From: an uncultured Candidatus Saccharibacteria bacterium
GTDB taxonomy: Bacteria > Patescibacteriota > Saccharimonadia > Saccharimonadales > Saccharimonadaceae
Reading direction: 5' to 3'
DNA: 57,509 bases
NCBI GenBank assembly: GCA_946415265.1
Contig: CAMKRV010000003.1
Coordinates: forward strand, 1 to 57,509
In this document: one piece after another, positions 1-57,509 of the stretch
Layout of the letters: the number at the start of each line of letters is the position of its first letter
How positions within the stretch are numbered: the first letter of the stretch is position 1
Translations under genes and position numbers: made by a program
Notes under the pieces: generated by a model
Told to the model about the DNA's origin: nothing
Database searches by the model: none
What the model saw: only the letters and a program-made list of their open reading frames with translations

Positions 1-591
1 GCCTTCAAGCACCCGTGACGACACCATATCTGGCACCGTCATATAAGTAAAACCGTGTTCTAGTACTTTAGAAAGCCCATATTGCAAAAGCGCGTTCTCT
101 AGCAAGGCTAGTTCACCTTTCAAATAGTAAAACTTCGTTCCTGCCACCTTTGCGCCACGCTCAAAATCTACCCAATCACGACTCACGGCATAATCTAAAT
201 GATCCACGCCCGTTTCATGATTCTCACCCCAGTGTTTGATTTCTACACTATCTTCTTCTCCGCCTAGTGGCACATCGTCAAAAATAATGTTCGGCACGGT
301 CTTAATTAGCGCTTTTAAAGCCCCTTCAGTCTCGCCAAGTTTTGCTTCTTTCTCAGCTAGCTCTATTTTTATTTTCTTCCCCGCCTCAATTAGTTCCGGC
401 TCCGGCTTACCACCCTTCATTTTGGCAGCTATTTCGTTACGTTTTTGTCTAAGTTCTTCTACTTTTGCTAATTCGGTCTTCCTTTTATCATCTATATCCA
501 ATATTTCACGTATATTTACTCTATAGCCCTTTTCCTTAGCCGATTTTTCTACAAGTTCTAAATTTTCTCTGATAAATTTCACATCTAACAT
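1..591 (-). CDS. serS: Seryl-tRNA synthetase, N-terminal part (runs off the window)
   Basis: Charges tRNA-Ser with serine in the cytoplasm. The first 197 codons are present. They start MLDVKFIRENLELVEKSAKE and continue into a charged heptad-rich segment (about residues 30-100), which is the tRNA-binding coiled-coil arm of class II SerRS. After it comes the start of the catalytic core (YLKGELALLENAL, then TVPDMV). The catalytic motifs 2 and 3 lie outside the window. The ATG at 591-589 sits 6 nt after an extended -10 box (TGATATAAT read on the minus strand, hexamer at 603-598), so the transcript is probably leaderless. Recognition as SerRS is by overall sequence and is firm. Confidence 0.95.
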   Translation of the reverse strand, partial: MLDVKFIRENLELVEKSAKEKGYRVNIREILDIDDKRKTELAKVEELRQKRNEIAAKMKGGKPEPELIEAGKKIKIELAEKEAKLGETEGALKALIKTVPNIIFDDVPLGGEEDSVEIKHWGENHETGVDHLDYAVSRDWVDFERGAKVAGTKFYYLKGELALLENALLQYGLSKVLEHGFTYMTVPDMVSSRVLEG

Positions 592-636
592 GCCCTCATT
601 ATATCACTATTCCAATAAATCTGCTATAATAGAGAA

Positions 637-1488
637 ATGGAAAATGCTTTTACAATCTTACCAATGAGCCAAAATTTTACTCTCGTCCCTGGCGAAACCT
701 ACACTGGCTCCATCACCGTAGTTAATCCCGTAAATTCCACGAGCGATTTCGCTTATTCTGTCTCTGTTTCTCCATATAACGTCATTGGCGAAGATTACCA
801 AGCTGATATCTCAAATGTTTCTGCCTACTCCAAAATCACGGATTGGATCACTATCGAAAATCCTACTGGCTCCATCAAACCCAACGAATCTCAAGAAATT
901 AATTTTACTATCAACGTCCCAGCCGATGCTGCAGCCGGAGGCCAATATGCCGCCATTATGGTGTCTTCCGATCCTTCCAAGCAAGAGTCCGAAGGCGTTT
1001 CTATTAATAACGTCTTTGCCCTTGGTAGCATTATTTATGCCGACGTAGAAGGCGAAGTCACCCACGAAGGCTCCATTTTGCAAAATAACATCCCAGAATT
1101 TTCTACCGTTACGCCAGTAGCCATCAGCGCCCTACTAGATAACCATGGCAATGTTCACGAAAACGCAATTTTCGCTTTAAATGTCACCAATGCTCTTACT
1201 GGCGAAAAAATCTTCCCCACCGACGAAGATCAAAACAATCATTTCTCCGAAATAGTCATGCCAGAAACTACCCGATATATCACCCGCAATATAGATAATC
1301 TCCCTGCCCTTGGCATAGTAAAGGTAGAGCAAACTATTTACTACAACAACGAAGTTTCTACAGTCAGCAAAAATATTGTCTTGTGTCCCATCTGGTTCTT
1401 CTTCTTGGTAGCACTTGTTATTTTCAGTATCATTGGCTTTATTGTAGCCAGTGTCCGCCACCATCGCCGCAAAAAGTCTACCATTTAG
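637..1488 (+). CDS. Surface-protein-like ORF with C-terminal membrane anchor, no signal peptide
   Basis: 283 residues. Most of the protein looks like beta-sandwich extracytoplasmic sequence (PGETYTGSITVVNP, then TINVPADAAAGGQYAAIMVS), resembling the DUF916/WxL-associated class of Gram-positive surface proteins. A single membrane helix (about residues 250-272) is followed by a basic tail (RHHRRKK), the layout of a protein anchored from outside. No hydrophobic signal sequence precedes the domain. The ATG lies 6 nt after TGCTATAAT (hexamer 625-630), so there is no room for an upstream extension under that promoter. Either the gene has lost its signal peptide or the start is wrong. It is co-oriented with, and ends about 200 bp before, the DGR template repeat, so readthrough could help supply template RNA (inference). 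Confidence 0.7.
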   Translation: MENAFTILPMSQNFTLVPGETYTGSITVVNPVNSTSDFAYSVSVSPYNVIGEDYQADISNVSAYSKITDWITIENPTGSIKPNESQEINFTINVPADAAAGGQYAAIMVSSDPSKQESEGVSINNVFALGSIIYADVEGEVTHEGSILQNNIPEFSTVTPVAISALLDNHGNVHENAIFALNVTNALTGEKIFPTDEDQNNHFSEIVMPETTRYITRNIDNLPALGIVKVEQTIYYNNEVSTVSKNIVLCPIWFFFLVALVIFSIIGFIVASVRHHRRKKSTI

Positions 1489-1511
1489 CATAAGTTGTAT
1501 TACAATATAAT

Positions 1512-1695
1512 GGGGGAAGTTGCAACAGGAAACCGCTATCCCATAATACTACCGGACCGTATTTTTCATTAATCCCGCCAGCGCTTTCTCTAAAATGCAA
1601 CTTTACAAAAAGAGTTGGATGAGCTCACTCCTATATAATAGAAGTCCCATTAAAACCGCTATCTTCTACGGAAGTTGACGGCCAAAGCAGCTCTG
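1512..1695 (+). other. Upstream flank of the DGR template repeat (possible template-RNA leader)
   Basis: Non-coding stretch between the 637-1488 gene and the TR. A TATAAT box (1506-1511) would place a start near 1518, exactly at an inverted repeat AAGTTGCA (1517-1524) / TGCAACTT (1596-1603). A second TATAAT lies at 1634-1639. The 11-mer AAACCGCTATC occurs twice (1530-1540 and 1653-1663). ACAAAAAGAGTTG (1605-1617) is identical to the plus-strand sequence just past the VR end (3970-3982). Its last ten bases are complementary to the end of the TR (1926-1935), so the TR could be closed by a 10-bp stem. No -35 box is convincing for either -10. The role as RNA leader is inferred. Confidence 0.5.
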
Positions 1696-1935
1696 GAATC
1701 CCCTTTATGGTTTGTGCGGTCCGGCAACGTCAACAACGGTAATCTCAACAATCCAGGCTCTGAAGCGAACTACTGGTCTAGTACGGTCAACAGCAGCAAC
1801 AACGCCTACAACCTAAACTTCACGGCTACTAACGTTAACCCGGCCAACAACAACAACAGGAACAACGGGAGGTCTGTGCGCTGCGTAGCGCGCTGATATT
1901 AGTTTCCTCTCTCCTCTCTTCTCCGCAACTCTTTT
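1696..1935 (+). repeat. DGR template repeat (TR)
   Basis: This 240-bp non-coding copy matches the 3' end of the variable-protein gene (3973-4212, minus strand) with no gaps. There are 20 differences and all fall on adenines of this copy: 13 read T and 7 read G in the gene. The affected triplets are AAC codons (to TTC, TAC, GGC or AGC) and one AGG (to TGG). This is the signature of adenine-specific mutagenic retrohoming, and it fixes the template RNA as the plus-strand transcript. Translated in the VR frame the TR gives a run of Asn codons, the usual design of DGR templates. It ends 8 bp from the RT stop codon and runs toward the RT gene. Only the copy in the gene has a start codon and secretion signal, so the TR is not itself a gene. 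Confidence 0.96.
1878..1891 (+). other. Small hairpin in the TR 3' part (also present in VR)
   Basis: GCGCT-GCGT-AGCGC forms a 5-bp stem with a 4-nt loop just before the stop codon, present identically in the TR and in the VR. Characterised DGRs have an initiation-of-mutagenic-homing (IMH) segment at the VR 3' end and a short GC-rich hairpin nearby. The position here fits that role but function is inferred. The following stretch up to 1935 (TR) and down to 3973 (VR) is invariant. Confidence 0.5.
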
Positions 1936-1943
1936 CTCCCCCA

Positions 1944-3110
1944 CTATTTTTCAAAAACCCAACCATTCGCATCGAACACCTCTTTTTTTAATTTATTCGC
2001 ATCTAAATGCATCATAATTCCCAAGTATGACACTATACTATCAGTATCTTTATACCCATACATTAACCCGACAGAAGCCAATCGAAATTTTTTTTGCAAC
2101 CTATCACTCGGATATAAACAATGCGGATACACTCTTGCACCCAAAAAACTCATTCCTCTTTTCACTTCTTGATAGTATCGCTTCTGCTTATGTAAAGTTA
2201 ATCCAAGTTTTGCATTTAAAAAATATTCTATTCTTGGTATATCACTTTTTAATTTTTCATATTCTTCTTCTGGCACCATAATAAAAAAATCATCCACATA
2301 TCGTCCATAGTTCTTATATCCCAAATTATAAAAAACGAATCTATCTAATTGATCCAAATAAATATTTGACACCAACTGCGAAGTAAGATTGCCAATTACT
2401 ATACCTTGCCCTGGCGGCTGTCCAAAAAGACTCTTCTTTGGAGGCAATACTCCAGGACTCCAATTTACTACCGGTCCACGCTTCCACGCTTTGCTTACCG
2501 GATCATCAAAAAGTACTCTTCGCCACAAAAAATCACAAATTTTATACATCTGGTATCCCATCCGATCGTTCATTACGTCTTTAAATTGCTGCTTCAGCCC
2601 CCAACTCACGCGCTCATATAATTTCTCACGCGGCAAACTCATAAAATAGCCCCTTATATCTAGTTTTACAATGTATGCTTTTTTTGCATAATTATTAGTG
2701 ACTTTTTGCATAAATTTTTGTGCACGTCTCATACCAAAAAGCGTCCCTTTTCCAACTCTACATGAATAAGAATCATAAAGGAATCTTCTATCCCACCATC
2801 CCGCCTGCATATTGTAAAGAAAATGGTGCACTACCCTATCCCGAAACGGCGCCGCAAAAATTTCCCTTACCATCGGATCAAATATTACAAACGATACACT
2901 AGCACTTGGTTCATAACGATATTCCAATATCGAATCTCGTAAATTCACTAAATTTTTTAGCCAATGAAGCTCAAAGCTATGCTCATCGCACGTCTTGATC
3001 TTACCTTTCCTAGCTTCCGTAAATGCCGCCGTCAGCTCTTCCAGCAGCCACTGGCGCAATCCATCTCGATAAATCCTATCTACCTTATTTTCTGGATCGA
3101 TCGGTTCCAC
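1944..3110 (-). CDS. DGR reverse transcriptase
   Basis: 388 residues. Makes cDNA from the TR RNA with errors at adenines; the cDNA replaces the VR. Visible motifs: KLDIRGYF at about 149-156 (catalytic Asp151), IGNLTSQ at 239-245 (the DGR-type form of RT motif 4, where group II intron RTs have a different consensus) and YVDD at 271-274 (catalytic Asp273 and Asp274). The C-terminal thumb follows, and there is no maturase or endonuclease domain. The start ATG overlaps the end of the Avd-like gene by 26 bp, so the two are cotranscribed and probably translationally coupled. No terminator is visible before the TR, which lies 8 bp past the stop in opposite orientation, so readthrough would give antisense TR RNA. 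Length and motifs are normal for a DGR RT. Confidence 0.96.
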   Translation of the reverse strand: MEPIDPENKVDRIYRDGLRQWLLEELTAAFTEARKGKIKTCDEHSFELHWLKNLVNLRDSILEYRYEPSASVSFVIFDPMVREIFAAPFRDRVVHHFLYNMQAGWWDRRFLYDSYSCRVGKGTLFGMRRAQKFMQKVTNNYAKKAYIVKLDIRGYFMSLPREKLYERVSWGLKQQFKDVMNDRMGYQMYKICDFLWRRVLFDDPVSKAWKRGPVVNWSPGVLPPKKSLFGQPPGQGIVIGNLTSQLVSNIYLDQLDRFVFYNLGYKNYGRYVDDFFIMVPEEEYEKLKSDIPRIEYFLNAKLGLTLHKQKRYYQEVKRGMSFLGARVYPHCLYPSDRLQKKFRLASVGLMYGYKDTDSIVSYLGIMMHLDANKLKKEVFDANGWVFEK

Positions 3111-3927
3111 GTTTTATTTGTCTATCTATTCTTTTCTCTATATCCAGTACATTTTCGCCCACCTTCATACAATTTTCTCTAGTCCATAATTTCAATCCTG
3201 CTACTATTTGCAATTCTATCAATAGCTGATGTATCGTCTGTCGCATTTCGCGCCAATATGGCAATAAATCTTCTGGTCTGCTCCTCCCACACTCTGCCAT
3301 TTTATAGTATATTCGAATCACCTCATCCATTATATTTACCATCCGCTCGCCATTGGTAGCACTAGAAAGTTTATCCATTCTCCGATAGCATATTCTATGT
3401 AGTCTAGTTGATACTTCTATTAATTTTTGATACAATGCCGGATCAATAAAGTCCACTTTTACGATGCTGTTTACTGCAAGTTGCCTAATACTCTCCTCAT
3501 TTTTAATTCTGTCCAATTCTTCTTCAGTTAAAGCTTTTTTTAACTCAAAAATCATACACTTATCTTTTATCTGCTCCTTTTTATACAGTCCCACTTTTTC
3601 CAACCTACTTCTTACCACATCAAATCCTCGTGTCCGTATCCTGCCTATATCGTACTGAATATAAAAACTATCAAAATCATCCGTCATTGTCACCGGCACT
3701 CCTAGTGGTAAACACACCATATATTTATACATTAGTGCCGAATGTTCACTCATCTCACACCATCCCATTTCCCCATCACATGGAATTACCAAAATATACT
3801 TTCTATTGTTCGATTCAAACTTTATCGCTCTACGTTTGAGCCTATCGTATTCTTTTCTTTCTATTCTACCAATTTCTTCAAAACTTCTATTTTTAGTTTT
3901 ATTTTTTTCATCCACTTTCATGGTCAT
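3085..3927 (-). CDS. Avd-like DGR accessory protein with an extra N-terminal domain
   Basis: 280 residues. The C-terminal part (about 165-280: LYQKLIEVSTRLHRICYRRM and onward to the basic end) is helical, basic and the right size for an Avd/four-helix-bundle accessory protein, which binds the RT and template RNA in known DGRs. Avd proteins are usually about 110-130 residues. Here about 160 residues precede it (SNNRKYILVIPCDGEMGW and so on), mixed alpha/beta and not recognised. It may be a fusion or a domain new to DGRs. The gene starts 9 nt after an extended -10 (TGCTATAAT, hexamer 3942-3937) and leads the two-gene avd-rt unit. An in-frame ATG two codons later is an alternative start. The Avd assignment rests on position, size and composition. 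Confidence 0.75.
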   Translation of the reverse strand: MTMKVDEKNKTKNRSFEEIGRIERKEYDRLKRRAIKFESNNRKYILVIPCDGEMGWCEMSEHSALMYKYMVCLPLGVPVTMTDDFDSFYIQYDIGRIRTRGFDVVRSRLEKVGLYKKEQIKDKCMIFELKKALTEEELDRIKNEESIRQLAVNSIVKVDFIDPALYQKLIEVSTRLHRICYRRMDKLSSATNGERMVNIMDEVIRIYYKMAECGRSRPEDLLPYWREMRQTIHQLLIELQIVAGLKLWTRENCMKVGENVLDIEKRIDRQIKRGTDRSRK

Positions 3928-3972
3928 ATCATAACCATTATAGCACCATTTTCCTATTCATCGGTCTCGACA

Positions 3973-4212
3973 AAAAGAGTTGCGGAGAAGAGAGGAGAGA
4001 GGAAACTAATATCAGCGCGCTACGCAGCGCACAGACCACCCGTAGCCCCTGCCGTAGCTGCCGGCCGGGTTAACGTTAGTAGCCGTGAAGTATAGGTAGT
4101 AGGCGTTGTAGCTGCTGTTGACCGTACTAGACCAGTAGTACGCTTCAGAGCCTGGATTGAAGAGATTACCGAAGTTGACGAAGCCGGACCGCACAAACCA
4201 TAAAGGGGATTC
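3973..4212 (-). repeat. DGR variable repeat (VR) in the 3' end of the target gene
   Basis: The counterpart of the TR. It covers codons 480-545 of the target, its stop codon and 39 bp beyond. Relative to the template, 14 residues are changed: three Asn to Phe, six Asn to Tyr, three Asn to Gly, one Asn to Ser and one Arg to Trp. Aromatic and glycine residues at clustered positions are typical of binding surfaces diversified by DGRs. Framework residues (YWSST, SVRCVAR) are unchanged. The last 42 bp from the stop codon onward are identical to the TR. Confidence 0.96.
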
Positions 4213-5649
4213 TATTAGTTTTTTATCATTATTAGTAATACCGTCGTTATAAAGACCGTTGACTCTGGCAAATTCACTAGTAGAATTTACTACGTTACCC
4301 TTGTATGAGATAGTGGGTAGTCTCCAGCCTTTAGGACAGATAGAGTTCTGTGGGTTCCTATTGATAGCATCTGGATCACTAGTACTACCATAAGTAGAGT
4401 TTGTTAGACTACTGCTATCGTCACTAGCTATTGCTGCAGACCAGTTGTAATAATTACCTACAGATAGATGTCTATTAGCATTAGTTCTATCTTGAGTGAA
4501 GTGCGTACAGCCGGCACTCGCGTTAAGATAATTGCAGTTTGGCGTGCTATCATCACCATCCCAGTACCATTCACCAGGATCTAGAGAGTAAGCTACATTA
4601 TAAGAGTTAGCCCAGTTAGTACCAGTCCCGGTAGCGGAATGCTTGGTGGTATTCTGTGGTGTCCAAGAAATCACATTGTTTGTAGCATCATAAGAATAGT
4701 CTTTACCGTATGCTCCAGCCATAGAGTTATCGTTAAGATCGGTATCATTAGATGTTAAAGCGGTATCTGGAGATAAATCTAGGTCTAGATTCTGCGTCAT
4801 CCAACAATGTCCATCCTTCAGTTTAGTCACCCAGTACAGTTTATTGTCTCTAGTGTCCACCAAACGAATAGAGTTATTTTCATCAACCGAAGTTGCAGAG
4901 GAGCAAATACTATTCTCCATATCCTGCATCTTGTAAAACTGTCCGCTATCCCCAGTCACCGGATCGGTTACTGTTATTTTCTGTTTTCCTGCCAAGGCAA
5001 AGGCATTCTCTAAAGTCGCAGTAGGTTGGGCGGCGGTAGATGGGTGAAGCATCACATATTTCACCTGTCCACTATATGTAGCGGCAGGCTGAGTGCTTAT
5101 TGTATATACCGCATAAGTAGTATTGAAAGCCGAGTCCACACCAGTAGCCGTTCCGGCACCCAAAGATGCTACCTTAGTCCACTGGTTCGGGACACTAGTA
5201 TAATCCGTATATTCAGATACGATGCTAGGAGTATAATCACCAGTCCCGCTAGCAGTCAGCTTCATCGCCCAACTAGACGTACTGCCGCCGGCCGCTGCAT
5301 CCCCAGTCTGAATATCAGACGCAGAACCCAACGTAGAAGCCAGAACATTAGATCCTTCAGTACCACCAGTAGAGCCAATCGCATAAACCACATAGCCATT
5401 TTTATCATTACATGACGTATTAATCTTCGTTGCGCCAATATTTTCTATCCTCTGTCCGCTTACTATAGAAGTCGTATGTGCAGACGTCAAAGTTCCAATC
5501 ATGGTACAAGAAACAGGGATACGAACACTAACATTATCCAAAGCAGAATTATTCAACGCATACACACAAGAATTGGCTAAACACGCACCGACAAGACTAG
5601 TCACGCCAACAAGCCCAGTCGCAATAATCCCCTTACTCATACCTCTCAT
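4012..5649 (-). CDS. DGR target: secreted protein with Fib_succ_major/C-lectin-like variable domain
   Basis: 545 residues. An N-terminal signal (MRGMSKGIIATGLVGVTSLV, cleavage around ALA/NSA; VGAC could alternatively be a weak lipobox) is followed by a beta-rich region (about 35-215) similar to that of the paralog at 49.3 kb. A linker follows (ITVTDPVTGDSGQFYKMQDM), then the Fib_succ_major-type domain (LYWVTKLKDGHCWMTQNLDL, ICPKGWRLPT, YWSST, SVRCVAR). That family has a C-type-lectin-like fold, the commonest DGR target fold. The variable residues are in the last 66. The protein is presumably displayed on the cell surface, with ligand unknown. A -10 (TGGTAGAAT, hexamer 5694-5689) lies 39 bp upstream. 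Unlike its three paralogs it lacks the long structured leader. An in-frame ATG at 5640 is an alternative start. Confidence 0.93.
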   Translation of the reverse strand: MRGMSKGIIATGLVGVTSLVGACLANSCVYALNNSALDNVSVRIPVSCTMIGTLTSAHTTSIVSGQRIENIGATKINTSCNDKNGYVVYAIGSTGGTEGSNVLASTLGSASDIQTGDAAAGGSTSSWAMKLTASGTGDYTPSIVSEYTDYTSVPNQWTKVASLGAGTATGVDSAFNTTYAVYTISTQPAATYSGQVKYVMLHPSTAAQPTATLENAFALAGKQKITVTDPVTGDSGQFYKMQDMENSICSSATSVDENNSIRLVDTRDNKLYWVTKLKDGHCWMTQNLDLDLSPDTALTSNDTDLNDNSMAGAYGKDYSYDATNNVISWTPQNTTKHSATGTGTNWANSYNVAYSLDPGEWYWDGDDSTPNCNYLNASAGCTHFTQDRTNANRHLSVGNYYNWSAAIASDDSSSLTNSTYGSTSDPDAINRNPQNSICPKGWRLPTISYKGNVVNSTSEFARVNGLYNDGITNNDKKLIESPLWFVRSGFVNFGNLFNPGSEAYYWSSTVNSSYNAYYLYFTATNVNPAGSYGRGYGWSVRCVAR

Positions 5650-5654
5650 CTTTG

Positions 5655-5675
5655 CTAATCCCCGTTTACTTTCAT
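5655..5675 (-). CDS. Six-codon upstream ORF before the DGR target gene
   Basis: ATG-AAA-GTA-AAC-GGG-GAT-TAG (MKVNGD) lies in the leader of the variable-protein gene and stops 5 nt before its ATG. The GGGGA within it may serve as ribosome binding site for the main ORF. It might couple translation of the target to that of the short ORF, or be chance. Translation is not shown. Confidence 0.3.
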   Translation of the reverse strand: MKVNGD

Positions 5676-5744
5676 GGTTATTTACTTTATTCTACCACAC
5701 TTTTTCGTTTTGTAGCAAGACTTTTATGTTTATTTTTTTGCAAT

Positions 5745-6530
5745 TTAGCTAAAAATTTCGTTATACATTTTCCGCCAATCAGATAAATGCAAATCCCCTG
5801 GCCGCGCATCAATATCTATCCCCAGTTTCGTAAATATAGGCGTCAATTCTTCTTTAGATTTTAGTCCCGCCAAATTATGTATCAGTTTCTTCCGCGGCGC
5901 ACTAAAACCTTGCCGTACTAGCCTAAACACTTCTTCTTTTACTACCGCTTCATGTGGCTGCAAAACTATCACCTGACTATCTACCTTTGGCGGCGGCGTA
6001 AATTCTGCTCGCCCCACTACCGGCCCCAGCTCCGCATCGGCATAATTTTTCACAAAAAGACTCAGCATTGTCTCCCTACTACTCACAATTCTTTCCGCTA
6101 CTTCTTTTTGAATTAATAACGCTATTCGTTCTGGCCGATTTTTCATCTTCAATAATTTCTCTATAATCAGACTAGTAATATAATACGGTATATTTCCGGC
6201 CACACTATATGGCTGTGGCAAATCATCAAAATCACAATCCAAAATATCCGCATTTATTACTTCTAAATTTTTACCTGGAAAAGATTTCGGCAAATTTTCC
6301 GCTAAATTTTTATCATATTCTACCGCTATCACCCTATTAAAGCGTTTTAGTAGACTACTCGTCAAAGTTCCAAGTCCCGGCCCAATCTCCACTACTAACG
6401 CAGATTTTTCGGAAGAAACGGACGCGCTACCTTCAGGCTCACCCCCCACCGCTAAATCAGCAATTTCGTCCAAGATCGCCCGGTTTTTTAACCAATGCTG
6501 TCCTAAAAATTTTTTATTCTTCATCCCCAT
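5745..6530 (-). CDS. rsmA: 16S rRNA (adenine1518/1519-N6)-dimethyltransferase
   Basis: 261 residues, about the usual KsgA length. Dimethylates two adjacent adenines near the 3' end of 16S rRNA during small-subunit maturation. KKFLGQHWL at the N-terminus, the SAM-binding EIGPGLGTLT (48-57) and the catalytic NIPYYIT (113-119) are intact, and the C-terminal helical domain is present (DFHLSDW-like end: GDLHLSDWRKMY). The gene follows the Rpf-like gene with a 3-nt gap, in one operon. The start may be the ATG at 6530 or the one two codons later, which is preceded by GGGG. Proximity of an rpf/yabE-type gene to ksgA is also known in Actinobacteria and Bacillus. Confidence 0.95.
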   Translation of the reverse strand: MGMKNKKFLGQHWLKNRAILDEIADLAVGGEPEGSASVSSEKSALVVEIGPGLGTLTSSLLKRFNRVIAVEYDKNLAENLPKSFPGKNLEVINADILDCDFDDLPQPYSVAGNIPYYITSLIIEKLLKMKNRPERIALLIQKEVAERIVSSRETMLSLFVKNYADAELGPVVGRAEFTPPPKVDSQVIVLQPHEAVVKEEVFRLVRQGFSAPRKKLIHNLAGLKSKEELTPIFTKLGIDIDARPGDLHLSDWRKMYNEIFS

Positions 6531-6533
6531 AAT

Positions 6534-7568
6534 CTAATACCAGCCGTGCGCATACCAGAAATTAATCGCCTCTTGCCAACCACCATAACGACTCACATAT
6601 CCAGACATCCATCTAATCTGTGTTACTGGATTCGTTTCCCAATCTGCCCCTGCTGCAGCCATTTTGCTACCAGGCAAAGCTTGCGGAATACCATACGCAC
6701 CAGACGGATTCGCCGCATCTACCCTACAACCACTTTCATGATAAATCAGATCTAGTGCTGCAGATAAATCCGCCTCACTTACACCTGCTTGCCGCGCCCA
6801 ACTTGCACAAGTCTCCCACTCTGGCGGAATAGACTTCTTTGCCCCCACCGCCACAATTCTATCCACTGGTGCTTTTATAATCTCCCCAGAAACAAGTTCC
6901 CTAAATACCTCCACATTATCTACATATAATATATTATATGTAACTCTTTTTTGCCCAACTTCACCCAGCTGCCGCACCTCACTCTTGCCCTTTTCCATGC
7001 TAGCATCTTTTTCTTCACGTTCTCCAAAAGGGATCTCTTCATCTATTGTCAACGTCCTGCCACCATTGCGTGTAATCTCATATACACTCGCTACACCTGT
7101 TTCCAAAAAATCTTTATTGGGCACAAAATCTATCTCATCACCGTCATACACCGTAATTCCAGCCTGACCAGCAATCGTTTTAGTATCATAACTCGCCGTC
7201 ATTAGGTATTTAGTAATCTTACCATCCTTTACTATCACTGGCCGCGCCCTATATATATTAATAAAGAAATTATCCGCGTTTATCTCGGTATCTAAGCCAG
7301 GCTCCACTATGTCACCAGTGTTTATTACGATATTTGCCCGCTCTATAGCCTCTTTTACGGTTTTAGCCTCAGTTTTTACCGTCAATTTATTTTCTTCATC
7401 ATAAAAAGTAACGAATTTAGCGCCCTCAGTTATATATGTATTCGTAGATTCGTCACCCTCAGCAGAAGCATTCCTTACCGTCACCCCCGCAACCACTGCA
7501 AAAATAATCACTAAAGAAATAGCTATCACAAAACCAAAAGCTTGCTCGATTTTACGCGAAAGCCTCAT
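6534..7568 (-). CDS. Rpf/YabE-like cell-wall protein: DUF348, G5 and lytic-transglycosylase-like domain
   Basis: 344 residues. One N-terminal membrane helix or uncleaved signal (about 10-30) is followed by a DUF348-type ubiquitin-like region (VTFYDEENKLTVKTEAKTVK), a G5-type region (about 150-230, ending VDRIVAVGAK) and a C-terminal lysozyme-like domain (247-344). The motif YHESGCRVDAANPSGAYGIP contains the likely catalytic Glu278. Domain order matches actinobacterial RpfB and resembles Bacillus YabE apart from the last domain. It probably cleaves peptidoglycan, either the cell's own or that of a host bacterium (inference). The ATG is 6 nt after TGATATAAT (hexamer 7580-7575), so the transcript is leaderless. 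It heads an operon with rsmA. Confidence 0.85.
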   Translation of the reverse strand: MRLSRKIEQAFGFVIAISLVIIFAVVAGVTVRNASAEGDESTNTYITEGAKFVTFYDEENKLTVKTEAKTVKEAIERANIVINTGDIVEPGLDTEINADNFFINIYRARPVIVKDGKITKYLMTASYDTKTIAGQAGITVYDGDEIDFVPNKDFLETGVASVYEITRNGGRTLTIDEEIPFGEREEKDASMEKGKSEVRQLGEVGQKRVTYNILYVDNVEVFRELVSGEIIKAPVDRIVAVGAKKSIPPEWETCASWARQAGVSEADLSAALDLIYHESGCRVDAANPSGAYGIPQALPGSKMAAAGADWETNPVTQIRWMSGYVSRYGGWQEAINFWYAHGWY

Positions 7569-7612
7569 ACCCTAATTATATCACACTTATGCCAAAAAGT
7601 CCACCCCTATTA

Positions 7613-7779
7613 ATAAAAACCTGTGCGAGGGCAGGTTTTTAAACAATTTTCTAGGTGGTGACAAAACATCTATTTTAGCCAAAACAGCTCTACACTCTCC
7701 ACCCTGTTACTAAACATCTCCCAAATATTTAGTTTTACTAGGCTCAGGCCGCTTTCAACGTCGGATTTGGTCCAAACCT
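7613..7779 (-). ncRNA. Candidate small RNA with consensus promoter and terminator
   Basis: On the minus strand TTGACA (7813-7808), a 16-nt spacer and TGC-TAAAAT (hexamer 7791-7786) form one of the best promoters in the window. It predicts a start near 7779. About 165 nt downstream AAAAACCTG-CCCTCGCA-CAGGTTTTT followed by ATTA is an intrinsic terminator (7640-7613). There is no ORF with a plausible start between them. Local inverted repeats are visible, such as GGTGG/CCACC around 7665-7718. Size fits 6S or another housekeeping RNA, but no family was recognised and no SRP or tmRNA motif is present. Confidence 0.55.
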
Positions 7780-7785
7780 GATTTT

Positions 7786-7813
7786 ATTTTAGCATAGGCA
7801 AAATACCTGTCAA
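7786..7813 (-). promoter_or_regulatory. Consensus promoter for the candidate small RNA
   Basis: TTGACA at 7813-7808, 16-nt spacer, extended -10 TGC-TAAAAT at 7794-7786, read on the minus strand. No protein-coding start lies within 150 nt downstream. Confidence 0.6.
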
Positions 7814-7954
7814 CCTTGTTTTTTCAAATTATTTATGGTTTAATTTATTCGCAATTTTAGCTATTTTACAGAGGTAATTTTCAAAAACCGAACACTTTCT
7901 ACTTGACATTTTTAAGTATTATTGCTTAATTCAGGATTATATTTTCCATTTATA

Positions 7955-8086
7955 TAAAGCAAACCCGAGAAATTTTTTCTAAATTTTAGAAAAATCGACG
8001 AGCAAACCCCCATCCGGCGTGAGACAAGCGATTTTTCGTTAAGAAATTTGGAAAAATTATTCCCGGCGTACAGCGTAGGCGCAAAC
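7955..8086 (+). repeat. Structured 132-bp intergenic repeat, copy 1
   Basis: Shares a conserved block with 51016-51147 (AAAGCAAACCCGAGA at the start, CCATCCGGCGTGAGAC in the middle, GCGCAAAC or ACGCAAAC at the end). Internal pairing includes an AT-rich stem (TTTTTTCTAAATTT with AAATTTGGAAAAA) and AAAAATCG with CGATTTTT. It lies between the small-RNA promoter and the promoter of the 8131 gene, so it is not part of that gene's message. The rest of the 7814-7954 spacer shows nothing recognisable. Confidence 0.65.
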
Positions 8087-8130
8087 GGAAATTGCAATCC
8101 TGGATCACATCATTATGCTATACTATACAT

Positions 8131-8745
8131 ATGAACTGGAGGAAATGGTTAGACGAATTTGTCTTAGCTGGCAAAGGTATTCTGCTCGCCACCAAAGAAA
8201 AACGTTTTTGGTATGGTTTTATTCCAGCATTTTTGTTCTTTGGTTTCTTGATGAACCTACTCTCTGGTGGATTCGCCAAATTCGAGCTCATGTCTGCTCT
8301 AGGTTTTCCTGGTAGCCTAAAAATTATCGCTGATTGTTTTATCGCGATTTTTGGCATCAACCAGCCTTTTTTAGATTGGCTACCCATCTTCGCTATTTCT
8401 ATCCTACAAGGCATTTTAATCGGCTTGATCGTTTTACTCTGGAACAAGAAAAAAGAACAAAATTCCGCCAATCTAGAAAAAGCCGGCATTATTACTGGTC
8501 TAATTGCTCTAGGCGCCGGCTGTCCTACTTGCGGCACCACTTTACTTACTCCGCTTATTGGAGCAATCTTCTCCACTGGCGGCCTAGCCATTACTGGCGC
8601 AATTTCCACCATTATCACTTGGCTCGCCATCGTCATCGCCATTTTATCCCTCAAGCGCCTAGGTGAAGAAACCTATGTTACAATAATTAATGAAAAATAT
8701 CTCGCCAAGAAAGCGAAAAAGGAGCAAAGTGAAAAAAGCATTTAG
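8131..8745 (+). CDS. Polytopic membrane protein with CPTC redox motif
   Basis: 204 residues with about five hydrophobic segments. A CPTC motif (131-134, context GAGCPTCGTT) lies at the start of one helix, suggesting a membrane thiol-redox protein in the style of CcdA/DsbD or a VKOR-like quinone-linked oxidase, although the sequence matches neither canonically. The next gene overlaps its 3' end and encodes a DsbA-like thioredoxin-fold protein, so the pair probably forms or re-oxidises disulfides in exported proteins (inference). Start chosen at the ATG 6 nt after TGC-TATACT (hexamer 8119-8124); the more upstream in-frame start would lie before the promoter. The function is not proven. Confidence 0.75.
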   Translation: MNWRKWLDEFVLAGKGILLATKEKRFWYGFIPAFLFFGFLMNLLSGGFAKFELMSALGFPGSLKIIADCFIAIFGINQPFLDWLPIFAISILQGILIGLIVLLWNKKKEQNSANLEKAGIITGLIALGAGCPTCGTTLLTPLIGAIFSTGGLAITGAISTIITWLAIVIAILSLKRLGEETYVTIINEKYLAKKAKKEQSEKSI

Positions 8746-9424
8746 AATATTTGGCATCTTAGCTATTATTGTGGTAATTATTGCCGCAATCGCAGCCAGC
8801 ATGAACACCGCTCCATCCAATGCCGATAGGGTATGGGATGAACAAATGACTATCGGTAATATGGATGCTAAAAACTATTTTATTGTTTATTCTGATTTAG
8901 TTTGCCCATATTGTATCGCCTTTGAAAACGCCATCGTAGAACACGAAGAAGAATTTCAAAAATATCTAGCAGAAAACGATATATTATTTGAAGTTCGGCT
9001 TTCCGATTTTCTTTACGAATACGGTGAATCTAATCCTATTCACTCACGTTATTCTGCTCTTGGCGCTTACTGTGCTAAAAAGGAAAATAAGTTCTGGGAC
9101 TATTATAACTTGGCAGTCTCCAGTATCTGGAACGATTATTTCAAAGTCTCCGGCAAATCTGCTTTTTCTAAATTATCTGGCATCGGCAAAGAATATTGGA
9201 TTGATATCGGCAAACAAGTTGGCCTCGGCGAAGATTTCGAAAATTGCGTCAAAAACGAAGACACTCTAGACGAAATCAAAACCAATGCCGCCAAAACTTC
9301 CAAACTTGCTCGAGGTATGCCATATTTTAAGTTTAACGATTACACCAGCTCCGGCTTCGATCTCTCTTGGGATTATCAATATGTACTAATGTATTTCCAA
9401 GCCGGATTAGAGAGTAAAAAATAA
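8729..9424 (+). CDS. Membrane-anchored DsbA-like thiol oxidoreductase
   Basis: 231 residues from the GTG at 8729. An N-terminal membrane anchor (about 8-30) is followed by a thioredoxin-fold domain with CPYC (context DLVCPYCIAF) and a helical insertion, then a second conserved patch LARGMPYFKFN providing the cis-Pro loop. This is the DsbA/DSBA-like family, which oxidises cysteines of secreted proteins. The GTG is preceded by AAGGAG at 6-nt spacing, so it is preferred over an ATG 39 bp upstream. It overlaps the end of the CPTC membrane protein gene. Many exported proteins in this window (the Fib_succ_major paralogs and the 985-residue protein) contain conserved cysteines and are likely clients. 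Confidence 0.85.
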   Translation: MKKAFRIFGILAIIVVIIAAIAASMNTAPSNADRVWDEQMTIGNMDAKNYFIVYSDLVCPYCIAFENAIVEHEEEFQKYLAENDILFEVRLSDFLYEYGESNPIHSRYSALGAYCAKKENKFWDYYNLAVSSIWNDYFKVSGKSAFSKLSGIGKEYWIDIGKQVGLGEDFENCVKNEDTLDEIKTNAAKTSKLARGMPYFKFNDYTSSGFDLSWDYQYVLMYFQAGLESKK

Positions 9425-9479
9425 AAATCTAACACATCATTCGTCATCATCTAAAAAACATAATTTTGCAAGTTCTTAA

Positions 9480-9614
9480 ATGAGTGACACCAATACCCCA
9501 ACGCAGCGGCATTCCGGAGCGCGGCAGCGCGAGGGTTAGTGCTGTCCGCCCGTGGCGACGGGCCGGACAGACACGGCCGCAAGTGGGGCATGGCGGCACA
9601 ACCCATTTACTCAC
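9480..9614. other. GC-rich, highly structured convergent intergenic element
   Basis: The segment is clearly richer in G+C than its surroundings. It contains a strong hairpin CTGTCCG-CCCGT-GGCG-ACGGGCCGGACAG and a second GCGC-GGCA-GCGC. The ends TGAGT (9480) and ACTCA can pair, as can CCCCAACGC with GCAAGTGGGG. It lies between two convergent genes and has no T-tract, so it is not a standard intrinsic terminator. No SRP, tmRNA or RNase P signature was found. The preceding 50 bp (9425-9479) holds nothing recognisable. Confidence 0.45.
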
Positions 9615-10785
9615 CAAATATTTTTTCGTTTTTAATACTCTCCGGCAGATAGTTCTTATCCAAATGAAATCCAGCCTCCCATTTTTGCCCTTTCCCGTAT
9701 CCCAAATCTTTCATCAGCTTGGTCGGCGCATTTCTTAACCAAATCGGTACTGGCTCATTAGGCGATTTACGCGCTAAATCTAGGGCTTTATACCACGCAT
9801 CCGTCGTAGCTCGTGATTTCTTAGACTTCGCTAACGCCACTGCCGTATGCGCCAACATTAGCCCAGATTCCGGCATCCCCACCCTTTCCACAGCCTGAAA
9901 ACAGGCCGTAGCTAGACTCAATGCCCCATTCCCCGCCAATCCTATATCTTCTGAAGCAAATATCACCATTCGCCGTGCAATAAATTTCGGATCTTCCCCC
10001 GCCTGCACCATCCGCGCCAAATAATACAATGTTGCGTCCACATCACTACCCCGCATCGACTTAATAAACGCCGAAATTGTATCATAATGTTTGTCACCTT
10101 TTTTATCATACCCCGGCATCTTGCGCCCAGCCGCTTCTAGCACTATCTTATCATCCACTTTCTCCGCTAAAGACAGCGCCAATTCCAAATCCCCTAGCGC
10201 CGACCTAGCATCACCACCAGACAATTCTGCCAACAAATCTATTGCTTTTTTCGTCACCCGTTTTGTAGCTTTTTCTGCCTTTATCGCTCGTTTCAGTACT
10301 TCCAAAATTGCTTCTTTACTTAGCGGTGCCACTACCACCACGCGCGATCTACTAAGTAGCGGCGATATCACTTCAAAAGATGGGTTCTCTGTAGTGGCCC
10401 CAATCAACGTAATTAGCCCAGATTCCACATGTGGCAAAAACGCATCTTGTTGCGCCTTATTGAACCTATGAATTTCATCTACGAACAAAATCGTTCGTGT
10501 ACCCAAGTTCCAATTCACCCTCGCGCGTGCCACCACTTCTTCCACGTCTTTTTTACCAGCCGTCACCGCCGAGATCTCCACAAAATCCGCCTTAAATTCG
10601 CTAGCGAGTATTCGTGCCAAAGTAGTTTTTCCCGTACCTGGTGGCCCCCAAAAAATCAGATTCACCGGCTCACCCTTTTTCACAATTTCCGTCAAAATTT
10701 TACCATCGCCCACAATCTCTTCTTGCCCCAACACATCAGATAGTTTCTTGGGGCGCATCCGCTCCGCTAATGGTACTCTATTCAT
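9607..10785 (-). CDS. rarA: Replication-associated recombination protein A (AAA+ ATPase)
   Basis: 392 residues. Acts at stalled or collapsed replication forks. It is a clamp-loader-like AAA+ protein: Walker A GPPGTGKT (about 47-54), Walker B ILFVDEIH (about 99-106), sensor GATTENPSF, then the MgsA C-terminal tetramerisation part (GYDKKGDKHYDTISAF and RMVIFASEDIGLA). The ORF extends upstream to 10812, but the ATG at 10785 lies 7 nt after a TATAAT (10798-10793), matching the leaderless pattern and the usual RarA start (PLAERMRPKKLSDVLGQ). Single-gene unit, convergent with the DsbA-like gene. Confidence 0.95.
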   Translation of the reverse strand: MNRVPLAERMRPKKLSDVLGQEEIVGDGKILTEIVKKGEPVNLIFWGPPGTGKTTLARILASEFKADFVEISAVTAGKKDVEEVVARARVNWNLGTRTILFVDEIHRFNKAQQDAFLPHVESGLITLIGATTENPSFEVISPLLSRSRVVVVAPLSKEAILEVLKRAIKAEKATKRVTKKAIDLLAELSGGDARSALGDLELALSLAEKVDDKIVLEAAGRKMPGYDKKGDKHYDTISAFIKSMRGSDVDATLYYLARMVQAGEDPKFIARRMVIFASEDIGLAGNGALSLATACFQAVERVGMPESGLMLAHTAVALAKSKKSRATTDAWYKALDLARKSPNEPVPIWLRNAPTKLMKDLGYGKGQKWEAGFHLDKNYLPESIKNEKIFGE

Positions 10786-10869
10786 ATCTAATATTATATA
10801 ATATTTTCGCAATTTTTGAATTTTTATGGTAAAATTAAGCTAACATTAACACTAAAGGAGTTATAAAAA

Positions 10870-11307
10870 ATGTCCGATTACGAGGCATATCAACTATTCA
10901 ATAGCGTAAGCAATAACAGCTCTTACACTTCAGCCGCAACAGGCGCCAGCATCTGGGGTATCATCGCCTTAGTACTCGCCATTGTCGGCGGTATCTTGGT
11001 TTATTTCCTCTTCGTCAAAGCAAAAACAGAACCAAAAGGCAAATTTGCTAAATGGCTCAAAGATTTTCTATCTTTCAAAATTATGTGGATTGAACCAATC
11101 CTCAAAGTTGTTTACTATGTTGCAACCATCTTCACGGTGCTTTATTCCTTCACTTTCCTAGCGCTCGGTGGCTATGGCTTCTTAATGTTCTTAATGTGCC
11201 TAGTACTTGGTCCAATCATCATCCGCATCTTTTATGAGGCAACCATGATGTTCATCATGATTTGGCGAAACACCAGAGACATTGCCGAGAATACCAAAAA
11301 GAAATAA
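10870..11307 (+). CDS. Small membrane protein, DUF4282-like
   Basis: 145 residues with one N-terminal membrane helix (about 28-48), a basic loop, then two further helices (about 78-100 and 102-122) and a charged C-terminus. The part SFKIMWIEPILKVVYYVATI followed by a loop and a second helix resembles DUF4282, a family of small bacterial membrane proteins of unknown role. AAAGGAG precedes the ATG at 10-nt spacing, and TGG-TAAAAT (about 10827-10835) is a likely -10, so unlike many neighbours it has a short leader. An intrinsic terminator follows. No function is proposed. Confidence 0.75.
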   Translation: MSDYEAYQLFNSVSNNSSYTSAATGASIWGIIALVLAIVGGILVYFLFVKAKTEPKGKFAKWLKDFLSFKIMWIEPILKVVYYVATIFTVLYSFTFLALGGYGFLMFLMCLVLGPIIIRIFYEATMMFIMIWRNTRDIAENTKKK

Positions 11308-11323
11308 ACCATACCAACATCAC

Positions 11324-11353
11324 AAAATCTCCCCAACAGGGGAGATTTTTCTT
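11324..11353 (+). terminator. Intrinsic terminator of the DUF4282-like gene
   Basis: AAAATCTCCCC-AACA-GGGGAGATTTTT followed by CTT: an 11-bp stem with a U-tract, 16 bp after the stop codon. Confidence 0.9.
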
Positions 11354-11389
11354 TACCAAAAACTCAAATATGTGATATAATATACATAC

Positions 11390-11465
11390 GGTTCTGTAGC
11401 TCAGTTGGTAGAGCAGAGGCCTGAAGAGCCTTGTGTCACTGGTTCAAGTCCAGTCGGAACCACCA
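11390..11465 (+). tRNA. tRNA-Phe (GAA)
   Basis: Acceptor GGTTCTG pairs with CGGAACC. The anticodon loop CTGAAGA gives GAA. T-arm CTGG-TTCAAGT-CCAG; CCA is encoded. First of three tandem tRNAs; TGATATAAT (hexamer 11376-11381) is the promoter. Confidence 0.97.
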
Positions 11466-11476
11466 CTTTAAAAAGT

Positions 11477-11553
11477 GGGTCGGTAGCTCAGCTGGTTAGA
11501 GCACGGGCCTTTTAAGCCCGGTGTCGAGGGTTCGAGCCCCTCCCGACTCACCA
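11477..11553 (+). tRNA. tRNA-Lys (TTT)
   Basis: Acceptor GGGTCGG pairs with CCGACTC (one G-U). The anticodon stem CGGGC/GCCCG encloses CTTTTAA, anticodon TTT. CCA is encoded. Confidence 0.97.
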
Positions 11554-11561
11554 ATTTTTAT

Positions 11562-11638
11562 GGGCGGTTAGCTCAGTTGGCTAGAGCGCGTCTTTGACGT
11601 AGACGAGGTCACAGGTTCGACTCCTGTATCGCCCACCA
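11562..11638 (+). tRNA. tRNA-Val (GAC)
   Basis: Acceptor GGGCGGT with its 3' partner, anticodon stem CGTCT/AGACG enclosing TTGACGT, anticodon GAC. CCA is encoded. Confidence 0.97.
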
Positions 11639-11700
11639 TTGACAAAATATATAAAGTATGATATAATGAAAATATAAGGCTCTACAGCCTATTTTTTATT
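11639..11700 (+). promoter_or_regulatory. Perfect promoter followed directly by a terminator-like hairpin
   Basis: TTGACA (11639-11644), 17-nt spacer, TGA-TATAAT (hexamer 11662-11667). The predicted start is about 11674. AGGCT-CTAC-AGCCT then ATTTTTTATT (11677-11700) follows at once, so the product would be only about 25 nt. The hisS gene has its own -10 after it. A similar arrangement follows tRNA-Leu at 48980-49060. Confidence 0.6.
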
Positions 11701-11724
11701 CCTATATGATATAATTAAAGTACT

Positions 11725-13029
11725 ATGAAAAAATTAAATACTTCCCCAATTTCTGGCATGCAAGAGCTTTTGCCCGAAAAGCAGGCCATTTTTAACAACC
11801 TTAAAAATAAAATTGCCGAAGTATATCATAATCATGGCTATCTAGATATCGAAACTCCATCCATTGAACGTACCGAAATACTCCTCGCCAAAGCCGGCGG
11901 CGACACCGAAAAACAAATTTACAAAGTCATCAAAACCACTGAAGCCGCCGAAGATTCCGATCAAGCTCTTCGTTTCGATCACACCGTACCACTCGCTCGC
12001 TATGTCGTAGAACATGAGAATAATCTAGCTTTCCCTTTCAAAGTTTCACAAATCGGCCCTAATTTTCGCGGCGAACGTGCCCAAAAAGGCCGCTTCCGCG
12101 AGTTTTATCAATGCGACATAGATGTTATTGGTCGCGGCAATATCTCCATTTCCTACGATGCCGATGTTATCTCTACTTTACTCCAAACTTTCAAAAGTTT
12201 TGGCCTCAAAACTCCAGTTCTTGCTCGCATCAATAACCGCAAAATTCTCACCGGCCTGCTAGAAGCCCTAGATCTCACCACATATTCTACCGATATTTAC
12301 AGCATCATCGATCACTCCGAAAAGGTTCCGGTCGAAAAAACTACCGAAAATCTCGCCGAAATTGGTCTTTCCGAGGAAGACATCAAAAAAATTCTCGCTT
12401 TCATCAATCTCCACGGCGAACGTTCTTTCGTTGTCAAAAATCTTGGCAATCTCGGTATTGATAATTCTACCTTTACCGAAGGCGTCTCCGAATTAGACCA
12501 AGTCCTCTATCTTTTAGAAACTATGGGGCTCAAAGATCAAATCATTGCCGATATGAAAATCGTCCGTGGGTTAGATTACTACACTGGCACCGTTTTCGAA
12601 TTCATCTTGCCAGAACACAAATCCATTGGCTCCGTCTGTGGTGGTGGCCGTTACGAAAACCTCACTGGCTATTTCACCGACCAAAAATTCCCCGGCGTCG
12701 GCGGTTCCATCGGACTTACTCGCTTATTCTATGTCCTAAACGAAGAGCAGCTCCTACCAGAACAGTCCACTAATCCTATAGATTATGCCATCATCCCCAT
12801 TTCAGAAAACGAATTAGATTTTTCTTTCCAAATAGCCAACAAACTTCGTGGTAGAGGTAGTTCCGTCACTGTAGTCCTTACCGATAAAAAGCTCGGCGAT
12901 AAACTCACCTATGCCGCCAAGCTTGCCAAAAACGGCATAGTTATTGGCGAATCCGAAACATCTTCAAATCAGCTCCAAGTCAAAGATTTCACCACCGGCG
13001 AGACTACCGATCTCAATTTAGATGCGTAA
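11725..13029 (+). CDS. hisS: Histidyl-tRNA synthetase
   Basis: 434 residues, normal HisRS length. Class II catalytic core: motif 1 region TPSIERTEILLAKAGGDTE, motif 2 FRGERAQKGRFREFYQCDID, the His-specific VRGLDYYTGTVFEF and GGGRYENLTG, motif 3 GVGGSIGLTRL, followed by the anticodon-binding domain. The ATG lies 9 nt after TGA-TATAAT (hexamer 11710-11715), so the message is nearly leaderless. The Erm-like methyltransferase gene overlaps its last 8 bp. Confidence 0.97.
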   Translation: MKKLNTSPISGMQELLPEKQAIFNNLKNKIAEVYHNHGYLDIETPSIERTEILLAKAGGDTEKQIYKVIKTTEAAEDSDQALRFDHTVPLARYVVEHENNLAFPFKVSQIGPNFRGERAQKGRFREFYQCDIDVIGRGNISISYDADVISTLLQTFKSFGLKTPVLARINNRKILTGLLEALDLTTYSTDIYSIIDHSEKVPVEKTTENLAEIGLSEEDIKKILAFINLHGERSFVVKNLGNLGIDNSTFTEGVSELDQVLYLLETMGLKDQIIADMKIVRGLDYYTGTVFEFILPEHKSIGSVCGGGRYENLTGYFTDQKFPGVGGSIGLTRLFYVLNEEQLLPEQSTNPIDYAIIPISENELDFSFQIANKLRGRGSSVTVVLTDKKLGDKLTYAAKLAKNGIVIGESETSSNQLQVKDFTTGETTDLNLDA

Positions 13030-13582
13030 TCATTTACTTTCTCAACATTTTCTCAAATCTCCCCGTCTAGCGTTAATTTTAATCGGCCACTCCAATCTTA
13101 AAAAACGCGACACCGTAATAGAAATCGGCGCTGGCTCCGGTGTTATCACTAGCGCCCTTGCCCACCGCGTACATCATGTTATCGCCATCGAGCCAGATCA
13201 TACCACCGCCGAAAAACTTCGTGCCAATCTCAAAAAGCGCGGCATAGAAAATGTCGAAATCATAGAACAAGATTTTCTAGACTATACCTTGCCTACTAGC
13301 GCTTACAAAGTTTTCAGCAATCCCCCTTTCCACCTTAGCTCCAAAATCATCCACAAACTAATCGAAACAAACAATCCGCCAGAATCATTTTATCTCATAC
13401 TTCAAAAACAATTTGCCTTAAAACTCTTAAACACCGACCGTCACTACACTTCCCAGCTTGGCTTGCAGCTCATCCAAAATTACCAAACCAAAATCCGTTT
13501 GCCATTAAAACCTACCGATTTCACTCCACCGCCAGCCGTACCTACTGTATTTTTTGAAGCCAAAAGAATCAAGCAAGATTAA
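13022..13582 (+). CDS. Short Erm/KsgA-family rRNA adenine N6-methyltransferase
   Basis: 186 residues. N-terminus LLSQHFLKSPRLA and SAM motif EIGAGSGVIT (34-43) follow the Erm/KsgA family. The catalytic motif is NPPF (100-103), as in Erm-type and other N6-adenine methyltransferases, where RsmA has NIPY. The small C-terminal domain of Erm is almost absent: the protein ends soon after the TPPPAVPTVFF strand, and typical Erm proteins have about 60-80 more residues. Likely substrate is an adenine in 23S rRNA (Erm-like) but this is inference. Starts inside the hisS 3' end, so probably coupled to it, and is convergent with the ABC exporter with overlapping stop codons. Confidence 0.8.
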   Translation: MRNHLLSQHFLKSPRLALILIGHSNLKKRDTVIEIGAGSGVITSALAHRVHHVIAIEPDHTTAEKLRANLKKRGIENVEIIEQDFLDYTLPTSAYKVFSNPPFHLSSKIIHKLIETNNPPESFYLILQKQFALKLLNTDRHYTSQLGLQLIQNYQTKIRLPLKPTDFTPPPAVPTVFFEAKRIKQD

Positions 13583-15360
13583 TCTTCATCCAAAAACGCA
13601 CCACTCTGCCGCGACCACAGTTTTTGATATTCACCACCCCGCGCCAGTAGCTCCGCATGCGTACCTTGCTCTACAATTTTTCCATCATTTAATACTACGA
13701 TTTTATCTAGCCCTGCAATTGTAGATAATCTATGCGCCACCACTATAGAAGTTCGCCCTTTCATCAAATTATTTAGCGCTTCTTGTATCAAAGCCTCACT
13801 TTCCGAATCCAGCGCCGAAGTCGCTTCGTCTAGCACCAATATTGGCGCATCTTTCAGTATAGCCCGCGCTATTGCGATTCTCTGCCTCTGCCCGCCAGAA
13901 AGTTTTACACCTCGCTCTCCCACCATCGTCTCATAGCCATCTGGTAGTTTCTTAATAAATTCATCCGCATTAGCCAGCTTCGCTGCCTTCAATACTTCTT
14001 CCTTACTTGCGCCCGGCCTACCATAGGCAATGTTATCAAATACTGTCCTATGGAACAACGAAGATTCCTGTGGCACATAAGCTATCGCTTCGCGCAAACT
14101 CTGCTGTGTTACATCCCTGATATCTTGCCCATCTATATATATCGCACCAGCCGTCACATCCGCAAATCTAAGCAGCAGCTTCGTCAAAGTCGTTTTGCCA
14201 GATCCACTCACTCCCACTAATCCCACTCTATCTCCAGCCGATATCTTCAAATCAAAATTCTCAAATAATTTTTCTTTTTGCTCCTCATGACGGAAAGAAA
14301 TATGACTAAAATCAATCGTCGCATCCTCCACTACCAAAGGCCTATCAGTCTTATCATCTACAATATATGGCATATCCAATATTTCCACCATTTCTTTCGC
14401 ATCGCCAAATGATTGATTCACATTTCTCAATATATGATTCATAGTCCATACATTAGACAGCAGGGAGTTAGACAAAGAATACAAAAACACTATATTGGCA
14501 ATCGTAAGCCCAAACAGATCACGACTCATCACAATCAAAACCAAAAGCCCCGCAAAAGTTATCATGTTTATTATATTCATTGAAAAATTTCTTAACATTG
14601 AAACTTTAGCTAAGTGATATGTAGCTTTTTTAGTGCGATTCGTAGTTTCGGCAAATCTTCTTCCTTCATACCTCTCTCTAGCATACGATTTTACCGAAAT
14701 CTCATTTGTAATAGAATCCGCCAACTGCCCAGTCTGCTTATTTTCTGCCTCCGCCAGTTTCTCTTCGGCATCCCCCGTTTTACGATATGTCGCAATAGAA
14801 ACAGTCATATATACTGCTGCATATATCGCTAAAATTCCCGCAAACGGCAAACATACCGCCGCCGCTACACCAACGGAATAAATCACCGTCAATAATAACG
14901 GGTACAGATCCCAAACAAACCCAGACTTTAACCGTATAAATGCGTTCGGCAATTTATTAGCCTGCGAAGTAAGTGACCCAGAGAAACGATTACTATGGAA
15001 CGTCATGGATTGGTTTATCACCGCGTTAAATGCAAGCTGCGACAAATACTCACCACATCTAGCATCCAGCGACCAATCCAGCCAATCTATTGCTCGTATC
15101 ACAAACAAATTATTTATGCCTGCCGATACAATAGTGAGCGCCAGTATTCCGGCATAGTTCGCGATTTCAAAATCCCCACCAGATAATCTACCAATAATCT
15201 CAGAAGTACCGTACGGCACCACTACATTTGATACAAAAATCCATGCTGGCACCAAAAGTAACACCAAAATTGTGCGTATCTTACATTGCATCAATGCTTT
15301 CCAAAAATAATACAGCGTTCGCTTTGTTGCATTGTATTTCTTCTTTTTACCTTCTGCCAT
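13579..15360 (-). CDS. ABC exporter, fused membrane and ATPase domains
   Basis: 593 residues. Type IV (ABCB-like) exporter half-transporter: six membrane segments in residues about 25-320, then the nucleotide-binding domain with Walker A GVSGSGKTTL, Q-loop AYVPQESSLF, signature LSGGQRQR, Walker B ILVLDEATSALD and the H-loop AHRLSTI. It would function as a dimer; the substrate (lipid, peptide or drug) cannot be told from the sequence. The ATG is 6 nt after TGG-TATAGT (hexamer 15372-15367). Its stop overlaps that of the convergent methyltransferase gene by 4 bp. Confidence 0.92.
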   Translation of the reverse strand: MAEGKKKKYNATKRTLYYFWKALMQCKIRTILVLLLVPAWIFVSNVVVPYGTSEIIGRLSGGDFEIANYAGILALTIVSAGINNLFVIRAIDWLDWSLDARCGEYLSQLAFNAVINQSMTFHSNRFSGSLTSQANKLPNAFIRLKSGFVWDLYPLLLTVIYSVGVAAAVCLPFAGILAIYAAVYMTVSIATYRKTGDAEEKLAEAENKQTGQLADSITNEISVKSYARERYEGRRFAETTNRTKKATYHLAKVSMLRNFSMNIINMITFAGLLVLIVMSRDLFGLTIANIVFLYSLSNSLLSNVWTMNHILRNVNQSFGDAKEMVEILDMPYIVDDKTDRPLVVEDATIDFSHISFRHEEQKEKLFENFDLKISAGDRVGLVGVSGSGKTTLTKLLLRFADVTAGAIYIDGQDIRDVTQQSLREAIAYVPQESSLFHRTVFDNIAYGRPGASKEEVLKAAKLANADEFIKKLPDGYETMVGERGVKLSGGQRQRIAIARAILKDAPILVLDEATSALDSESEALIQEALNNLMKGRTSIVVAHRLSTIAGLDKIVVLNDGKIVEQGTHAELLARGGEYQKLWSRQSGAFLDED

Positions 15361-15447
15361 ATTTATACTATACCATAATTTTCCATTTTGCCAAAATCAT
15401 TTTCTGATATTTTTATGTATTTTCCACACAAACCAAAAGCTGCATGA

Positions 15448-15670
15448 TATAATAAAAATGTTACAAGTTGACGGTTTTATAAACCAGCAGTTTTTATTAT
15501 AGAAACTGATTTAATCACTAATGGCATCGTAAGGTAGCCACGGTTAAATTAGTTTCTACTGGTTCAAATCGTCAGCTTGTAACACCCTTGCGGTGCCATT
15601 TTTTGTAAATACGCCTTTTCTAAACAAATATGGCACCGCAACCGAATAAAACCCTAAGCGAGGTAAGAGG
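15448..15670 (+). promoter_or_regulatory. Structured 5' leader RNA, copy 1 (promoter, long stem, switch segments)
   Basis: TGA-TATAAT (hexamer 15448-15453) predicts a start at about 15460, exactly where a long stem begins: 15460-15473 pairs with 15569-15582, and inner arms AGAAACTGATTTAA/TTAAATTAGTTTCT also pair. The loop holds segment A, GGCATCGTAAGG (15522-15533). Segment B, CCTTGCGGTGCC (15585-15596), is followed by ATTTTTTG and can pair with all 12 bases of A (with G-U pairs). Alternatively B pairs with segment C, ATGGCACCGCAA (15630-15641). GCGAGGTAAGAGG then precedes the ATG. The same plan recurs at 38.2 and 49.1 kb with different stem sequences. Confidence 0.8.
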
Positions 15671-17068
15671 ATGCGGAATCACAAAAATAATATAACTTCT
15701 AGTGCTAGAAACATAACATTGAATTTACAAAACATAACACCCCATTTTACAGGGAAAGAAAAAATCATAACATTAGGTTTAATAATCATAATGTTAAGTT
15801 TTGCAAACATAATAAATACTTCCGCATTAAATTATCAGAGTACTGCAGATATTAAGTTTACCTTCAACCCTACCCTTTCTATTAACATCTCGCCTTCAAA
15901 TTTAATCATAGATAATCTCGTACCAGATACTACGGCAGATAGTAATATAATAAATGTTTCCGTAGCTACTAATGCATCTCATGGTTATACCTTATCTGCT
16001 ACAGTAGGTGATAATTTACATAATAATAGTAATTTAGCTCATACTAATGGAACTAATGCATTTAGCAGTATAGCCACAAATAGTAGTTTACCTAGTTTAA
16101 CCACAAACAATACTTGGGGCTATAGCTATAAACGCTCAAATGATACTAATTGGAATAATTATTCTGGCCTATCTAACGAAACCAGTAAAACTCTAGTTAG
16201 TACAGATAACCAAACAGCTAAACCCATAGACTTTAAAATTGCAGCCAAAGCTAGTAATACTCAACCAAGTGGTGCTTATACTAATACTATTAACTTTATC
16301 GCTATATCTAAGCCAATACCAAAAACTATAGAAGATATAGTTTATATGCAAACCTTTAGTGAATTAGCAGAAACAGACTTACAAAGCGTTAAAGACTCTA
16401 TGGTAGAAGAGCATACCTATACCTTAAAAGACGCAAGAGATGAACAAGACTACACTATAGCTAAACTAAAAAACGGCAAAATCTGGATGACTAAGAACTT
16501 AAACCTAGCTGGTGGTATAGTAATCACTTCAGAACTCTCCGACGTCCCAGCAAACTATACCCTCCCTACTGCCAATGGCTTCCAGGAAGGTAACAGGCTC
16601 CCAGAATCTTCACAGACTGGGTTTAGTGATAATGTGATAGCCTATGTTTATAATACAGGCAACAACACAGATAACTGTGCTAGTCCTGGTTGTTATAGTT
16701 ATTATTCTTGGCACGCAGCTACGGCTGGATCTGGGGTAAACATTGCCACGGCCAATACTGATGCGCCCTATTCTATTTGTCCGAAAGGGTGGCGGTTGCC
16801 AAGTTACAACATCTTTAGTAACTTTATTTCAGTGTATAGTAATTTTTATGCCGAAGCTGGCCCAGGCACTATTCCAAATTTTCTACTAGCCGGTTACGAC
16901 GATATGGGATCAACAGGTGGCCTAAATACTACCGGTCGTTATTGGTTTTCTACAGTAATAAAATCCAACGAGCTCCGGCCTTCTCACGCATTTTTCAATA
17001 CTACACTAGTACGGATAGATGCAGGACAAAAAAGATATGGCTATTCCGTTCGTTGCCTCGTCAAATAG
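15671..17068 (+). CDS. Secreted Fib_succ_major-domain surface protein, paralog 1
   Basis: 465 residues. An unusually long signal-type N-terminus (basic/polar residues 1-32, then a hydrophobic core IITLGLIIIMLSFANII) is nearly the same as that of paralog 2 at 38.4 kb. A beta-sandwich domain follows (FTFNPTLSINISPSNLIIDN, ATNASHGYTLSA, to about 225), then the Fib_succ_major domain (KLKNGKIWMTKNLNLAGG, YSICPKGWRLPSY, YWFSTV, YSVRCLVK). The domain has a C-lectin-like fold and is the family diversified by the DGR at 4 kb, but the C-terminus here has no nucleotide match to the TR. Expression is probably controlled by the structured leader. No LPXTG motif or other anchor is visible. Confidence 0.85.
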   Translation: MRNHKNNITSSARNITLNLQNITPHFTGKEKIITLGLIIIMLSFANIINTSALNYQSTADIKFTFNPTLSINISPSNLIIDNLVPDTTADSNIINVSVATNASHGYTLSATVGDNLHNNSNLAHTNGTNAFSSIATNSSLPSLTTNNTWGYSYKRSNDTNWNNYSGLSNETSKTLVSTDNQTAKPIDFKIAAKASNTQPSGAYTNTINFIAISKPIPKTIEDIVYMQTFSELAETDLQSVKDSMVEEHTYTLKDARDEQDYTIAKLKNGKIWMTKNLNLAGGIVITSELSDVPANYTLPTANGFQEGNRLPESSQTGFSDNVIAYVYNTGNNTDNCASPGCYSYYSWHAATAGSGVNIATANTDAPYSICPKGWRLPSYNIFSNFISVYSNFYAEAGPGTIPNFLLAGYDDMGSTGGLNTTGRYWFSTVIKSNELRPSHAFFNTTLVRIDAGQKRYGYSVRCLVK

Positions 17069-17157
17069 GTTTTAACGGTGGTTATATATGTTTTTATCTC
17101 CAACAACCAGATTATTGAGCAAAATAGAGTTTTACTTAGTTATGATATAATTATCCT

Positions 17158-18516
17158 ATGAACAATCTAGAAAATATTGTAAGTTTATGTAAACGCCGCG
17201 GATTTATCTTCCCTGGCTCAGACGTTTACGGCGGTATGGCCGGCACCTGGGACTATGGCCCGCTCGGCGTCATGCTCAAGAAAAAAATCATGGATGCTTG
17301 GTGGAATTACTTCGTAGAACAACGCGATGATATATATGGCGTAGATGCCGCCATCTTGATGAACCCCAAAACATGGGCTGCCTCTGGCCATTTAGCTACT
17401 TTCTCCGACCCACTCGTAGAATGTAAAGAATGTAAATCTCGCTTCCGCGCCGACAAAATCGCCGATGGTATTAGCGAATCCGTCACTACCGAAGAATTTT
17501 TGGCTACCCATACCAAATGCCCAGTTTGCGGCAAAGAAAATTGGGGACCAATCCGTAAATTCAACATGATGTTTGCTACCCACGTGGGCGCCGTTTTACC
17601 GGAAGATAATACCGAAAACGCCGAACTAGCCGCCAAATCCACCGCCTATCTTCGTCCCGAAACCGCCCAAGGTATTTTTACTAATTATAAAAACGTAGTA
17701 GATACTATTTATCCTAGTTTACCTTTTGGCATTGCCCAGCAAGGTAAAGCTTTCCGTAATGAAATCTCCCCACGTGATTTTATCTTGCGCGACCGTGAAT
17801 GTACGCAAATGGAGATTGAATATTTCGTTCATCCAGATACCTGGGAAGAAAACTTTGAGAAGATGCGCTCTGCACAACACAATTTCTTAGAAAATATCGT
17901 AGGTTTACCACAGGACAAACTCCACGAATATGAAGTCCCCGCCGCCGATCGCGCCCACTATAGCAAACGCACCATAGATCTCATGTTTGATTACCCGAAC
18001 GGCGAAGAAGAACTCATGGGCCTAGCCTACCGTACAGATTTCGACCTAGCTAACATCCAGCGCGAATCCGGCAAGTCCATGGAATACCGCGACAAAGTTA
18101 CTGGCGAAACATTCATTCCACACGTGATAGAACCGTCCATCGGTGTAGAACGTTTATTCTTGGCTATACTCTCTAACGCCTATACTGAAGAAAAAGTTGC
18201 CGACAAAGACGAAACACGTATCGTATTAAAACTCCCAGAGAACTTAGCACCATACAAATTCTGCGTTTCCCCACTGCTCAAAAACAAACCAGAGCTCGTA
18301 ACCAAAGCCAAAGAGGTCTACGATAAATTACGTGCCAAGTATAGCAACGTTACCTGGGACGATTCAGGCAATATCGGCAAACGCTATCGCAAGCAAGACG
18401 AAATCGGCACGCCAAAATGCGTAGTTATAGATTTTGACACTCTAGAAGACGACACCGTCACCGTACGCGATCGCGATACCACTGAACAAATCAGAGTAAA
18501 CATTGCCGAGCTCTAA
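17158..18516 (+). CDS. glyS: Glycyl-tRNA synthetase, alpha2 type
   Basis: 452 residues. Class II GlyRS of the dimeric (archaeal/eukaryotic and Gram-positive) type: N-terminal CKRRGFIFPGSDVYGGMAGT, a zinc-ribbon-like insertion with CKECKSRF and CPVCGKENWG, motif 2 AFRNEISPRDFILRDREC, QMEIEYFVHP, motif 3 EPSIGVERLFLAIL and the C-terminal anticodon domain. The ATG is 6 nt after TGA-TATAAT (hexamer 17146-17151), so the message is leaderless. The preceding gap (17069-17157) contains only this promoter. Confidence 0.97.
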   Translation: MNNLENIVSLCKRRGFIFPGSDVYGGMAGTWDYGPLGVMLKKKIMDAWWNYFVEQRDDIYGVDAAILMNPKTWAASGHLATFSDPLVECKECKSRFRADKIADGISESVTTEEFLATHTKCPVCGKENWGPIRKFNMMFATHVGAVLPEDNTENAELAAKSTAYLRPETAQGIFTNYKNVVDTIYPSLPFGIAQQGKAFRNEISPRDFILRDRECTQMEIEYFVHPDTWEENFEKMRSAQHNFLENIVGLPQDKLHEYEVPAADRAHYSKRTIDLMFDYPNGEEELMGLAYRTDFDLANIQRESGKSMEYRDKVTGETFIPHVIEPSIGVERLFLAILSNAYTEEKVADKDETRIVLKLPENLAPYKFCVSPLLKNKPELVTKAKEVYDKLRAKYSNVTWDDSGNIGKRYRKQDEIGTPKCVVIDFDTLEDDTVTVRDRDTTEQIRVNIAEL

Positions 18517-18554
18517 CCCCTTATGCTATAATTAGGCCATAATAAGGAGATATT

Positions 18555-19082
18555 ATGGCTGAAAAAGCTAAGAAAAACAACAAAAATCTAATTATTGGTA
18601 TTTGTGCGTGTGTACTCATTATCGCCGTAGTAATAGTTGCGGTTATTTTTGCCACCAGAAACACTCTAAATGATTCTTATTTTGTATCCGATGGCAGCAA
18701 GTATGTCCTCACTGTAGATAGAGACATGCTAGAAACCGAAAATAAAGAAAACTCGCCAATCAAGACACATGTAGTTTACTATTATTCTGGCGACGCCATC
18801 ACAGGCGTAACCACCTATATGGAATTTGCCGATGACGCCACCGCCAAAGCCGCATTAGATTTATACAAAAATGCCGACCAAACCGGTGTTAAATCTCTTA
18901 AAACTGACGGTAAATATCTAGTAGTAGAAATGACAGAAGATCAATACAAAGACATCACCACTTCCGACGTAAAACAGCAAATAGAATTTATGGAAATGCT
19001 GAAAAAATCAGGCGCCAATAATTCAGACAACACAAACGAAGAAACTACAGAAACCGACAACACTACCAATGAAACAAAATAA
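18555..19082 (+). CDS. Membrane-anchored protein with Thr/Asn-rich tail
   Basis: 175 residues: a lysine-rich N-terminus, one membrane helix (about 12-34), an extracytoplasmic alpha/beta region of about 110 residues (YYSGDAITGVTTYMEFADD, AALDLYKNADQTGVKSL) and a low-complexity Asp/Glu/Thr/Asn tail. No family is recognised. AAGGAG precedes the ATG, and TGC-TATAAT about 30 bp upstream is its promoter. A strong hairpin follows. Its role may be at the cell surface. Confidence 0.75.
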   Translation: MAEKAKKNNKNLIIGICACVLIIAVVIVAVIFATRNTLNDSYFVSDGSKYVLTVDRDMLETENKENSPIKTHVVYYYSGDAITGVTTYMEFADDATAKAALDLYKNADQTGVKSLKTDGKYLVVEMTEDQYKDITTSDVKQQIEFMEMLKKSGANNSDNTNEETTETDNTTNETK

Positions 19083-19097
19083 AGCCTAGCTCTCCAT

Positions 19098-19131
19098 AAA
19101 ATATCCCCGCCAGACAGCGGGGATATTTTAT
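19098..19131. terminator. Bidirectional terminator between the 18555 gene and ppa
   Basis: TAAAATATCCCCGC, 6-nt loop, GCGGGGATATTTTA. The A- and T-tracts on both arms suit two convergent genes. Confidence 0.9.
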
Positions 19132-19146
19132 ACCTTGTTAGATTTC

Positions 19147-19788
19147 CTATTTAGTAGGTTCTTCCATTGCTTTCTTGGCAGCATCAATCGTCTCCGACAC
19201 CACAGAACGAACTTGCTCCACTGCATCCTCTACACCTTTTCTGAATTTTACATCTGGGTGCGCTTCTAGAAAACGTTCAATCGAAGCTTTAATCACTGCT
19301 TTAGCTTCTTTTACGCCTTCAAAAGCCTTCACTTTAGTAGTACCAGGCTTCTTCAAATCTTTATAGTGATTGAAATGGAACTCGATTTGATTAATTAGTT
19401 GCTTCGGCAAATCTTCCAATTTTTGATATTTGTCGCCATTGTTGCGATCATCTGCTGGCACACAAATAATCTTATCATCCACTTCGCCGTCATCCACGAA
19501 TTTCATTACACCAAGAATCTTAGCCTTCATCCAGATGCCCGTAGTAAGTGGCTGATCGGTAATCATTAATACATCTAGTTCATCGCCATCTTCATCAATA
19601 GTTTGTGGAATAAAACCATAGTTGCAAGGCTTTGCAAAAGCCATAGGCTCCACGCGATCCAACATAAAGCAAGCATGCTCACGATCCCACTCAATCTTGT
19701 GGTTAGAACCCGTTGGGATTTCAATCACCACATTCAACTCGCCTTTTTCGTAGTCACCGGGTGTCAAAACTTTGTTAAAATCTGCCAT
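19147..19788 (-). CDS. ppa: Inorganic pyrophosphatase, family I
   Basis: 213 residues. Hydrolyses pyrophosphate from nucleotide and tRNA-charging reactions. The metal-binding signature DEDGDELDVLM is intact, with NVVIEIPTGSNHKIEWD, YGFIPQT and ICVPADDR in family order. A C-terminal extension of about 40 residues (RFLEAHPDVKF to the end) is helical. AAGGAG lies 5 nt before the ATG and a TATAAT about 35 bp upstream. It is a single-gene unit convergent with the 18555 gene. Confidence 0.97.
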   Translation of the reverse strand: MADFNKVLTPGDYEKGELNVVIEIPTGSNHKIEWDREHACFMLDRVEPMAFAKPCNYGFIPQTIDEDGDELDVLMITDQPLTTGIWMKAKILGVMKFVDDGEVDDKIICVPADDRNNGDKYQKLEDLPKQLINQIEFHFNHYKDLKKPGTTKVKAFEGVKEAKAVIKASIERFLEAHPDVKFRKGVEDAVEQVRSVVSETIDAAKKAMEEPTK

Positions 19789-19830
19789 TTTGTCTCCTTT
19801 GTTTATTACCTATATTATATCATATAGCTA

Positions 19831-20520
19831 TTAAACTCTACTCGCCATCTTTGTAAAACTTACTATCTTTTGCAACATTTCCGGAGTAATTTTTACCCGT
19901 TTCACTACATTTAAATCTGTAGTCAAAAGTAATCTAAGCATTTTTATCTCATTTGCGCCAAATTCGCCGCTATCGTGTAACACAAAAGAATTTTCTCCAG
20001 TATTCCAAAAATATCTCAATTCTGGGTTTAATTTTTTACCATCCACATCACGATAAAGATTTATCTCTTCGCCGGCAGCCTTCCCTAGCCTCATCAAAAA
20101 CCAACTCTCTGTCAGTTCGTCGTCATCACCCATGTCAAGCGACGCAAGGCTTTGATTAATAATTTCAAAATATTCTGAATTATCCGAATTCTCAGCCACC
20201 CGACTTATTTTCTTTAACATCATCGCAGCAAGTTCCATTTTTGTAAAATTTTTTATTATATTACCATGATATTTTTGCATTTTTACACTCGTAATCACAC
20301 CAAACTCCCCACGCCCTAAGTGAATATTATAATTAGATAGTGTAAACATTTCTATTCCACCCGCCAGCTTAGATTTTTCTTTCCTTACACCTTTTGCAAT
20401 TGCGGAAATTTTACCCTGTGGAGTAATTAAATTCAAAATCCTATCTGCTTCCGCATAATTTGTGCGCCTTAGCACATATCCCATAGTTTTTACATCTTTA
20501 TTTTGCATATTGCTCAACAT
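19831..20520 (-). CDS. recO: DNA repair protein RecO
   Basis: 229 residues. RecO loads RecA on SSB-coated single-stranded DNA in the RecFOR pathway. N-terminal OB-fold part: GYVLRRTNYAEADRILNLIT, GKISAIAKGVRKEKSKLAGG, LSNYNIHLGRGEFGVI. A helical C-terminal domain follows. The four-cysteine zinc site of many RecO proteins is absent; there is no Cys in the C-terminal half. The gene overlaps the response-regulator gene by 23 bp, so it is the third gene of a histidine kinase-regulator-recO unit. An ATG at 20508 is an alternative start. Confidence 0.88.
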   Translation of the reverse strand: MLSNMQNKDVKTMGYVLRRTNYAEADRILNLITPQGKISAIAKGVRKEKSKLAGGIEMFTLSNYNIHLGRGEFGVITSVKMQKYHGNIIKNFTKMELAAMMLKKISRVAENSDNSEYFEIINQSLASLDMGDDDELTESWFLMRLGKAAGEEINLYRDVDGKKLNPELRYFWNTGENSFVLHDSGEFGANEIKMLRLLLTTDLNVVKRVKITPEMLQKIVSFTKMASRV

Positions 20521-20845
20521 AACGCCTAACGTCCTTTGGCTTCATTGTGTCTTTACTAAGTACTCCCACCACTCCATATATAGAAAAATCTCGTCCACCT
20601 AAATCCAATGAAGATATTATTACCACAGGAATTTTTGCCGTATCAGTGTAGGAGACTAGTTCATTCAAAAAAGTAAAGCCGTCTGGCCCTGTAAGCAATA
20701 TATCTAAAAAAATCATCTCTGGCAAATTGCCATCAGTGATTTCTGCCATCGCAGCATAAGCATCAGAAAATATTTTTGTTTCTTTTTTTGTCGCCAAAGC
20801 TACACACTCAGCCATCACTTCGTCATCATCAACTACAAAAATCAT
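20498..20845 (-). CDS. Stand-alone response-regulator receiver domain
   Basis: 115 residues, a CheY-like receiver with no output domain. It has the acidic pocket (VVDDDEV), phosphoacceptor Asp48 (MIFLDILL), the switch Thr/Ser region (VVIISS) and the conserved Lys (VLSKDTMKP). The start ATG overlaps the stop of the histidine kinase gene by one base, so the two are cotranslated. With no DNA-binding domain, the output must be another protein. recO overlaps its 3' end. Confidence 0.92.
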   Translation of the reverse strand: MIFVVDDDEVMAECVALATKKETKIFSDAYAAMAEITDGNLPEMIFLDILLTGPDGFTFLNELVSYTDTAKIPVVIISSLDLGGRDFSIYGVVGVLSKDTMKPKDVRRYVEQYAK

Positions 20846-21525
20846 TAAAACAAACTCGCTTGTTTAGAAATTGGTAAATCTACATAAAAACTCGTACCGT
20901 CACGATGTCGTACTGCCCCCACATTAGCATTCATGTAACGAGAAAACCTCGACGCAATGTAAAGCCCCAGCCCAGAAGACCCCGGTCGCATAGCAATAGA
21001 AGTTGGTTTTTCAATCCAACCACGCTTAATTTCGCGCCAAACATCCATCGGCAAAGCCGGCCCATAATCCCGCACTACAATTTTTACTTTATCTTTAAAA
21101 TCTTTCACCATCAATTCCGCCCTAGTCTCATCGCCAGAATAATGCATAGCGTTTAACAAAAAATTATACACCACGCTATAAAGCAAATCTCTATTAGCAG
21201 TCACCAATCTAGAACGATTACTATACCGAATATACAAATCTCTTTTATTGTAGTGAAAAAGATATTCCAGCTCATGACTTACCGCATCGCACACCTCACG
21301 CACCGCCACCGGCTCCATCGCAAACAACCCATCTTCTAATCGCCGAATCTTCACAAGATCATTAACTTGTTTAATCGCCCGCTCCGACACACTCACCATC
21401 CTAGACCTAATTTGTTCATTTTGACCACTTATATTATCAAAAGACAAAGCTAACTGCCTCAGCACTGCAAGCGGCGCCTTCAACTCATGCGCCGCCACCA
21501 AAATTCCATCGACCTCCTTCTCCAT
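20845..21525 (-). CDS. Soluble histidine kinase without a sensor domain
   Basis: 226 residues. The protein starts almost directly at the dimerisation/phosphoacceptor helix: His13 in LVAAHELKAPLAVLRQLALS. Then come an N-box (NFLLNAMHYSGDETRAEL), RDYGPALP and a G2 box (GSSGLGLYIASRFSRYMNA). No membrane segment or PAS/GAF domain is present. A longer ORF in this frame reaches 21663 but overlaps the upstream gene and crosses the promoter. The ATG at 21525 is 7 nt after TGC-TATAAT (hexamer 21538-21533). The signal it senses is unknown and must come from a partner protein. It forms an overlapping unit with the receiver and recO. Confidence 0.88.
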   Translation of the reverse strand: MEKEVDGILVAAHELKAPLAVLRQLALSFDNISGQNEQIRSRMVSVSERAIKQVNDLVKIRRLEDGLFAMEPVAVREVCDAVSHELEYLFHYNKRDLYIRYSNRSRLVTANRDLLYSVVYNFLLNAMHYSGDETRAELMVKDFKDKVKIVVRDYGPALPMDVWREIKRGWIEKPTSIAMRPGSSGLGLYIASRFSRYMNANVGAVRHRDGTSFYVDLPISKQASLF

Positions 21526-21547
21526 ACCCCCTATTATAGCACACCTC

Positions 21548-22315
21548 TTAGGCGTTAAAGATGATAGTTCCCAGTAGCTTATCAAAATCTTCTTTGAACA
21601 GTACGCTATCTGTTTGCAAGATTGCGGTTTTATCACGAATCTTAAATACCACGATATACCCACTCAAATCCGTACCAGGAATTGTGCCGGTATAACGATT
21701 CGCCGTCACCGTAGTGCCTTTTTCCGCATTTCCTACCGTCACGGACTCTACGGTCAAATTAGAGTTCTTTTTATCCATCGCTTTTTGATATTCTTCCGCT
21801 ACATTATCAAAACTCTCATTACGAATCGTCACACGCAAAGCATTTATCGTGTCCTTACCTACAGCGTCTACCTGAATTGGATTAAAATACGCGTTAAAAT
21901 CGCCGCCACTTGAGGCATCGGCCGCTACATATACACTCCAAGTCTTAGGATATTCAAAAGTAAGTTGTCCATAATCTGCCGGCCCAGAAAAAGTCTTGTA
22001 CGGATATTTTTCACGTTCGCGAAACTCTTCTTCATCTTTTGTAGCCTGCTCATCCTTCGCTTCAGCCGTAGCTATTGCCAACTTTCCGTCTAAGTCGCTT
22101 CGCGCCTCGTCATATTGCACATACATCCAAATAAATAACCCAATAAACGTCACAGCAATCAATGAAACTATAATAATTACGATAGTTTTAACTAACCCAG
22201 AAATATCTTTTTTCTTTTCCGGCATCAACTGCACTTGCTGCACCATCGGCATCCCATTACCTGCTGGCTGCACGGGAATAATATTTTGTACCGGCGGCAT
22301 CTGTCCATTATCCAT
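21548..22315 (-). CDS. Membrane-anchored protein with extracytoplasmic PsbP/lipoprotein-like domain
   Basis: 255 residues. A Pro/Gln/Met-rich cytoplasmic N-terminus (1-35), one membrane helix (about 43-66), a charged helix, then an extracellular domain (GQLTFEYPKTWSVYVAAD, RVTIRNESFDNVAEEY, GYIVVFKIRDKTAILQTDS). The last part has the pattern of PsbP-like domains. The same plan (low-complexity N-terminus, one helix, YPKTW/RKPENW-type domain) occurs in the 34438-35160 protein, so these are a small family. The ATG is 6 nt after TGA-TATAAT (hexamer 22327-22322). Function is unknown. Confidence 0.78.
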   Translation of the reverse strand: MDNGQMPPVQNIIPVQPAGNGMPMVQQVQLMPEKKKDISGLVKTIVIIIVSLIAVTFIGLFIWMYVQYDEARSDLDGKLAIATAEAKDEQATKDEEEFREREKYPYKTFSGPADYGQLTFEYPKTWSVYVAADASSGGDFNAYFNPIQVDAVGKDTINALRVTIRNESFDNVAEEYQKAMDKKNSNLTVESVTVGNAEKGTTVTANRYTGTIPGTDLSGYIVVFKIRDKTAILQTDSVLFKEDFDKLLGTIIFNA

Positions 22316-22330
22316 GAGCTTATTATATCA

Positions 22331-22528
22331 TTATTTTGTAAAATCTTCATCCAATATTTCAATTTCGTTTTGCAGATTACTCAAATCTTCTTGCAGTTCT
22401 TTCGCTAAATTAATTGCCATTTTGTATTTTTCCACCGCCTCATCCAAAGAAAAATCATCCGAATAAAACCATTCTTTAGCCTTTTCCAATTCTTCAAATT
22501 TCTGATTCAAACTTTTAGTTTCGCTCAT
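22331..22528 (-). CDS. xseB: Exodeoxyribonuclease VII small subunit
   Basis: 65 residues, fully helical and acidic, with the XseB pattern SLDEAVEKYKMAINLAKELQ. It binds XseA to form exonuclease VII, which degrades single-stranded DNA from both ends. The start lies 14 bp inside the end of xseA, so expression is coupled. Confidence 0.93.
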   Translation of the reverse strand: MSETKSLNQKFEELEKAKEWFYSDDFSLDEAVEKYKMAINLAKELQEDLSNLQNEIEILDEDFTK

Positions 22529-23609
22529 ATACTTCCTTTACTTCTGCTTTAATTTCTTTATCATATGTTGTAATTTTTACAACATTACCAGGAGAAATTT
22601 TACCATTCAAAATTGCATAACCTCGCTTTAGTACTTTTTCAGGATTCAATGCTACCAACATTTTTATCTGGTTAGATAATATCTTTCTAAAATCCACTAT
22701 TTTCATATTTATCACATTTCTAATTTGCGCCACAATCTCCACACTATCTTTTTTAAAATCTTCCGCCCGATTAATTATCACTCTAAACAACTCGTTGATT
22801 ATCATCATTATCGCCCATTTCATATTTTCGCGATCCGGAGTCAACATTTCTGCTGCATTAGAGGGCGTCGAAGCCCTGACGTCTGCCACCAAATCACACA
22901 ACGATTCATCTACCTCATGTCCAATGCCGGTAATCACTGGTATCTTAGACGCCGCCACCGCTCGCACTAGCTCTTCATCATTAAATGCCGCCAAATCGTC
23001 TGCCGATCCACCACCGCGCAAAATCGCAATCATTTGCACATTGTTTCGTTCATTAAAATATTTTAATGCACGAATTATTTGATCTGGAGCATCTAATCCT
23101 TGCACTTGCGTATGCGCCACTTGTATCTTCAGTCCACCCCACCTTGCATTAATTATTTTAATAAAATCTGCATACCCAGCCGCCGCCGTACTGGAAATTA
23201 CGCCAATTTTCGTAAGATCTTTCGGTATTTGACGTTTACGCTCTGCCGCAAAAAGTCCTTCATCTGCCAATTTCTTTTTTAATATCTCATAGGCTTTTTT
23301 CAAGCTGCCTTCCCCCAGCGGCCTTACTGCCTGCACCGTAAAAGAAAACTTCCCCCATTTCGTAATCTTCGGCACGCCACGCACTACCACTTTCATGCCG
23401 TCTTCTAGTGGCATCCGTAGTTGGAATAATGTCATAAAGCAAGGGATACTTGATTCCGCATCTTTTATATCAAAAAATACCCATTTCCCTTGGTTAACTT
23501 TGAAACTCGCAACCTCCCCCTCAATCAATATACTGCCATAGGCGTACTCCAAAGTTTGATTCGCTACTGCGATAAAATCAGTTGGCGAAAATTTAATTTC
23601 ATTTTCCAT
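22515..23609 (-). CDS. xseA: Exodeoxyribonuclease VII large subunit
   Basis: 364 residues from the ATG at 23609. N-terminal OB-fold (VEGEVASFKVNQGKWVFFDIK), catalytic core with GVISSTAAAGYADFIKII, LRGGGSADDLAAFNDEELVRA, TGIGHEVDESLCDLVADVRASTPS split across the conserved block, then a coiled-coil C-terminal part. It is shorter than the 440-460 residues of E. coli XseA because the C-terminal helical arm is reduced. The start overlaps the end of the flippase-like gene by 11 bp; a more upstream start would extend further into that gene. Part of a flippase-xseA-xseB operon. Confidence 0.95.
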   Translation of the reverse strand: MENEIKFSPTDFIAVANQTLEYAYGSILIEGEVASFKVNQGKWVFFDIKDAESSIPCFMTLFQLRMPLEDGMKVVVRGVPKITKWGKFSFTVQAVRPLGEGSLKKAYEILKKKLADEGLFAAERKRQIPKDLTKIGVISSTAAAGYADFIKIINARWGGLKIQVAHTQVQGLDAPDQIIRALKYFNERNNVQMIAILRGGGSADDLAAFNDEELVRAVAASKIPVITGIGHEVDESLCDLVADVRASTPSNAAEMLTPDRENMKWAIMMIINELFRVIINRAEDFKKDSVEIVAQIRNVINMKIVDFRKILSNQIKMLVALNPEKVLKRGYAILNGKISPGNVVKITTYDKEIKAEVKEVYERN

Positions 23610-24645
23610 TCTTTTTGCCTTGAATAGCTTTGTAATACGGCCATGCTCCAGACACAATCGTAAATACCAGAGTAATCACCCGTGTCATTACCGTAATAAT
23701 GGTGGCTGTTGGAAAATCTACACCAAGCGCAATCATTACGCCCACCATGCCAAGTTCATACAAGCCATACGGCACAATTCCATCAAATACCGAGCCAATC
23801 GCCTCCCCCACCATAATAAACGGCAATAACTCTGGTCGGCCCAATGAAATAGCTACAATCCAATATGTCGTAATTTCGCAAAAACTATAAATTAACCCCC
23901 ACATTGCTGGCTTTTTCAAATACCGCTTATTTTCTTTCGCAATTTTTACGCTCTCATGAATATCTGCAAAATAACTACTAATTTTATCGTATCGCATTAG
24001 CTGTTTCTTATGTCCAAAAGTAAGAAGTCTTACCGTAACATTCATCAACCTAGAAACAGTTCTTGAAAAAAATTCTATTCTCTTTCCACTGCTTGCAATA
24101 TAAACCACAAACCACAAAAAGAAGAACACGCCCATATTCATCAACAGTGATACCGGAATAATCCACATCGCATCCGAAGGGATTAAATTAAAAATTAAAA
24201 GTATCGCTATAGCAACCAAGGCCTGTGCGTAATTTATAACCGTAGTTACCGCATATCTAAAAAGATATAAGAAACTAGCTTGCCCGGCAGAGACATTATA
24301 TGGCATCAAGCGATAAGTCAAAAATGCTAATCCACCCACGCCACCCGCCGGTATCGCATGGTTAACAAAATTAAGCTCCGTAGAGATTCTTAGTATTTCG
24401 CCATTACTAAATTTCTGTACATTTTTACGATTTCTAAGATATGAAAAGAAAATCTGCCCACAGGCATAATACATAAACAATTGCTCAGGTATTAATAAAA
24501 GTAGCACAAAAACATTTGTTTCCTGCAAATGATTCAAGGTTTCTAAAATATCTGGCCAATTTTGGTATACCACATACGCCACCAAAAAAATCGTCAAAAT
24601 AGATAAAATCGTCCTAAAAGAAAACTTACTCTTTTTCTTAGCCAT
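23599..24645 (-). CDS. Flippase-like membrane protein (UPF0104/YbhN, MprF N-domain type)
   Basis: 348 residues with about seven to eight membrane segments. NFVNHAIPAGGVGGLAFLTY and the C-terminal EAIGSVFDGIVPYGLYELGM are typical of the lysylphosphatidylglycerol-synthase transmembrane/YbhN family, whose members move lipids or lipid-linked precursors across the membrane. No synthase domain is present. The ATG is 6 nt after TGA-TATAAT (hexamer 24657-24652), which itself directly follows the rpmA terminator. Lipid substrate unknown. Confidence 0.85.
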   Translation of the reverse strand: MAKKKSKFSFRTILSILTIFLVAYVVYQNWPDILETLNHLQETNVFVLLLLIPEQLFMYYACGQIFFSYLRNRKNVQKFSNGEILRISTELNFVNHAIPAGGVGGLAFLTYRLMPYNVSAGQASFLYLFRYAVTTVINYAQALVAIAILLIFNLIPSDAMWIIPVSLLMNMGVFFFLWFVVYIASSGKRIEFFSRTVSRLMNVTVRLLTFGHKKQLMRYDKISSYFADIHESVKIAKENKRYLKKPAMWGLIYSFCEITTYWIVAISLGRPELLPFIMVGEAIGSVFDGIVPYGLYELGMVGVMIALGVDFPTATIITVMTRVITLVFTIVSGAWPYYKAIQGKKNGK

Positions 24646-24660
24646 AACCAGATTATATCA

Positions 24661-24688
24661 CAAAAATAACCCCTAACGGGGCTATTTG
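24661..24688 (-). terminator. Terminator of the tyrS-methylase-rpmA operon
   Basis: Minus strand: AATAGCCCC-GTTA-GGGGTTATT followed by a T-tract. The next promoter begins within a few bases, so the two units are packed end to end. Confidence 0.85.
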
Positions 24689-24690
24689 AT

Positions 24691-24963
24691 TTATCTTACT
24701 TCTACGCGAACACGCGGCAAACTTTTGCCAGAGAAGTGAGTCTTCTTAGTTTTCACAAAAGTTACCACACCATCCTTTGCGGCATGAATGGTGAAGTTGC
24801 GTGACATATAAGTACCTGGGCCAGCAATCTTCGTGGCACCAGTTTGGCGAACTAATACTTCGCCATTTTTGACTTTTTGGCCGCCAAAGCGCTTAACGCC
24901 AAGGCGCTGGCCGGCATTGTTGTGGACGTTCTTGGCGGTACCGCCAGCTTTTACGTGTGACAT
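24691..24963 (-). CDS. rpmA: 50S ribosomal protein L27
   Basis: 90 residues, normal size. MSHVKAGGTAKNVHNNAGQR followed by LGVKRFGGQKV and GPGTYMSRNFTIHAAKDGVV match L27. The flexible N-terminus reaches the peptidyl-transferase centre. It starts one base after the stop of the upstream methyltransferase gene, with AAGGAAG as its site. No Firmicutes-type cleavable N-terminal extension is present. The usual neighbours rplU and obg are absent. Confidence 0.96.
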   Translation of the reverse strand: MSHVKAGGTAKNVHNNAGQRLGVKRFGGQKVKNGEVLVRQTGATKIAGPGTYMSRNFTIHAAKDGVVTFVKTKKTHFSGKSLPRVRVEVR

Positions 24964-26055
24964 TTATTTCTTCCTTAATATTATTATATCTCTCGCTACG
25001 ACTTGGTTTTCTCGATGATAAAGTAACCCCTCGCGCGATTTATTATTAACATTATACCCCATATCATCAATGTCGTCAAGTATATCCATACGTTCATATA
25101 TACCGTTCTCTCTCAACCAGGCCGGCACAGCTATTGTCACTGGCGTATCGCTCTCGATCTGAGATAATATATTCTTCAAAAAGCCCAAAACTATAGACTT
25201 ACATTCTATTTTCTGTTCCTTCAGTTCCATGTCTGTAGGCATACGTGAAAAAGGTTTACCTAAATACCCCTCGCACGCCACTGCGTCAATCGGCTGACTC
25301 CACCGAAAAGAAGTAGCATCCCCCACTTCTACCATATATCCCTCAAATCCAAAATGTTTCAAATTTTTTTCACTATATTCTACCATTCTTTCACTTAAAT
25401 CAGTTCCATACGCTACGTAGCCCATCAATAAAGCCTCTTGCAATACCACGCCGGTTCCGCAAAATGAATCCAGCACTCTGCTACCAGCTTCTAGCAAACC
25501 ACACAAATTAATCAAAATTTGTGCCAATTTTGGTGGTAGCATCCCCACTTTTGCGTCCCTAGCCGGTCGCGCCTGATCACGTTTGGTATATGCATCTATA
25601 TCTTGCACGCCAATTACTTTATACCAATCATTATTGACTTTAATCAACTCAACTTTACGTTCATTTTTACCGCACAAACCATTATGAAGCGAAGTCGCTG
25701 TGGAAAGTATTGCTTCCTTATTTTCTACAACTCGCACACTCCTTCCGTGTCGCACCAAAATCTTTTTTAATTTTAAAGCTTCTATCGTAGCTGTTTTCTT
25801 AGTAGCACGTCCGGAATAATCACTAACTCCCAAAGTTATTTTTCCTTCAGGTAATTCGCGCAAAAAATCTAGCGGCTTATTAACAATTTTTTCAGCAATC
25901 TTCAGGCTACCGCCCAACCTATCTATATTCGGTTTTACTGTATTTTCTTCGAAAACTGCAAGGTTATTAGAAATTTTTTTTACACTTCTAAACAGAGCTT
26001 CTAATTCTACAATTGATATTTCTGGTTGCCTACCCAATACCGCCAAGTAACTCAT
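24964..26055 (-). CDS. Trm11/TrmG10-like RNA (or DNA) methyltransferase with altered motif IV
   Basis: 363 residues. The N-terminal half has a THUMP-like alpha/beta arrangement (VGVSDYSG-type strand: ITLGVSDYSGRATKKTATI, then QDIDAYTKRDQARPARD). It is followed by a Rossmann methyltransferase with motif I SFCGTGVVLQEALLMGYVAYG and the acidic loop GTDLSERMVEYSEKNL. In COG1041-type enzymes motif IV is DPPYG; here the equivalent position reads CEGYLGKPF. N2-methylguanine formation in tRNA is the role of Trm11/TrmG10, but the altered motif makes activity uncertain. ATG overlaps the tyrS stop by 4 bp; rpmA follows immediately. Confidence 0.75.
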   Translation of the reverse strand: MSYLAVLGRQPEISIVELEALFRSVKKISNNLAVFEENTVKPNIDRLGGSLKIAEKIVNKPLDFLRELPEGKITLGVSDYSGRATKKTATIEALKLKKILVRHGRSVRVVENKEAILSTATSLHNGLCGKNERKVELIKVNNDWYKVIGVQDIDAYTKRDQARPARDAKVGMLPPKLAQILINLCGLLEAGSRVLDSFCGTGVVLQEALLMGYVAYGTDLSERMVEYSEKNLKHFGFEGYMVEVGDATSFRWSQPIDAVACEGYLGKPFSRMPTDMELKEQKIECKSIVLGFLKNILSQIESDTPVTIAVPAWLRENGIYERMDILDDIDDMGYNVNNKSREGLLYHRENQVVARDIIILRKK

Positions 26056-27287
26056 TTTACAATCAAGAATTTATTTTTACCTTTTTTAATTATCGCAGTT
26101 TGTATCAACTCAATATCGTCCTGCACTTTTACGCCATTTATCGTAATTGCACCTTGTGCTAAAAATTCGCGAGCTTTTTTCTTTGACGGAGCCAAGCCGC
26201 TAGTAACTAATGCGTCTACCAGCATAGCTCCTTTATCAATAGTTGGTAAATAATTAGCAAACTCAATTATTTCGTCCTCAGAAAAATCTGCAAAATTTGT
26301 ATTTTTATCAAATAAAATAGTCGTCAAGTTTTCTATAGCTTCTGCATTCTTTTTGCCATGCACTACTTCAGTAACCCCACGTGCCAAAGCCTTTTGTGCA
26401 ATACGTTTTTCTGGCGCCATTCTGTGTTGTTCCAAAATATTTTCAATTTCTTCTTTACCATAAAGCGTATAAATCTTTATTAGATATTCTACAGCCTCAT
26501 CAGACTGATTAAGCCAAAATTGATAAAAATCGAAAATTGGCGTGTAGTTACCACTGCCATTATCAGTTGCTGCCAACCAAATAGCATTGCCTTCAGACTT
26601 ACCGAATTTTCTTCCAGTTACCGAATCAATAATTAACGGCGTAGACCACACGTCCGCGTTGCCATTTTCTAGTCTTCTAATTAAATGTATCCCACTAGTA
26701 CAGTTTCCGTATTGGTCCGCCCCACAAAGTTGTAAACTCACTCCATGCTCACGGTATAAATGCAAGAAGTCATAACCCTGAATCAAAGTATAAGAAAATT
26801 CCGCATAGCTAATTCCACCACCGCCCTCGCCAATTCTATTCTGTACAAACTGCCGGCCCAAAAGCTGCGTCATGGAAAATGCTTTTCCCACCTCACGCAA
26901 AAAATCCAGATATTTCATATTACGGAACCAATCCAAATTATCCACCATCTTTACATTTTCCGCACTCACTACATGTTCTATTTGGGCTTTAATACATTTT
27001 TTGTTATGTTCTACTTCATCCAGAGATTTCAGCTCACGTTCATCATTTTCTTTCGGGTCACCGATTTGTCCAGTCGCGCCCCCCACCAACAAATATGGCT
27101 CATAGCCATGTCGCACAAAACAAGCGCACATCATCAACGCTGCTAGATTACCAATCGTCAAAGAATCAGCCGAAGGATCAGCACCCCAATAAAATTTTTT
27201 AGATTTACGATTATCTAGATCTTCTGGATTACCTAAAGTAGTCTCAGCCCTAAAGCCACGATAAATCAATTCTTCTGATAATTTCAT
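26052..27287 (-). CDS. tyrS: Tyrosyl-tRNA synthetase
   Basis: 411 residues. Class I core with the HIGH-equivalent TIGN (context DSLTIGNLAALMMC), GQIGDP, the Tyr-pocket QGYDFLHLYREHGVSLQLCGADQ split across the conserved block, and KFGKSEGNAIWL as KMSKS. The C-terminal S4-like RNA-binding domain (ALVTSGLAPSKKKAREFL) is present. The ATG is 6 nt after TGA-TAAAAT (hexamer 27299-27294), in the 12-bp gap behind rnhA. First gene of a tyrS-methylase-rpmA operon. Confidence 0.97.
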   Translation of the reverse strand: MKLSEELIYRGFRAETTLGNPEDLDNRKSKKFYWGADPSADSLTIGNLAALMMCACFVRHGYEPYLLVGGATGQIGDPKENDERELKSLDEVEHNKKCIKAQIEHVVSAENVKMVDNLDWFRNMKYLDFLREVGKAFSMTQLLGRQFVQNRIGEGGGGISYAEFSYTLIQGYDFLHLYREHGVSLQLCGADQYGNCTSGIHLIRRLENGNADVWSTPLIIDSVTGRKFGKSEGNAIWLAATDNGSGNYTPIFDFYQFWLNQSDEAVEYLIKIYTLYGKEEIENILEQHRMAPEKRIAQKALARGVTEVVHGKKNAEAIENLTTILFDKNTNFADFSEDEIIEFANYLPTIDKGAMLVDALVTSGLAPSKKKAREFLAQGAITINGVKVQDDIELIQTAIIKKGKNKFLIVK

Positions 27288-27299
27288 AGAATCATTTTA

Positions 27300-27737
27300 T
27301 CATAATTTCTCTATTGTTGCACCCATCCTGGCACGGTTGGCCCACTCGTCAGCCATTTCGTTATACTTGGTACCAACATGCCCCTTCGTCCAATATAAAG
27401 AAACCTGGCTATTAACGTATAGCTCATACAATTCCTTCACGATATCCAAATTCTTAATCTCGCCACTCTTCTTTTTCCAACCTTTTTCCTTCCATCCGGC
27501 GCCCCATTTTCGAAGCACATTAATCCAGAATTCCGAATCCGTATGAATTTCACAATCCTCATCGCCGGCATATTTTATTGCTGCAATTAATGCTTTGCCT
27601 TCCATCCTAATATTCGTCGTGTTTTTATCCTTTCCTAGTACCACTGGCTTAGCACCATCTTCTTGTACTTCTATAACAGCAAACCCCCCATCGCCAGGGT
27701 TTGGTACTGCGCTCCCATCAGTCCATAAAATTTTCAT
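27300..27737 (-). CDS. rnhA: Ribonuclease HI
   Basis: 145 residues. Removes RNA from RNA-DNA hybrids. The carboxylate set is visible: Asp7 (WTDGSAVPNPGDGG), Glu46 (IRMEGKALIAAI), Asp67 (IHTDSEFWINVL) and the last Asp in YNEMADEWANRA. The KKKSGEIKN basic handle region is also present. The ATG is 7 nt after TGT-TATAAT (hexamer 27750-27745), so leaderless. Confidence 0.95.
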   Translation of the reverse strand: MKILWTDGSAVPNPGDGGFAVIEVQEDGAKPVVLGKDKNTTNIRMEGKALIAAIKYAGDEDCEIHTDSEFWINVLRKWGAGWKEKGWKKKSGEIKNLDIVKELYELYVNSQVSLYWTKGHVGTKYNEMADEWANRARMGATIEKL

Positions 27738-27766
27738 ATACTCTATTATAACACGCTATTTCTACT

Positions 27767-30724
27767 CTAGTATCTTGGCGATAGTTCTTGCTGATAGGCT
27801 GTGACTATTTTACCACTCTTCACCACATCAGATTCACCGTTGGCCCATAGATACAAAGAAGTATCATAATTTATAATTTCTGCCGGGATTACAGTATTAT
27901 ATCCTGTTGCTGCACCATACGTCCGTTTTAATGTCAAAGCGTCAGCTATCACTGAACCATTAATCTTAAGTTGTGTAGAATTATCCTTTGCATTAATCTT
28001 ATCGGAATCATAGCAATCATTAATATTCCCATCCGCAATTAATACAGTATCAATTCTTTTCACTTTGCAACTTATTAGTATGTCTCCTTTTGCGTAAATG
28101 ATAGTTTTTGGTATCTCTTCCAAATTACTATAGTTTTTACCGTCAGTATACTTGATATCCTGCGTAATTTTTAAATCACCGTCGCTACGATATACGTTGG
28201 TGCCAGTTTCAGTCTCTGCCGGCCCATTCCACGTATCGCCCTCAATCACCTTTATTTCATCAGCAAATCTCGAAATCAATACCGATTTATCGTCGGATCT
28301 AGTATTACCCCCTTCAATTTCACCAACAACATTTTTAGAACAATTCATATTTGCAAAACTTAATGCATTCCTAGTACAATAGTTTAAAGGATTTTCCTCA
28401 CTTCCACCCAAACCAGATACTCCGCTCCCGCTCCCAGCCAATCTTGCATCCTCAGTAGAACCAAATCCAGTGCCAGCACCACTACTAAATCCTTTTACTT
28501 TACCATTTGCCACCAAACCCAGTTCCGCCCATGATCCAAAAACATAAAACGGCCCACCATTATTTAATATGTCATTAAAATTATTATGCCCATCAACATG
28601 CTGTTTTTCACTCGCTAGTAGCTCTAAATCTCCTGCCGAATATATACTGCCACCCCACACCTGAAAACTCGGTTTCTTGGCTATTGTAAATTCTTTCCAT
28701 TCAGAATACGCCCAAGACGCGGCATTGCCCGAATCATAATAATCTTTTGCCAAATTATCGTCACTACCACTATCTTTAGGATAAACTGCAGTTCTTATTC
28801 TGATTTTTGTTCCTGCTGGCAAATCCGGTATATTAATTTGCGTCTTTGTACTCATATCATCTTTAACGGTCTCCTCAAGAATATCCGCATCAGTATGCAA
28901 ATCACCACCTACGCCATCTTTACTATAACAATTTTCATAATTCTCCCCGTAACAAGCTTCTACTTTCCACTTTGCTCCGTCCACCTTGGTAGCATAAGTT
29001 TCATTCAAGAGTTCGTTATATTTTAGACTAGTCGTAATGTTATAATTTACATCTGCCTTCTCGCCCGCATACATAATATTATTAGTTGTTAATATTTCCG
29101 TCCTATTTATGAAATTGTAAGGCACTAAAACCTGAGCAATTTTATTTATATTACTAACATCAATTTTAGCTACCACGCTTACCGACGACAAATTATATTT
29201 GTCATCACTGCCACTAGCAAAACTAACCCCCTTTGGAACGGTCTTTACTTTACTTCCGGCATTATTGGTTTCTGCCGCCTCTACCAATTTCTTGCCCACA
29301 TCAGTCTTCAATACAGAGTAGTCATTATTCTCTTTCTTCTCTTGAGTATCATTATCTTCATACATATAATCCTTAGAGTAAGAAAGCTCATCACTGCTCA
29401 CCGTAAAACCATTATTCCAATCGTTTAATGCATTAGATTTTTTACCATTATATAAAGTCTCCGACCAACAATAGCCCAATAATATAGAATTGGGCACAAC
29501 CGTAGCGCATGGTCGACCATTATTAAACGCACCAAGCACATTCCCACCGTTTATAATCTGCAACTTTTCCGGACGTACCCTACGAGTATATTGAGCCAAA
29601 GGCGTATATTCCGCTTGATATGTTACCGAATCTCCCGGCTTACCGTAAATCGTTTCAGTATAATTATTATATTTTTCCGTTGTATTATTTTTAACTTTTA
29701 TACCTAAAGAAGTCTGGGTGCTACCCAACGCCCGAACACAAGCCATCGTGTAGACATTACTTGTCCCCTCCTGATCGTTCGGAGCAAATTCCAATTTCTC
29801 ACAAACTACCATACCTGGATACAATGTTAGCTCACCACTCCTATTCACTTCCGCCTCATTAGAATTAAAAGTTCCCGTTTTCAAATTGCTATTAGATAAT
29901 ATAGCTTTTCCATTAGTGAATCCTGCTTCTATCAAATTAGAGCTTCTAGATATTACATAATCCGTAGAGCCATCGCCACTCGTACGCTTTAACGAATGAC
30001 TAAAAGACGCCTTGCATCCATCTGTGGCGGAGCAATTATCTATTGTAGTAAAACTAAAACTAGCTTTGTCGGTATACCCCACCGTCACGGTATTCGTGCC
30101 AGAAGCCACAGACTTACCCTCAAATGTGCTACCGTCAGCTTCATCAGAATAGCAAAATGCCCCCACCGTATCCCATGTAAAAGCCAAACTACCAACGTAC
30201 GAAAATTCCGGATGAGCCTTGACGTACTTTACCATTTTTTCGTAACTGCTTTTAGCCTCAACTGCACTAGCATAACCTATCGGCCTCAAATATTCAGAAA
30301 CAGTACCACCATAGCCGCCCATTGCTACCGAATTATGCGGAGCCTGTGGCAAATTTTTATCTCTCTGTGTTGATACCTGATATCCAGTACTTCCCCCACC
30401 ATTGTATACCTCTAGCCCATAATTATATACATACTGCCCCTTTTTACACCCCCTAATAGCAATCGGAGTACCCGTATTGCTAGTGTAATAAAAACGCACC
30501 CCACCTTCTGGCAGATCTTTAAGTACTTCGTATTTTTGCCAAGAAGCCCCATAGCAAGTATCCCACCAATCAGTCCAATAGCTCAAATTACTCGGACGAC
30601 AACCGCCATTCGTAGGGTTATTTCCTGGTATAATCGCTCCATCAGCAAACACAGAGTTACCACCAATCGAGCAAGAAAAAACCATACCAAACACCAAAAC
30701 AACTTTTAACAATTTCCTATGCAT
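27767..30724 (-). CDS. Large secreted surface protein
   Basis: 985 residues from the ATG at 30724, which has GGGAGGA 5 nt upstream formed by the end of the preceding gene. A signal peptide (MHRKLLKVVLVFGMVFSCSI, cleavage near FADG) is followed by several hundred residues rich in Gly, Ser, Asn, Tyr and Cys with immunoglobulin-like or beta stretches. The C-terminal quarter (about 740-985) looks like a right-handed beta-helix: SFQVWGGSIYSAGDLELLAS, IIYAKGDILISCKVKRIDTV, LKINGSVIADALTLKRTYGA, ending YDTSLYLWANGESD. No sortase signal or membrane anchor follows. The cysteines make it a likely client of the window's DsbA-like system. The function is unknown; adhesion is a guess. Confidence 0.8.
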   Translation of the reverse strand: MHRKLLKVVLVFGMVFSCSIGGNSVFADGAIIPGNNPTNGGCRPSNLSYWTDWWDTCYGASWQKYEVLKDLPEGGVRFYYTSNTGTPIAIRGCKKGQYVYNYGLEVYNGGGSTGYQVSTQRDKNLPQAPHNSVAMGGYGGTVSEYLRPIGYASAVEAKSSYEKMVKYVKAHPEFSYVGSLAFTWDTVGAFCYSDEADGSTFEGKSVASGTNTVTVGYTDKASFSFTTIDNCSATDGCKASFSHSLKRTSGDGSTDYVISRSSNLIEAGFTNGKAILSNSNLKTGTFNSNEAEVNRSGELTLYPGMVVCEKLEFAPNDQEGTSNVYTMACVRALGSTQTSLGIKVKNNTTEKYNNYTETIYGKPGDSVTYQAEYTPLAQYTRRVRPEKLQIINGGNVLGAFNNGRPCATVVPNSILLGYCWSETLYNGKKSNALNDWNNGFTVSSDELSYSKDYMYEDNDTQEKKENNDYSVLKTDVGKKLVEAAETNNAGSKVKTVPKGVSFASGSDDKYNLSSVSVVAKIDVSNINKIAQVLVPYNFINRTEILTTNNIMYAGEKADVNYNITTSLKYNELLNETYATKVDGAKWKVEACYGENYENCYSKDGVGGDLHTDADILEETVKDDMSTKTQINIPDLPAGTKIRIRTAVYPKDSGSDDNLAKDYYDSGNAASWAYSEWKEFTIAKKPSFQVWGGSIYSAGDLELLASEKQHVDGHNNFNDILNNGGPFYVFGSWAELGLVANGKVKGFSSGAGTGFGSTEDARLAGSGSGVSGLGGSEENPLNYCTRNALSFANMNCSKNVVGEIEGGNTRSDDKSVLISRFADEIKVIEGDTWNGPAETETGTNVYRSDGDLKITQDIKYTDGKNYSNLEEIPKTIIYAKGDILISCKVKRIDTVLIADGNINDCYDSDKINAKDNSTQLKINGSVIADALTLKRTYGAATGYNTVIPAEIINYDTSLYLWANGESDVVKSGKIVTAYQQELSPRY

Positions 30725-30725
30725 T

Positions 30726-31220
30726 TTATCCTCCCGCTGCATAATCACTATTTTCTACCACTAACCGTATTTTTTCATTATATTCTTCACTAGCCTCTTC
30801 ATCGCCTAGTAGGCTATAATATTCCCTTAGCGCCGCAAAATACAAAATATCATACCCGTCATCCAATAGTTCACTATCTACCATTTCGAATTGTTCTACA
30901 AAAGATTCCATTTCGTTACTATTTAACAAATATCTACCGTATTCTACCCTTGCCTCCGCCTTGCCAACATCCGTACCCGCCTCAGCTATCGTTTGCTCAT
31001 ACAGCTTTTTAGCCTCGTCTACAGACATTTCTGCCGCACGCTCATTTATTTCTTCCAAAACTGCAGTATGCATAGGCGGAAATCCACCTGTATTTTCATC
31101 ATTCATTTTCAAAAAACGCATTATCAAAATCGTAGCAACGATTGCTACAACCAAAATCAATGAGACAACCAAAATAACAATCCAAGTCTTTTTCTTTCCC
31201 CACACCTTTCCCTCTGTCAT
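30726..31220 (-). CDS. Membrane-anchored helical (TPR-like) protein
   Basis: 164 residues: a short basic N-terminus, one membrane helix (about 12-34), then an acidic all-helical region of about 115 residues (VDEAKKLYEQTIAEAGTDVG, ARVEYGRYLLNSNEMESFVE, DILYFAALREYYSLLGDEE) with TPR-like spacing. The ATG is 6 nt after TGG-TAAAAT (hexamer 31232-31227). It is directly followed by the large secreted protein gene, whose ribosome site overlaps its stop, so it may help export or assembly of that protein (inference). Confidence 0.75.
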   Translation of the reverse strand: MTEGKVWGKKKTWIVILVVSLILVVAIVATILIMRFLKMNDENTGGFPPMHTAVLEEINERAAEMSVDEAKKLYEQTIAEAGTDVGKAEARVEYGRYLLNSNEMESFVEQFEMVDSELLDDGYDILYFAALREYYSLLGDEEASEEYNEKIRLVVENSDYAAGG

Positions 31221-31308
31221 AATATGATTTTACCACAACCACAATAAAAATCACAACAAAAAGTGTTGCAGATTTTAAGAACCCACAACACCATAGCTCC
31301 ACTAATAG

Positions 31309-31890
31309 CTATTTAATTATTTCGTCAATTATTCCGTATTCCTTCGCCTCTTCCGCGCTCATCCAATTATCACGATCCATGTCCTTTTCCACTTGTTTCA
31401 CATCTTTACCCGTATTTTTCGCAAAAATTTCTGCCAATCGTTTCTTCAAGAACACACCCTCGCGCAACATTATTTCCTGATCAGTAATTTTACCTTCCGT
31501 ACCAGAAGATGGCTGATGTATCATCACTCGCGCATTCGGCAAGCAATATCTTTTACCTTTTGCTCCACACGACAACAACATCGCTCCCATTGAAGCCTGC
31601 AGTCCAATCCCAATCGTTTCTACATCTGGTTCAATATAGTTCATCGTGTCAATTATCGCAAGGCCATCATATACCGATCCACCAGGTGAGTTAATATATA
31701 GTTTAATGGGTTTTTTAGGATCTTCGTGCGCCAAATATAGTAACTGCGCCACTACTAAATTCGCCGTATGCGCATTTACGTCTTCACCCAAGAAAATTAT
31801 CCGGTCATTCAAAAGCCGCGAGTAAATATCGTACGCTCGCTCGCCCTTATTGGTCTCTTCCACCACCGTAGGCACTAAATAATTTTTCAT
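31309..31890 (-). CDS. clpP: ATP-dependent Clp protease proteolytic subunit
   Basis: 193 residues. Forms the tetradecameric serine-protease chamber. The triad is visible: Ser100 ([11 protein letters not shown]), His125 ([10 protein letters not shown]) and Asp174 (MDRDNWMSA). [14 protein letters not shown] forms the oxyanion region. It follows clpC with a 4-bp gap, so the two are cotranscribed from the CIRCE-controlled promoter. Confidence 0.97.
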
Positions 31891-31894
31891 TATT

Positions 31895-34363
31895 TTACTC
31901 CTTCACTAATTTTAATTTCTTATTTACTAATTTCAAAATCGGAATATCGCCTTTTTGCAGGTTTCCGGCAATAATTTCTTCAGAAAGTAGCGACTCCACT
32001 TCGTCTTCAATTTTTCGTCTCAAAGGTCTTGCTCCATTTTTCGGATCATATCCTTCATCTATCAAATAATCTTTCGCTTTTTCATCTATCTTTATGCCGA
32101 TTCCCTTAGTAGCCAACCTTCGTCTGAGATCAGAAATCAAATTATCAAATATCTTCTCTACATCTTTTCGTGTCAGTGCATGAAATACTGATATATTATC
32201 TAGCCTATTAATTAATTCCGGCCGCATCACTTTTTTCAACGCCTTCATCGCATAAGATTTATTTTCTTCATACTCTTCCGCTAAAGCTTTTTTGTCCTTT
32301 GCCGTCTTCGCCGCAAAGCCAAGTTCCGATTCTCTATACATATCTGCCGAACCTAAGTTGGAAGTCAAAATCACTATCGTATTATTAAACTTAATTTTAC
32401 TACCCTGCCCGTCCGTTAATACTCCGTCTTCCAAAATCTGCAAAAGTAAATTAAATACATCAGGATGCGCTTTTTCAATCTCATCAAATAAGATTACCGA
32501 ATAAGGCTTCCGTCGCACTGCTTCAGTTAGTTTACCGCCATCGTCATAGCCAATATATCCCGCCGGAGCACCTACCAGCCGCGACACATTGTGTTTTTCA
32601 CCAAATTCGCTCATATCTATTTTTACCAACGCGTTTTCCCCGCCAAACACTTCACGCGCTATTACTCGTGCTAGTTCCGTTTTGCCTACGCCAGTCGGCC
32701 CCATAAATAAGAACGAACCAATCGGGCGTCTAGAATCTGCAATCCCACTTCGACCCCGTCGTATCGCCTTAGCTACCGCACTCACAGCTTCATCTTGTCC
32801 AATAATCGATTTCTTCAGCTCATCTTCCAGATTCATCAGCATTTTCATTTCGCTACCGTGCACTTTACTCACCGGTATCCCAGTTTTTAGTGATACCGCG
32901 GTCGCCAAATTCTCTTCCGTAAGAGTCGGATTTTCCATTTTCTTTACACCGGCCTTTTCTAATTTCTTAATTTCTTGCTCTAGTTTTGCAAGTTCTGTCT
33001 TCAAGTTCGCCGCTTTCTCATAATCTTCTTTTTCCGCTGCATCAGAAATCTTATTTTCTAGTGTTGATTTTTCAATCTTCAATTTCTTGTACTTGCCACC
33101 ACCTTTTTTATCTGCCGCTACCTTACAAATCGCCGAAGCTTCGTCTATAATATCTATTACCTTATCCGGCATAAATCTATCATTAATATACCGTTGCCCC
33201 ATTGTAATCGCTGTTTCCAATATTTCATCCGGTATTACTACGCCGTGATGTTTTTCGTAGTGTTTTTTAATACCTTTCAAAATCCTAAGAGTCACCGTTG
33301 CGCTCGGTTCTTCTACCATCACCGTCTGAAAACGTCGCGACAAGGCTTTATCTTTCTCAATACTCTTTCTATATTCATCTAACGTTGTCGCACCAATCAG
33401 ATTAATGGAATTTCTAGCTAGTGCCGGTTTTAAGATATTCGCCGCATCCATACTCCCCTCACTAGATCCCGCACCGCTAAGCAAGTGAATTTCGTCAATA
33501 AATAACAGCACCGAGTCATCACCCGTAGCTTCATCTATAATTCCTTTGATTCTTTCTTCAAATTCCCCACGGAATTTTGTCCCCGCCACCACAGAAGATA
33601 AGTCTACTTGATAAATATGTTTGCCGATCAAATTTCCGGGCACTTCATTCTTGGCAATTCTAGTCGCTAAACCTTCTACGATTGCCGTTTTGCCTACACC
33701 CGCCTCACCAATTAGTACCGGGTTAGATTTTGTCCGGCGCGAAAGCACCGTTACTACCCGCTCTATTTCGTTTTCGCGTCCTATTACGGTGTCTAATTTA
33801 CCAGCTTTCGCCTCTTCGGTCAAATCTTTCCCATATCTTGTCAAAAATTTCAGAGGCGACTTTTTTAAATATTTCGCTTTTTCGGCTTTAATTTTCTCAT
33901 CCTTGGTTTGCTCTTCCACCAAGTCCTCAATTTCATCTAGTAGTTTTTCTGTATCCACCTTTAGTCCGGTTAATATCAGCGAAGCTCGCGAATTTGGCTG
34001 AGAAAGCAACGCATATAATACATGCTCAGTACCTATCACCGTTAGCCCTTGCTCGCGTGTATAGTTTTGCGCCATTCTTAGCGTCAAAATCACCGCCTCA
34101 GATAACGACATCATCGCCATATCACTTCCCGGCACCTCTACCGCAGTCTTATTCAGCGCTTTTTCCACTTCTTCCAGTGTAGCACCTTGGTCACGAATCA
34201 TTTTTGCCCCAGTAGACATATCTATACTCATAATACCAAGCAGTAAATGCTCCGTCCCCATATAGCCATTATTGTATCTTTTACTGTAAAAATCCGCCTT
34301 TTGCAACGCAAACCGCGCATTTTCACTCAACCGATTCATTATTTCACTAAATTCTTCTTGCAT
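31895..34363 (-). CDS. clpC: ClpC-type AAA+ chaperone/unfoldase
   Basis: 822 residues from the ATG at 34363. Feeds substrates to ClpP. A double Clp N-domain ([20 protein letters not shown] and [15 protein letters not shown]), first AAA+ module ([19 protein letters not shown]), a UVR/M-domain coiled coil ([20 protein letters not shown]), second AAA+ module ([26 protein letters not shown]) and the C-terminal D2-small domain ([15 protein letters not shown]). The short middle domain marks ClpC and not ClpB. An upstream in-frame ATG at 34390 would overlap the promoter. The chosen ATG is 9 nt after TGC-TACAAT (hexamer 34378-34373). Heat-shock control by HrcA is expected from the CIRCE operator. Confidence 0.96.
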
Positions 34364-34383
34364 AATACCCCTATTGTAGCAAA

Positions 34384-34410
34384 TTAGCACTCACAATGCA
34401 AGAGTGCTAA
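34384..34410. promoter_or_regulatory. CIRCE operator (HrcA binding site) of clpC-clpP
   Basis: TTAGCACTC, 9 nt, GAGTGCTAA: a perfect match to the CIRCE consensus. On the minus strand it encloses TTGCAT, which is a -35 box 17 nt from the TACAAT -10, so repressor binding would cover the promoter. hrcA itself is not in the window. Confidence 0.97.
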
Positions 34411-34437
34411 TTCACTATTTTTAATCTATTTTAAGCT

Positions 34438-35160
34438 CTAGATTTTAGAATAATTTTCCGCATCTGTGAAATACGCCTTCAAAGCATCCGAAACATTTTC
34501 ATTCACACTTACTATAAAATTGTTTCCATCAATATCAAAACAAACATCTGACGCTACAGCAAGATTGTCACAAGAAGCTTCACCACGATTACTTATTAAT
34601 ATATTCGCAATATCAGAACTAGAAACCTCCTTGATTGTAAAAGTATCTACGGCTTGTGGATAATCATTAGAAAACGAATATTCCGATATTAAACTTCTCC
34701 AATTCTCTGGCTTTCTAATTTTTAGTCCCCACTCCCCTACATAGATATACTCCGTTGTATCCACCTCGCCACCGTCGGTGTCTACATTTACGATGGCGTC
34801 GCCACCGTTATCCAATTTTTCCTGCAACTCACTATTCTGTTGTTTCAAGGCACTAATCTGCGAATTCAACGCATCTTTCTGCGCATTACCATCCATCATC
34901 GCCCATACACCAAATCCTATACCACCAATAGCAACAATCAAAAGTAGCACTACGGCCAATATCCAACCAGTTTTCTTACCACCTTTGCCATCCACTACGG
35001 ACGGTCCATTATCAAATGTAGGTTCACTTGCCGAGGTCGCCGGCGCCATCGGCGTCACCGGTCTCACAGGCCTTGTCGGATTTACTGGGTTAACCGGATT
35101 CACAGGTTTCGCCGGACCAACCGGTTGCCCCGCTCCAGGCATATTTCCATTTGGTTGCAT
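34438..35160 (-). CDS. Membrane-anchored protein with Pro-Val-rich N-terminus
   Basis: 240 residues. A cytoplasmic low-complexity region of PVNPVNPVNPTRPVRPV repeats (1-60), one membrane helix (about 66-90), a coiled-coil stretch (ALNSQISALKQQNSELQEKL) and an extracellular domain (YIYVGEWGLKIRKPENWRSL to the end) similar in plan to the 21548-22315 protein. AAAGGA lies upstream of the ATG. No function is recognised. It could be a cell-envelope sensor or adhesin component, which is a guess. Confidence 0.75.
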   Translation of the reverse strand: MQPNGNMPGAGQPVGPAKPVNPVNPVNPTRPVRPVTPMAPATSASEPTFDNGPSVVDGKGGKKTGWILAVVLLLIVAIGGIGFGVWAMMDGNAQKDALNSQISALKQQNSELQEKLDNGGDAIVNVDTDGGEVDTTEYIYVGEWGLKIRKPENWRSLISEYSFSNDYPQAVDTFTIKEVSSSDIANILISNRGEASCDNLAVASDVCFDIDGNNFIVSVNENVSDALKAYFTDAENYSKI

Positions 35161-35231
35161 TTATTTTCCTTTCAAATTACTTATGTTTAAATTATAGCAC
35201 AAAAATTTTACCCTATTACAAGATATTATGC

Positions 35232-35435
35232 TAAAATCTACCTAAGTGGGGTTGCAAATTTAAAAGTAAATGCGGGAGAAAGGAGGCGTTATGGTTTTTG
35301 AACTAGAACTAATCTTCGGATTAATCAAGACAAAAATTATCCTCTTCCGAAGAAGAGGATAAAGATAAAGCCTTAACTTAAATCAATTCTACCGCACACT
35401 CAGTCAAATGTCAACCCCACTTTTAAAGGAGGTAT
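35232..35435 (+). promoter_or_regulatory. Structured leader of the AMP-ligase gene
   Basis: TGC-TAAAAT (hexamer 35232-35237) predicts a start at about 35244, where AAGTGGGGTTG (35244-35254) begins. Its exact complement CAACCCCACTT (35412-35422) ends just before the ribosome site AAAGGAGG (35425-35432). Inside are the 23-codon ORF and a perfect hairpin CCTCTTC-CGAA-GAAGAGG overlapping its 3' end. Translation of the short ORF would disturb these pairings, so attenuation or translational control is plausible. Confidence 0.6.
35291..35362 (+). CDS. 23-residue leader ORF upstream of the AMP-ligase
   Basis: ATG to TAA with a strong AAAGGAGG site 5 nt upstream. The product has a hydrophobic/acidic first half and a basic end (FRRRG). 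It lies within a leader with long-range pairing and its last codons form one arm of a perfect hairpin. Codons show no obvious run of a single amino acid, so it is not a classical amino-acid attenuator. It may be a regulatory leader peptide or a small membrane peptide. Confidence 0.5.
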   Translation: MVFELELIFGLIKTKIILFRRRG

Positions 35436-37166
35436 ATGTTAAAAATCAAGCATCAGAAGCGCGACCCATTAGTCCCGCCCATCAGCGTATCAGCATTATT
35501 TAATTTGTCCAGTTTTGGCCACAACGACGACGTCGTAGCCAATCAAAAAGAGCTAGACTTCACCCGCCGCGAGCTAAAACAAGACATCAAAACTCTCGCC
35601 AAAGCCTTCCTGGAACTCGGCCTTAAAAAAGGCGACATCATTACTGTTGCTACTGGCCGCAGTATGTACGAAAACATCCTGATTTTTTTCACCGCCAACC
35701 GCCTCGGTATTATTGTGGCTTTCTTAGACGAAAAAACTACTCGCGACACCTTACTCCACTATCTAGACGAATTCAATTCTCCACTTCTCATCACTTACAA
35801 AGCCATCGACAAACGTATCAAAGATTTAAAACACGACGCCAAATCCGTTAAACATATTATTAATCTGGACGGCCGCACCGTAGATGAAGCCGGTCCAGAC
35901 GATGAACAATCAGAAGATATTGAATTCCACGCTCTAGATGGATTTTTATTAAACGGTCATCAACCTATCACTAAAATCGCCGAAAAACACCACGGCCATA
36001 TTCCGCGCCACACTTTTTCGGCCAATCGCGAGGCGCTTATCTCCTTCACTTCTGGCTCCACTTCCGGGCCTAAACCAATGGTCTTTACCAATAAAGCCCT
36101 TATCGCCTCCGCCATTTATTCTAAAGTCGCTAGTGACGTCAAAATGTGGGATAAAGAGCTTCACTCCTGGATGAGTTATGTCCATCTTGATTGCCCTTAT
36201 GGCCTAGTAGTCTCCGTGCTTGCCCCCATCTGTGGTGGTGGTGAAGTCGTTTTCACCCCAGATATAGACGACACCAATCTAGATTACTACATCGGCAAAA
36301 ATCCCAACACCATCTTTGGTATTCCGCCACTTCTCGAAGCTATGCCTACTCTCAAAGAAGATACGGATATTTCTGATCTCAAAATGTTTGCCTCTGGCGG
36401 TGAACGCCTAGAAAAGTCCGCCTCTCTCGCGGCCCTAGATTTCTTCAAATCTCGCGGCCTTAAAAATATCAAAATCAGTAACGGCTACGGCGTAGGCGAA
36501 GCCCTCGGTCTTATTTCTACCGCTGTCGGCAACCGCACTTACAATCCAGATTCCGTCGGCCAAATCCCAGCCGGCGTTCACACCATGGTACTAGATCCAG
36601 ACACTGGCGAAGAGCTAAACTTTGGCAAAACCGGCATCCTCTATGTCACCGGCAAACACATCCTCAGCCGTTATTACAATCGCCCCGAACTCACCGACGA
36701 CAAAATCATCACAATCCACGGCCGAAGATTCGTCAAAACCGGCGATCTCGCCTATGTCACCGAAACCGGCTTTATTACTTTGGTCGGACGCGCCACTTTC
36801 TTTATCAATAATCTCCCTGCCAAAGTTTACTACGAAGTCGTTCGTGCCGCTGTTTCTAAATCCGAGCTCGTCAAAAAATGCTACGTCGTAAAAGGCCCAG
36901 ATCCCAAATTGAAGCTTGCCGCCTACGCTTTTGTCGTCACTAACGACGGCGTTGGCCACAACAACGATATTCGTCAGCAAATCATCAATAAAGCCTCCGA
37001 ACCGTTTAATCTCGGCCGTCGCCGCATTACACTTAAAGATTACGAGCTACCCAAGAAAGTTATTTTCCTAGACGATCTCCCGCTCACCAAAGCCAACAAA
37101 ACCGATTTCAGAAAACTCGAACGCATGGCTAAGGAATTAGGTAGCGTAGAAAATACTAATAAATAG
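35436..37166 (+). CDS. ANL-superfamily AMP-forming ligase (acyl-CoA synthetase-like)
   Basis: 576 residues. Activates a carboxylate as an acyl-adenylate. Motifs: phosphate loop LISFTSGSTSGPKPMVFTN (about 201-219), NGYGVGEALG, KTGDLAYVTETGFITLVGR (hinge) and a C-terminal Lys in LPLTKANKTDFRKLE (about 548-562). The substrate is not evident: the acyl pocket is unlike well-known fatty-acid or acetate enzymes, and no carrier protein or biosynthetic partner lies nearby. It could serve lipid or secondary-metabolite acylation. The gene is alone, with a structured leader, which suggests it responds to a metabolite or to translation state. Confidence 0.85.
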   Translation: MLKIKHQKRDPLVPPISVSALFNLSSFGHNDDVVANQKELDFTRRELKQDIKTLAKAFLELGLKKGDIITVATGRSMYENILIFFTANRLGIIVAFLDEKTTRDTLLHYLDEFNSPLLITYKAIDKRIKDLKHDAKSVKHIINLDGRTVDEAGPDDEQSEDIEFHALDGFLLNGHQPITKIAEKHHGHIPRHTFSANREALISFTSGSTSGPKPMVFTNKALIASAIYSKVASDVKMWDKELHSWMSYVHLDCPYGLVVSVLAPICGGGEVVFTPDIDDTNLDYYIGKNPNTIFGIPPLLEAMPTLKEDTDISDLKMFASGGERLEKSASLAALDFFKSRGLKNIKISNGYGVGEALGLISTAVGNRTYNPDSVGQIPAGVHTMVLDPDTGEELNFGKTGILYVTGKHILSRYYNRPELTDDKIITIHGRRFVKTGDLAYVTETGFITLVGRATFFINNLPAKVYYEVVRAAVSKSELVKKCYVVKGPDPKLKLAAYAFVVTNDGVGHNNDIRQQIINKASEPFNLGRRRITLKDYELPKKVIFLDDLPLTKANKTDFRKLERMAKELGSVENTNK

Positions 37167-37230
37167 ATTTTGTCAGAATAAATGAGATTTAGACCAGATT
37201 TTTGAACGTTATTTTCACAACTTAACAATG

Positions 37231-37272
37231 AAAAAATCTCCCCCAGCGTAGCGACTAAGGAGATTTTTTCTT
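37231..37272. terminator. Bidirectional terminator between the AMP-ligase and galU
   Basis: AAAAAATCTCC, loop, GGAGATTTTTT with A/T tracts on both sides, between convergent genes. Confidence 0.85.
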
Positions 37273-37320
37273 GACTTATGTTGTAAAAATAACAGGTTCA
37301 AAAGTCCAAGCTGACAAAAC

Positions 37321-38157
37321 CTATTTATTAGTATTCCCGCACACAACGTTATTCGCGTGCAACCAACCTTCCACCGAACCACCATCTAGATATTCACCGT
37401 TCGTAGGTGCCACACGCATCACCCCACCATCTTTAATATAGGCGTCTATCGGGTCAGTCACCAAATATTCCTGATCTAGCGGTCCAAAATCATTTTCGTG
37501 CACATATTTTACAATTCGCTGCAATAAATCTGGTCTCATAATATATTTAGACACATTTATCAAATTACTTGGCGCTTCTTCTGGCTTTGGCTTCTCTACC
37601 ACATGAGTCAATTTTCCATCTTCCGCCGCGAGTACCCCATATTTTTCTACTTTTTCTAGCGGTATTTCTACGCCCAGTATCGCGCTTTCATTCTCACCGG
37701 CTGCCTTTATCAAAGCTTCTGCCGCATTTTCACCACCTGGGTTCCAAATAAAATCATCACCCATAAATACCAGTACCGGCTCATCTATATTATATTCTTC
37801 CACTACCATCGCTATCGGCACCGCTGTTCCATACTTCGCCGCCGGATCTTGCACAGTATAATGAATTGTCACATCATCTGGCAAAGTCTTAGCTAATTTC
37901 AATCTATCTTCCTTACCACGATCAATCAAATATTGATTAAGCGCTAAATTATCCTTGTAAAACTCCTGCACTTGGCACGGCTCTACATTGGATATCACCA
38001 TATAAATATCTTTTACGCCCGCCTTGATAAGATCTTGCACCGAATAATCCACCAATGGCCGATTCCCCACCGGCAACATTGATTTTTCAATAATTTTGGT
38101 AATCGGTAAACGCCGCGTACCCCACCCCGCAACTGGAATAATAGCTTTCGTAATCAT
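37321..38157 (-). CDS. galU: UTP-glucose-1-phosphate uridylyltransferase
   Basis: 278 residues from the ATG at 38157. Makes UDP-glucose for cell-surface glycans. Nucleotidyltransferase motif IPVAGWGTRRLPITKIIEKS, then EKSMLPVGNRPLVDY, VFMGDDFIW and VEKPKPEEAPSNL, in GalU order. The ORF is open up to 38199 but the extension reads through the promoter. The chosen ATG is 9 nt after TGT-TATAAT (hexamer 38172-38167). Confidence 0.95.
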   Translation of the reverse strand: MITKAIIPVAGWGTRRLPITKIIEKSMLPVGNRPLVDYSVQDLIKAGVKDIYMVISNVEPCQVQEFYKDNLALNQYLIDRGKEDRLKLAKTLPDDVTIHYTVQDPAAKYGTAVPIAMVVEEYNIDEPVLVFMGDDFIWNPGGENAAEALIKAAGENESAILGVEIPLEKVEKYGVLAAEDGKLTHVVEKPKPEEAPSNLINVSKYIMRPDLLQRIVKYVHENDFGPLDQEYLVTDPIDAYIKDGGVMRVAPTNGEYLDGGSVEGWLHANNVVCGNTNK

Positions 38158-38217
38158 AATGCCCCAATTATAACAAAACTCCACATTATTTTCCACCAAA
38201 AATCATTTTGACTATGG

Positions 38218-38429
38218 TATAATAAAAGAGCAAAACTACAATTCGTGATCAAAGGATTTTTAACCATTTGGTCCGCAATAAAGACGGCACCGTGAGGAAC
38301 CGATTGTGGACACCTTTGGTTAAACAATTGTAGTTTTGCACCCCTTGCGGTGCCATTTTTGTATACGCCTTTTCATATATTACAAAAATGGCACCGCAAC
38401 CGAGATTAAACTCTAAGTGAGGTAAAAAG
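38218..38429 (+). promoter_or_regulatory. Structured 5' leader RNA, copy 2
   Basis: TGG-TATAAT (hexamer 38218-38223) predicts a start at about 38230, where GCAAAACTACAATT (38230-38243) begins; it pairs perfectly with 38326-38339. Inner arms TTAACC and GGTTAA continue the stem. Loop segment A is GGCACCGTGAGG (38286-38297). Segment B is CCTTGCGGTGCC (38343-38354), followed by ATTTTTG. Segment C (38381-38399) forms a perfect 19-bp hairpin with 38345-38363. A:B (12 bp with G-U pairs) and B:C exclude each other. AGTGAGGTAAAAAG precedes the ATG. Confidence 0.82.
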
Positions 38430-40007
38430 ATGCGGAATCACGAAAATGACATAACATCAAGTTTAGAAAACATAATATCTTTTTTCAGAAACATAACCAG
38501 CCATTTTACAGTGAAAGAAAAAATCATAACATTAGTTTTTACAATCATAATGTTAAATTTTGCAAACATAATAAATATTTCCGCCTTAAGTTATCAAAGT
38601 AATGTAGGGGTAAGTTTCACCTTTAACCCCACACTTTCCGTTAATATTTCACCTTCAAATCCAACAATAGATAATCTCACTCCGGGCACCACTAGCGATA
38701 GTAATGTAATTAATATTTCCGTAGCTACTAACGCAGCATACGGCTATACCTTATCCGCCATAATGGACGGTAATAATAGCAATCTAACTCATAATAATGG
38801 AACCAATGTATTTAGCAGTATAGCCACAGATGCCGGTTTATCTAGTTTAACTACAAATAATACTTGGGGATATAGTTATAAACTTTCAAATGATACTAAT
38901 TGGAATAATTATTCTGGTTTATCTAATGAAACTAGTAAAACCTTAGTTGATTCAAATGACCAAACTGCTATACCAATAGACTTTAAGATAGCAGCTAAAA
39001 CAGCTAGTACTCAGGCTAGTGGAACTTATACTGGAACTATCAACTTTACTACAGTGACAAAACCTAAGCCTATTAGCTTAGCTGATGCTTACGCTTCAGC
39101 GGGTAAAACTATGCACAATGGATATTATGCAATGCAAGATATGACTTCTGCTATTTGTAATAGTGTAGAAGATATTGGTGCTCAATTACAAGTTATAGAC
39201 ATTCGTGATGATAAAGTCTACTGGATATCTAAATTGGCGGATAATCATTGTTGGATGACGCAGAACTTAGACTTAGATTTATCACCAGGAAAACCCCTAA
39301 CATCTTACGACTCAGACTTATCTACAGATGCTAACGTATATACGAACACCAGTGAAGAAGGTCCGTATGCTTTAAAAAAAGATAACGAAGAATATGGATA
39401 TATATACGACAATGGTGCTAGCACTTGGATACCAGAAAGGTCAACAATAGCCTATAACAATTTGAACTCGACTACCTGGCAAAACAGCTTAGACCACCCA
39501 TATTCATATGACTATTTAGACGCCAACGGGAATCCAGTTTATCCAGATACTGACGCTACAAAAGAAATCGTCGGCGACCATGGGTTCTCTGGCAATTACT
39601 ATAATTGGAGTGCAACTATAGCCAGTAATAATTCTAGCGTATTAACAACTGGCACAGCTGGTGATACTACAAAAAATCCAAAGAATTCAATCTGTCCAAA
39701 AAATTGGCGACTACCCATTATAACCTATAGCAACTCAACAAACGAATTTGCAATTTTAAACAACTTATATAATAACGGGCTTACTAATACTTCTACAGGA
39801 TTAGTCACGTCCCCACTATGGCTCATAAAGGCTGGGTCTACCAGTTCGGGTAGCGTAAGCTCGAATTGGGGATTCTACAGGTCTAGCACCGTATATAGCG
39901 AAGTTCAGACCTTAATTATGAGATTTGGCACCAACAACGTATATACTAGCGAAATACCTTACGGTACAAAAGGATCAGGTTTCTCTATCCGTTGCCTCGC
40001 CCGGTAG
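38430..40007 (+). CDS. Secreted Fib_succ_major-domain surface protein, paralog 2
   Basis: 525 residues. Long-n-region signal peptide nearly matching paralog 1 (MRNHENDITSSLENI, then KEKIITLVFTIIMLNFANII). A beta-sandwich domain (FTFNPTLSVNISPSNPTIDN, GYTLSAIMDG) is followed by a linker (MHNGYYAMQDMTSAICNS) and the Fib_succ_major domain: VYWISKLADNHCWMTQNLDL, NSICPKNWRLPIIT, SPLWLIKAGS, YRSSTVYS, FSIRCLAR. The C-terminus aligns in protein with the DGR VR (SPLWFVRSG to SVRCVAR) but differs exactly in the variable part and has no nucleotide match to the TR. Controlled by structured leader copy 2. Confidence 0.87.
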   Translation: MRNHENDITSSLENIISFFRNITSHFTVKEKIITLVFTIIMLNFANIINISALSYQSNVGVSFTFNPTLSVNISPSNPTIDNLTPGTTSDSNVINISVATNAAYGYTLSAIMDGNNSNLTHNNGTNVFSSIATDAGLSSLTTNNTWGYSYKLSNDTNWNNYSGLSNETSKTLVDSNDQTAIPIDFKIAAKTASTQASGTYTGTINFTTVTKPKPISLADAYASAGKTMHNGYYAMQDMTSAICNSVEDIGAQLQVIDIRDDKVYWISKLADNHCWMTQNLDLDLSPGKPLTSYDSDLSTDANVYTNTSEEGPYALKKDNEEYGYIYDNGASTWIPERSTIAYNNLNSTTWQNSLDHPYSYDYLDANGNPVYPDTDATKEIVGDHGFSGNYYNWSATIASNNSSVLTTGTAGDTTKNPKNSICPKNWRLPIITYSNSTNEFAILNNLYNNGLTNTSTGLVTSPLWLIKAGSTSSGSVSSNWGFYRSSTVYSEVQTLIMRFGTNNVYTSEIPYGTKGSGFSIRCLAR

Positions 40008-40015
40008 TACCGACG

Positions 40016-40190
40016 GGTGGCCGAAATCTGTTTTTTCAGCAGCATAGAATGATTTGGGTTTTTAACACGTATATTCCTGATGCAACCAAGAAAGTTGCCC
40101 GCTAGGGCAAGCTTTCCTGGATTGCCAGTGTATGACGTGCTTAAAAATCCAAGTCCCGCTGCAGAAAAAAATAGATTCGGACAGGACCCG
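40016..40190 (+). other. Long imperfect hairpin after paralog 2
   Basis: The 40008-40228 gap folds on itself: CGGGT with ACCCG, CCGAAATCTG with the strand near CAGAAAAAAATAGATTCGG, TTGGGTTTTTAACACGT with ACGTGCTTAAAAATCCAA, and an apical GAAAGTTGCCC-GCTA-GGGCAAGCTTTC. It may be a 3' UTR structure, an RNA element or a terminator region between paralog 2 and convergent gpmI. No T-tract follows the outer stem. Confidence 0.5.
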
Positions 40191-40228
40191 CCTATTTCGT
40201 AGATGCAAACAAAAGGTCAGTTTTGAGA

Positions 40229-41878
40229 TTATTGCTTCACCTCAATCAGCGACGCATCCCAACTTTCCGGATAATCATTTTGTCCTAGTAGCACCGCCAT
40301 TGTCGCCGCGATATTAGCCAAACCTGGATTATATACCGGCGCCAGCCGATATTTTACTTTGTTCACTGTATTATCATAAATAATACACGGCACTTTATTC
40401 GTGGTATGCGAAGTCTTCTTTGCGCCATTAGCGTCTAATAGCTCTTCCGCATTGCCATGATCAGCCACCACCACCAAGCACCCGCCAAGCTTATCCACTT
40501 CTGCCGCAATCCGCGCCAAACTCAAATCGATCGCTTCCATCGCCACAATCGTCGCTTCCATATCTGCCGTGTGCCCTACCATATCACCACCCGGAAAATT
40601 CAATCGCACAAACTTATAATTTGGCATTTCAGCAATCACTCTATCCGTAATTTCCGCCGTCCGCATCCAGGGCCGCGTCTCGTAAGGCTCAGTGTAAGAA
40701 TCTATTTGCACATGTTCTTCCCCTGCCGCCTTTTCGTAGCTATTGCCATTGAAGTAATACGTCACATGCCCGAACTTCACTGTCTCGCTCACTGCCAATT
40801 GCGACACGCCCCGCTCACCCAAAAACCTATTCAACGTCTCATTTATCACTACTGGCTCCACCAAGCGATGCTCCGGCACATGCGTGTCAGAATTATATTC
40901 CGTCATCCCCGCAAAATATACATCATCCGGCGTATAATTTCCCCGATTAAAATACGGAAAATCCCAATAGGTAAACGCCATTGCAATTTCTATCGCCCGA
41001 TCCGCCCGAAAATCAAAATAAATTAATGCGTCACCTTTTTCGATTTTCCCCACCGGTTTTTCATCATCATCCACTACTACAAAAGCAGGCAAATTTTGGT
41101 CTTGCACACCAGAATGCACTCTCCGCAAAATAGAAATTGCTTCCTCGGCAGATTTAAAGTAATAGTCCGCTTCTCCGTTTACCATCATGTCCCAACCACG
41201 CGCCACCATTTGCCAATCATTCTCGTACCTATCCGATACAGTCGTCATTCTTCCGCCACCAGATGCAATCTTGATATCTGCATCCGGAAATTGCGTTGCA
41301 AAAGCCTCAAAACGTTGAATGTACTTCGGCTCCGCCTGAGGAGCTACGTCCCGCCCATCAAATATCGCATGTATGCGTATTCGCCGCACACCATCACGAT
41401 AAGCTTGTGCCACCATTTGTTCTAAATGTGAAATATGGCTGTGCACCCCACCATCGGAAAAGATTCCTGCGAAATGCAAAGTTCGCTGGTCTATCCCCCC
41501 ATTATACCACGAATTACTACTTTTGTCAAGATTATCTTGCCCTCTCTTATCAAGCACCCTTAAAATTGCCCCCTTCCAAGCATCAGATTCAAATATTTCG
41601 CCCGTATCAAATGCTTCGTTTATTCGTGCAATACCCTGCTTTATTGCCCGACCAGCACCCATCGTATTATGTCCTACTTCAGAGTTTCCCATTTGTTCAG
41701 CCACTAAGCCTACCGCTTCACCAGAAGCATCTAGCGCAATATGCGGATATTCTCGCGCTGCTCGCCCCAAGAAAGAAGTCCTTGCTTTACTCACTGCATT
41801 ACCCGGCCCATCTGGCGCCAGACCTACCCCATCTAAGATTGCCAAAACTATCGGCCCATCATACGATAATTTATCCAT
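40229..41878 (-). CDS. gpmI: 2,3-bisphosphoglycerate-independent phosphoglycerate mutase
   Basis: 549 residues from the ATG at 41878. Interconverts 3- and 2-phosphoglycerate in glycolysis. Alkaline-phosphatase fold: AILDGVGLAPDGPGNAVSKA (metal Asp), catalytic Ser in MGNSEVGHNTMGAGR, IHAIFDGRDVAP, RLNFPGGDMVGHTADMEA and VVADHGNAEELLD. It has an extra loop (RGQDNLDKSSNSWYNGGIDQ) not typical of the family. The longer ORF to 42007 crosses the promoter; the ATG is 6 nt after TGG-TACAAT (hexamer 41890-41885). Confidence 0.95.
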   Translation of the reverse strand: MDKLSYDGPIVLAILDGVGLAPDGPGNAVSKARTSFLGRAAREYPHIALDASGEAVGLVAEQMGNSEVGHNTMGAGRAIKQGIARINEAFDTGEIFESDAWKGAILRVLDKRGQDNLDKSSNSWYNGGIDQRTLHFAGIFSDGGVHSHISHLEQMVAQAYRDGVRRIRIHAIFDGRDVAPQAEPKYIQRFEAFATQFPDADIKIASGGGRMTTVSDRYENDWQMVARGWDMMVNGEADYYFKSAEEAISILRRVHSGVQDQNLPAFVVVDDDEKPVGKIEKGDALIYFDFRADRAIEIAMAFTYWDFPYFNRGNYTPDDVYFAGMTEYNSDTHVPEHRLVEPVVINETLNRFLGERGVSQLAVSETVKFGHVTYYFNGNSYEKAAGEEHVQIDSYTEPYETRPWMRTAEITDRVIAEMPNYKFVRLNFPGGDMVGHTADMEATIVAMEAIDLSLARIAAEVDKLGGCLVVVADHGNAEELLDANGAKKTSHTTNKVPCIIYDNTVNKVKYRLAPVYNPGLANIAATMAVLLGQNDYPESWDASLIEVKQ

Positions 41879-41894
41879 AAGCATATTGTACCAC

Positions 41895-41925
41895 AAAAAG
41901 TAGCCCCGCGGGGGCCACTTTTTAT
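41895..41925 (-). terminator. Terminator of the arginine deiminase operon
   Basis: Minus strand: AAAAAGTGGCCCC-CGC-GGGGCTACTTTTT, just after the YfcC-type transporter stop and just before the gpmI promoter. Confidence 0.88.
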
Positions 41926-41937
41926 TAAAGTGCAGCT

Positions 41938-43785
41938 CTAAAGCGAGAATAAGCAAAGTACAATTATATTCACTATCGCGATACAAGCTACCACTCTGAT
42001 CCCCCACTTAAACCAAGTAGAATAATCCACTTTCGCCAGTGCCAAACCTGCCATAATCGCACCGCAAGTTGGCGTAATCAAATTCACCAAACCATTGGCC
42101 GCTACGATAGTCATAGCCGCTACGTTGGTACTATAGCCAAGCTGCGCCGCCACAGGCGTGATAATTGGCGTAGATAGCGTAGCAAGCCCAGAGGATGACG
42201 GCACCAATACCGAAAGCACCACATGAAGCAAGTAGTTCAAAGGTACGAACGCCATCTCTGGCAAAGACGCTAGCCATGTTGCCGCATTTACTACGATGAA
42301 GTTATCGAGAGAAGTCTGCGCCATCAGCACTGAAGCACCACGCGCTACCGCGATCACCAATACCACCCCAATCATATCATCCGCACCATCAATGAACGTA
42401 TCAATAAATCCATGCTCACCATTGCGGTTAATAATAGAAATCAAGATAGACATCAGCAAGAACCACAGTGCCGCTTCGTAGAACCACCAATTACCAAGTG
42501 ATGCACCAGTCAACCAACCAGTCCAATCGTCAAAGAACGTGACTCCAAAATCGCCCCATGGTATAAACCCAACAATCATCACTACGAATGTCAAGGCAAA
42601 TAACACCAGTGAAGCAATCTGCTTACCTGTTAGTTTCAGATTATCATCTTCACTCTGCAAATATTTTGCATATTTCTTTTCAGCCGCCGCTTGCTCACGC
42701 AGGCTTAGGAATGTAGAGCCCTTATCCCGTTGCACTTTTTTGGCATATCTAATCACAAAGAACGCCGCAATCGCCAAAGTCGTGAGCCATAGTACTACCG
42801 CAATCAAAATCACTGTTCCTTGGTTAAATTCAATTCCTGCGTCTTTCATAGCGGATACAGCCACGCCAGTCGCAAATGGGTTAATCGTAGAGCCAAGCAC
42901 ACCGGCACCCGCACCTAGAAGGATTGTTGCTACACCCACCAATGGGTCCAATCCAGCCGCAAACATGGTTGCCGCAATCAGTACATAGAACCCTACACTT
43001 TCTTCTAAGAATCCATAAGTCGTGCCCATTACTGAGAAAATCAGCATCAACGTCAAGATTAGCAAGTATTCTTTGCCATGCATTTTCTTCACTAAAATTT
43101 TAATCCCAGTTTCTAGCGCCTTAGTCTTTGCCATAATAGCCAAGAATCCGCCTAGAATCATCACAAAGATACATACGTCAATTGCATTTTCAAATCCGAG
43201 TATCGGAGCCATCAACACTTGATAAAGTTGCGCCCCTTCTACACCAGATCCATCCACAATCACACAGCCATCTTCGCCATGCGCTTCTTCACAAGCTACT
43301 TTACTATCAAAAGTTTCTGGCTCGGCTTTAGTCTCAGAGATAAGCACGGCCTCCCCGGTAGTTTCCGTACCATTTGTTACCTCTTCACCGGCAAAGACGG
43401 TTTCGCTCTCCACCGCGCGATTACTCATTTCATCGCTAGGCACTTCGCCATCTTGCACCATTCTAGGAGCCGGTACATTCGCATCAGTCACTTCATCGCC
43501 CACCGCAGGCTCAAAACTTTCACCTTCCGGCAAAGCCGTCTCGTTCGGCTTAGCTGGCGCCTCGCCATTTAGTTCCGCTGGCCCACCAGCTGGCATTTCA
43601 CCTTCCCATTCGCCTGGCCCAACTTCTACACTAGCCGCATCCTCTTCTGAAGGTGCCGCCATGTACTTGGCTTTTGGTAACACATGCGACAAAATACCAA
43701 GCAAAATGATTAAAATCATAATAATCGAATATGCTGACAGCATTGCACGACTGCGTTTTTTGCTTCGATTTTTCTTTCTAAACAT
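41938..43785 (-). CDS. YfcC/ArcD-like basic amino-acid antiporter with acidic insertion
   Basis: 615 residues, about 12 membrane segments. The membrane part (LGFENAIDVCIFVMILGGFL, GTTYGFLEESVGFYVLI, STINPFATGVAVSAMKDAGI, LVPSSSGLATLSTPIITPVA, NGLVNLITPTCGAIMAGLAL) matches the YfcC family, which includes arginine/ornithine exchangers. Position directly after arcB-arcA supports arginine-in, ornithine-out exchange (inference). Between the first helix and the rest lies an insertion of about 130 residues rich in Glu, Pro, Ala and Gly (about 42-175) that is not normal for the family and should face outward. Confidence 0.85.
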   Translation of the reverse strand: MFRKKNRSKKRSRAMLSAYSIIMILIILLGILSHVLPKAKYMAAPSEEDAASVEVGPGEWEGEMPAGGPAELNGEAPAKPNETALPEGESFEPAVGDEVTDANVPAPRMVQDGEVPSDEMSNRAVESETVFAGEEVTNGTETTGEAVLISETKAEPETFDSKVACEEAHGEDGCVIVDGSGVEGAQLYQVLMAPILGFENAIDVCIFVMILGGFLAIMAKTKALETGIKILVKKMHGKEYLLILTLMLIFSVMGTTYGFLEESVGFYVLIAATMFAAGLDPLVGVATILLGAGAGVLGSTINPFATGVAVSAMKDAGIEFNQGTVILIAVVLWLTTLAIAAFFVIRYAKKVQRDKGSTFLSLREQAAAEKKYAKYLQSEDDNLKLTGKQIASLVLFALTFVVMIVGFIPWGDFGVTFFDDWTGWLTGASLGNWWFYEAALWFLLMSILISIINRNGEHGFIDTFIDGADDMIGVVLVIAVARGASVLMAQTSLDNFIVVNAATWLASLPEMAFVPLNYLLHVVLSVLVPSSSGLATLSTPIITPVAAQLGYSTNVAAMTIVAANGLVNLITPTCGAIMAGLALAKVDYSTWFKWGIRVVACIAIVNIIVLCLFSL

Positions 43786-43844
43786 TTTCGTTCCTTATTA
43801 AGTTAATATTATTCCCACCAAAATAGTCTATTATAATTCCCTCG

Positions 43845-45074
43845 CTAATCCTCCTCTCTGACGAGCGCCATCGCCATACAATGCGAGCCACCACGCCCGC
43901 GCGATAGTTCTGAACTCGGAATTTCAATTACTTTCACGCCATGTTTTTTCAAAGTTTGGTTCGTCACATAGTTTCTATCATATGCAATTACTACACCAGG
44001 TCGCACACAAAGCAAATTCACACCATCGCTCCATTGCTCGCGCTCTGCATCAATTCGCTTACCATTACCGCATTTAATAAGTTCTACTTTATTTAAATGT
44101 AAGTATTTCTCTAACACCTTTTGTAAACTTTGATGGATCTCCACAATCTCAATCTCGCCACCCCGCCCAGCACTAATTTCATAAATTGTAGAAATATCCA
44201 TAATCGCATCTTGTACCGCAAACTTATCTACATCTACTTGCGTCATCACGGTATCTAGATGCATGAAAGAACGCTCATCTGGAATATCTATTGCTAACAC
44301 ATATTTAAATTCATTTTTCTTGTCTTTAAATAATCTACGCGCAAAGTCTGCAATCGCATCTGGCTCAGTGCGTTGCGAAATGCCAATTGCCACTACTTCT
44401 TTGGATAGTACCTGGATATCGCCACCTTCAATGCAATACGGTTCTTCGCGATCATAATATAATTTAGTATCTTCGTAGAATGGATGGTATTGATATACGT
44501 ATTCCATAAAAATAGACTCGCGCGTCCTAGTCACCGACCACATTTTGTGCAGTGTCGCACCATATCCCACTGTAGCCATTGGGTCACGTTGGAAATATAA
44601 ATTCGGGATTGGATCAATAATCATCCTACCAGTATCGCGCGTTGCATAAAACCCAGATACTTTGCCTAGCTTCTTTAATTCTGAAATATCAATTCCGGCA
44701 ATACATTTGCGAATCATCTCTTTGGTATCTTTGATCGCATTTAAAAAGTCAAAACAATGTTTTGCTACTTTTGGCGAAGTTACGCCAGCCTCGGCAATAA
44801 ACTGCTCCAAAAACTTTTTCCGCACTGTGCGGCCACCCGCTTCCAAAGCTTCAGCTGCGAGATCTACCAAATACACCACTTCTACACCTTCCGCACGCAA
44901 AGCATTGGCATAAGCATCATGTTCTTGCTGCGCAATTTTTAAATATGGGATATCGTCAAACAACAATCTTTCCAAAGTGTTTGGAGTCAAATTCAAAAAC
45001 TCCTCGCCGGGCCTATGCATCAACACCTTTTTCAAAGGTTTGATTTCGCTAAAATTAGCAATTGAACTTTTCAC
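43845..45074 (-). CDS. arcA: Arginine deiminase
   Basis: 409 residues. Converts arginine to citrulline and ammonia. Guanidino-modifying fold: VLMHRPGEEFLNLTP, FQRDPMATVG, CIEGGDIQVLSKEVVAIGIS, RSFMHLDTVMTQVD and the catalytic Cys399 in GRGGSHCMAMAL. Lies one base downstream of arcB, same operon. First enzyme of the ADI pathway, which together with arcB and arcC yields ATP from arginine. Confidence 0.97.
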   Translation of the reverse strand: MKSSIANFSEIKPLKKVLMHRPGEEFLNLTPNTLERLLFDDIPYLKIAQQEHDAYANALRAEGVEVVYLVDLAAEALEAGGRTVRKKFLEQFIAEAGVTSPKVAKHCFDFLNAIKDTKEMIRKCIAGIDISELKKLGKVSGFYATRDTGRMIIDPIPNLYFQRDPMATVGYGATLHKMWSVTRTRESIFMEYVYQYHPFYEDTKLYYDREEPYCIEGGDIQVLSKEVVAIGISQRTEPDAIADFARRLFKDKKNEFKYVLAIDIPDERSFMHLDTVMTQVDVDKFAVQDAIMDISTIYEISAGRGGEIEIVEIHQSLQKVLEKYLHLNKVELIKCGNGKRIDAEREQWSDGVNLLCVRPGVVIAYDRNYVTNQTLKKHGVKVIEIPSSELSRGRGGSHCMAMALVREED

Positions 45075-46076
45075 TTATTCTTCCTCCTTTTTATATAGCG
45101 TTAAGAACATTACTGCTTTAATTGTATGCATGCGATTCTCCGCTTCGTCAAATACGATAGATCTTTCCGATTCAAATACTTCGTCCGTCACTTCCATTTC
45201 TATCAAACCAAATTTTTCATTTATTTCTTTTCCAACTTTGGTATTCAAATCATGAAAAGATGGCAAACAGTGCAAAAACACCGTAGTCGGTTTAGCCCGA
45301 TTCATCATTTCCATATTCACTTGGTATGGCCGTAATAAATTAATCCTCTCACCCCATTTTTCTTTATCTTCGCCCATAGATACCCATACGTCTGTATAAA
45401 TAGCGTCCGCCTTGCCATCAAGTTCAGCGATATTATTAGTTACCGTAATTGTACAACCATTTTTCTCAGCTATCGGTAGACACTCCGCCAACACCTCATC
45501 AGACGGCTTCAGACTTTCTGGCCCGCAAGCGATAAAATTCACCCCCATCTTAGCACTCATTGCCATTAGCGAATTGGCCACATTATTATGCGTGTCTCCT
45601 ACAAATGCCAAAGTTAATCCCTTTAACCTACCAAAATGTTCTTCCAAAGTCATAAAATCTGCCAAAGCTTGCGTTGGATGCCACTCGGTAGTAAGTCCGT
45701 TCCATACCGGCACATCCGCATATTTAGCCAAATCATTTACAATGTCTTGCCCAAATCCGCGATATTCTATTCCATCATACAACCGCGCCAATACCCTCGC
45801 CGTATCCGCAATAGATTCTTTATGCCCCATTTGCGAGCCAGTCGGGTCCAGATATGTTACCCCCATTCCCAGGTCATATCCTGCAACTTCAAACGAACAC
45901 CTAGTCCGCGTGGAAGTTTTCTCAAACACTATCGCAATATTTTTATTTGGAAAAATCTTATGTGCCCGCCCCGCCTTTTTTAGTTCTTTAAATTTTTTTG
46001 CTGTAGCTAGCATATAACGAAGTTCGTCTTCGCTAAAGTCTAGAATTCTTAAGAAATCTCTCCCAAAAAAATCCAT
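45075..46076 (-). CDS. arcB: Ornithine carbamoyltransferase (catabolic)
   Basis: 333 residues. Converts citrulline and phosphate to ornithine and carbamoyl phosphate. Carbamoyl-phosphate motif STRTR (55-59, context FEKTSTRTRCSFEVAGYDLG), DPTGSQMGHKES, VWNGLTTEWHPTQALADFMT, and HCLPSFHD. No arginine-biosynthesis genes lie nearby, so the catabolic role is preferred. First gene of the arcB-arcA-transporter operon; an AT-rich intergenic region separates it from divergent arcC, with candidate -10 TATAAT in the repeated TATATAATATATA part. Confidence 0.96.
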   Translation of the reverse strand: MDFFGRDFLRILDFSEDELRYMLATAKKFKELKKAGRAHKIFPNKNIAIVFEKTSTRTRCSFEVAGYDLGMGVTYLDPTGSQMGHKESIADTARVLARLYDGIEYRGFGQDIVNDLAKYADVPVWNGLTTEWHPTQALADFMTLEEHFGRLKGLTLAFVGDTHNNVANSLMAMSAKMGVNFIACGPESLKPSDEVLAECLPIAEKNGCTITVTNNIAELDGKADAIYTDVWVSMGEDKEKWGERINLLRPYQVNMEMMNRAKPTTVFLHCLPSFHDLNTKVGKEINEKFGLIEMEVTDEVFESERSIVFDEAENRMHTIKAVMFLTLYKKEEE

Positions 46077-46157
46077 TTTTTTTCACCCTTTTTACTTACT
46101 ATATATTATATATTAAGTTTATTTTAAGCACAAGCAATAAAATGCTATAATTATTAT

Positions 46158-47099
46158 ATGAAAAAACGCGTAGTCTTAGCACTCGGCGGCAATGCCTTGC
46201 AAAAAAACGGTGAAGCCACTGCCGAAGCCCAGAAAAAAGTCGCCACTGAAGTCGGCGAAGTTATTGCAAGTTTAGCAGGCAAATATGAAATCATTGTTGC
46301 ACACGGCAATGGTCCACAAGTTGGCAATATCCTAATTCACGAAGAACAAGCTTCCACCGAAAAAGCTCCGGCCATGCCACTAGAAACTACTGTAGCCATG
46401 AGTCAAGGCCAAATCGGTTATTGGCTTACCCAAGCCATCAATAATGCTTTTGCCAAAAATGGCAAAAAAGCCAAAGTTGCCACCATTATTTCTCAAATAG
46501 TGGTAGACCGCGACGATCCGGCTTTCAAAAATCCTACCAAGCCCATCGGCCAATTCTACAATGAAAAACAGGCCAAAGCTTTAGCCAAAGTCACCGGCTG
46601 GACAGTCAAAGAAGATGCTGGCCGTGGCTGGCGTCGCGTAGTAGCTAGCCCTAAGCCTATCGATATCGTAGAAAAACGCACTATCCTAGAACTCGTCAAA
46701 GACGGCATCATTGTAATCGCCGCTGGCGGCGGTGGTATTCCAGTCACTCGCACTAAAGTTCTCAAGAGATTAAAAGGCGTAGACGCCGTCATAGACAAAG
46801 ATTACGCCGCCGAAAAACTCGCCGAAGAGACTAGAGCCGACATTTTTGTTTCTGTCACCGCCGTGCCTAATGTTTTTATCAACTACGGCACCCCAGAGCA
46901 AACCGCTCTCCACAAAGTCACCATCAAAGAATTAGAAAATTACCGCAGACACAATCAATTTAAAGCCGGCTCTATGCTCCCCAAAGTAGAAGCCGCCATA
47001 AAATTCGCTAGCAAAAAAGATCGCATCGGCATCATCACCGACATAGAACACCTAAGCGAAACTTTGCAAGGCAAAGCCGGCACAATAGTTAAAAAATAA
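46158..47099 (+). CDS. arcC: Carbamate kinase
   Basis: 313 residues. Transfers phosphate from carbamoyl phosphate to ADP, the ATP-yielding step of the ADI pathway. RVVLALGGNALQKNGEATAE, VAHGNGPQVGNILIHEE, VVASPKPIDIVE and IAAGGGGIPVTR are characteristic. It is transcribed away from arcB-arcA, from its own promoter: ATG 6 nt after TGC-TATAAT (hexamer 46146-46151), leaderless. The two halves of the pathway can therefore be regulated separately. Confidence 0.96.
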   Translation: MKKRVVLALGGNALQKNGEATAEAQKKVATEVGEVIASLAGKYEIIVAHGNGPQVGNILIHEEQASTEKAPAMPLETTVAMSQGQIGYWLTQAINNAFAKNGKKAKVATIISQIVVDRDDPAFKNPTKPIGQFYNEKQAKALAKVTGWTVKEDAGRGWRRVVASPKPIDIVEKRTILELVKDGIIVIAAGGGGIPVTRTKVLKRLKGVDAVIDKDYAAEKLAEETRADIFVSVTAVPNVFINYGTPEQTALHKVTIKELENYRRHNQFKAGSMLPKVEAAIKFASKKDRIGIITDIEHLSETLQGKAGTIVKK

Positions 47100-47104
47100 A
47101 TATT

Positions 47105-47234
47105 GCATAATTCATTATATTAAGGAACATAAAGGCAAAATCTGCCTTTGGCAGATTCTTGCCGCCGAAGGGGCGAAGCAATGTGATAAAATCTCTATCA
47201 CATTGCGAAGCTTCCGAAATATAACGAATTATGC
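47105..47234. other. Cruciform-like structured element between arcC and pgi
   Basis: Outer arms GCATAATTC...TTATATT...GGAA and TTCC...AATATAA...GAATTATGC pair. They enclose two strong hairpins: GGCAA-AATCTGCC-TTT-GGCAGATT-TTGCC and GCAATGTGATA-AAATCTC-TATCACATTGC. The result is a three-way junction. It ends in TTTTTAG on the plus strand, so it could terminate arcC. No coding potential. Confidence 0.55.
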
Positions 47235-47241
47235 TTTTTAG

Positions 47242-48369
47242 CTATTTTAATAATTTACGCAACTCTAACTTATACTTCTCCACCCCTGGCTGGTCAAACG
47301 GATTCACGCCAATCAACTTTGCACTCACTGCACAGGTTAATTCAAAGAAATAAATCAATTCCCCAAACCCTTTTTCATCAAACGAAGGCACACTAATATT
47401 TAGTACCGGTATTCCACCTTCTGTATGTGCTATCCTTACCGCCGCCACAATTTTCGCATTCAAATCATCCGTCGGGTAATCTATAATCGTTTCAAACAAA
47501 TTTCTTCGCCCGTCTTGAATATATTGCCCCAAAGAATGCAAATCCGTAGAATAAATCAGCGAATCCGGCAAAATTCCCCGTTTTTCCTTCCCTTCACTTT
47601 CGCCAAACAATTGTTTTAGCCATTCATTAAAATATACCGTAGCCGGTTCAAAACTAGCAAACATCTCCGTATCATAGCCCTTGCTATCCAAAGTATAACG
47701 CATATAGGCGTAGTTCAATGCCGGTTCCACTGCCGTCTCCACTGCCTCCGCCGCACCTTCTAGCAGTTTAGAAATATCCACCCCCGCCACCGCCATTGGC
47801 AGTAAACCTACCGCCGTTAGCACCGAATATCTCCCCCCGATATTATCCGGCACTACAAATCTAGTATATCCATTTTCTACCGCCTCGTCATGCAACGCCC
47901 CCTGTTTCGCATCTGTCGTAGCATATATCCGCATCATCGCTTCTTCCGCACCATATTTTTCTTTCAACTTCTTCTTAAACGCCTCAAACGCTATCGCCGG
48001 CTCCAAAGTCGTCCCAGATTTCGAAATCACGTTAACAGAAAAATCATGGTCCCCTACTTTTTCTAGTGCCCACTCTAGCTCGCGCTTACTCAGCGAATTA
48101 CCTGCATAAATAATCTTGGTTTCAGATTTTGGCCTAAGCGCCTCTATTACTGCTCTGTGGCCCAAATACGATCCACCAATTCCAATACATACCAAATATT
48201 CACTTTCTTCATTAATCTTTGCCGCCGCCTCTTTTATCCTGGCAAACTCCCCCATATCATATTTTTTTGGAAGCTCCATCCATCCGCCCATCGCATCTTT
48301 CTTAATTTCCGCCAAAATTCTCTGCGCCTGCGCCTTGTCTACTTCTGCGTTAAAATTAACTTTTATCAT
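47242..48369 (-). CDS. pgi: Glucose-6-phosphate isomerase, short form
   Basis: 375 residues, clearly shorter than the 430-550 of common PGIs but with the core sites: VCIGIGGSYLGHRAVIEAL, VNVISKSGTTLEPAIAF, DNIGGRYSVLTAVGLLPMAV, LHSLGQYIQDG and the C-terminal helix with the Lys in GVEKYKLELRKLL. The N-terminal helical cap is reduced. Converts glucose-6-phosphate and fructose-6-phosphate. GGAGG precedes the ATG, so it has a short leader. Convergent with arcC. Confidence 0.93.
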   Translation of the reverse strand: MIKVNFNAEVDKAQAQRILAEIKKDAMGGWMELPKKYDMGEFARIKEAAAKINEESEYLVCIGIGGSYLGHRAVIEALRPKSETKIIYAGNSLSKRELEWALEKVGDHDFSVNVISKSGTTLEPAIAFEAFKKKLKEKYGAEEAMMRIYATTDAKQGALHDEAVENGYTRFVVPDNIGGRYSVLTAVGLLPMAVAGVDISKLLEGAAEAVETAVEPALNYAYMRYTLDSKGYDTEMFASFEPATVYFNEWLKQLFGESEGKEKRGILPDSLIYSTDLHSLGQYIQDGRRNLFETIIDYPTDDLNAKIVAAVRIAHTEGGIPVLNISVPSFDEKGFGELIYFFELTCAVSAKLIGVNPFDQPGVEKYKLELRKLLK

Positions 48370-48481
48370 TCTACCTCCAATTTATACCAAAATTATATCA
48401 TATCTTGCAATAATTATAAAAAATGGTAAAATATATCTCACGAAATACTGCTCGCACATTTATAAGAGGAGGGATAAATAT

Positions 48482-48754
48482 ATGGCCTACAATATATGGG
48501 TTGAGCTAAAGCCAAAGAGCAAAAATCTACGGCACTATCTAAGAGAAAAAGGCTATAAAATCTATAGCCAAAACTTTCTCGGCGAATACGTCGTCAATCA
48601 CGATGACGATGAAGATGAACCAAATAAATGGCTTCGCTACAAATGCGTACGCAGCAGCCAATTAAAACCAACTCAAGCAGTATTACAGAGACTGGACGAA
48701 GAACTCACACAGGGTGTAGTGTTAAGCTACAGTATCACCGCCACCGCCCAATAA
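48482..48754 (+). CDS. Small hypothetical protein
   Basis: 90 residues (MAYNIWVELKPKSKNLRHYL to the end). Start chosen for GGAGGGA 8 nt upstream, because the open frame to 48116 is antisense to pgi. TGG-TAAAAT about 55 bp upstream is a likely promoter. It has an acidic patch HDDDEDEP and an alpha/beta pattern. No family recognised. Confidence 0.7.
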   Translation: MAYNIWVELKPKSKNLRHYLREKGYKIYSQNFLGEYVVNHDDDEDEPNKWLRYKCVRSSQLKPTQAVLQRLDEELTQGVVLSYSITATAQ

Positions 48755-48789
48755 AGGTTTTCCTTTTCTAAGCCTTCGCCACCTCGCCC

Positions 48790-48818
48790 GCCCCGAGCAT
48801 TCCGCTCGGGGCACTTTT
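48790..48818 (+). terminator. Terminator after the 90-residue protein gene
   Basis: GCCCCGAGC-ATTCC-GCTCGGGGC followed by ACTTTTAT. The tRNA-Leu promoter TGG-TATAAT follows directly (hexamer about 48822-48827). Confidence 0.85.
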
Positions 48819-48878
48819 ATGGTATAATTACCCCATGCCCGTTTGACCATCAGATCGCACGGGAGAACATATCTATTA

Positions 48879-48965
48879 GCCCGAGTGGCGGAATTGGCAG
48901 ACGCGCTAGCTTCAGGTGCTAGTGATAGCAATATCGTGCAGGTTCAACCCCTGTCTCGGGCACCA
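48879..48965 (+). tRNA. tRNA-Leu (CAG)
   Basis: Acceptor GCCCGAG pairs with CTCGGGC. The anticodon stem CTAGC/GCTAG encloses TTCAGGT, anticodon CAG. A variable arm of class II length and encoded CCA are present. Confidence 0.96.
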
Positions 48966-48979
48966 CCAACATCTTAAAG

Positions 48980-49060
48980 TTGACAAATTAACATAAGTAT
49001 GATACAATAACAGTATAGCCTGGCTATGCTAGGAATTAGCGGTTTTGCCGCTCTTTTTTA
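48980..49060 (+). promoter_or_regulatory. Consensus promoter with short transcript and terminator after tRNA-Leu
   Basis: TTGACA (48980-48985), 17-nt spacer, TGA-TACAAT (hexamer 49003-49008). The predicted 45-nt RNA contains TAGCC-TGGCTA and ends in AGCGG-TTTTG-CCGCT (49038-49052) plus CTTTTTTA. It resembles the unit at 11639-11700, with AAGTATGATAYAAT shared at the -10. A separate promoter for the paralog-3 leader follows. Confidence 0.6.
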
Positions 49061-49084
49061 TTGTCAATAAAATTATTTTTATGC

Positions 49085-49312
49085 TACAATAAAGGTGCAA
49101 CAGTTTAGTAATACAAAAGCGTTAGTGCTTTTAGTTTAAAACAATTAGACATTAAAACGGCACCGTAAGGAAGCTAAGTGTCTAATTAGTTTTAAGCTAA
49201 CGCGATTACTAAGCTGTTGCACCCCTTGCGGTGCCATTTTTGTTAATTCCCGTTTAACTTATAAATGGCACCACAAAGACCAAGTAATTATACATATAAG
49301 CGAGGTAAAGTG
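49085..49312 (+). promoter_or_regulatory. Structured 5' leader RNA, copy 3
   Basis: TGC-TACAAT (hexamer 49085-49090) predicts a start at about 49097, where GCAACAGTTTAGTAAT begins; it pairs with 49205-49220. Inner arms GCGTTAG...AATTAGACA and TGTCTAATT...CTAACGC extend the stem. Segment A GGCACCGTAAGG (49159-49170), segment B CCTTGCGGTGCC (49224-49235, then ATTTTTG) and segment C AAATGGCACCACAA (49263-49276) follow the same plan as copies 1 and 2. GCGAGGTAAAGTG precedes the ATG at 49313. Confidence 0.82.
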
Positions 49313-50962
49313 ATGGGTAGAACCACTAAACTAGAAGATAAGTATAAGGCTAGTAGAACTAATCTTCATAGTATGGAAGATGGTACAGAAGATAGAACTA
49401 CTTTCTTCTATTATGCTTTTCGTAATATCTTATTAGTTAGTATTCCTCTTCTTCTAGTCTCTGGTGTTGTTTTGTTCAACTTATCTATTCATTCTTCTGC
49501 CTATAGTTCTAGTACAGATAGTGTATCTCTTACTCTTCCTTCTGCTTGCACTATTAGTGCTAGTATCATTAGTGCTCATAATGCTACTCTAGTTAATGGT
49601 CAGTATGAAGGTGATATAGGTAATACTAAGGTTAATGCTTATTGTAATGATAATAATGGTTATAATATCTATGCTATAGGTAGTAGTAATGATTCTGATG
49701 GTAATACAGATCTAGTTAGTGACATAAATAGTAACTATAATATCCACACTGGTGTATATAATGCAGGCACTCTTACTCCTTCTACTCCATCCTCTTGGGC
49801 TATGAAGTTAAGTAGTAGTAGTGGTACATATGCTCCTACTATTATAGATGGTTATAAAAGCTATTCAGAAGTACCTTCTACTGATACTATGGTAGCTTAT
49901 AGAACCTCAGGTACTAGTATGGACCCTAATACAGACATAACTGGTTCTTACTTTAATACTACCTACGAAATCTATGCTAATACTCTTCAACCAGCTGGTA
50001 CTTATCTAGGTAAAGTTAAATACACTATGACTCATCCATATACTAGTAGTGACTTACCTACTATAGAAAATGCCTTTGATATAGCTGGTAAAGACAAGAT
50101 TACTGTCACTGATCCTATTACTGGAGAAACTGGTGATTACTACAAAATGCAGGATATGAGTGATAGGATATGTAACTTAACTAGGACATATGGTGAGCTA
50201 TCTGCTACTCAATTAGTAGATATTAGAGATAGTAAGCTATACTGGGTAGCTAAACTAGCCGATGGACATTGTTGGATGACGCAGAACTTAGATCTAGGCA
50301 TTGGTGGTACCGACGTAACGGCACTTACATCAGAGAACACAGATATAAGTACAGATAGCACCATTTCTGGCGTCGGCATTTATACAGACGGTTATAGTCT
50401 AAATAATGGAGTTTATACCTGGAGCCCGGAAAATCCCACCACAAATTCCGGTTGGACTAATAGCACCACAAAAGAATATTCATACGATCCGGGAGACACA
50501 TACCCAGACGATTTAGCGACACAACAAACAGCCGGTAGTCACGGTCTTTCTGGCAATTTCTACAACTGGACAGCCGCCGTTGCCAGTAATAATTCTGCCG
50601 GTGCATCATCTGACAATGCAGCCAACTCCATTTGTCCTAAAAACTGGCGGTTACCAAATTATGACGATAAAGAATTAGATAATTTATTTATTATCTATAA
50701 CGTCATTACGGCCATTGGGTCTAATACATATTCAAATGGCGGTTTTGGAAAGCTTGTTGATGCACCGTTATACTTTATTAGAGCTGGTGGTATAGGAGTC
50801 GGCGGTTCCCCAGCATTCAATGTGGGCGGTGTTGGCTATTCTTGGTATAGTACTTCAAACACAAATACAGCATATACATTAAGATTTACGGAAAATGAAA
50901 TAAAAACAGACTATCTTGATACTAAAGCCGATGGACTAACAACTCGTTGCCTAGCAAGATAA
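49313..50962 (+). CDS. Secreted Fib_succ_major-domain surface protein, paralog 3
   Basis: 549 residues from the ATG at 49313, chosen for GAGGTAAAG just upstream; an ATG at 49265 lies inside leader segment C. A polar N-terminus of about 40 residues precedes a membrane/signal helix (NILLVSIPLLLVSGVVLFNL). The beta-rich region (LPSACTISASIISAHNATLV, NAYCNDNNGYNIYAIGSS) is closest to that of the DGR target protein. The Fib_succ_major domain follows (LYWVAKLADGHCWMTQNLDL, NSICPKNWRLPNYD, APLYFIRAGG, YSWYSTS, TTRCLAR). Codons up to about 50285 are strongly A/T-ended (AGT, ACT, GGT, TAT), after which usage shifts to mixed, suggesting a mosaic gene. Confidence 0.86.
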   Translation: MGRTTKLEDKYKASRTNLHSMEDGTEDRTTFFYYAFRNILLVSIPLLLVSGVVLFNLSIHSSAYSSSTDSVSLTLPSACTISASIISAHNATLVNGQYEGDIGNTKVNAYCNDNNGYNIYAIGSSNDSDGNTDLVSDINSNYNIHTGVYNAGTLTPSTPSSWAMKLSSSSGTYAPTIIDGYKSYSEVPSTDTMVAYRTSGTSMDPNTDITGSYFNTTYEIYANTLQPAGTYLGKVKYTMTHPYTSSDLPTIENAFDIAGKDKITVTDPITGETGDYYKMQDMSDRICNLTRTYGELSATQLVDIRDSKLYWVAKLADGHCWMTQNLDLGIGGTDVTALTSENTDISTDSTISGVGIYTDGYSLNNGVYTWSPENPTTNSGWTNSTTKEYSYDPGDTYPDDLATQQTAGSHGLSGNFYNWTAAVASNNSAGASSDNAANSICPKNWRLPNYDDKELDNLFIIYNVITAIGSNTYSNGGFGKLVDAPLYFIRAGGIGVGGSPAFNVGGVGYSWYSTSNTNTAYTLRFTENEIKTDYLDTKADGLTTRCLAR

Positions 50963-51015
50963 TTTTGGCGGGCGGCTGCACGTGTTTTTAGTTTCCAAAT
51001 CTAATTTTTGTTTGC

Positions 51016-51147
51016 ATAAAGCAAACCCGAGAGATTTTTTCTAAATTTTAGAAAAATCGACGAGCGAACCCCCATCCGGCGTGAGACGAGCGATTTTTCG
51101 TTAAAAATTTAGAAAAAATCTTCCCGGCGTGCAGCGTAGACGCAAAC
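51016..51147 (+). repeat. Structured 132-bp intergenic repeat, copy 2
   Basis: Second copy of the 7955-8086 element in the same orientation, about 85-90% alike by eye. Here GATTTTTTCTAAATTTT pairs perfectly with AAAATTTAGAAAAAATC. The closing pair is G-C where copy 1 has A-T, a compensatory change that supports a conserved structure. It lies between paralog 3 and the promoter of the 51210 gene. Confidence 0.68.
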
Positions 51148-51209
51148 AAAAATTATGATTTAGAAACTTAGAAACACAGATAGCTATCAAAATTTGCTAT
51201 AATATCCTT

Positions 51210-51851
51210 ATGCTTACCTATCGTAAACTATTTCACAATTATTTAGAAAACAAACTAAAACTCCAAAACTATCAAAAACTCGGCATTGTTTTCTTGCTTG
51301 TAGTCATCTCTGGGGTTTTCGGCTGGGTATATGAGTTTATCTTTTATTACTTCAATGGCGGCATGCAAGAATGGTATATGCAGGGCGGCAATTTCCTCCC
51401 CTGGATTAATATCTACGCCATCGGCGGTTTACTAATTCTATTTACCACCTACAAATTCAAAAAGCACCCACTGGCAGTATTCTTCATCGCCTTTTTCGCT
51501 ACTGGCATTTTAGAACTTGTCGCCGGCTGGCTAGTCTACGCTCTAGGTCACGGCACCAGATACTGGGATTACAATACCGAAATCCTCAATTTTGGCAACA
51601 TTGGCGGCTTCGTTTGTCTTAGAAGTGTTCTGTTTTTTGGTATCTCTGCACTATTCTTGATGTATGCCATCGTGCCATTTTGTATTTTTCTATCACAAAA
51701 ACTCAGCCGCCGCGCCTTCCTCATTCTTGCCATCACATTGTTTAGCCTAGTTATGTTAGATGAGTTCGGCAATCTCGCCGCCAAAATCTTCGGCCTCCCC
51801 ACCGCCATGGATTTCTACCGCTCCTTAGGCCTACATTATATGAACTCTTAA
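51210..51851 (+). CDS. Putative ABC-transporter-type membrane protein (CmpB/PF06541-like)
   Basis: 213 residues with about five to six membrane segments. GVFGWVYEFIFYYFNGG, FLPWINIYAIGGLLIL, GILELVAGWLVYALGHGTRY, WDYNTEILNFGNIGGFVCLR match the pattern of the 'putative ABC-transporter type IV' (CmpB) family of Gram-positive bacteria, whose function is unknown. No ATPase partner is adjacent. The ATG is 6 nt after TGC-TATAAT (hexamer 51198-51203), leaderless. The end is convergent with the next gene and overlaps it by 4 bp. Confidence 0.82.
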   Translation: MLTYRKLFHNYLENKLKLQNYQKLGIVFLLVVISGVFGWVYEFIFYYFNGGMQEWYMQGGNFLPWINIYAIGGLLILFTTYKFKKHPLAVFFIAFFATGILELVAGWLVYALGHGTRYWDYNTEILNFGNIGGFVCLRSVLFFGISALFLMYAIVPFCIFLSQKLSRRAFLILAITLFSLVMLDEFGNLAAKIFGLPTAMDFYRSLGLHYMNS

Positions 51852-52756
51852 GAATTCAGTGTCGTAATTTTCTTGAAATCTACTGCTTCTACCGCCTTAC
51901 GCAAAGCCGCTTCGTTACCATAATGCGTCTGTTGTCCTGGCGCATCACTAAGCATATGTTGTGCAAACGGAAAACATGCCACACGCTCTAATACTGCTCC
52001 AAATCTACCCGTAGTAGCCGTCGCTGCCTCCGCCACCGCTACATCCGCTAAAGGCACTTCTAGTGCCTGCTTCATTTCTTCCGGATAGAAAGTCAAAGAA
52101 AACAAATCACCATCTGCCTCCCCTGCTAATCGCCCATAAGCAATAGAAGTATTGCCTTCTATCCATAATCTCTGGTTTAATGGTTTCATTTTCGCCTTCA
52201 TCAGGTTTGCCTGGCATTTTACTTTTTTCTTACCATCCAAGCTTTTCATATCACATACAAAATCACCTTCACACGTAGTGGTCATTACGGCGGCTTTTAC
52301 ATCTGGCGATTTCAACCCATGCTTTTCATCATAAGAAATACTATCGCTAATATAATCCATCATTACCCAACTTAGTAGTCCAGTTGCAGTGTTTTCTGCC
52401 ACCGAGTAATACTCTGCCCTAGCACCCCAAAACACACTAGTATGTATTCTAAACATACTCACTATTCCGTAATATTTTTCTGGACCACCTTCAAATACTG
52501 CAGCCTTTGCCGGCACAAATCCATCCGGCATAAATTTTTGCACCTTTATAGGATCAGGTATTTCGTAGAACAAGAAAGAACAATACGGCTCCACCACGAA
52601 CGGCATTTTATTTGCCTTTTTTGTAGCACTCGTCACAATTTTTCTTTGCAACCATACCGGCAACTTCTTCAGCCTAGTTTGCATATAATGCGACGTCCCC
52701 ACCGCCATCGGATCTACTAGTTTTTCCACCCCTTCAGCATATTCTAATACGTTCAT
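51848..52756 (-). CDS. Uncharacterised protein, possibly acetoacetate-decarboxylase-like
   Basis: 302 residues, soluble. PYCSFLFYEIPDPIKVQKFM, FRIHTSVFWGARAEYYSVAE and FSLTFYPEEMKQAL give an antiparallel beta pattern reminiscent of the acetoacetate decarboxylase-like fold, but no catalytic Lys motif could be confirmed, so treat the family as tentative. The ATG is 6 nt after TGC-TATAAT (hexamer 52768-52763), and that promoter is embedded in the last codons of pepN (Asp-Ala-Ile-Ile-stop). It may thus be expressed both with pepN and alone. Confidence 0.65.
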   Translation of the reverse strand: MNVLEYAEGVEKLVDPMAVGTSHYMQTRLKKLPVWLQRKIVTSATKKANKMPFVVEPYCSFLFYEIPDPIKVQKFMPDGFVPAKAAVFEGGPEKYYGIVSMFRIHTSVFWGARAEYYSVAENTATGLLSWVMMDYISDSISYDEKHGLKSPDVKAAVMTTTCEGDFVCDMKSLDGKKKVKCQANLMKAKMKPLNQRLWIEGNTSIAYGRLAGEADGDLFSLTFYPEEMKQALEVPLADVAVAEAATATTGRFGAVLERVACFPFAQHMLSDAPGQQTHYGNEAALRKAVEAVDFKKITTLNS

Positions 52757-52758
52757 GC

Positions 52759-55128
52759 TTATATTATAGCATCTAGTTCTGTATGCACCGCTTTTTTATC
52801 TGATTTGATCAATTCCAGTCTCGCTGCAATTTCCTTCTTACCAATCGTAATCGCTCTCGCCAAAGCTGGATCATCTTTCATTTTGTCAAAGAAATCTTTG
52901 TATTTCGCAAAATCCTCTTCCGTCTTTACGCTACTTGCAATATAGCGTGGATAATTATCCAGCGATTTATCTCCCGCCATATTTTTTACATAATCCCAAT
53001 TTTGCGTTAACCACGTAAACACTTTTTCTTTGCTCCGTGGATTACGGTATAAATATAAGAATAGATAAAACTGATCTTGCGGCTTTACCACTTCTGGCTG
53101 GTTTAATAGTGCTATCATTTTATCTAATGCCGCCATATCTTTTGCTAAAGTCCCAGCCATCATCAAATCAAACTTTATTTCCGGATCTGCCATATTTTTA
53201 TATTTTTCTATATAGCTATCAACAATTTCTGGGTCCATGTATACTTTTGCATCCAAGATATCTTCCCGAATTTCCGCATCTAGCTTACCATAATTCTCGT
53301 TATACATTGCAGCCAACTTTTGCAAGTTTTCTTCCGTTTCCGCATAAAAATCCAATCCTAAAAGTATCGCCCTTAGTCTAATAATATTTTCATCATCTTC
53401 TTTTCGCGTGGTTAGGCCAATTTCTTTAAGTTTTGGCGCCACCAGTTCCCCTACATACTTTTTAAACTTCTTTTCTTCCGCCGAACCAAACTCAAAGAAA
53501 ATCTTCAAATTAGAAATAATCGCCAAAATGATATTCCATACAGCAGCTGCATTTTCATTTTTAAACTTCTGTACCAGCGGCAACAGCGATGCACTATCCG
53601 CAAGCTCCGTTCGCGTCACTAAATCACGATCTATCAATAATCTTAGTTTTTCTTCCAAATCCAATTCATCAAACTGTGCCAATTTTTCTTCAAATTCCGC
53701 TTCCGACAAATTCAAAATATAATGCCCGGACATATCCTCATTAATTTCTGGTAGCGGCCAACTCTCATCTTTTAGTGGCCCATCCAGCAAAAACCTCTGC
53801 TGTTTGTCACCCGTCACAACCGGATATCCAGGCTTATCTATAAATGCATGCATTAATTTCTTCGGGTCAAAGTTTGCGTAAGGTTTCAAACTTTCCCACA
53901 AATCATCCCCCACCGTATTCTGATATTTAAATCTCTCAAAATAATCCCGTATACCTTTACAAAAATCTTCCCAACCCATCGCACGTATCAGCATTAGCAT
54001 CAATCTAGCACCCTTCGCATAGACAATCGCCGGATCAAAAAGCGTTGCAATTTCTTCTGGATTATTTACGTCTTGATGCACAGATTGCACATCAGTATAC
54101 GCGTCTCGCCTTAATGCCGCTAGCGCATCTCCAGTAAAGAATCCTTCAAAAATCTTATACTCTGGGTGAATATAATCTACCGCGTAATATTCCATCACGC
54201 TCGCAAAAGATTCATTTAACCACAAATCATCCCACCATTTCATTGTCACGAGATCCCCAAACCATTGATGAGATAATTCATGTGCCACAGTAAGTGCTAC
54301 ACTCTTTTTTGTGCCAAGCGTCGCATTTTTACCGGCTAGAAGCATGCTCTCACGATAAGTCACTAGCCCCCAGTTTTCCATTGCCCCTGCTTCAAAATCC
54401 GGCAATGCTACCTGATCTAATTTCTTCAAAGGATACGGCACGCCAAAATTATCGTCATAAAATTCCAACGACTTCGCCGCTATTTCATTAGCAAAATCTA
54501 CTGTATCTATATTTTGATTGAGTGCCGCATAAGTTGTAATTTCCACTCCATGTGCATTCTTGATAGTTTTTCCATGAAACTTGCCAATCACCCAAGCCAA
54601 AAGATATGTGCTCATCCGCGGTGTCGGTTCAAAAATAGTTTTATTACCCCTCTTTTCTAATGCCGGCGTATTTGCAATTACCATATCATCCGAACCTTCC
54701 GAAGCAGAAATAGAAAGTTCAAACACCGCCTTGGCCTCTGGTTCATCTATACACGGAAACGCCTCTCTAGCATAGTGACTCTCAAATTGTGTCGCCACTA
54801 TTACCTCTGTTTTACCATTATACTCATAGGTAGAAAGGTACGCTCCCTGCATATTTTCGTTCAAATGTCCGTAATACCCTATTTCTACCGTCAAATCGCT
54901 CCTAGGCACCTTAAATACCGTCAAAACGCCATCTGCTACTTCAAATTCAGCATTTTTTCCATTTATCGCCACCGAATCAACAGATAAACCCACCGCATGA
55001 AATTTGATATTTTCCGCTTTTGCGCTCCCTTCCACCATTACTATCCCACCAATAGTTTTAGCAAATTTATCTATCTCAAGATCCAGAATATATTTTTCTG
55101 GCACAAAATAATCAATTAGTCGCTCCAT
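52759..55128 (-). CDS. pepN: M1-family zinc aminopeptidase
   Basis: 789 residues. Removes N-terminal residues from peptides. Substrate-binding GAMENWG (248-254), zinc site HELSH (283-287) with Glu306 (WLNESFAS), and an N-terminal beta domain, in the order of the M1 family. An ERAP-like C-terminal helical domain (about 450-789) is present. No signal peptide, so cytoplasmic. GGAGG precedes the ATG. It is 24 bp after ftsH and probably cotranscribed. Peptide salvage suits a cell that likely takes nutrients from a host (inference). Confidence 0.93.
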   Translation of the reverse strand: MERLIDYFVPEKYILDLEIDKFAKTIGGIVMVEGSAKAENIKFHAVGLSVDSVAINGKNAEFEVADGVLTVFKVPRSDLTVEIGYYGHLNENMQGAYLSTYEYNGKTEVIVATQFESHYAREAFPCIDEPEAKAVFELSISASEGSDDMVIANTPALEKRGNKTIFEPTPRMSTYLLAWVIGKFHGKTIKNAHGVEITTYAALNQNIDTVDFANEIAAKSLEFYDDNFGVPYPLKKLDQVALPDFEAGAMENWGLVTYRESMLLAGKNATLGTKKSVALTVAHELSHQWFGDLVTMKWWDDLWLNESFASVMEYYAVDYIHPEYKIFEGFFTGDALAALRRDAYTDVQSVHQDVNNPEEIATLFDPAIVYAKGARLMLMLIRAMGWEDFCKGIRDYFERFKYQNTVGDDLWESLKPYANFDPKKLMHAFIDKPGYPVVTGDKQQRFLLDGPLKDESWPLPEINEDMSGHYILNLSEAEFEEKLAQFDELDLEEKLRLLIDRDLVTRTELADSASLLPLVQKFKNENAAAVWNIILAIISNLKIFFEFGSAEEKKFKKYVGELVAPKLKEIGLTTRKEDDENIIRLRAILLGLDFYAETEENLQKLAAMYNENYGKLDAEIREDILDAKVYMDPEIVDSYIEKYKNMADPEIKFDLMMAGTLAKDMAALDKMIALLNQPEVVKPQDQFYLFLYLYRNPRSKEKVFTWLTQNWDYVKNMAGDKSLDNYPRYIASSVKTEEDFAKYKDFFDKMKDDPALARAITIGKKEIAARLELIKSDKKAVHTELDAII

Positions 55129-55152
55129 TTTACCTCCACACTTTTTAACGTA

Positions 55153-57081
55153 TTATTTATGTAGTTTTACAATCTCAGGGATTTTTGCATCCTTCAAAAT
55201 CGGCTCAAGCTCTGTTTCTTCCAAAGTTTCATGCGCCAAAAGTTCCTCTGCTAATTTATCTAGCACCGGCTTATTCGCTTTCAGCACTTCTTCCGCCCGT
55301 TTTGCAGCTTCGTCAGATAGTTTCTTGATTTCCGCGTCAATCAATTCTGCTGTTTTTTCAGAATATGGCTTCCCAGTAGAAATCGTATAATATCCCGTAG
55401 CTTCACTTGGAAATACCAAGTTTCGCGTGCCATCACCCATACCTTCTTCCACAATCATAGATTTTGCTAGCTCTGCCACATTTTTTAAATCACTCGAAGC
55501 CCCAGTCGTTACCGCATCCTTCCCAAAAATCAACTTCTCCGCTACACGACCACCCATTGCTCGTGCCAAAATATCTTTTAGCTCGTAAATACTCTTATAA
55601 CTTCTATCTTCCGGCGGCAAGAACCAAGTCACGCCACCAGTTTGCCCACGCGGAATAATCGTCACCTTGTGCACTGGGTCACTATCCGGCAGCACGTGTC
55701 CTACCACAGCATGTCCCGCTTCATGATAAGCCGTAATTTTGCGCTCTTTATCGTTCATTACTTTGCTCTTGCGCTCTGGCCCAATCGCCACCCGTTCGAA
55801 TGCCTCGGTTAAATCTTTATTAGAAATCGCCTTATGCCCTTCACGTGCTGCTGTAATTGCCGCTTCATTAGCAATATTAGCTAGATCCGCACCAGACGAC
55901 CCCGCTGTTTTCTTCGCGAGCGCTTCTAGATCTACATTTTCTTCTACTGGCTTACCCTTAAAATGTACTTTCAAAATCTCTAACCGATCTTTTCTTTCCG
56001 GCAATGCCACATTTACGTGCCGGTCAAACCGCCCTGGGCGAAGAAGTGCCTTATCTAGCATATCTACCCGGTTGGTCGCCGCCATTACTATTACACCACT
56101 ATCATTATCAAACCCATCCATCTCCACCAAGATTTGGTTTAAAGTTTGCTCGTCTTCGCGTCCTGCACCACCCCGCGCATCACGCTTGTGCGCCACTGCA
56201 TCAATTTCGTCAATAAAGATAATGGACGGCGCATTTTTCTTAGCCTTAGAGAATAAGTCCCGTACCCGGCTAGCACCCACACCTACAAACATTTCTGCAA
56301 ATTCCGAACCAGAAATCGAGAAAAATGGCACATCTGCTTCGCCCGCCACCGCACGCGCCATCAATGTCTTACCTGTACCGGGTTCCCCTGCAAGCAGCAC
56401 GCCGCGCGGTATCTTTGCGCCCAATTTTTCGTACTTCTTCGGACTTTTCAAGAAATCTACAATCTCCGTCAAGTCTTGCTTGGCGGATTCATTTCCCGCT
56501 ACATCCTTAAAAGTCACCTTCTTTTTGTCTGGCCCATACAATCTAGCCCGCGCCTTACCAAAACTCATAGATTGATTATTCGCCGCATTCGCCTGTCGCA
56601 TCATCCAGCTAAGGAATATCACAATCGCAATAATCGGCAGCACCGTCAATGCCACATCCAAGATAATTCCCCAAGTATTTATATTTTCCTTATATTCAAT
56701 TACTGGATAGGTCTCTTGGCATTTTGTTAGCTCATCTCCAGCCAAGCCGTCACAATAATTAATCAACCCCTGGTCATACAAAGTCCCCGCCCCATCCTTA
56801 CGAGAAGTTTCTGTAGGTTTATCATTATCTTTTAGAGTAATATCTAAAGTTTCACCCGTCACCGTAATCTTTGCAATATTCCCTTCCGAATCATTTGCTC
56901 GCTGAATTACTTCAGAAATCGGCACCTCAGTCTTTTGCATGCTGCCATAATTTAAGCTTGTAACCAAATATACCCCAAGACATATCAAAATAAAAGTAAA
57001 CAACACGCTCCGAATCGCGTTAGAGCGATTATTATTAGCATTAGTTCTTCCAGTCGGTTTTTTAGTCATTTTTTCCGCCAC
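55153..57081 (-). CDS. ftsH: ATP-dependent zinc metalloprotease FtsH
   Basis: 642 residues. Membrane protein quality control. Two membrane helices (about 23-45 and 138-160) enclose an extracytoplasmic domain (residues 46-137). AAA+ module: Walker A GEPGTGKT (232-239), Walker B IIFIDE (287-292), ATNRVDMLD and [11 protein letters not shown]. Zinc protease site HEAGH (453-457). The start is a GTG (MAEK), 8 nt after GGAG; an ATG four codons later is possible. Confidence 0.97.
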
Positions 57082-57182
57082 TATTTTTTCTCCTTATCTT
57101 ACAATTTTATCACAGTTAGTTATAGTTTATTATCTATTTTTATTTTATATTTTACGGTAAATGTGATATAATAAATATACGA

Positions 57183-57258
57183 CTGGGTGTAGCACAGTTG
57201 GTAGCGCGCGACTTTTGGGAAGTCGAGGTCGCAGGTTCAAGTCCTGTCACCCAGACCA
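57183..57258 (+). tRNA. tRNA-Pro (TGG)
   Basis: Acceptor CTGGGTG pairs with CACCCAG. Anticodon stem CGACT/AGTCG encloses TTTGGGA, anticodon TGG. CCA encoded. TGA-TATAAT lies just upstream (hexamer about 57167-57172). Confidence 0.96.
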
Positions 57259-57271
57259 CAAGAATACGAGT

Positions 57272-57300
57272 AAAAAGAAAGTGCTTACACTTTCTTTTTT
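57272..57300 (+). terminator. Terminator after tRNA-Pro (TGG)
   Basis: AAAAAGAAAGTG-CTTA-CACTTTCTTTTTT. The stem can be extended outward by GAATAC with GTATTC. A further hairpin TTATTTTTGC-GAA-GCAAAAATAA follows at about 57320-57342. Confidence 0.85.
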
Positions 57301-57359
57301 GAGTATTCGCAGTGGTCTTTTATTTTTGCGAAGCAAAAATAAGCCCCAAGCATGAGAAG

Positions 57360-57381
57360 AAGGCCTTTGGGCCTTATTTTT
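57360..57381 (+). terminator. Second terminator-like hairpin between the tRNA-Pro genes
   Basis: AAGGCC-TTTG-GGCCTT followed by ATTTTTG. What it terminates is not clear; there is no ORF between the two tRNA genes. Confidence 0.7.
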
Positions 57382-57456
57382 GTGCTTTATTTGACGCCAT
57401 GTCATCACCGTACCATTTAGGTATTTCTCATTTTATGTTATAATCATCTCATAAGC

Positions 57457-57509
57457 CAGGGTGTGGCGCAGTTGGTAGCGCGCAGCGTTCGGGACGCTGA
57501 GGCCGTCGG
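57457..57509 (+). tRNA. tRNA-Pro (CGG), partial
   Basis: Acceptor CAGGGTG, D-arm GCGC-AGTTGGTA-GCGC, anticodon stem CAGCG/CGCTG enclosing TTCGGGA, anticodon CGG. The window ends in the variable/T-arm region. TTATAAT about 20 bp upstream. Confidence 0.92.

Follow-up and report, generated by a model that had tools for sequence, protein, structure and literature searches.

A Saccharibacterium carries a diversity-generating retroelement (DGR) that we take, with a probability of about 0.7, to be active and built around a permuted, stand-alone homing RNA. Its template repeat (TR) lies on the strand opposite both the reverse transcriptase (RT) and the target gene, convergent with the RT and 8 nt from the RT stop, and is preceded by a leader with a strand complementary to the TR 3′ end. 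The element thereby departs from the BPP-1-type layout, in which the TR lies on the RT strand and is followed by a pairing 3′ spacer. We lean slightly towards a broader view, namely that patescibacterial DGRs carry a primer-guide strand 5′ of the template, which would have freed the RNA to move behind the RT and then, in Saccharibacteria, to flip, and which would amount to a second, previously undescribed mode of mutagenic cDNA priming. The element lies in a window of 57,509 nucleotides, the whole stretch of DNA analysed here, belonging to a 772,665-base genome in 24 contigs that holds a second DGR (L018). An RT with 98% identity belongs to a MAG that bears the name Candidatus Saccharibacteria; the gut of goats and sheep is the source of other relatives.

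DGR biochemistry rests nearly wholly on BPP-1, where the 3′ spacer recruits RT-Avd and primes the cDNA. A large cellular lineage in which an autonomous antisense RNA carries its pairing strand 5′ of the template would show which parts of the RNA are essential and would point to where cDNA priming should be sought in the CPR, a DGR-enriched group (PMC8144416 describes DGRs as common there). Leader and TR together would form a compact, modular template for engineering targeted diversification. For the host-dependent gut Saccharibacteria, the picture is one of genomes of about 0.8 Mb that keep several apparently live hypermutators of secreted lectin-like proteins. The literature searched, mostly by keyword, in its accessible parts and with the main older surveys outside it, describes neither an antisense TR throughout a clade nor a pairing leader on the 5′ side, and priority for these features is uncertain.

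A preliminary description of the window, made from its letters alone, had proposed a complete DGR whose target is a secreted lectin-fold protein, and the TR/VR pair, the RT, the Avd fold of the accessory protein and the FISUMP target all support it (Table 1). TR and variable repeat (VR) align over 240/240 nt without gaps, as had been claimed, and an inverted repeat finder recovers identical arms independently. A repeat alignment returns the same 20 mismatches (13 A to T, 7 A to G, no A to C), 20/20 at TR adenines, for which the probability by chance is 1.8e-13 over the whole repeat and 1.8e-10 over the mutated span 1726-1870. The changed residues correspond to 14 codons, every one inside the last 66 residues of the target; 13 of the 14 are AAC in the TR, in keeping with the predominance reported earlier, and the remaining one is AGG changed to TGG. 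The absence of A to C changes was considered as a special property of this RT and rejected: C accounts for 12.5% of the 1282 changes pooled over 61 loci, and under this family spectrum 0/20 has a probability of about 0.07. The A to C share is 20% in BPP-1-like phages and 17% in other Patescibacteria. Remote VR-like copies in the genome were considered as further targets of the window TR, but their many non-adenine differences (41 mismatches, 26 at A, in copy C2, for example) give no support to current targeting.

Table 1. Coordinates of the DGR, its leader and its repeats in the window.
Feature	Position	Strand	Remarks
5′ domain of leader	1517..1603	+	putatively closed by AAGTTGCA (1517-1524) / TGCAACTT (1596-1603); window sequence and predicted fold
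P1 5′ strand in TR leader	1608..1617	+	AAAAGAGTTG; complement of the TR 3′ terminus
Conserved linker and P2 element after P1	1618..1645	+	GATGAGCTCACTCC...GAAGT; hairpin imperfect in window, strong in many relatives
P3 hairpin adjoining TR	1656..1681	+	paired changes in relatives L064 and L065
TR, template repeat	1696..1935	+	RNA strand +, antisense to RT; all 20 differences at + strand adenines
P1′ strand	1926..1935	+	CAACTCTTTT; final 10 nt of both TR and TR/VR homology
DGR reverse transcriptase, 388 aa	1944..3110	-	GTG start 3110; IGNLTSQ, YVDD; phrog_1423, 233 bits; 8ub7, E 1.6e-26; tree
Accessory gene, 280 aa	3085..3927	-	overlaps RT start
Avd domain, accessory residues 160-280	3085..3450	-	AlphaFold model; 4dwl_C Z 14.8, 8ub7_B Z 14.2
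Extra N-terminal accessory domain, residues 1-159	3451..3927	-	alpha/beta
VR, variable repeat	3973..4212	-	last 66 target codons with the stop, plus 39 nt downstream of the gene
Perfect inverted repeat at VR 3′ end	4017..4030	-	GCGCTGCGTAGCGC; also in TR 1878-1891; candidate DGR target hairpin
Target gene, 545 aa	4012..5649	-	C-terminal FISUMP / C-type-lectin-like domain; TIGR02145, 57.2 bits

Between TR and VR lie the RT and the Avd-like gene, as the preliminary description had it, and the RT, accessory and target ORFs, said there to look intact, are all open in the window. The RT retains the YVDD of the expected catalytic aspartates and the DGR-group motif [IVL]GNxTSQ in the form IGNLTSQ; a profile search matches it to phrog_1423. 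Its best solved-structure match is the BPP-1 DGR RT (8ub7, a DGR ribonucleoprotein entry), with the group II intron RT LtrA reaching E=0.0098 only. The target has a signal-peptide-like N-terminus, judged by eye, and a full domain that scores above the TIGR02145 cut-off of 41.65, while Pfam PF09603 gives 28.5, below its cut-off of 33.9; we assume that the FISUMP domain adopts a C-type-lectin fold. Judged by its sequence, the element is a real DGR in a Saccharibacterium.

Adenine-specific changes mark the strand of the template RNA, as established for BPP-1 (PMC12875486). Since the window mismatches fall at + strand adenines, the template RNA strand is the + strand. The antisense TR, the structured 5′ leader and the two-domain accessory protein had not figured in the preliminary description. 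We gathered 80 stretches around the RT genes of relatives and scanned each with a single TR/VR finder: in 67 of the 69 related loci with a TR/VR pair the TR is opposite the RT, nearly always immediately 3′ of it. A finder of this type placed the TR on the RT strand in 95/95 BPP-1-like phage DGRs and in 48/48 DGRs of a gut-phage group, so that the opposite orientation occurs in 0/143 phage DGRs in total. On a quick tree of DGR RTs alone, built without a non-DGR outgroup and with some branches open, the antisense layout prevails in one supported clade of Saccharibacteria, the sister clade has the TR behind the RT on the same strand, and canonical orders fall outside both. Three other patescibacterial loci are also antisense.

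If the RNA is antisense to the RT, a 3′ spacer of the BPP-1 type would overlap the RT gene, and complements of the TR 3′ end were therefore sought on both sides of the TR. Screening for stems over a broad stretch of TR gave noisy results, and a swap test and a motif-anchored test took its place. The swap test searches 300 nt at each of 62 loci for exact complements of the TR 3′ end and takes its expectation from swapped partners; its binomial p-values are optimistic because the loci are related. Upstream of the TR, 9-nt complements occur at 16/62 loci against 1.0 expected, 8-nt complements at 24/62 against 3.3 and 7-nt complements at 37/62 against 12.1, while for 9-nt complements there is no excess in the 300 nt downstream of the TR (0 against 0.5 expected) or upstream of the VR (0 against 0.4). 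In the motif-anchored leave-one-out test, where the leader strand is located only through the motif that follows it, as learned from the other loci, pairing with the locus's own TR 3′ end gives z 12.7, a value reached in 0/5000 permutations. These comparisons demonstrate, at the level of sequence, that the leader strand P1 and the extreme TR 3′ end P1′ coevolve, and the functional unit begins upstream of 1696, with a leader at about 1513-1695.

The P1-type element comprises 7-12 nt located 80-240 nt upstream of the TR. Leader and TR 3′ end read AAAAGAGTTG/CAACTCTTTT in the window, TCGGGAAGC/GCTTCCCGA in the genome's second DGR, and GGGAGCCG/CGGCTCCC, AGGGGCATT/AATGCCCCT, CGCGAAACG/CGTTTCGCG and ACGCGAGCTG/CAGCTCGCGT in the related loci L070, L078, L093 and L113. 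A P1 of at least 7 nt is found in 40/63 loci, some of them by chance (about 12/62 are expected for 7-mers); at part of the loci without P1, the TR ends are poorly placed. P1 is followed by a purine-rich linker and then a YACYY-like motif, present in 28/40 where random positions give 7.8%. The motif opens a hairpin, with 6 bp or more in 21/40 compared with 12.5% of shuffled sequences. The end of P1′ coincides with the end of TR/VR homology in 9/26 and lies at most 2 nt from it in 15/26. The case for the leader rests on covariation rather than energy, since the folding energy of the window leader is unremarkable (z -0.27 and -0.61), and its MFE fold does not form P1. An Rfam search of window positions 1-8000 returned nothing at E<=1. 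A TATAAT at 1506-1511 lies just upstream of the 5′ domain; it is weak, and no clear promoter for the + strand RNA was identified.

The same pairing can be followed outside the antisense clade. Across 27 canonical-order patescibacterial DGRs, 8-nt complements number 6 against 1.2 upstream of the TR and 0 against 0.7 downstream, and one of these elements (L181) has a 12-bp upstream pairing. The 5′ position therefore seems to predate the inversion of the TR, and a modular RNA with its own leader could have moved behind the RT and then flipped. Within the 144-nt spacer of BPP-1, AGGTGGT at spacer positions 48-54 is the stretch that best complements the TR 3′ end; it lies directly before C55-A56, of which A56 is the priming adenosine. 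An internal spacer adenine is known to prime BPP-1 cDNA (PMC12875486). In a motif-anchored test on 17 BPP-1-like phages, the spacer strand equivalent to AGGTGGT covaries with the TR 3′ end of the same element (p=0.003 by permutation). Applied to BPP-1-like and gut-phage DGRs, the swap test gave no enrichment upstream or downstream of the TR; too strong a conservation of the spacers is the probable reason. A pairing strand is thus present in both BPP-1-like and window-type DGRs, but on opposite sides of the TR.

These data allow a mechanism to be proposed. An RNA transcribed rightwards from about 1510 on the + strand would fold so that P1 pairs with P1′. The leader would be the binding site of the RT and the Avd-fusion protein, a role that the 3′ spacer plays for bRT-Avd in BPP-1. 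Synthesis of cDNA into the TR would be primed by the A of GA, a leader nucleotide close to P1 on its 3′ side; this A, at P1+2, would be the positional parallel of A56, which follows the helix in BPP-1. Adenines would be misread while the TR is copied. The cDNA would remain attached to the leader RNA, whose P1 strand matches the VR too, and would replace the VR of the lectin gene. Retention of P1′ in the VR and the frequent end of homology at P1′ fit such a leader RNA-cDNA single strand complementary to the VR. The outcome would be variants of the surface protein with changes at 14 residues, in most of which Asn gives way to Tyr, Phe, Gly or Ser.

An ordinary DGR is an unlikely but serious alternative to this permuted homing RNA: the orientation would be a neutral rearrangement, a BPP-1-like 3′ spacer would prime over the RT antisense, and the 5′ pairing would be only a closing stem. 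The 3′ spacer is essential in BPP-1 (PMC12875486), and inverted-RT cassettes are known as a minority pattern (PMC6642488). Against this, complements of the TR 3′ end are not enriched downstream in either the antisense clade or canonical-order Patescibacteria, and the TR ends almost at the RT stop. It is still less probable that P1 and P1′ are short terminal inverted repeats of a mobile leader-TR cassette, acting in DNA with no RNA helix. The pairing is short, G-U pairs in P1 (3/12) are too few to prove RNA over DNA pairing, and the leader-TR unit is placed differently relative to the RT in different clades; but the same motif and hairpin follow P1 on one strand only, the corresponding BPP-1-like strand precedes the known priming adenosine, and P1′ is retained in the VR, which has no leader.

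Among known systems, the window element resembles BPP-1 in its adenine-directed transfer from TR to VR, DGR-type RT, Avd fold, C-type-lectin-like target at the gene 3′ end and covarying helix between the TR 3′ end and a flanking RNA strand. It differs in that the BPP-1 TR lies between avd and brt on the same strand whereas the window TR is antisense and convergent, in having its pairing strand in the 5′ leader and none enriched 3′ instead of in the 3′ spacer, in its two-domain accessory protein, and in repeats of 240 nt against 134 nt. With the DGRs of Patescibacteria/CPR (DGR clade 2 and others) it shares being cell-encoded and occurring several to a genome, and the sampled canonical-order elements also have P1 5′ of the TR; the patescibacterial DGRs sampled differ in mostly having the TR 270-400 nt upstream of a smaller same-strand RT without an adjacent Avd fusion. 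The inverted cassette G5 also has its RT inverted relative to TR and VR, but in the accessible part of PMC6642488 it is a minority pattern described without an RNA element, clade-wide fixation or a coevolving leader. Retrons, with their msr-msd RNA and 2′-OH priming, likewise have structured RNA 5′ of the template, of which a nucleotide in the window is proposed as cDNA primer, but the window has a DGR RT, VR replacement as its product and an RNA that is not co-oriented with the RT.

The activity that had been inferred at the outset is supported by a close relative, G181, whose locus is 95.7% identical to the window over 7.6 kb. The two VRs differ at 24/61 TR-adenine positions and at 0/173 of the other positions unchanged in the TR, and three non-adenine TR changes are mirrored, each VR carrying the base of its own TR. 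This pattern is as mutagenic retrohoming predicts, unlike drift or plain gene conversion, and VR turnover between these two close genomes gives strong comparative support to the element having homed since they diverged. That it is an inactive relic, or that ordinary gene conversion keeps TR and VR similar, is scarcely credible: most VR-like copies across the genome lack a good TR match, but TR and VR differ at adenines only, the ORFs are open, and the G181 comparison places VR differences at TR adenines and elsewhere only where the TR changed.

The accessory protein found no family match by sequence search. Its AlphaFold model (66 relatives in the alignment; pLDDT 93) has a C-terminal four-helix bundle with the Avd fold, superposing on 4dwl_C at an rmsd of 1.6 over 109 residues, with a Foldseek probability of 1.00 (E 0.08) against Avd. 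As modelled, the protein is an Avd fused to an extra N-terminal domain, for which sequence and structure searches found no confident fold or family. Accessories of about 250-340 aa directly precede the RT in nearly all relatives of the Saccharibacteria antisense clade, and none of this kind was found next to those canonical patescibacterial RTs that were examined. For the extra domain, a weak lead points to MutS domain I: Pfam MutS_I appears in 2/66 full-length members (best E about 0.04) and is absent among the families listed for the N-terminal parts searched alone, and MutS-beta gives a Z of 3.9 over the first 119 residues. The lead is of interest because MSL, a MutS_I protein, is a known DGR accessory (PMC10053308).

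Tyrosine was the commonest product of change at AAC codons in the window's clade of diversity-generating retroelements (DGRs), where AAC to TAC accounted for 293 of about 850 outcomes across 61 pooled loci, a share far higher than in the comparison group of BPP-1-like phages.

The genome that holds the window carries a second complete DGR (L018, on contig C14), whose reverse transcriptase (RT) is 48% identical to that of the window and whose template repeat (TR) likewise lies antisense to the RT. Its leader strand is complementary to the TR 3' end (TCGGGAAGC/GCTTCCCGA), and it has an Avd fusion and a lectin target of its own. About nine more lectin-like genes (L019-L028; contigs C22, C2, C10, C23, C11, C5, C7 and C1) end in 3' sequences resembling a variable repeat, with some 58-82% identity to the window's TR. 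Several of them have NKLRSNPYYFVRSG in common and could belong to a third TR, missing or lost.

Features located in the window and on contig C14
Feature	Location	Strand
WxL-interacting-protein-like surface protein gene, membrane-anchored product	window 637-1488	+
Second complete DGR	L018:9430-12047	

The WxL-interacting-protein-like gene ends just ahead of the TR leader, and the TR RNA could arise by read-through from it.

A sister clade from other families of the same order (L158-L162) has the TR behind the RT on the same strand, with a strongly conserved leader, CTAAGAGACAATACTCACTAG...CTAGTTCT. Gut-phage DGRs (L332-L408) share a conserved 3' spacer motif in the TR-RT interval, ACCTTGCCTCTTGGCAAAAAA...GTGTTGGTAG, possibly an RT-binding RNA element.
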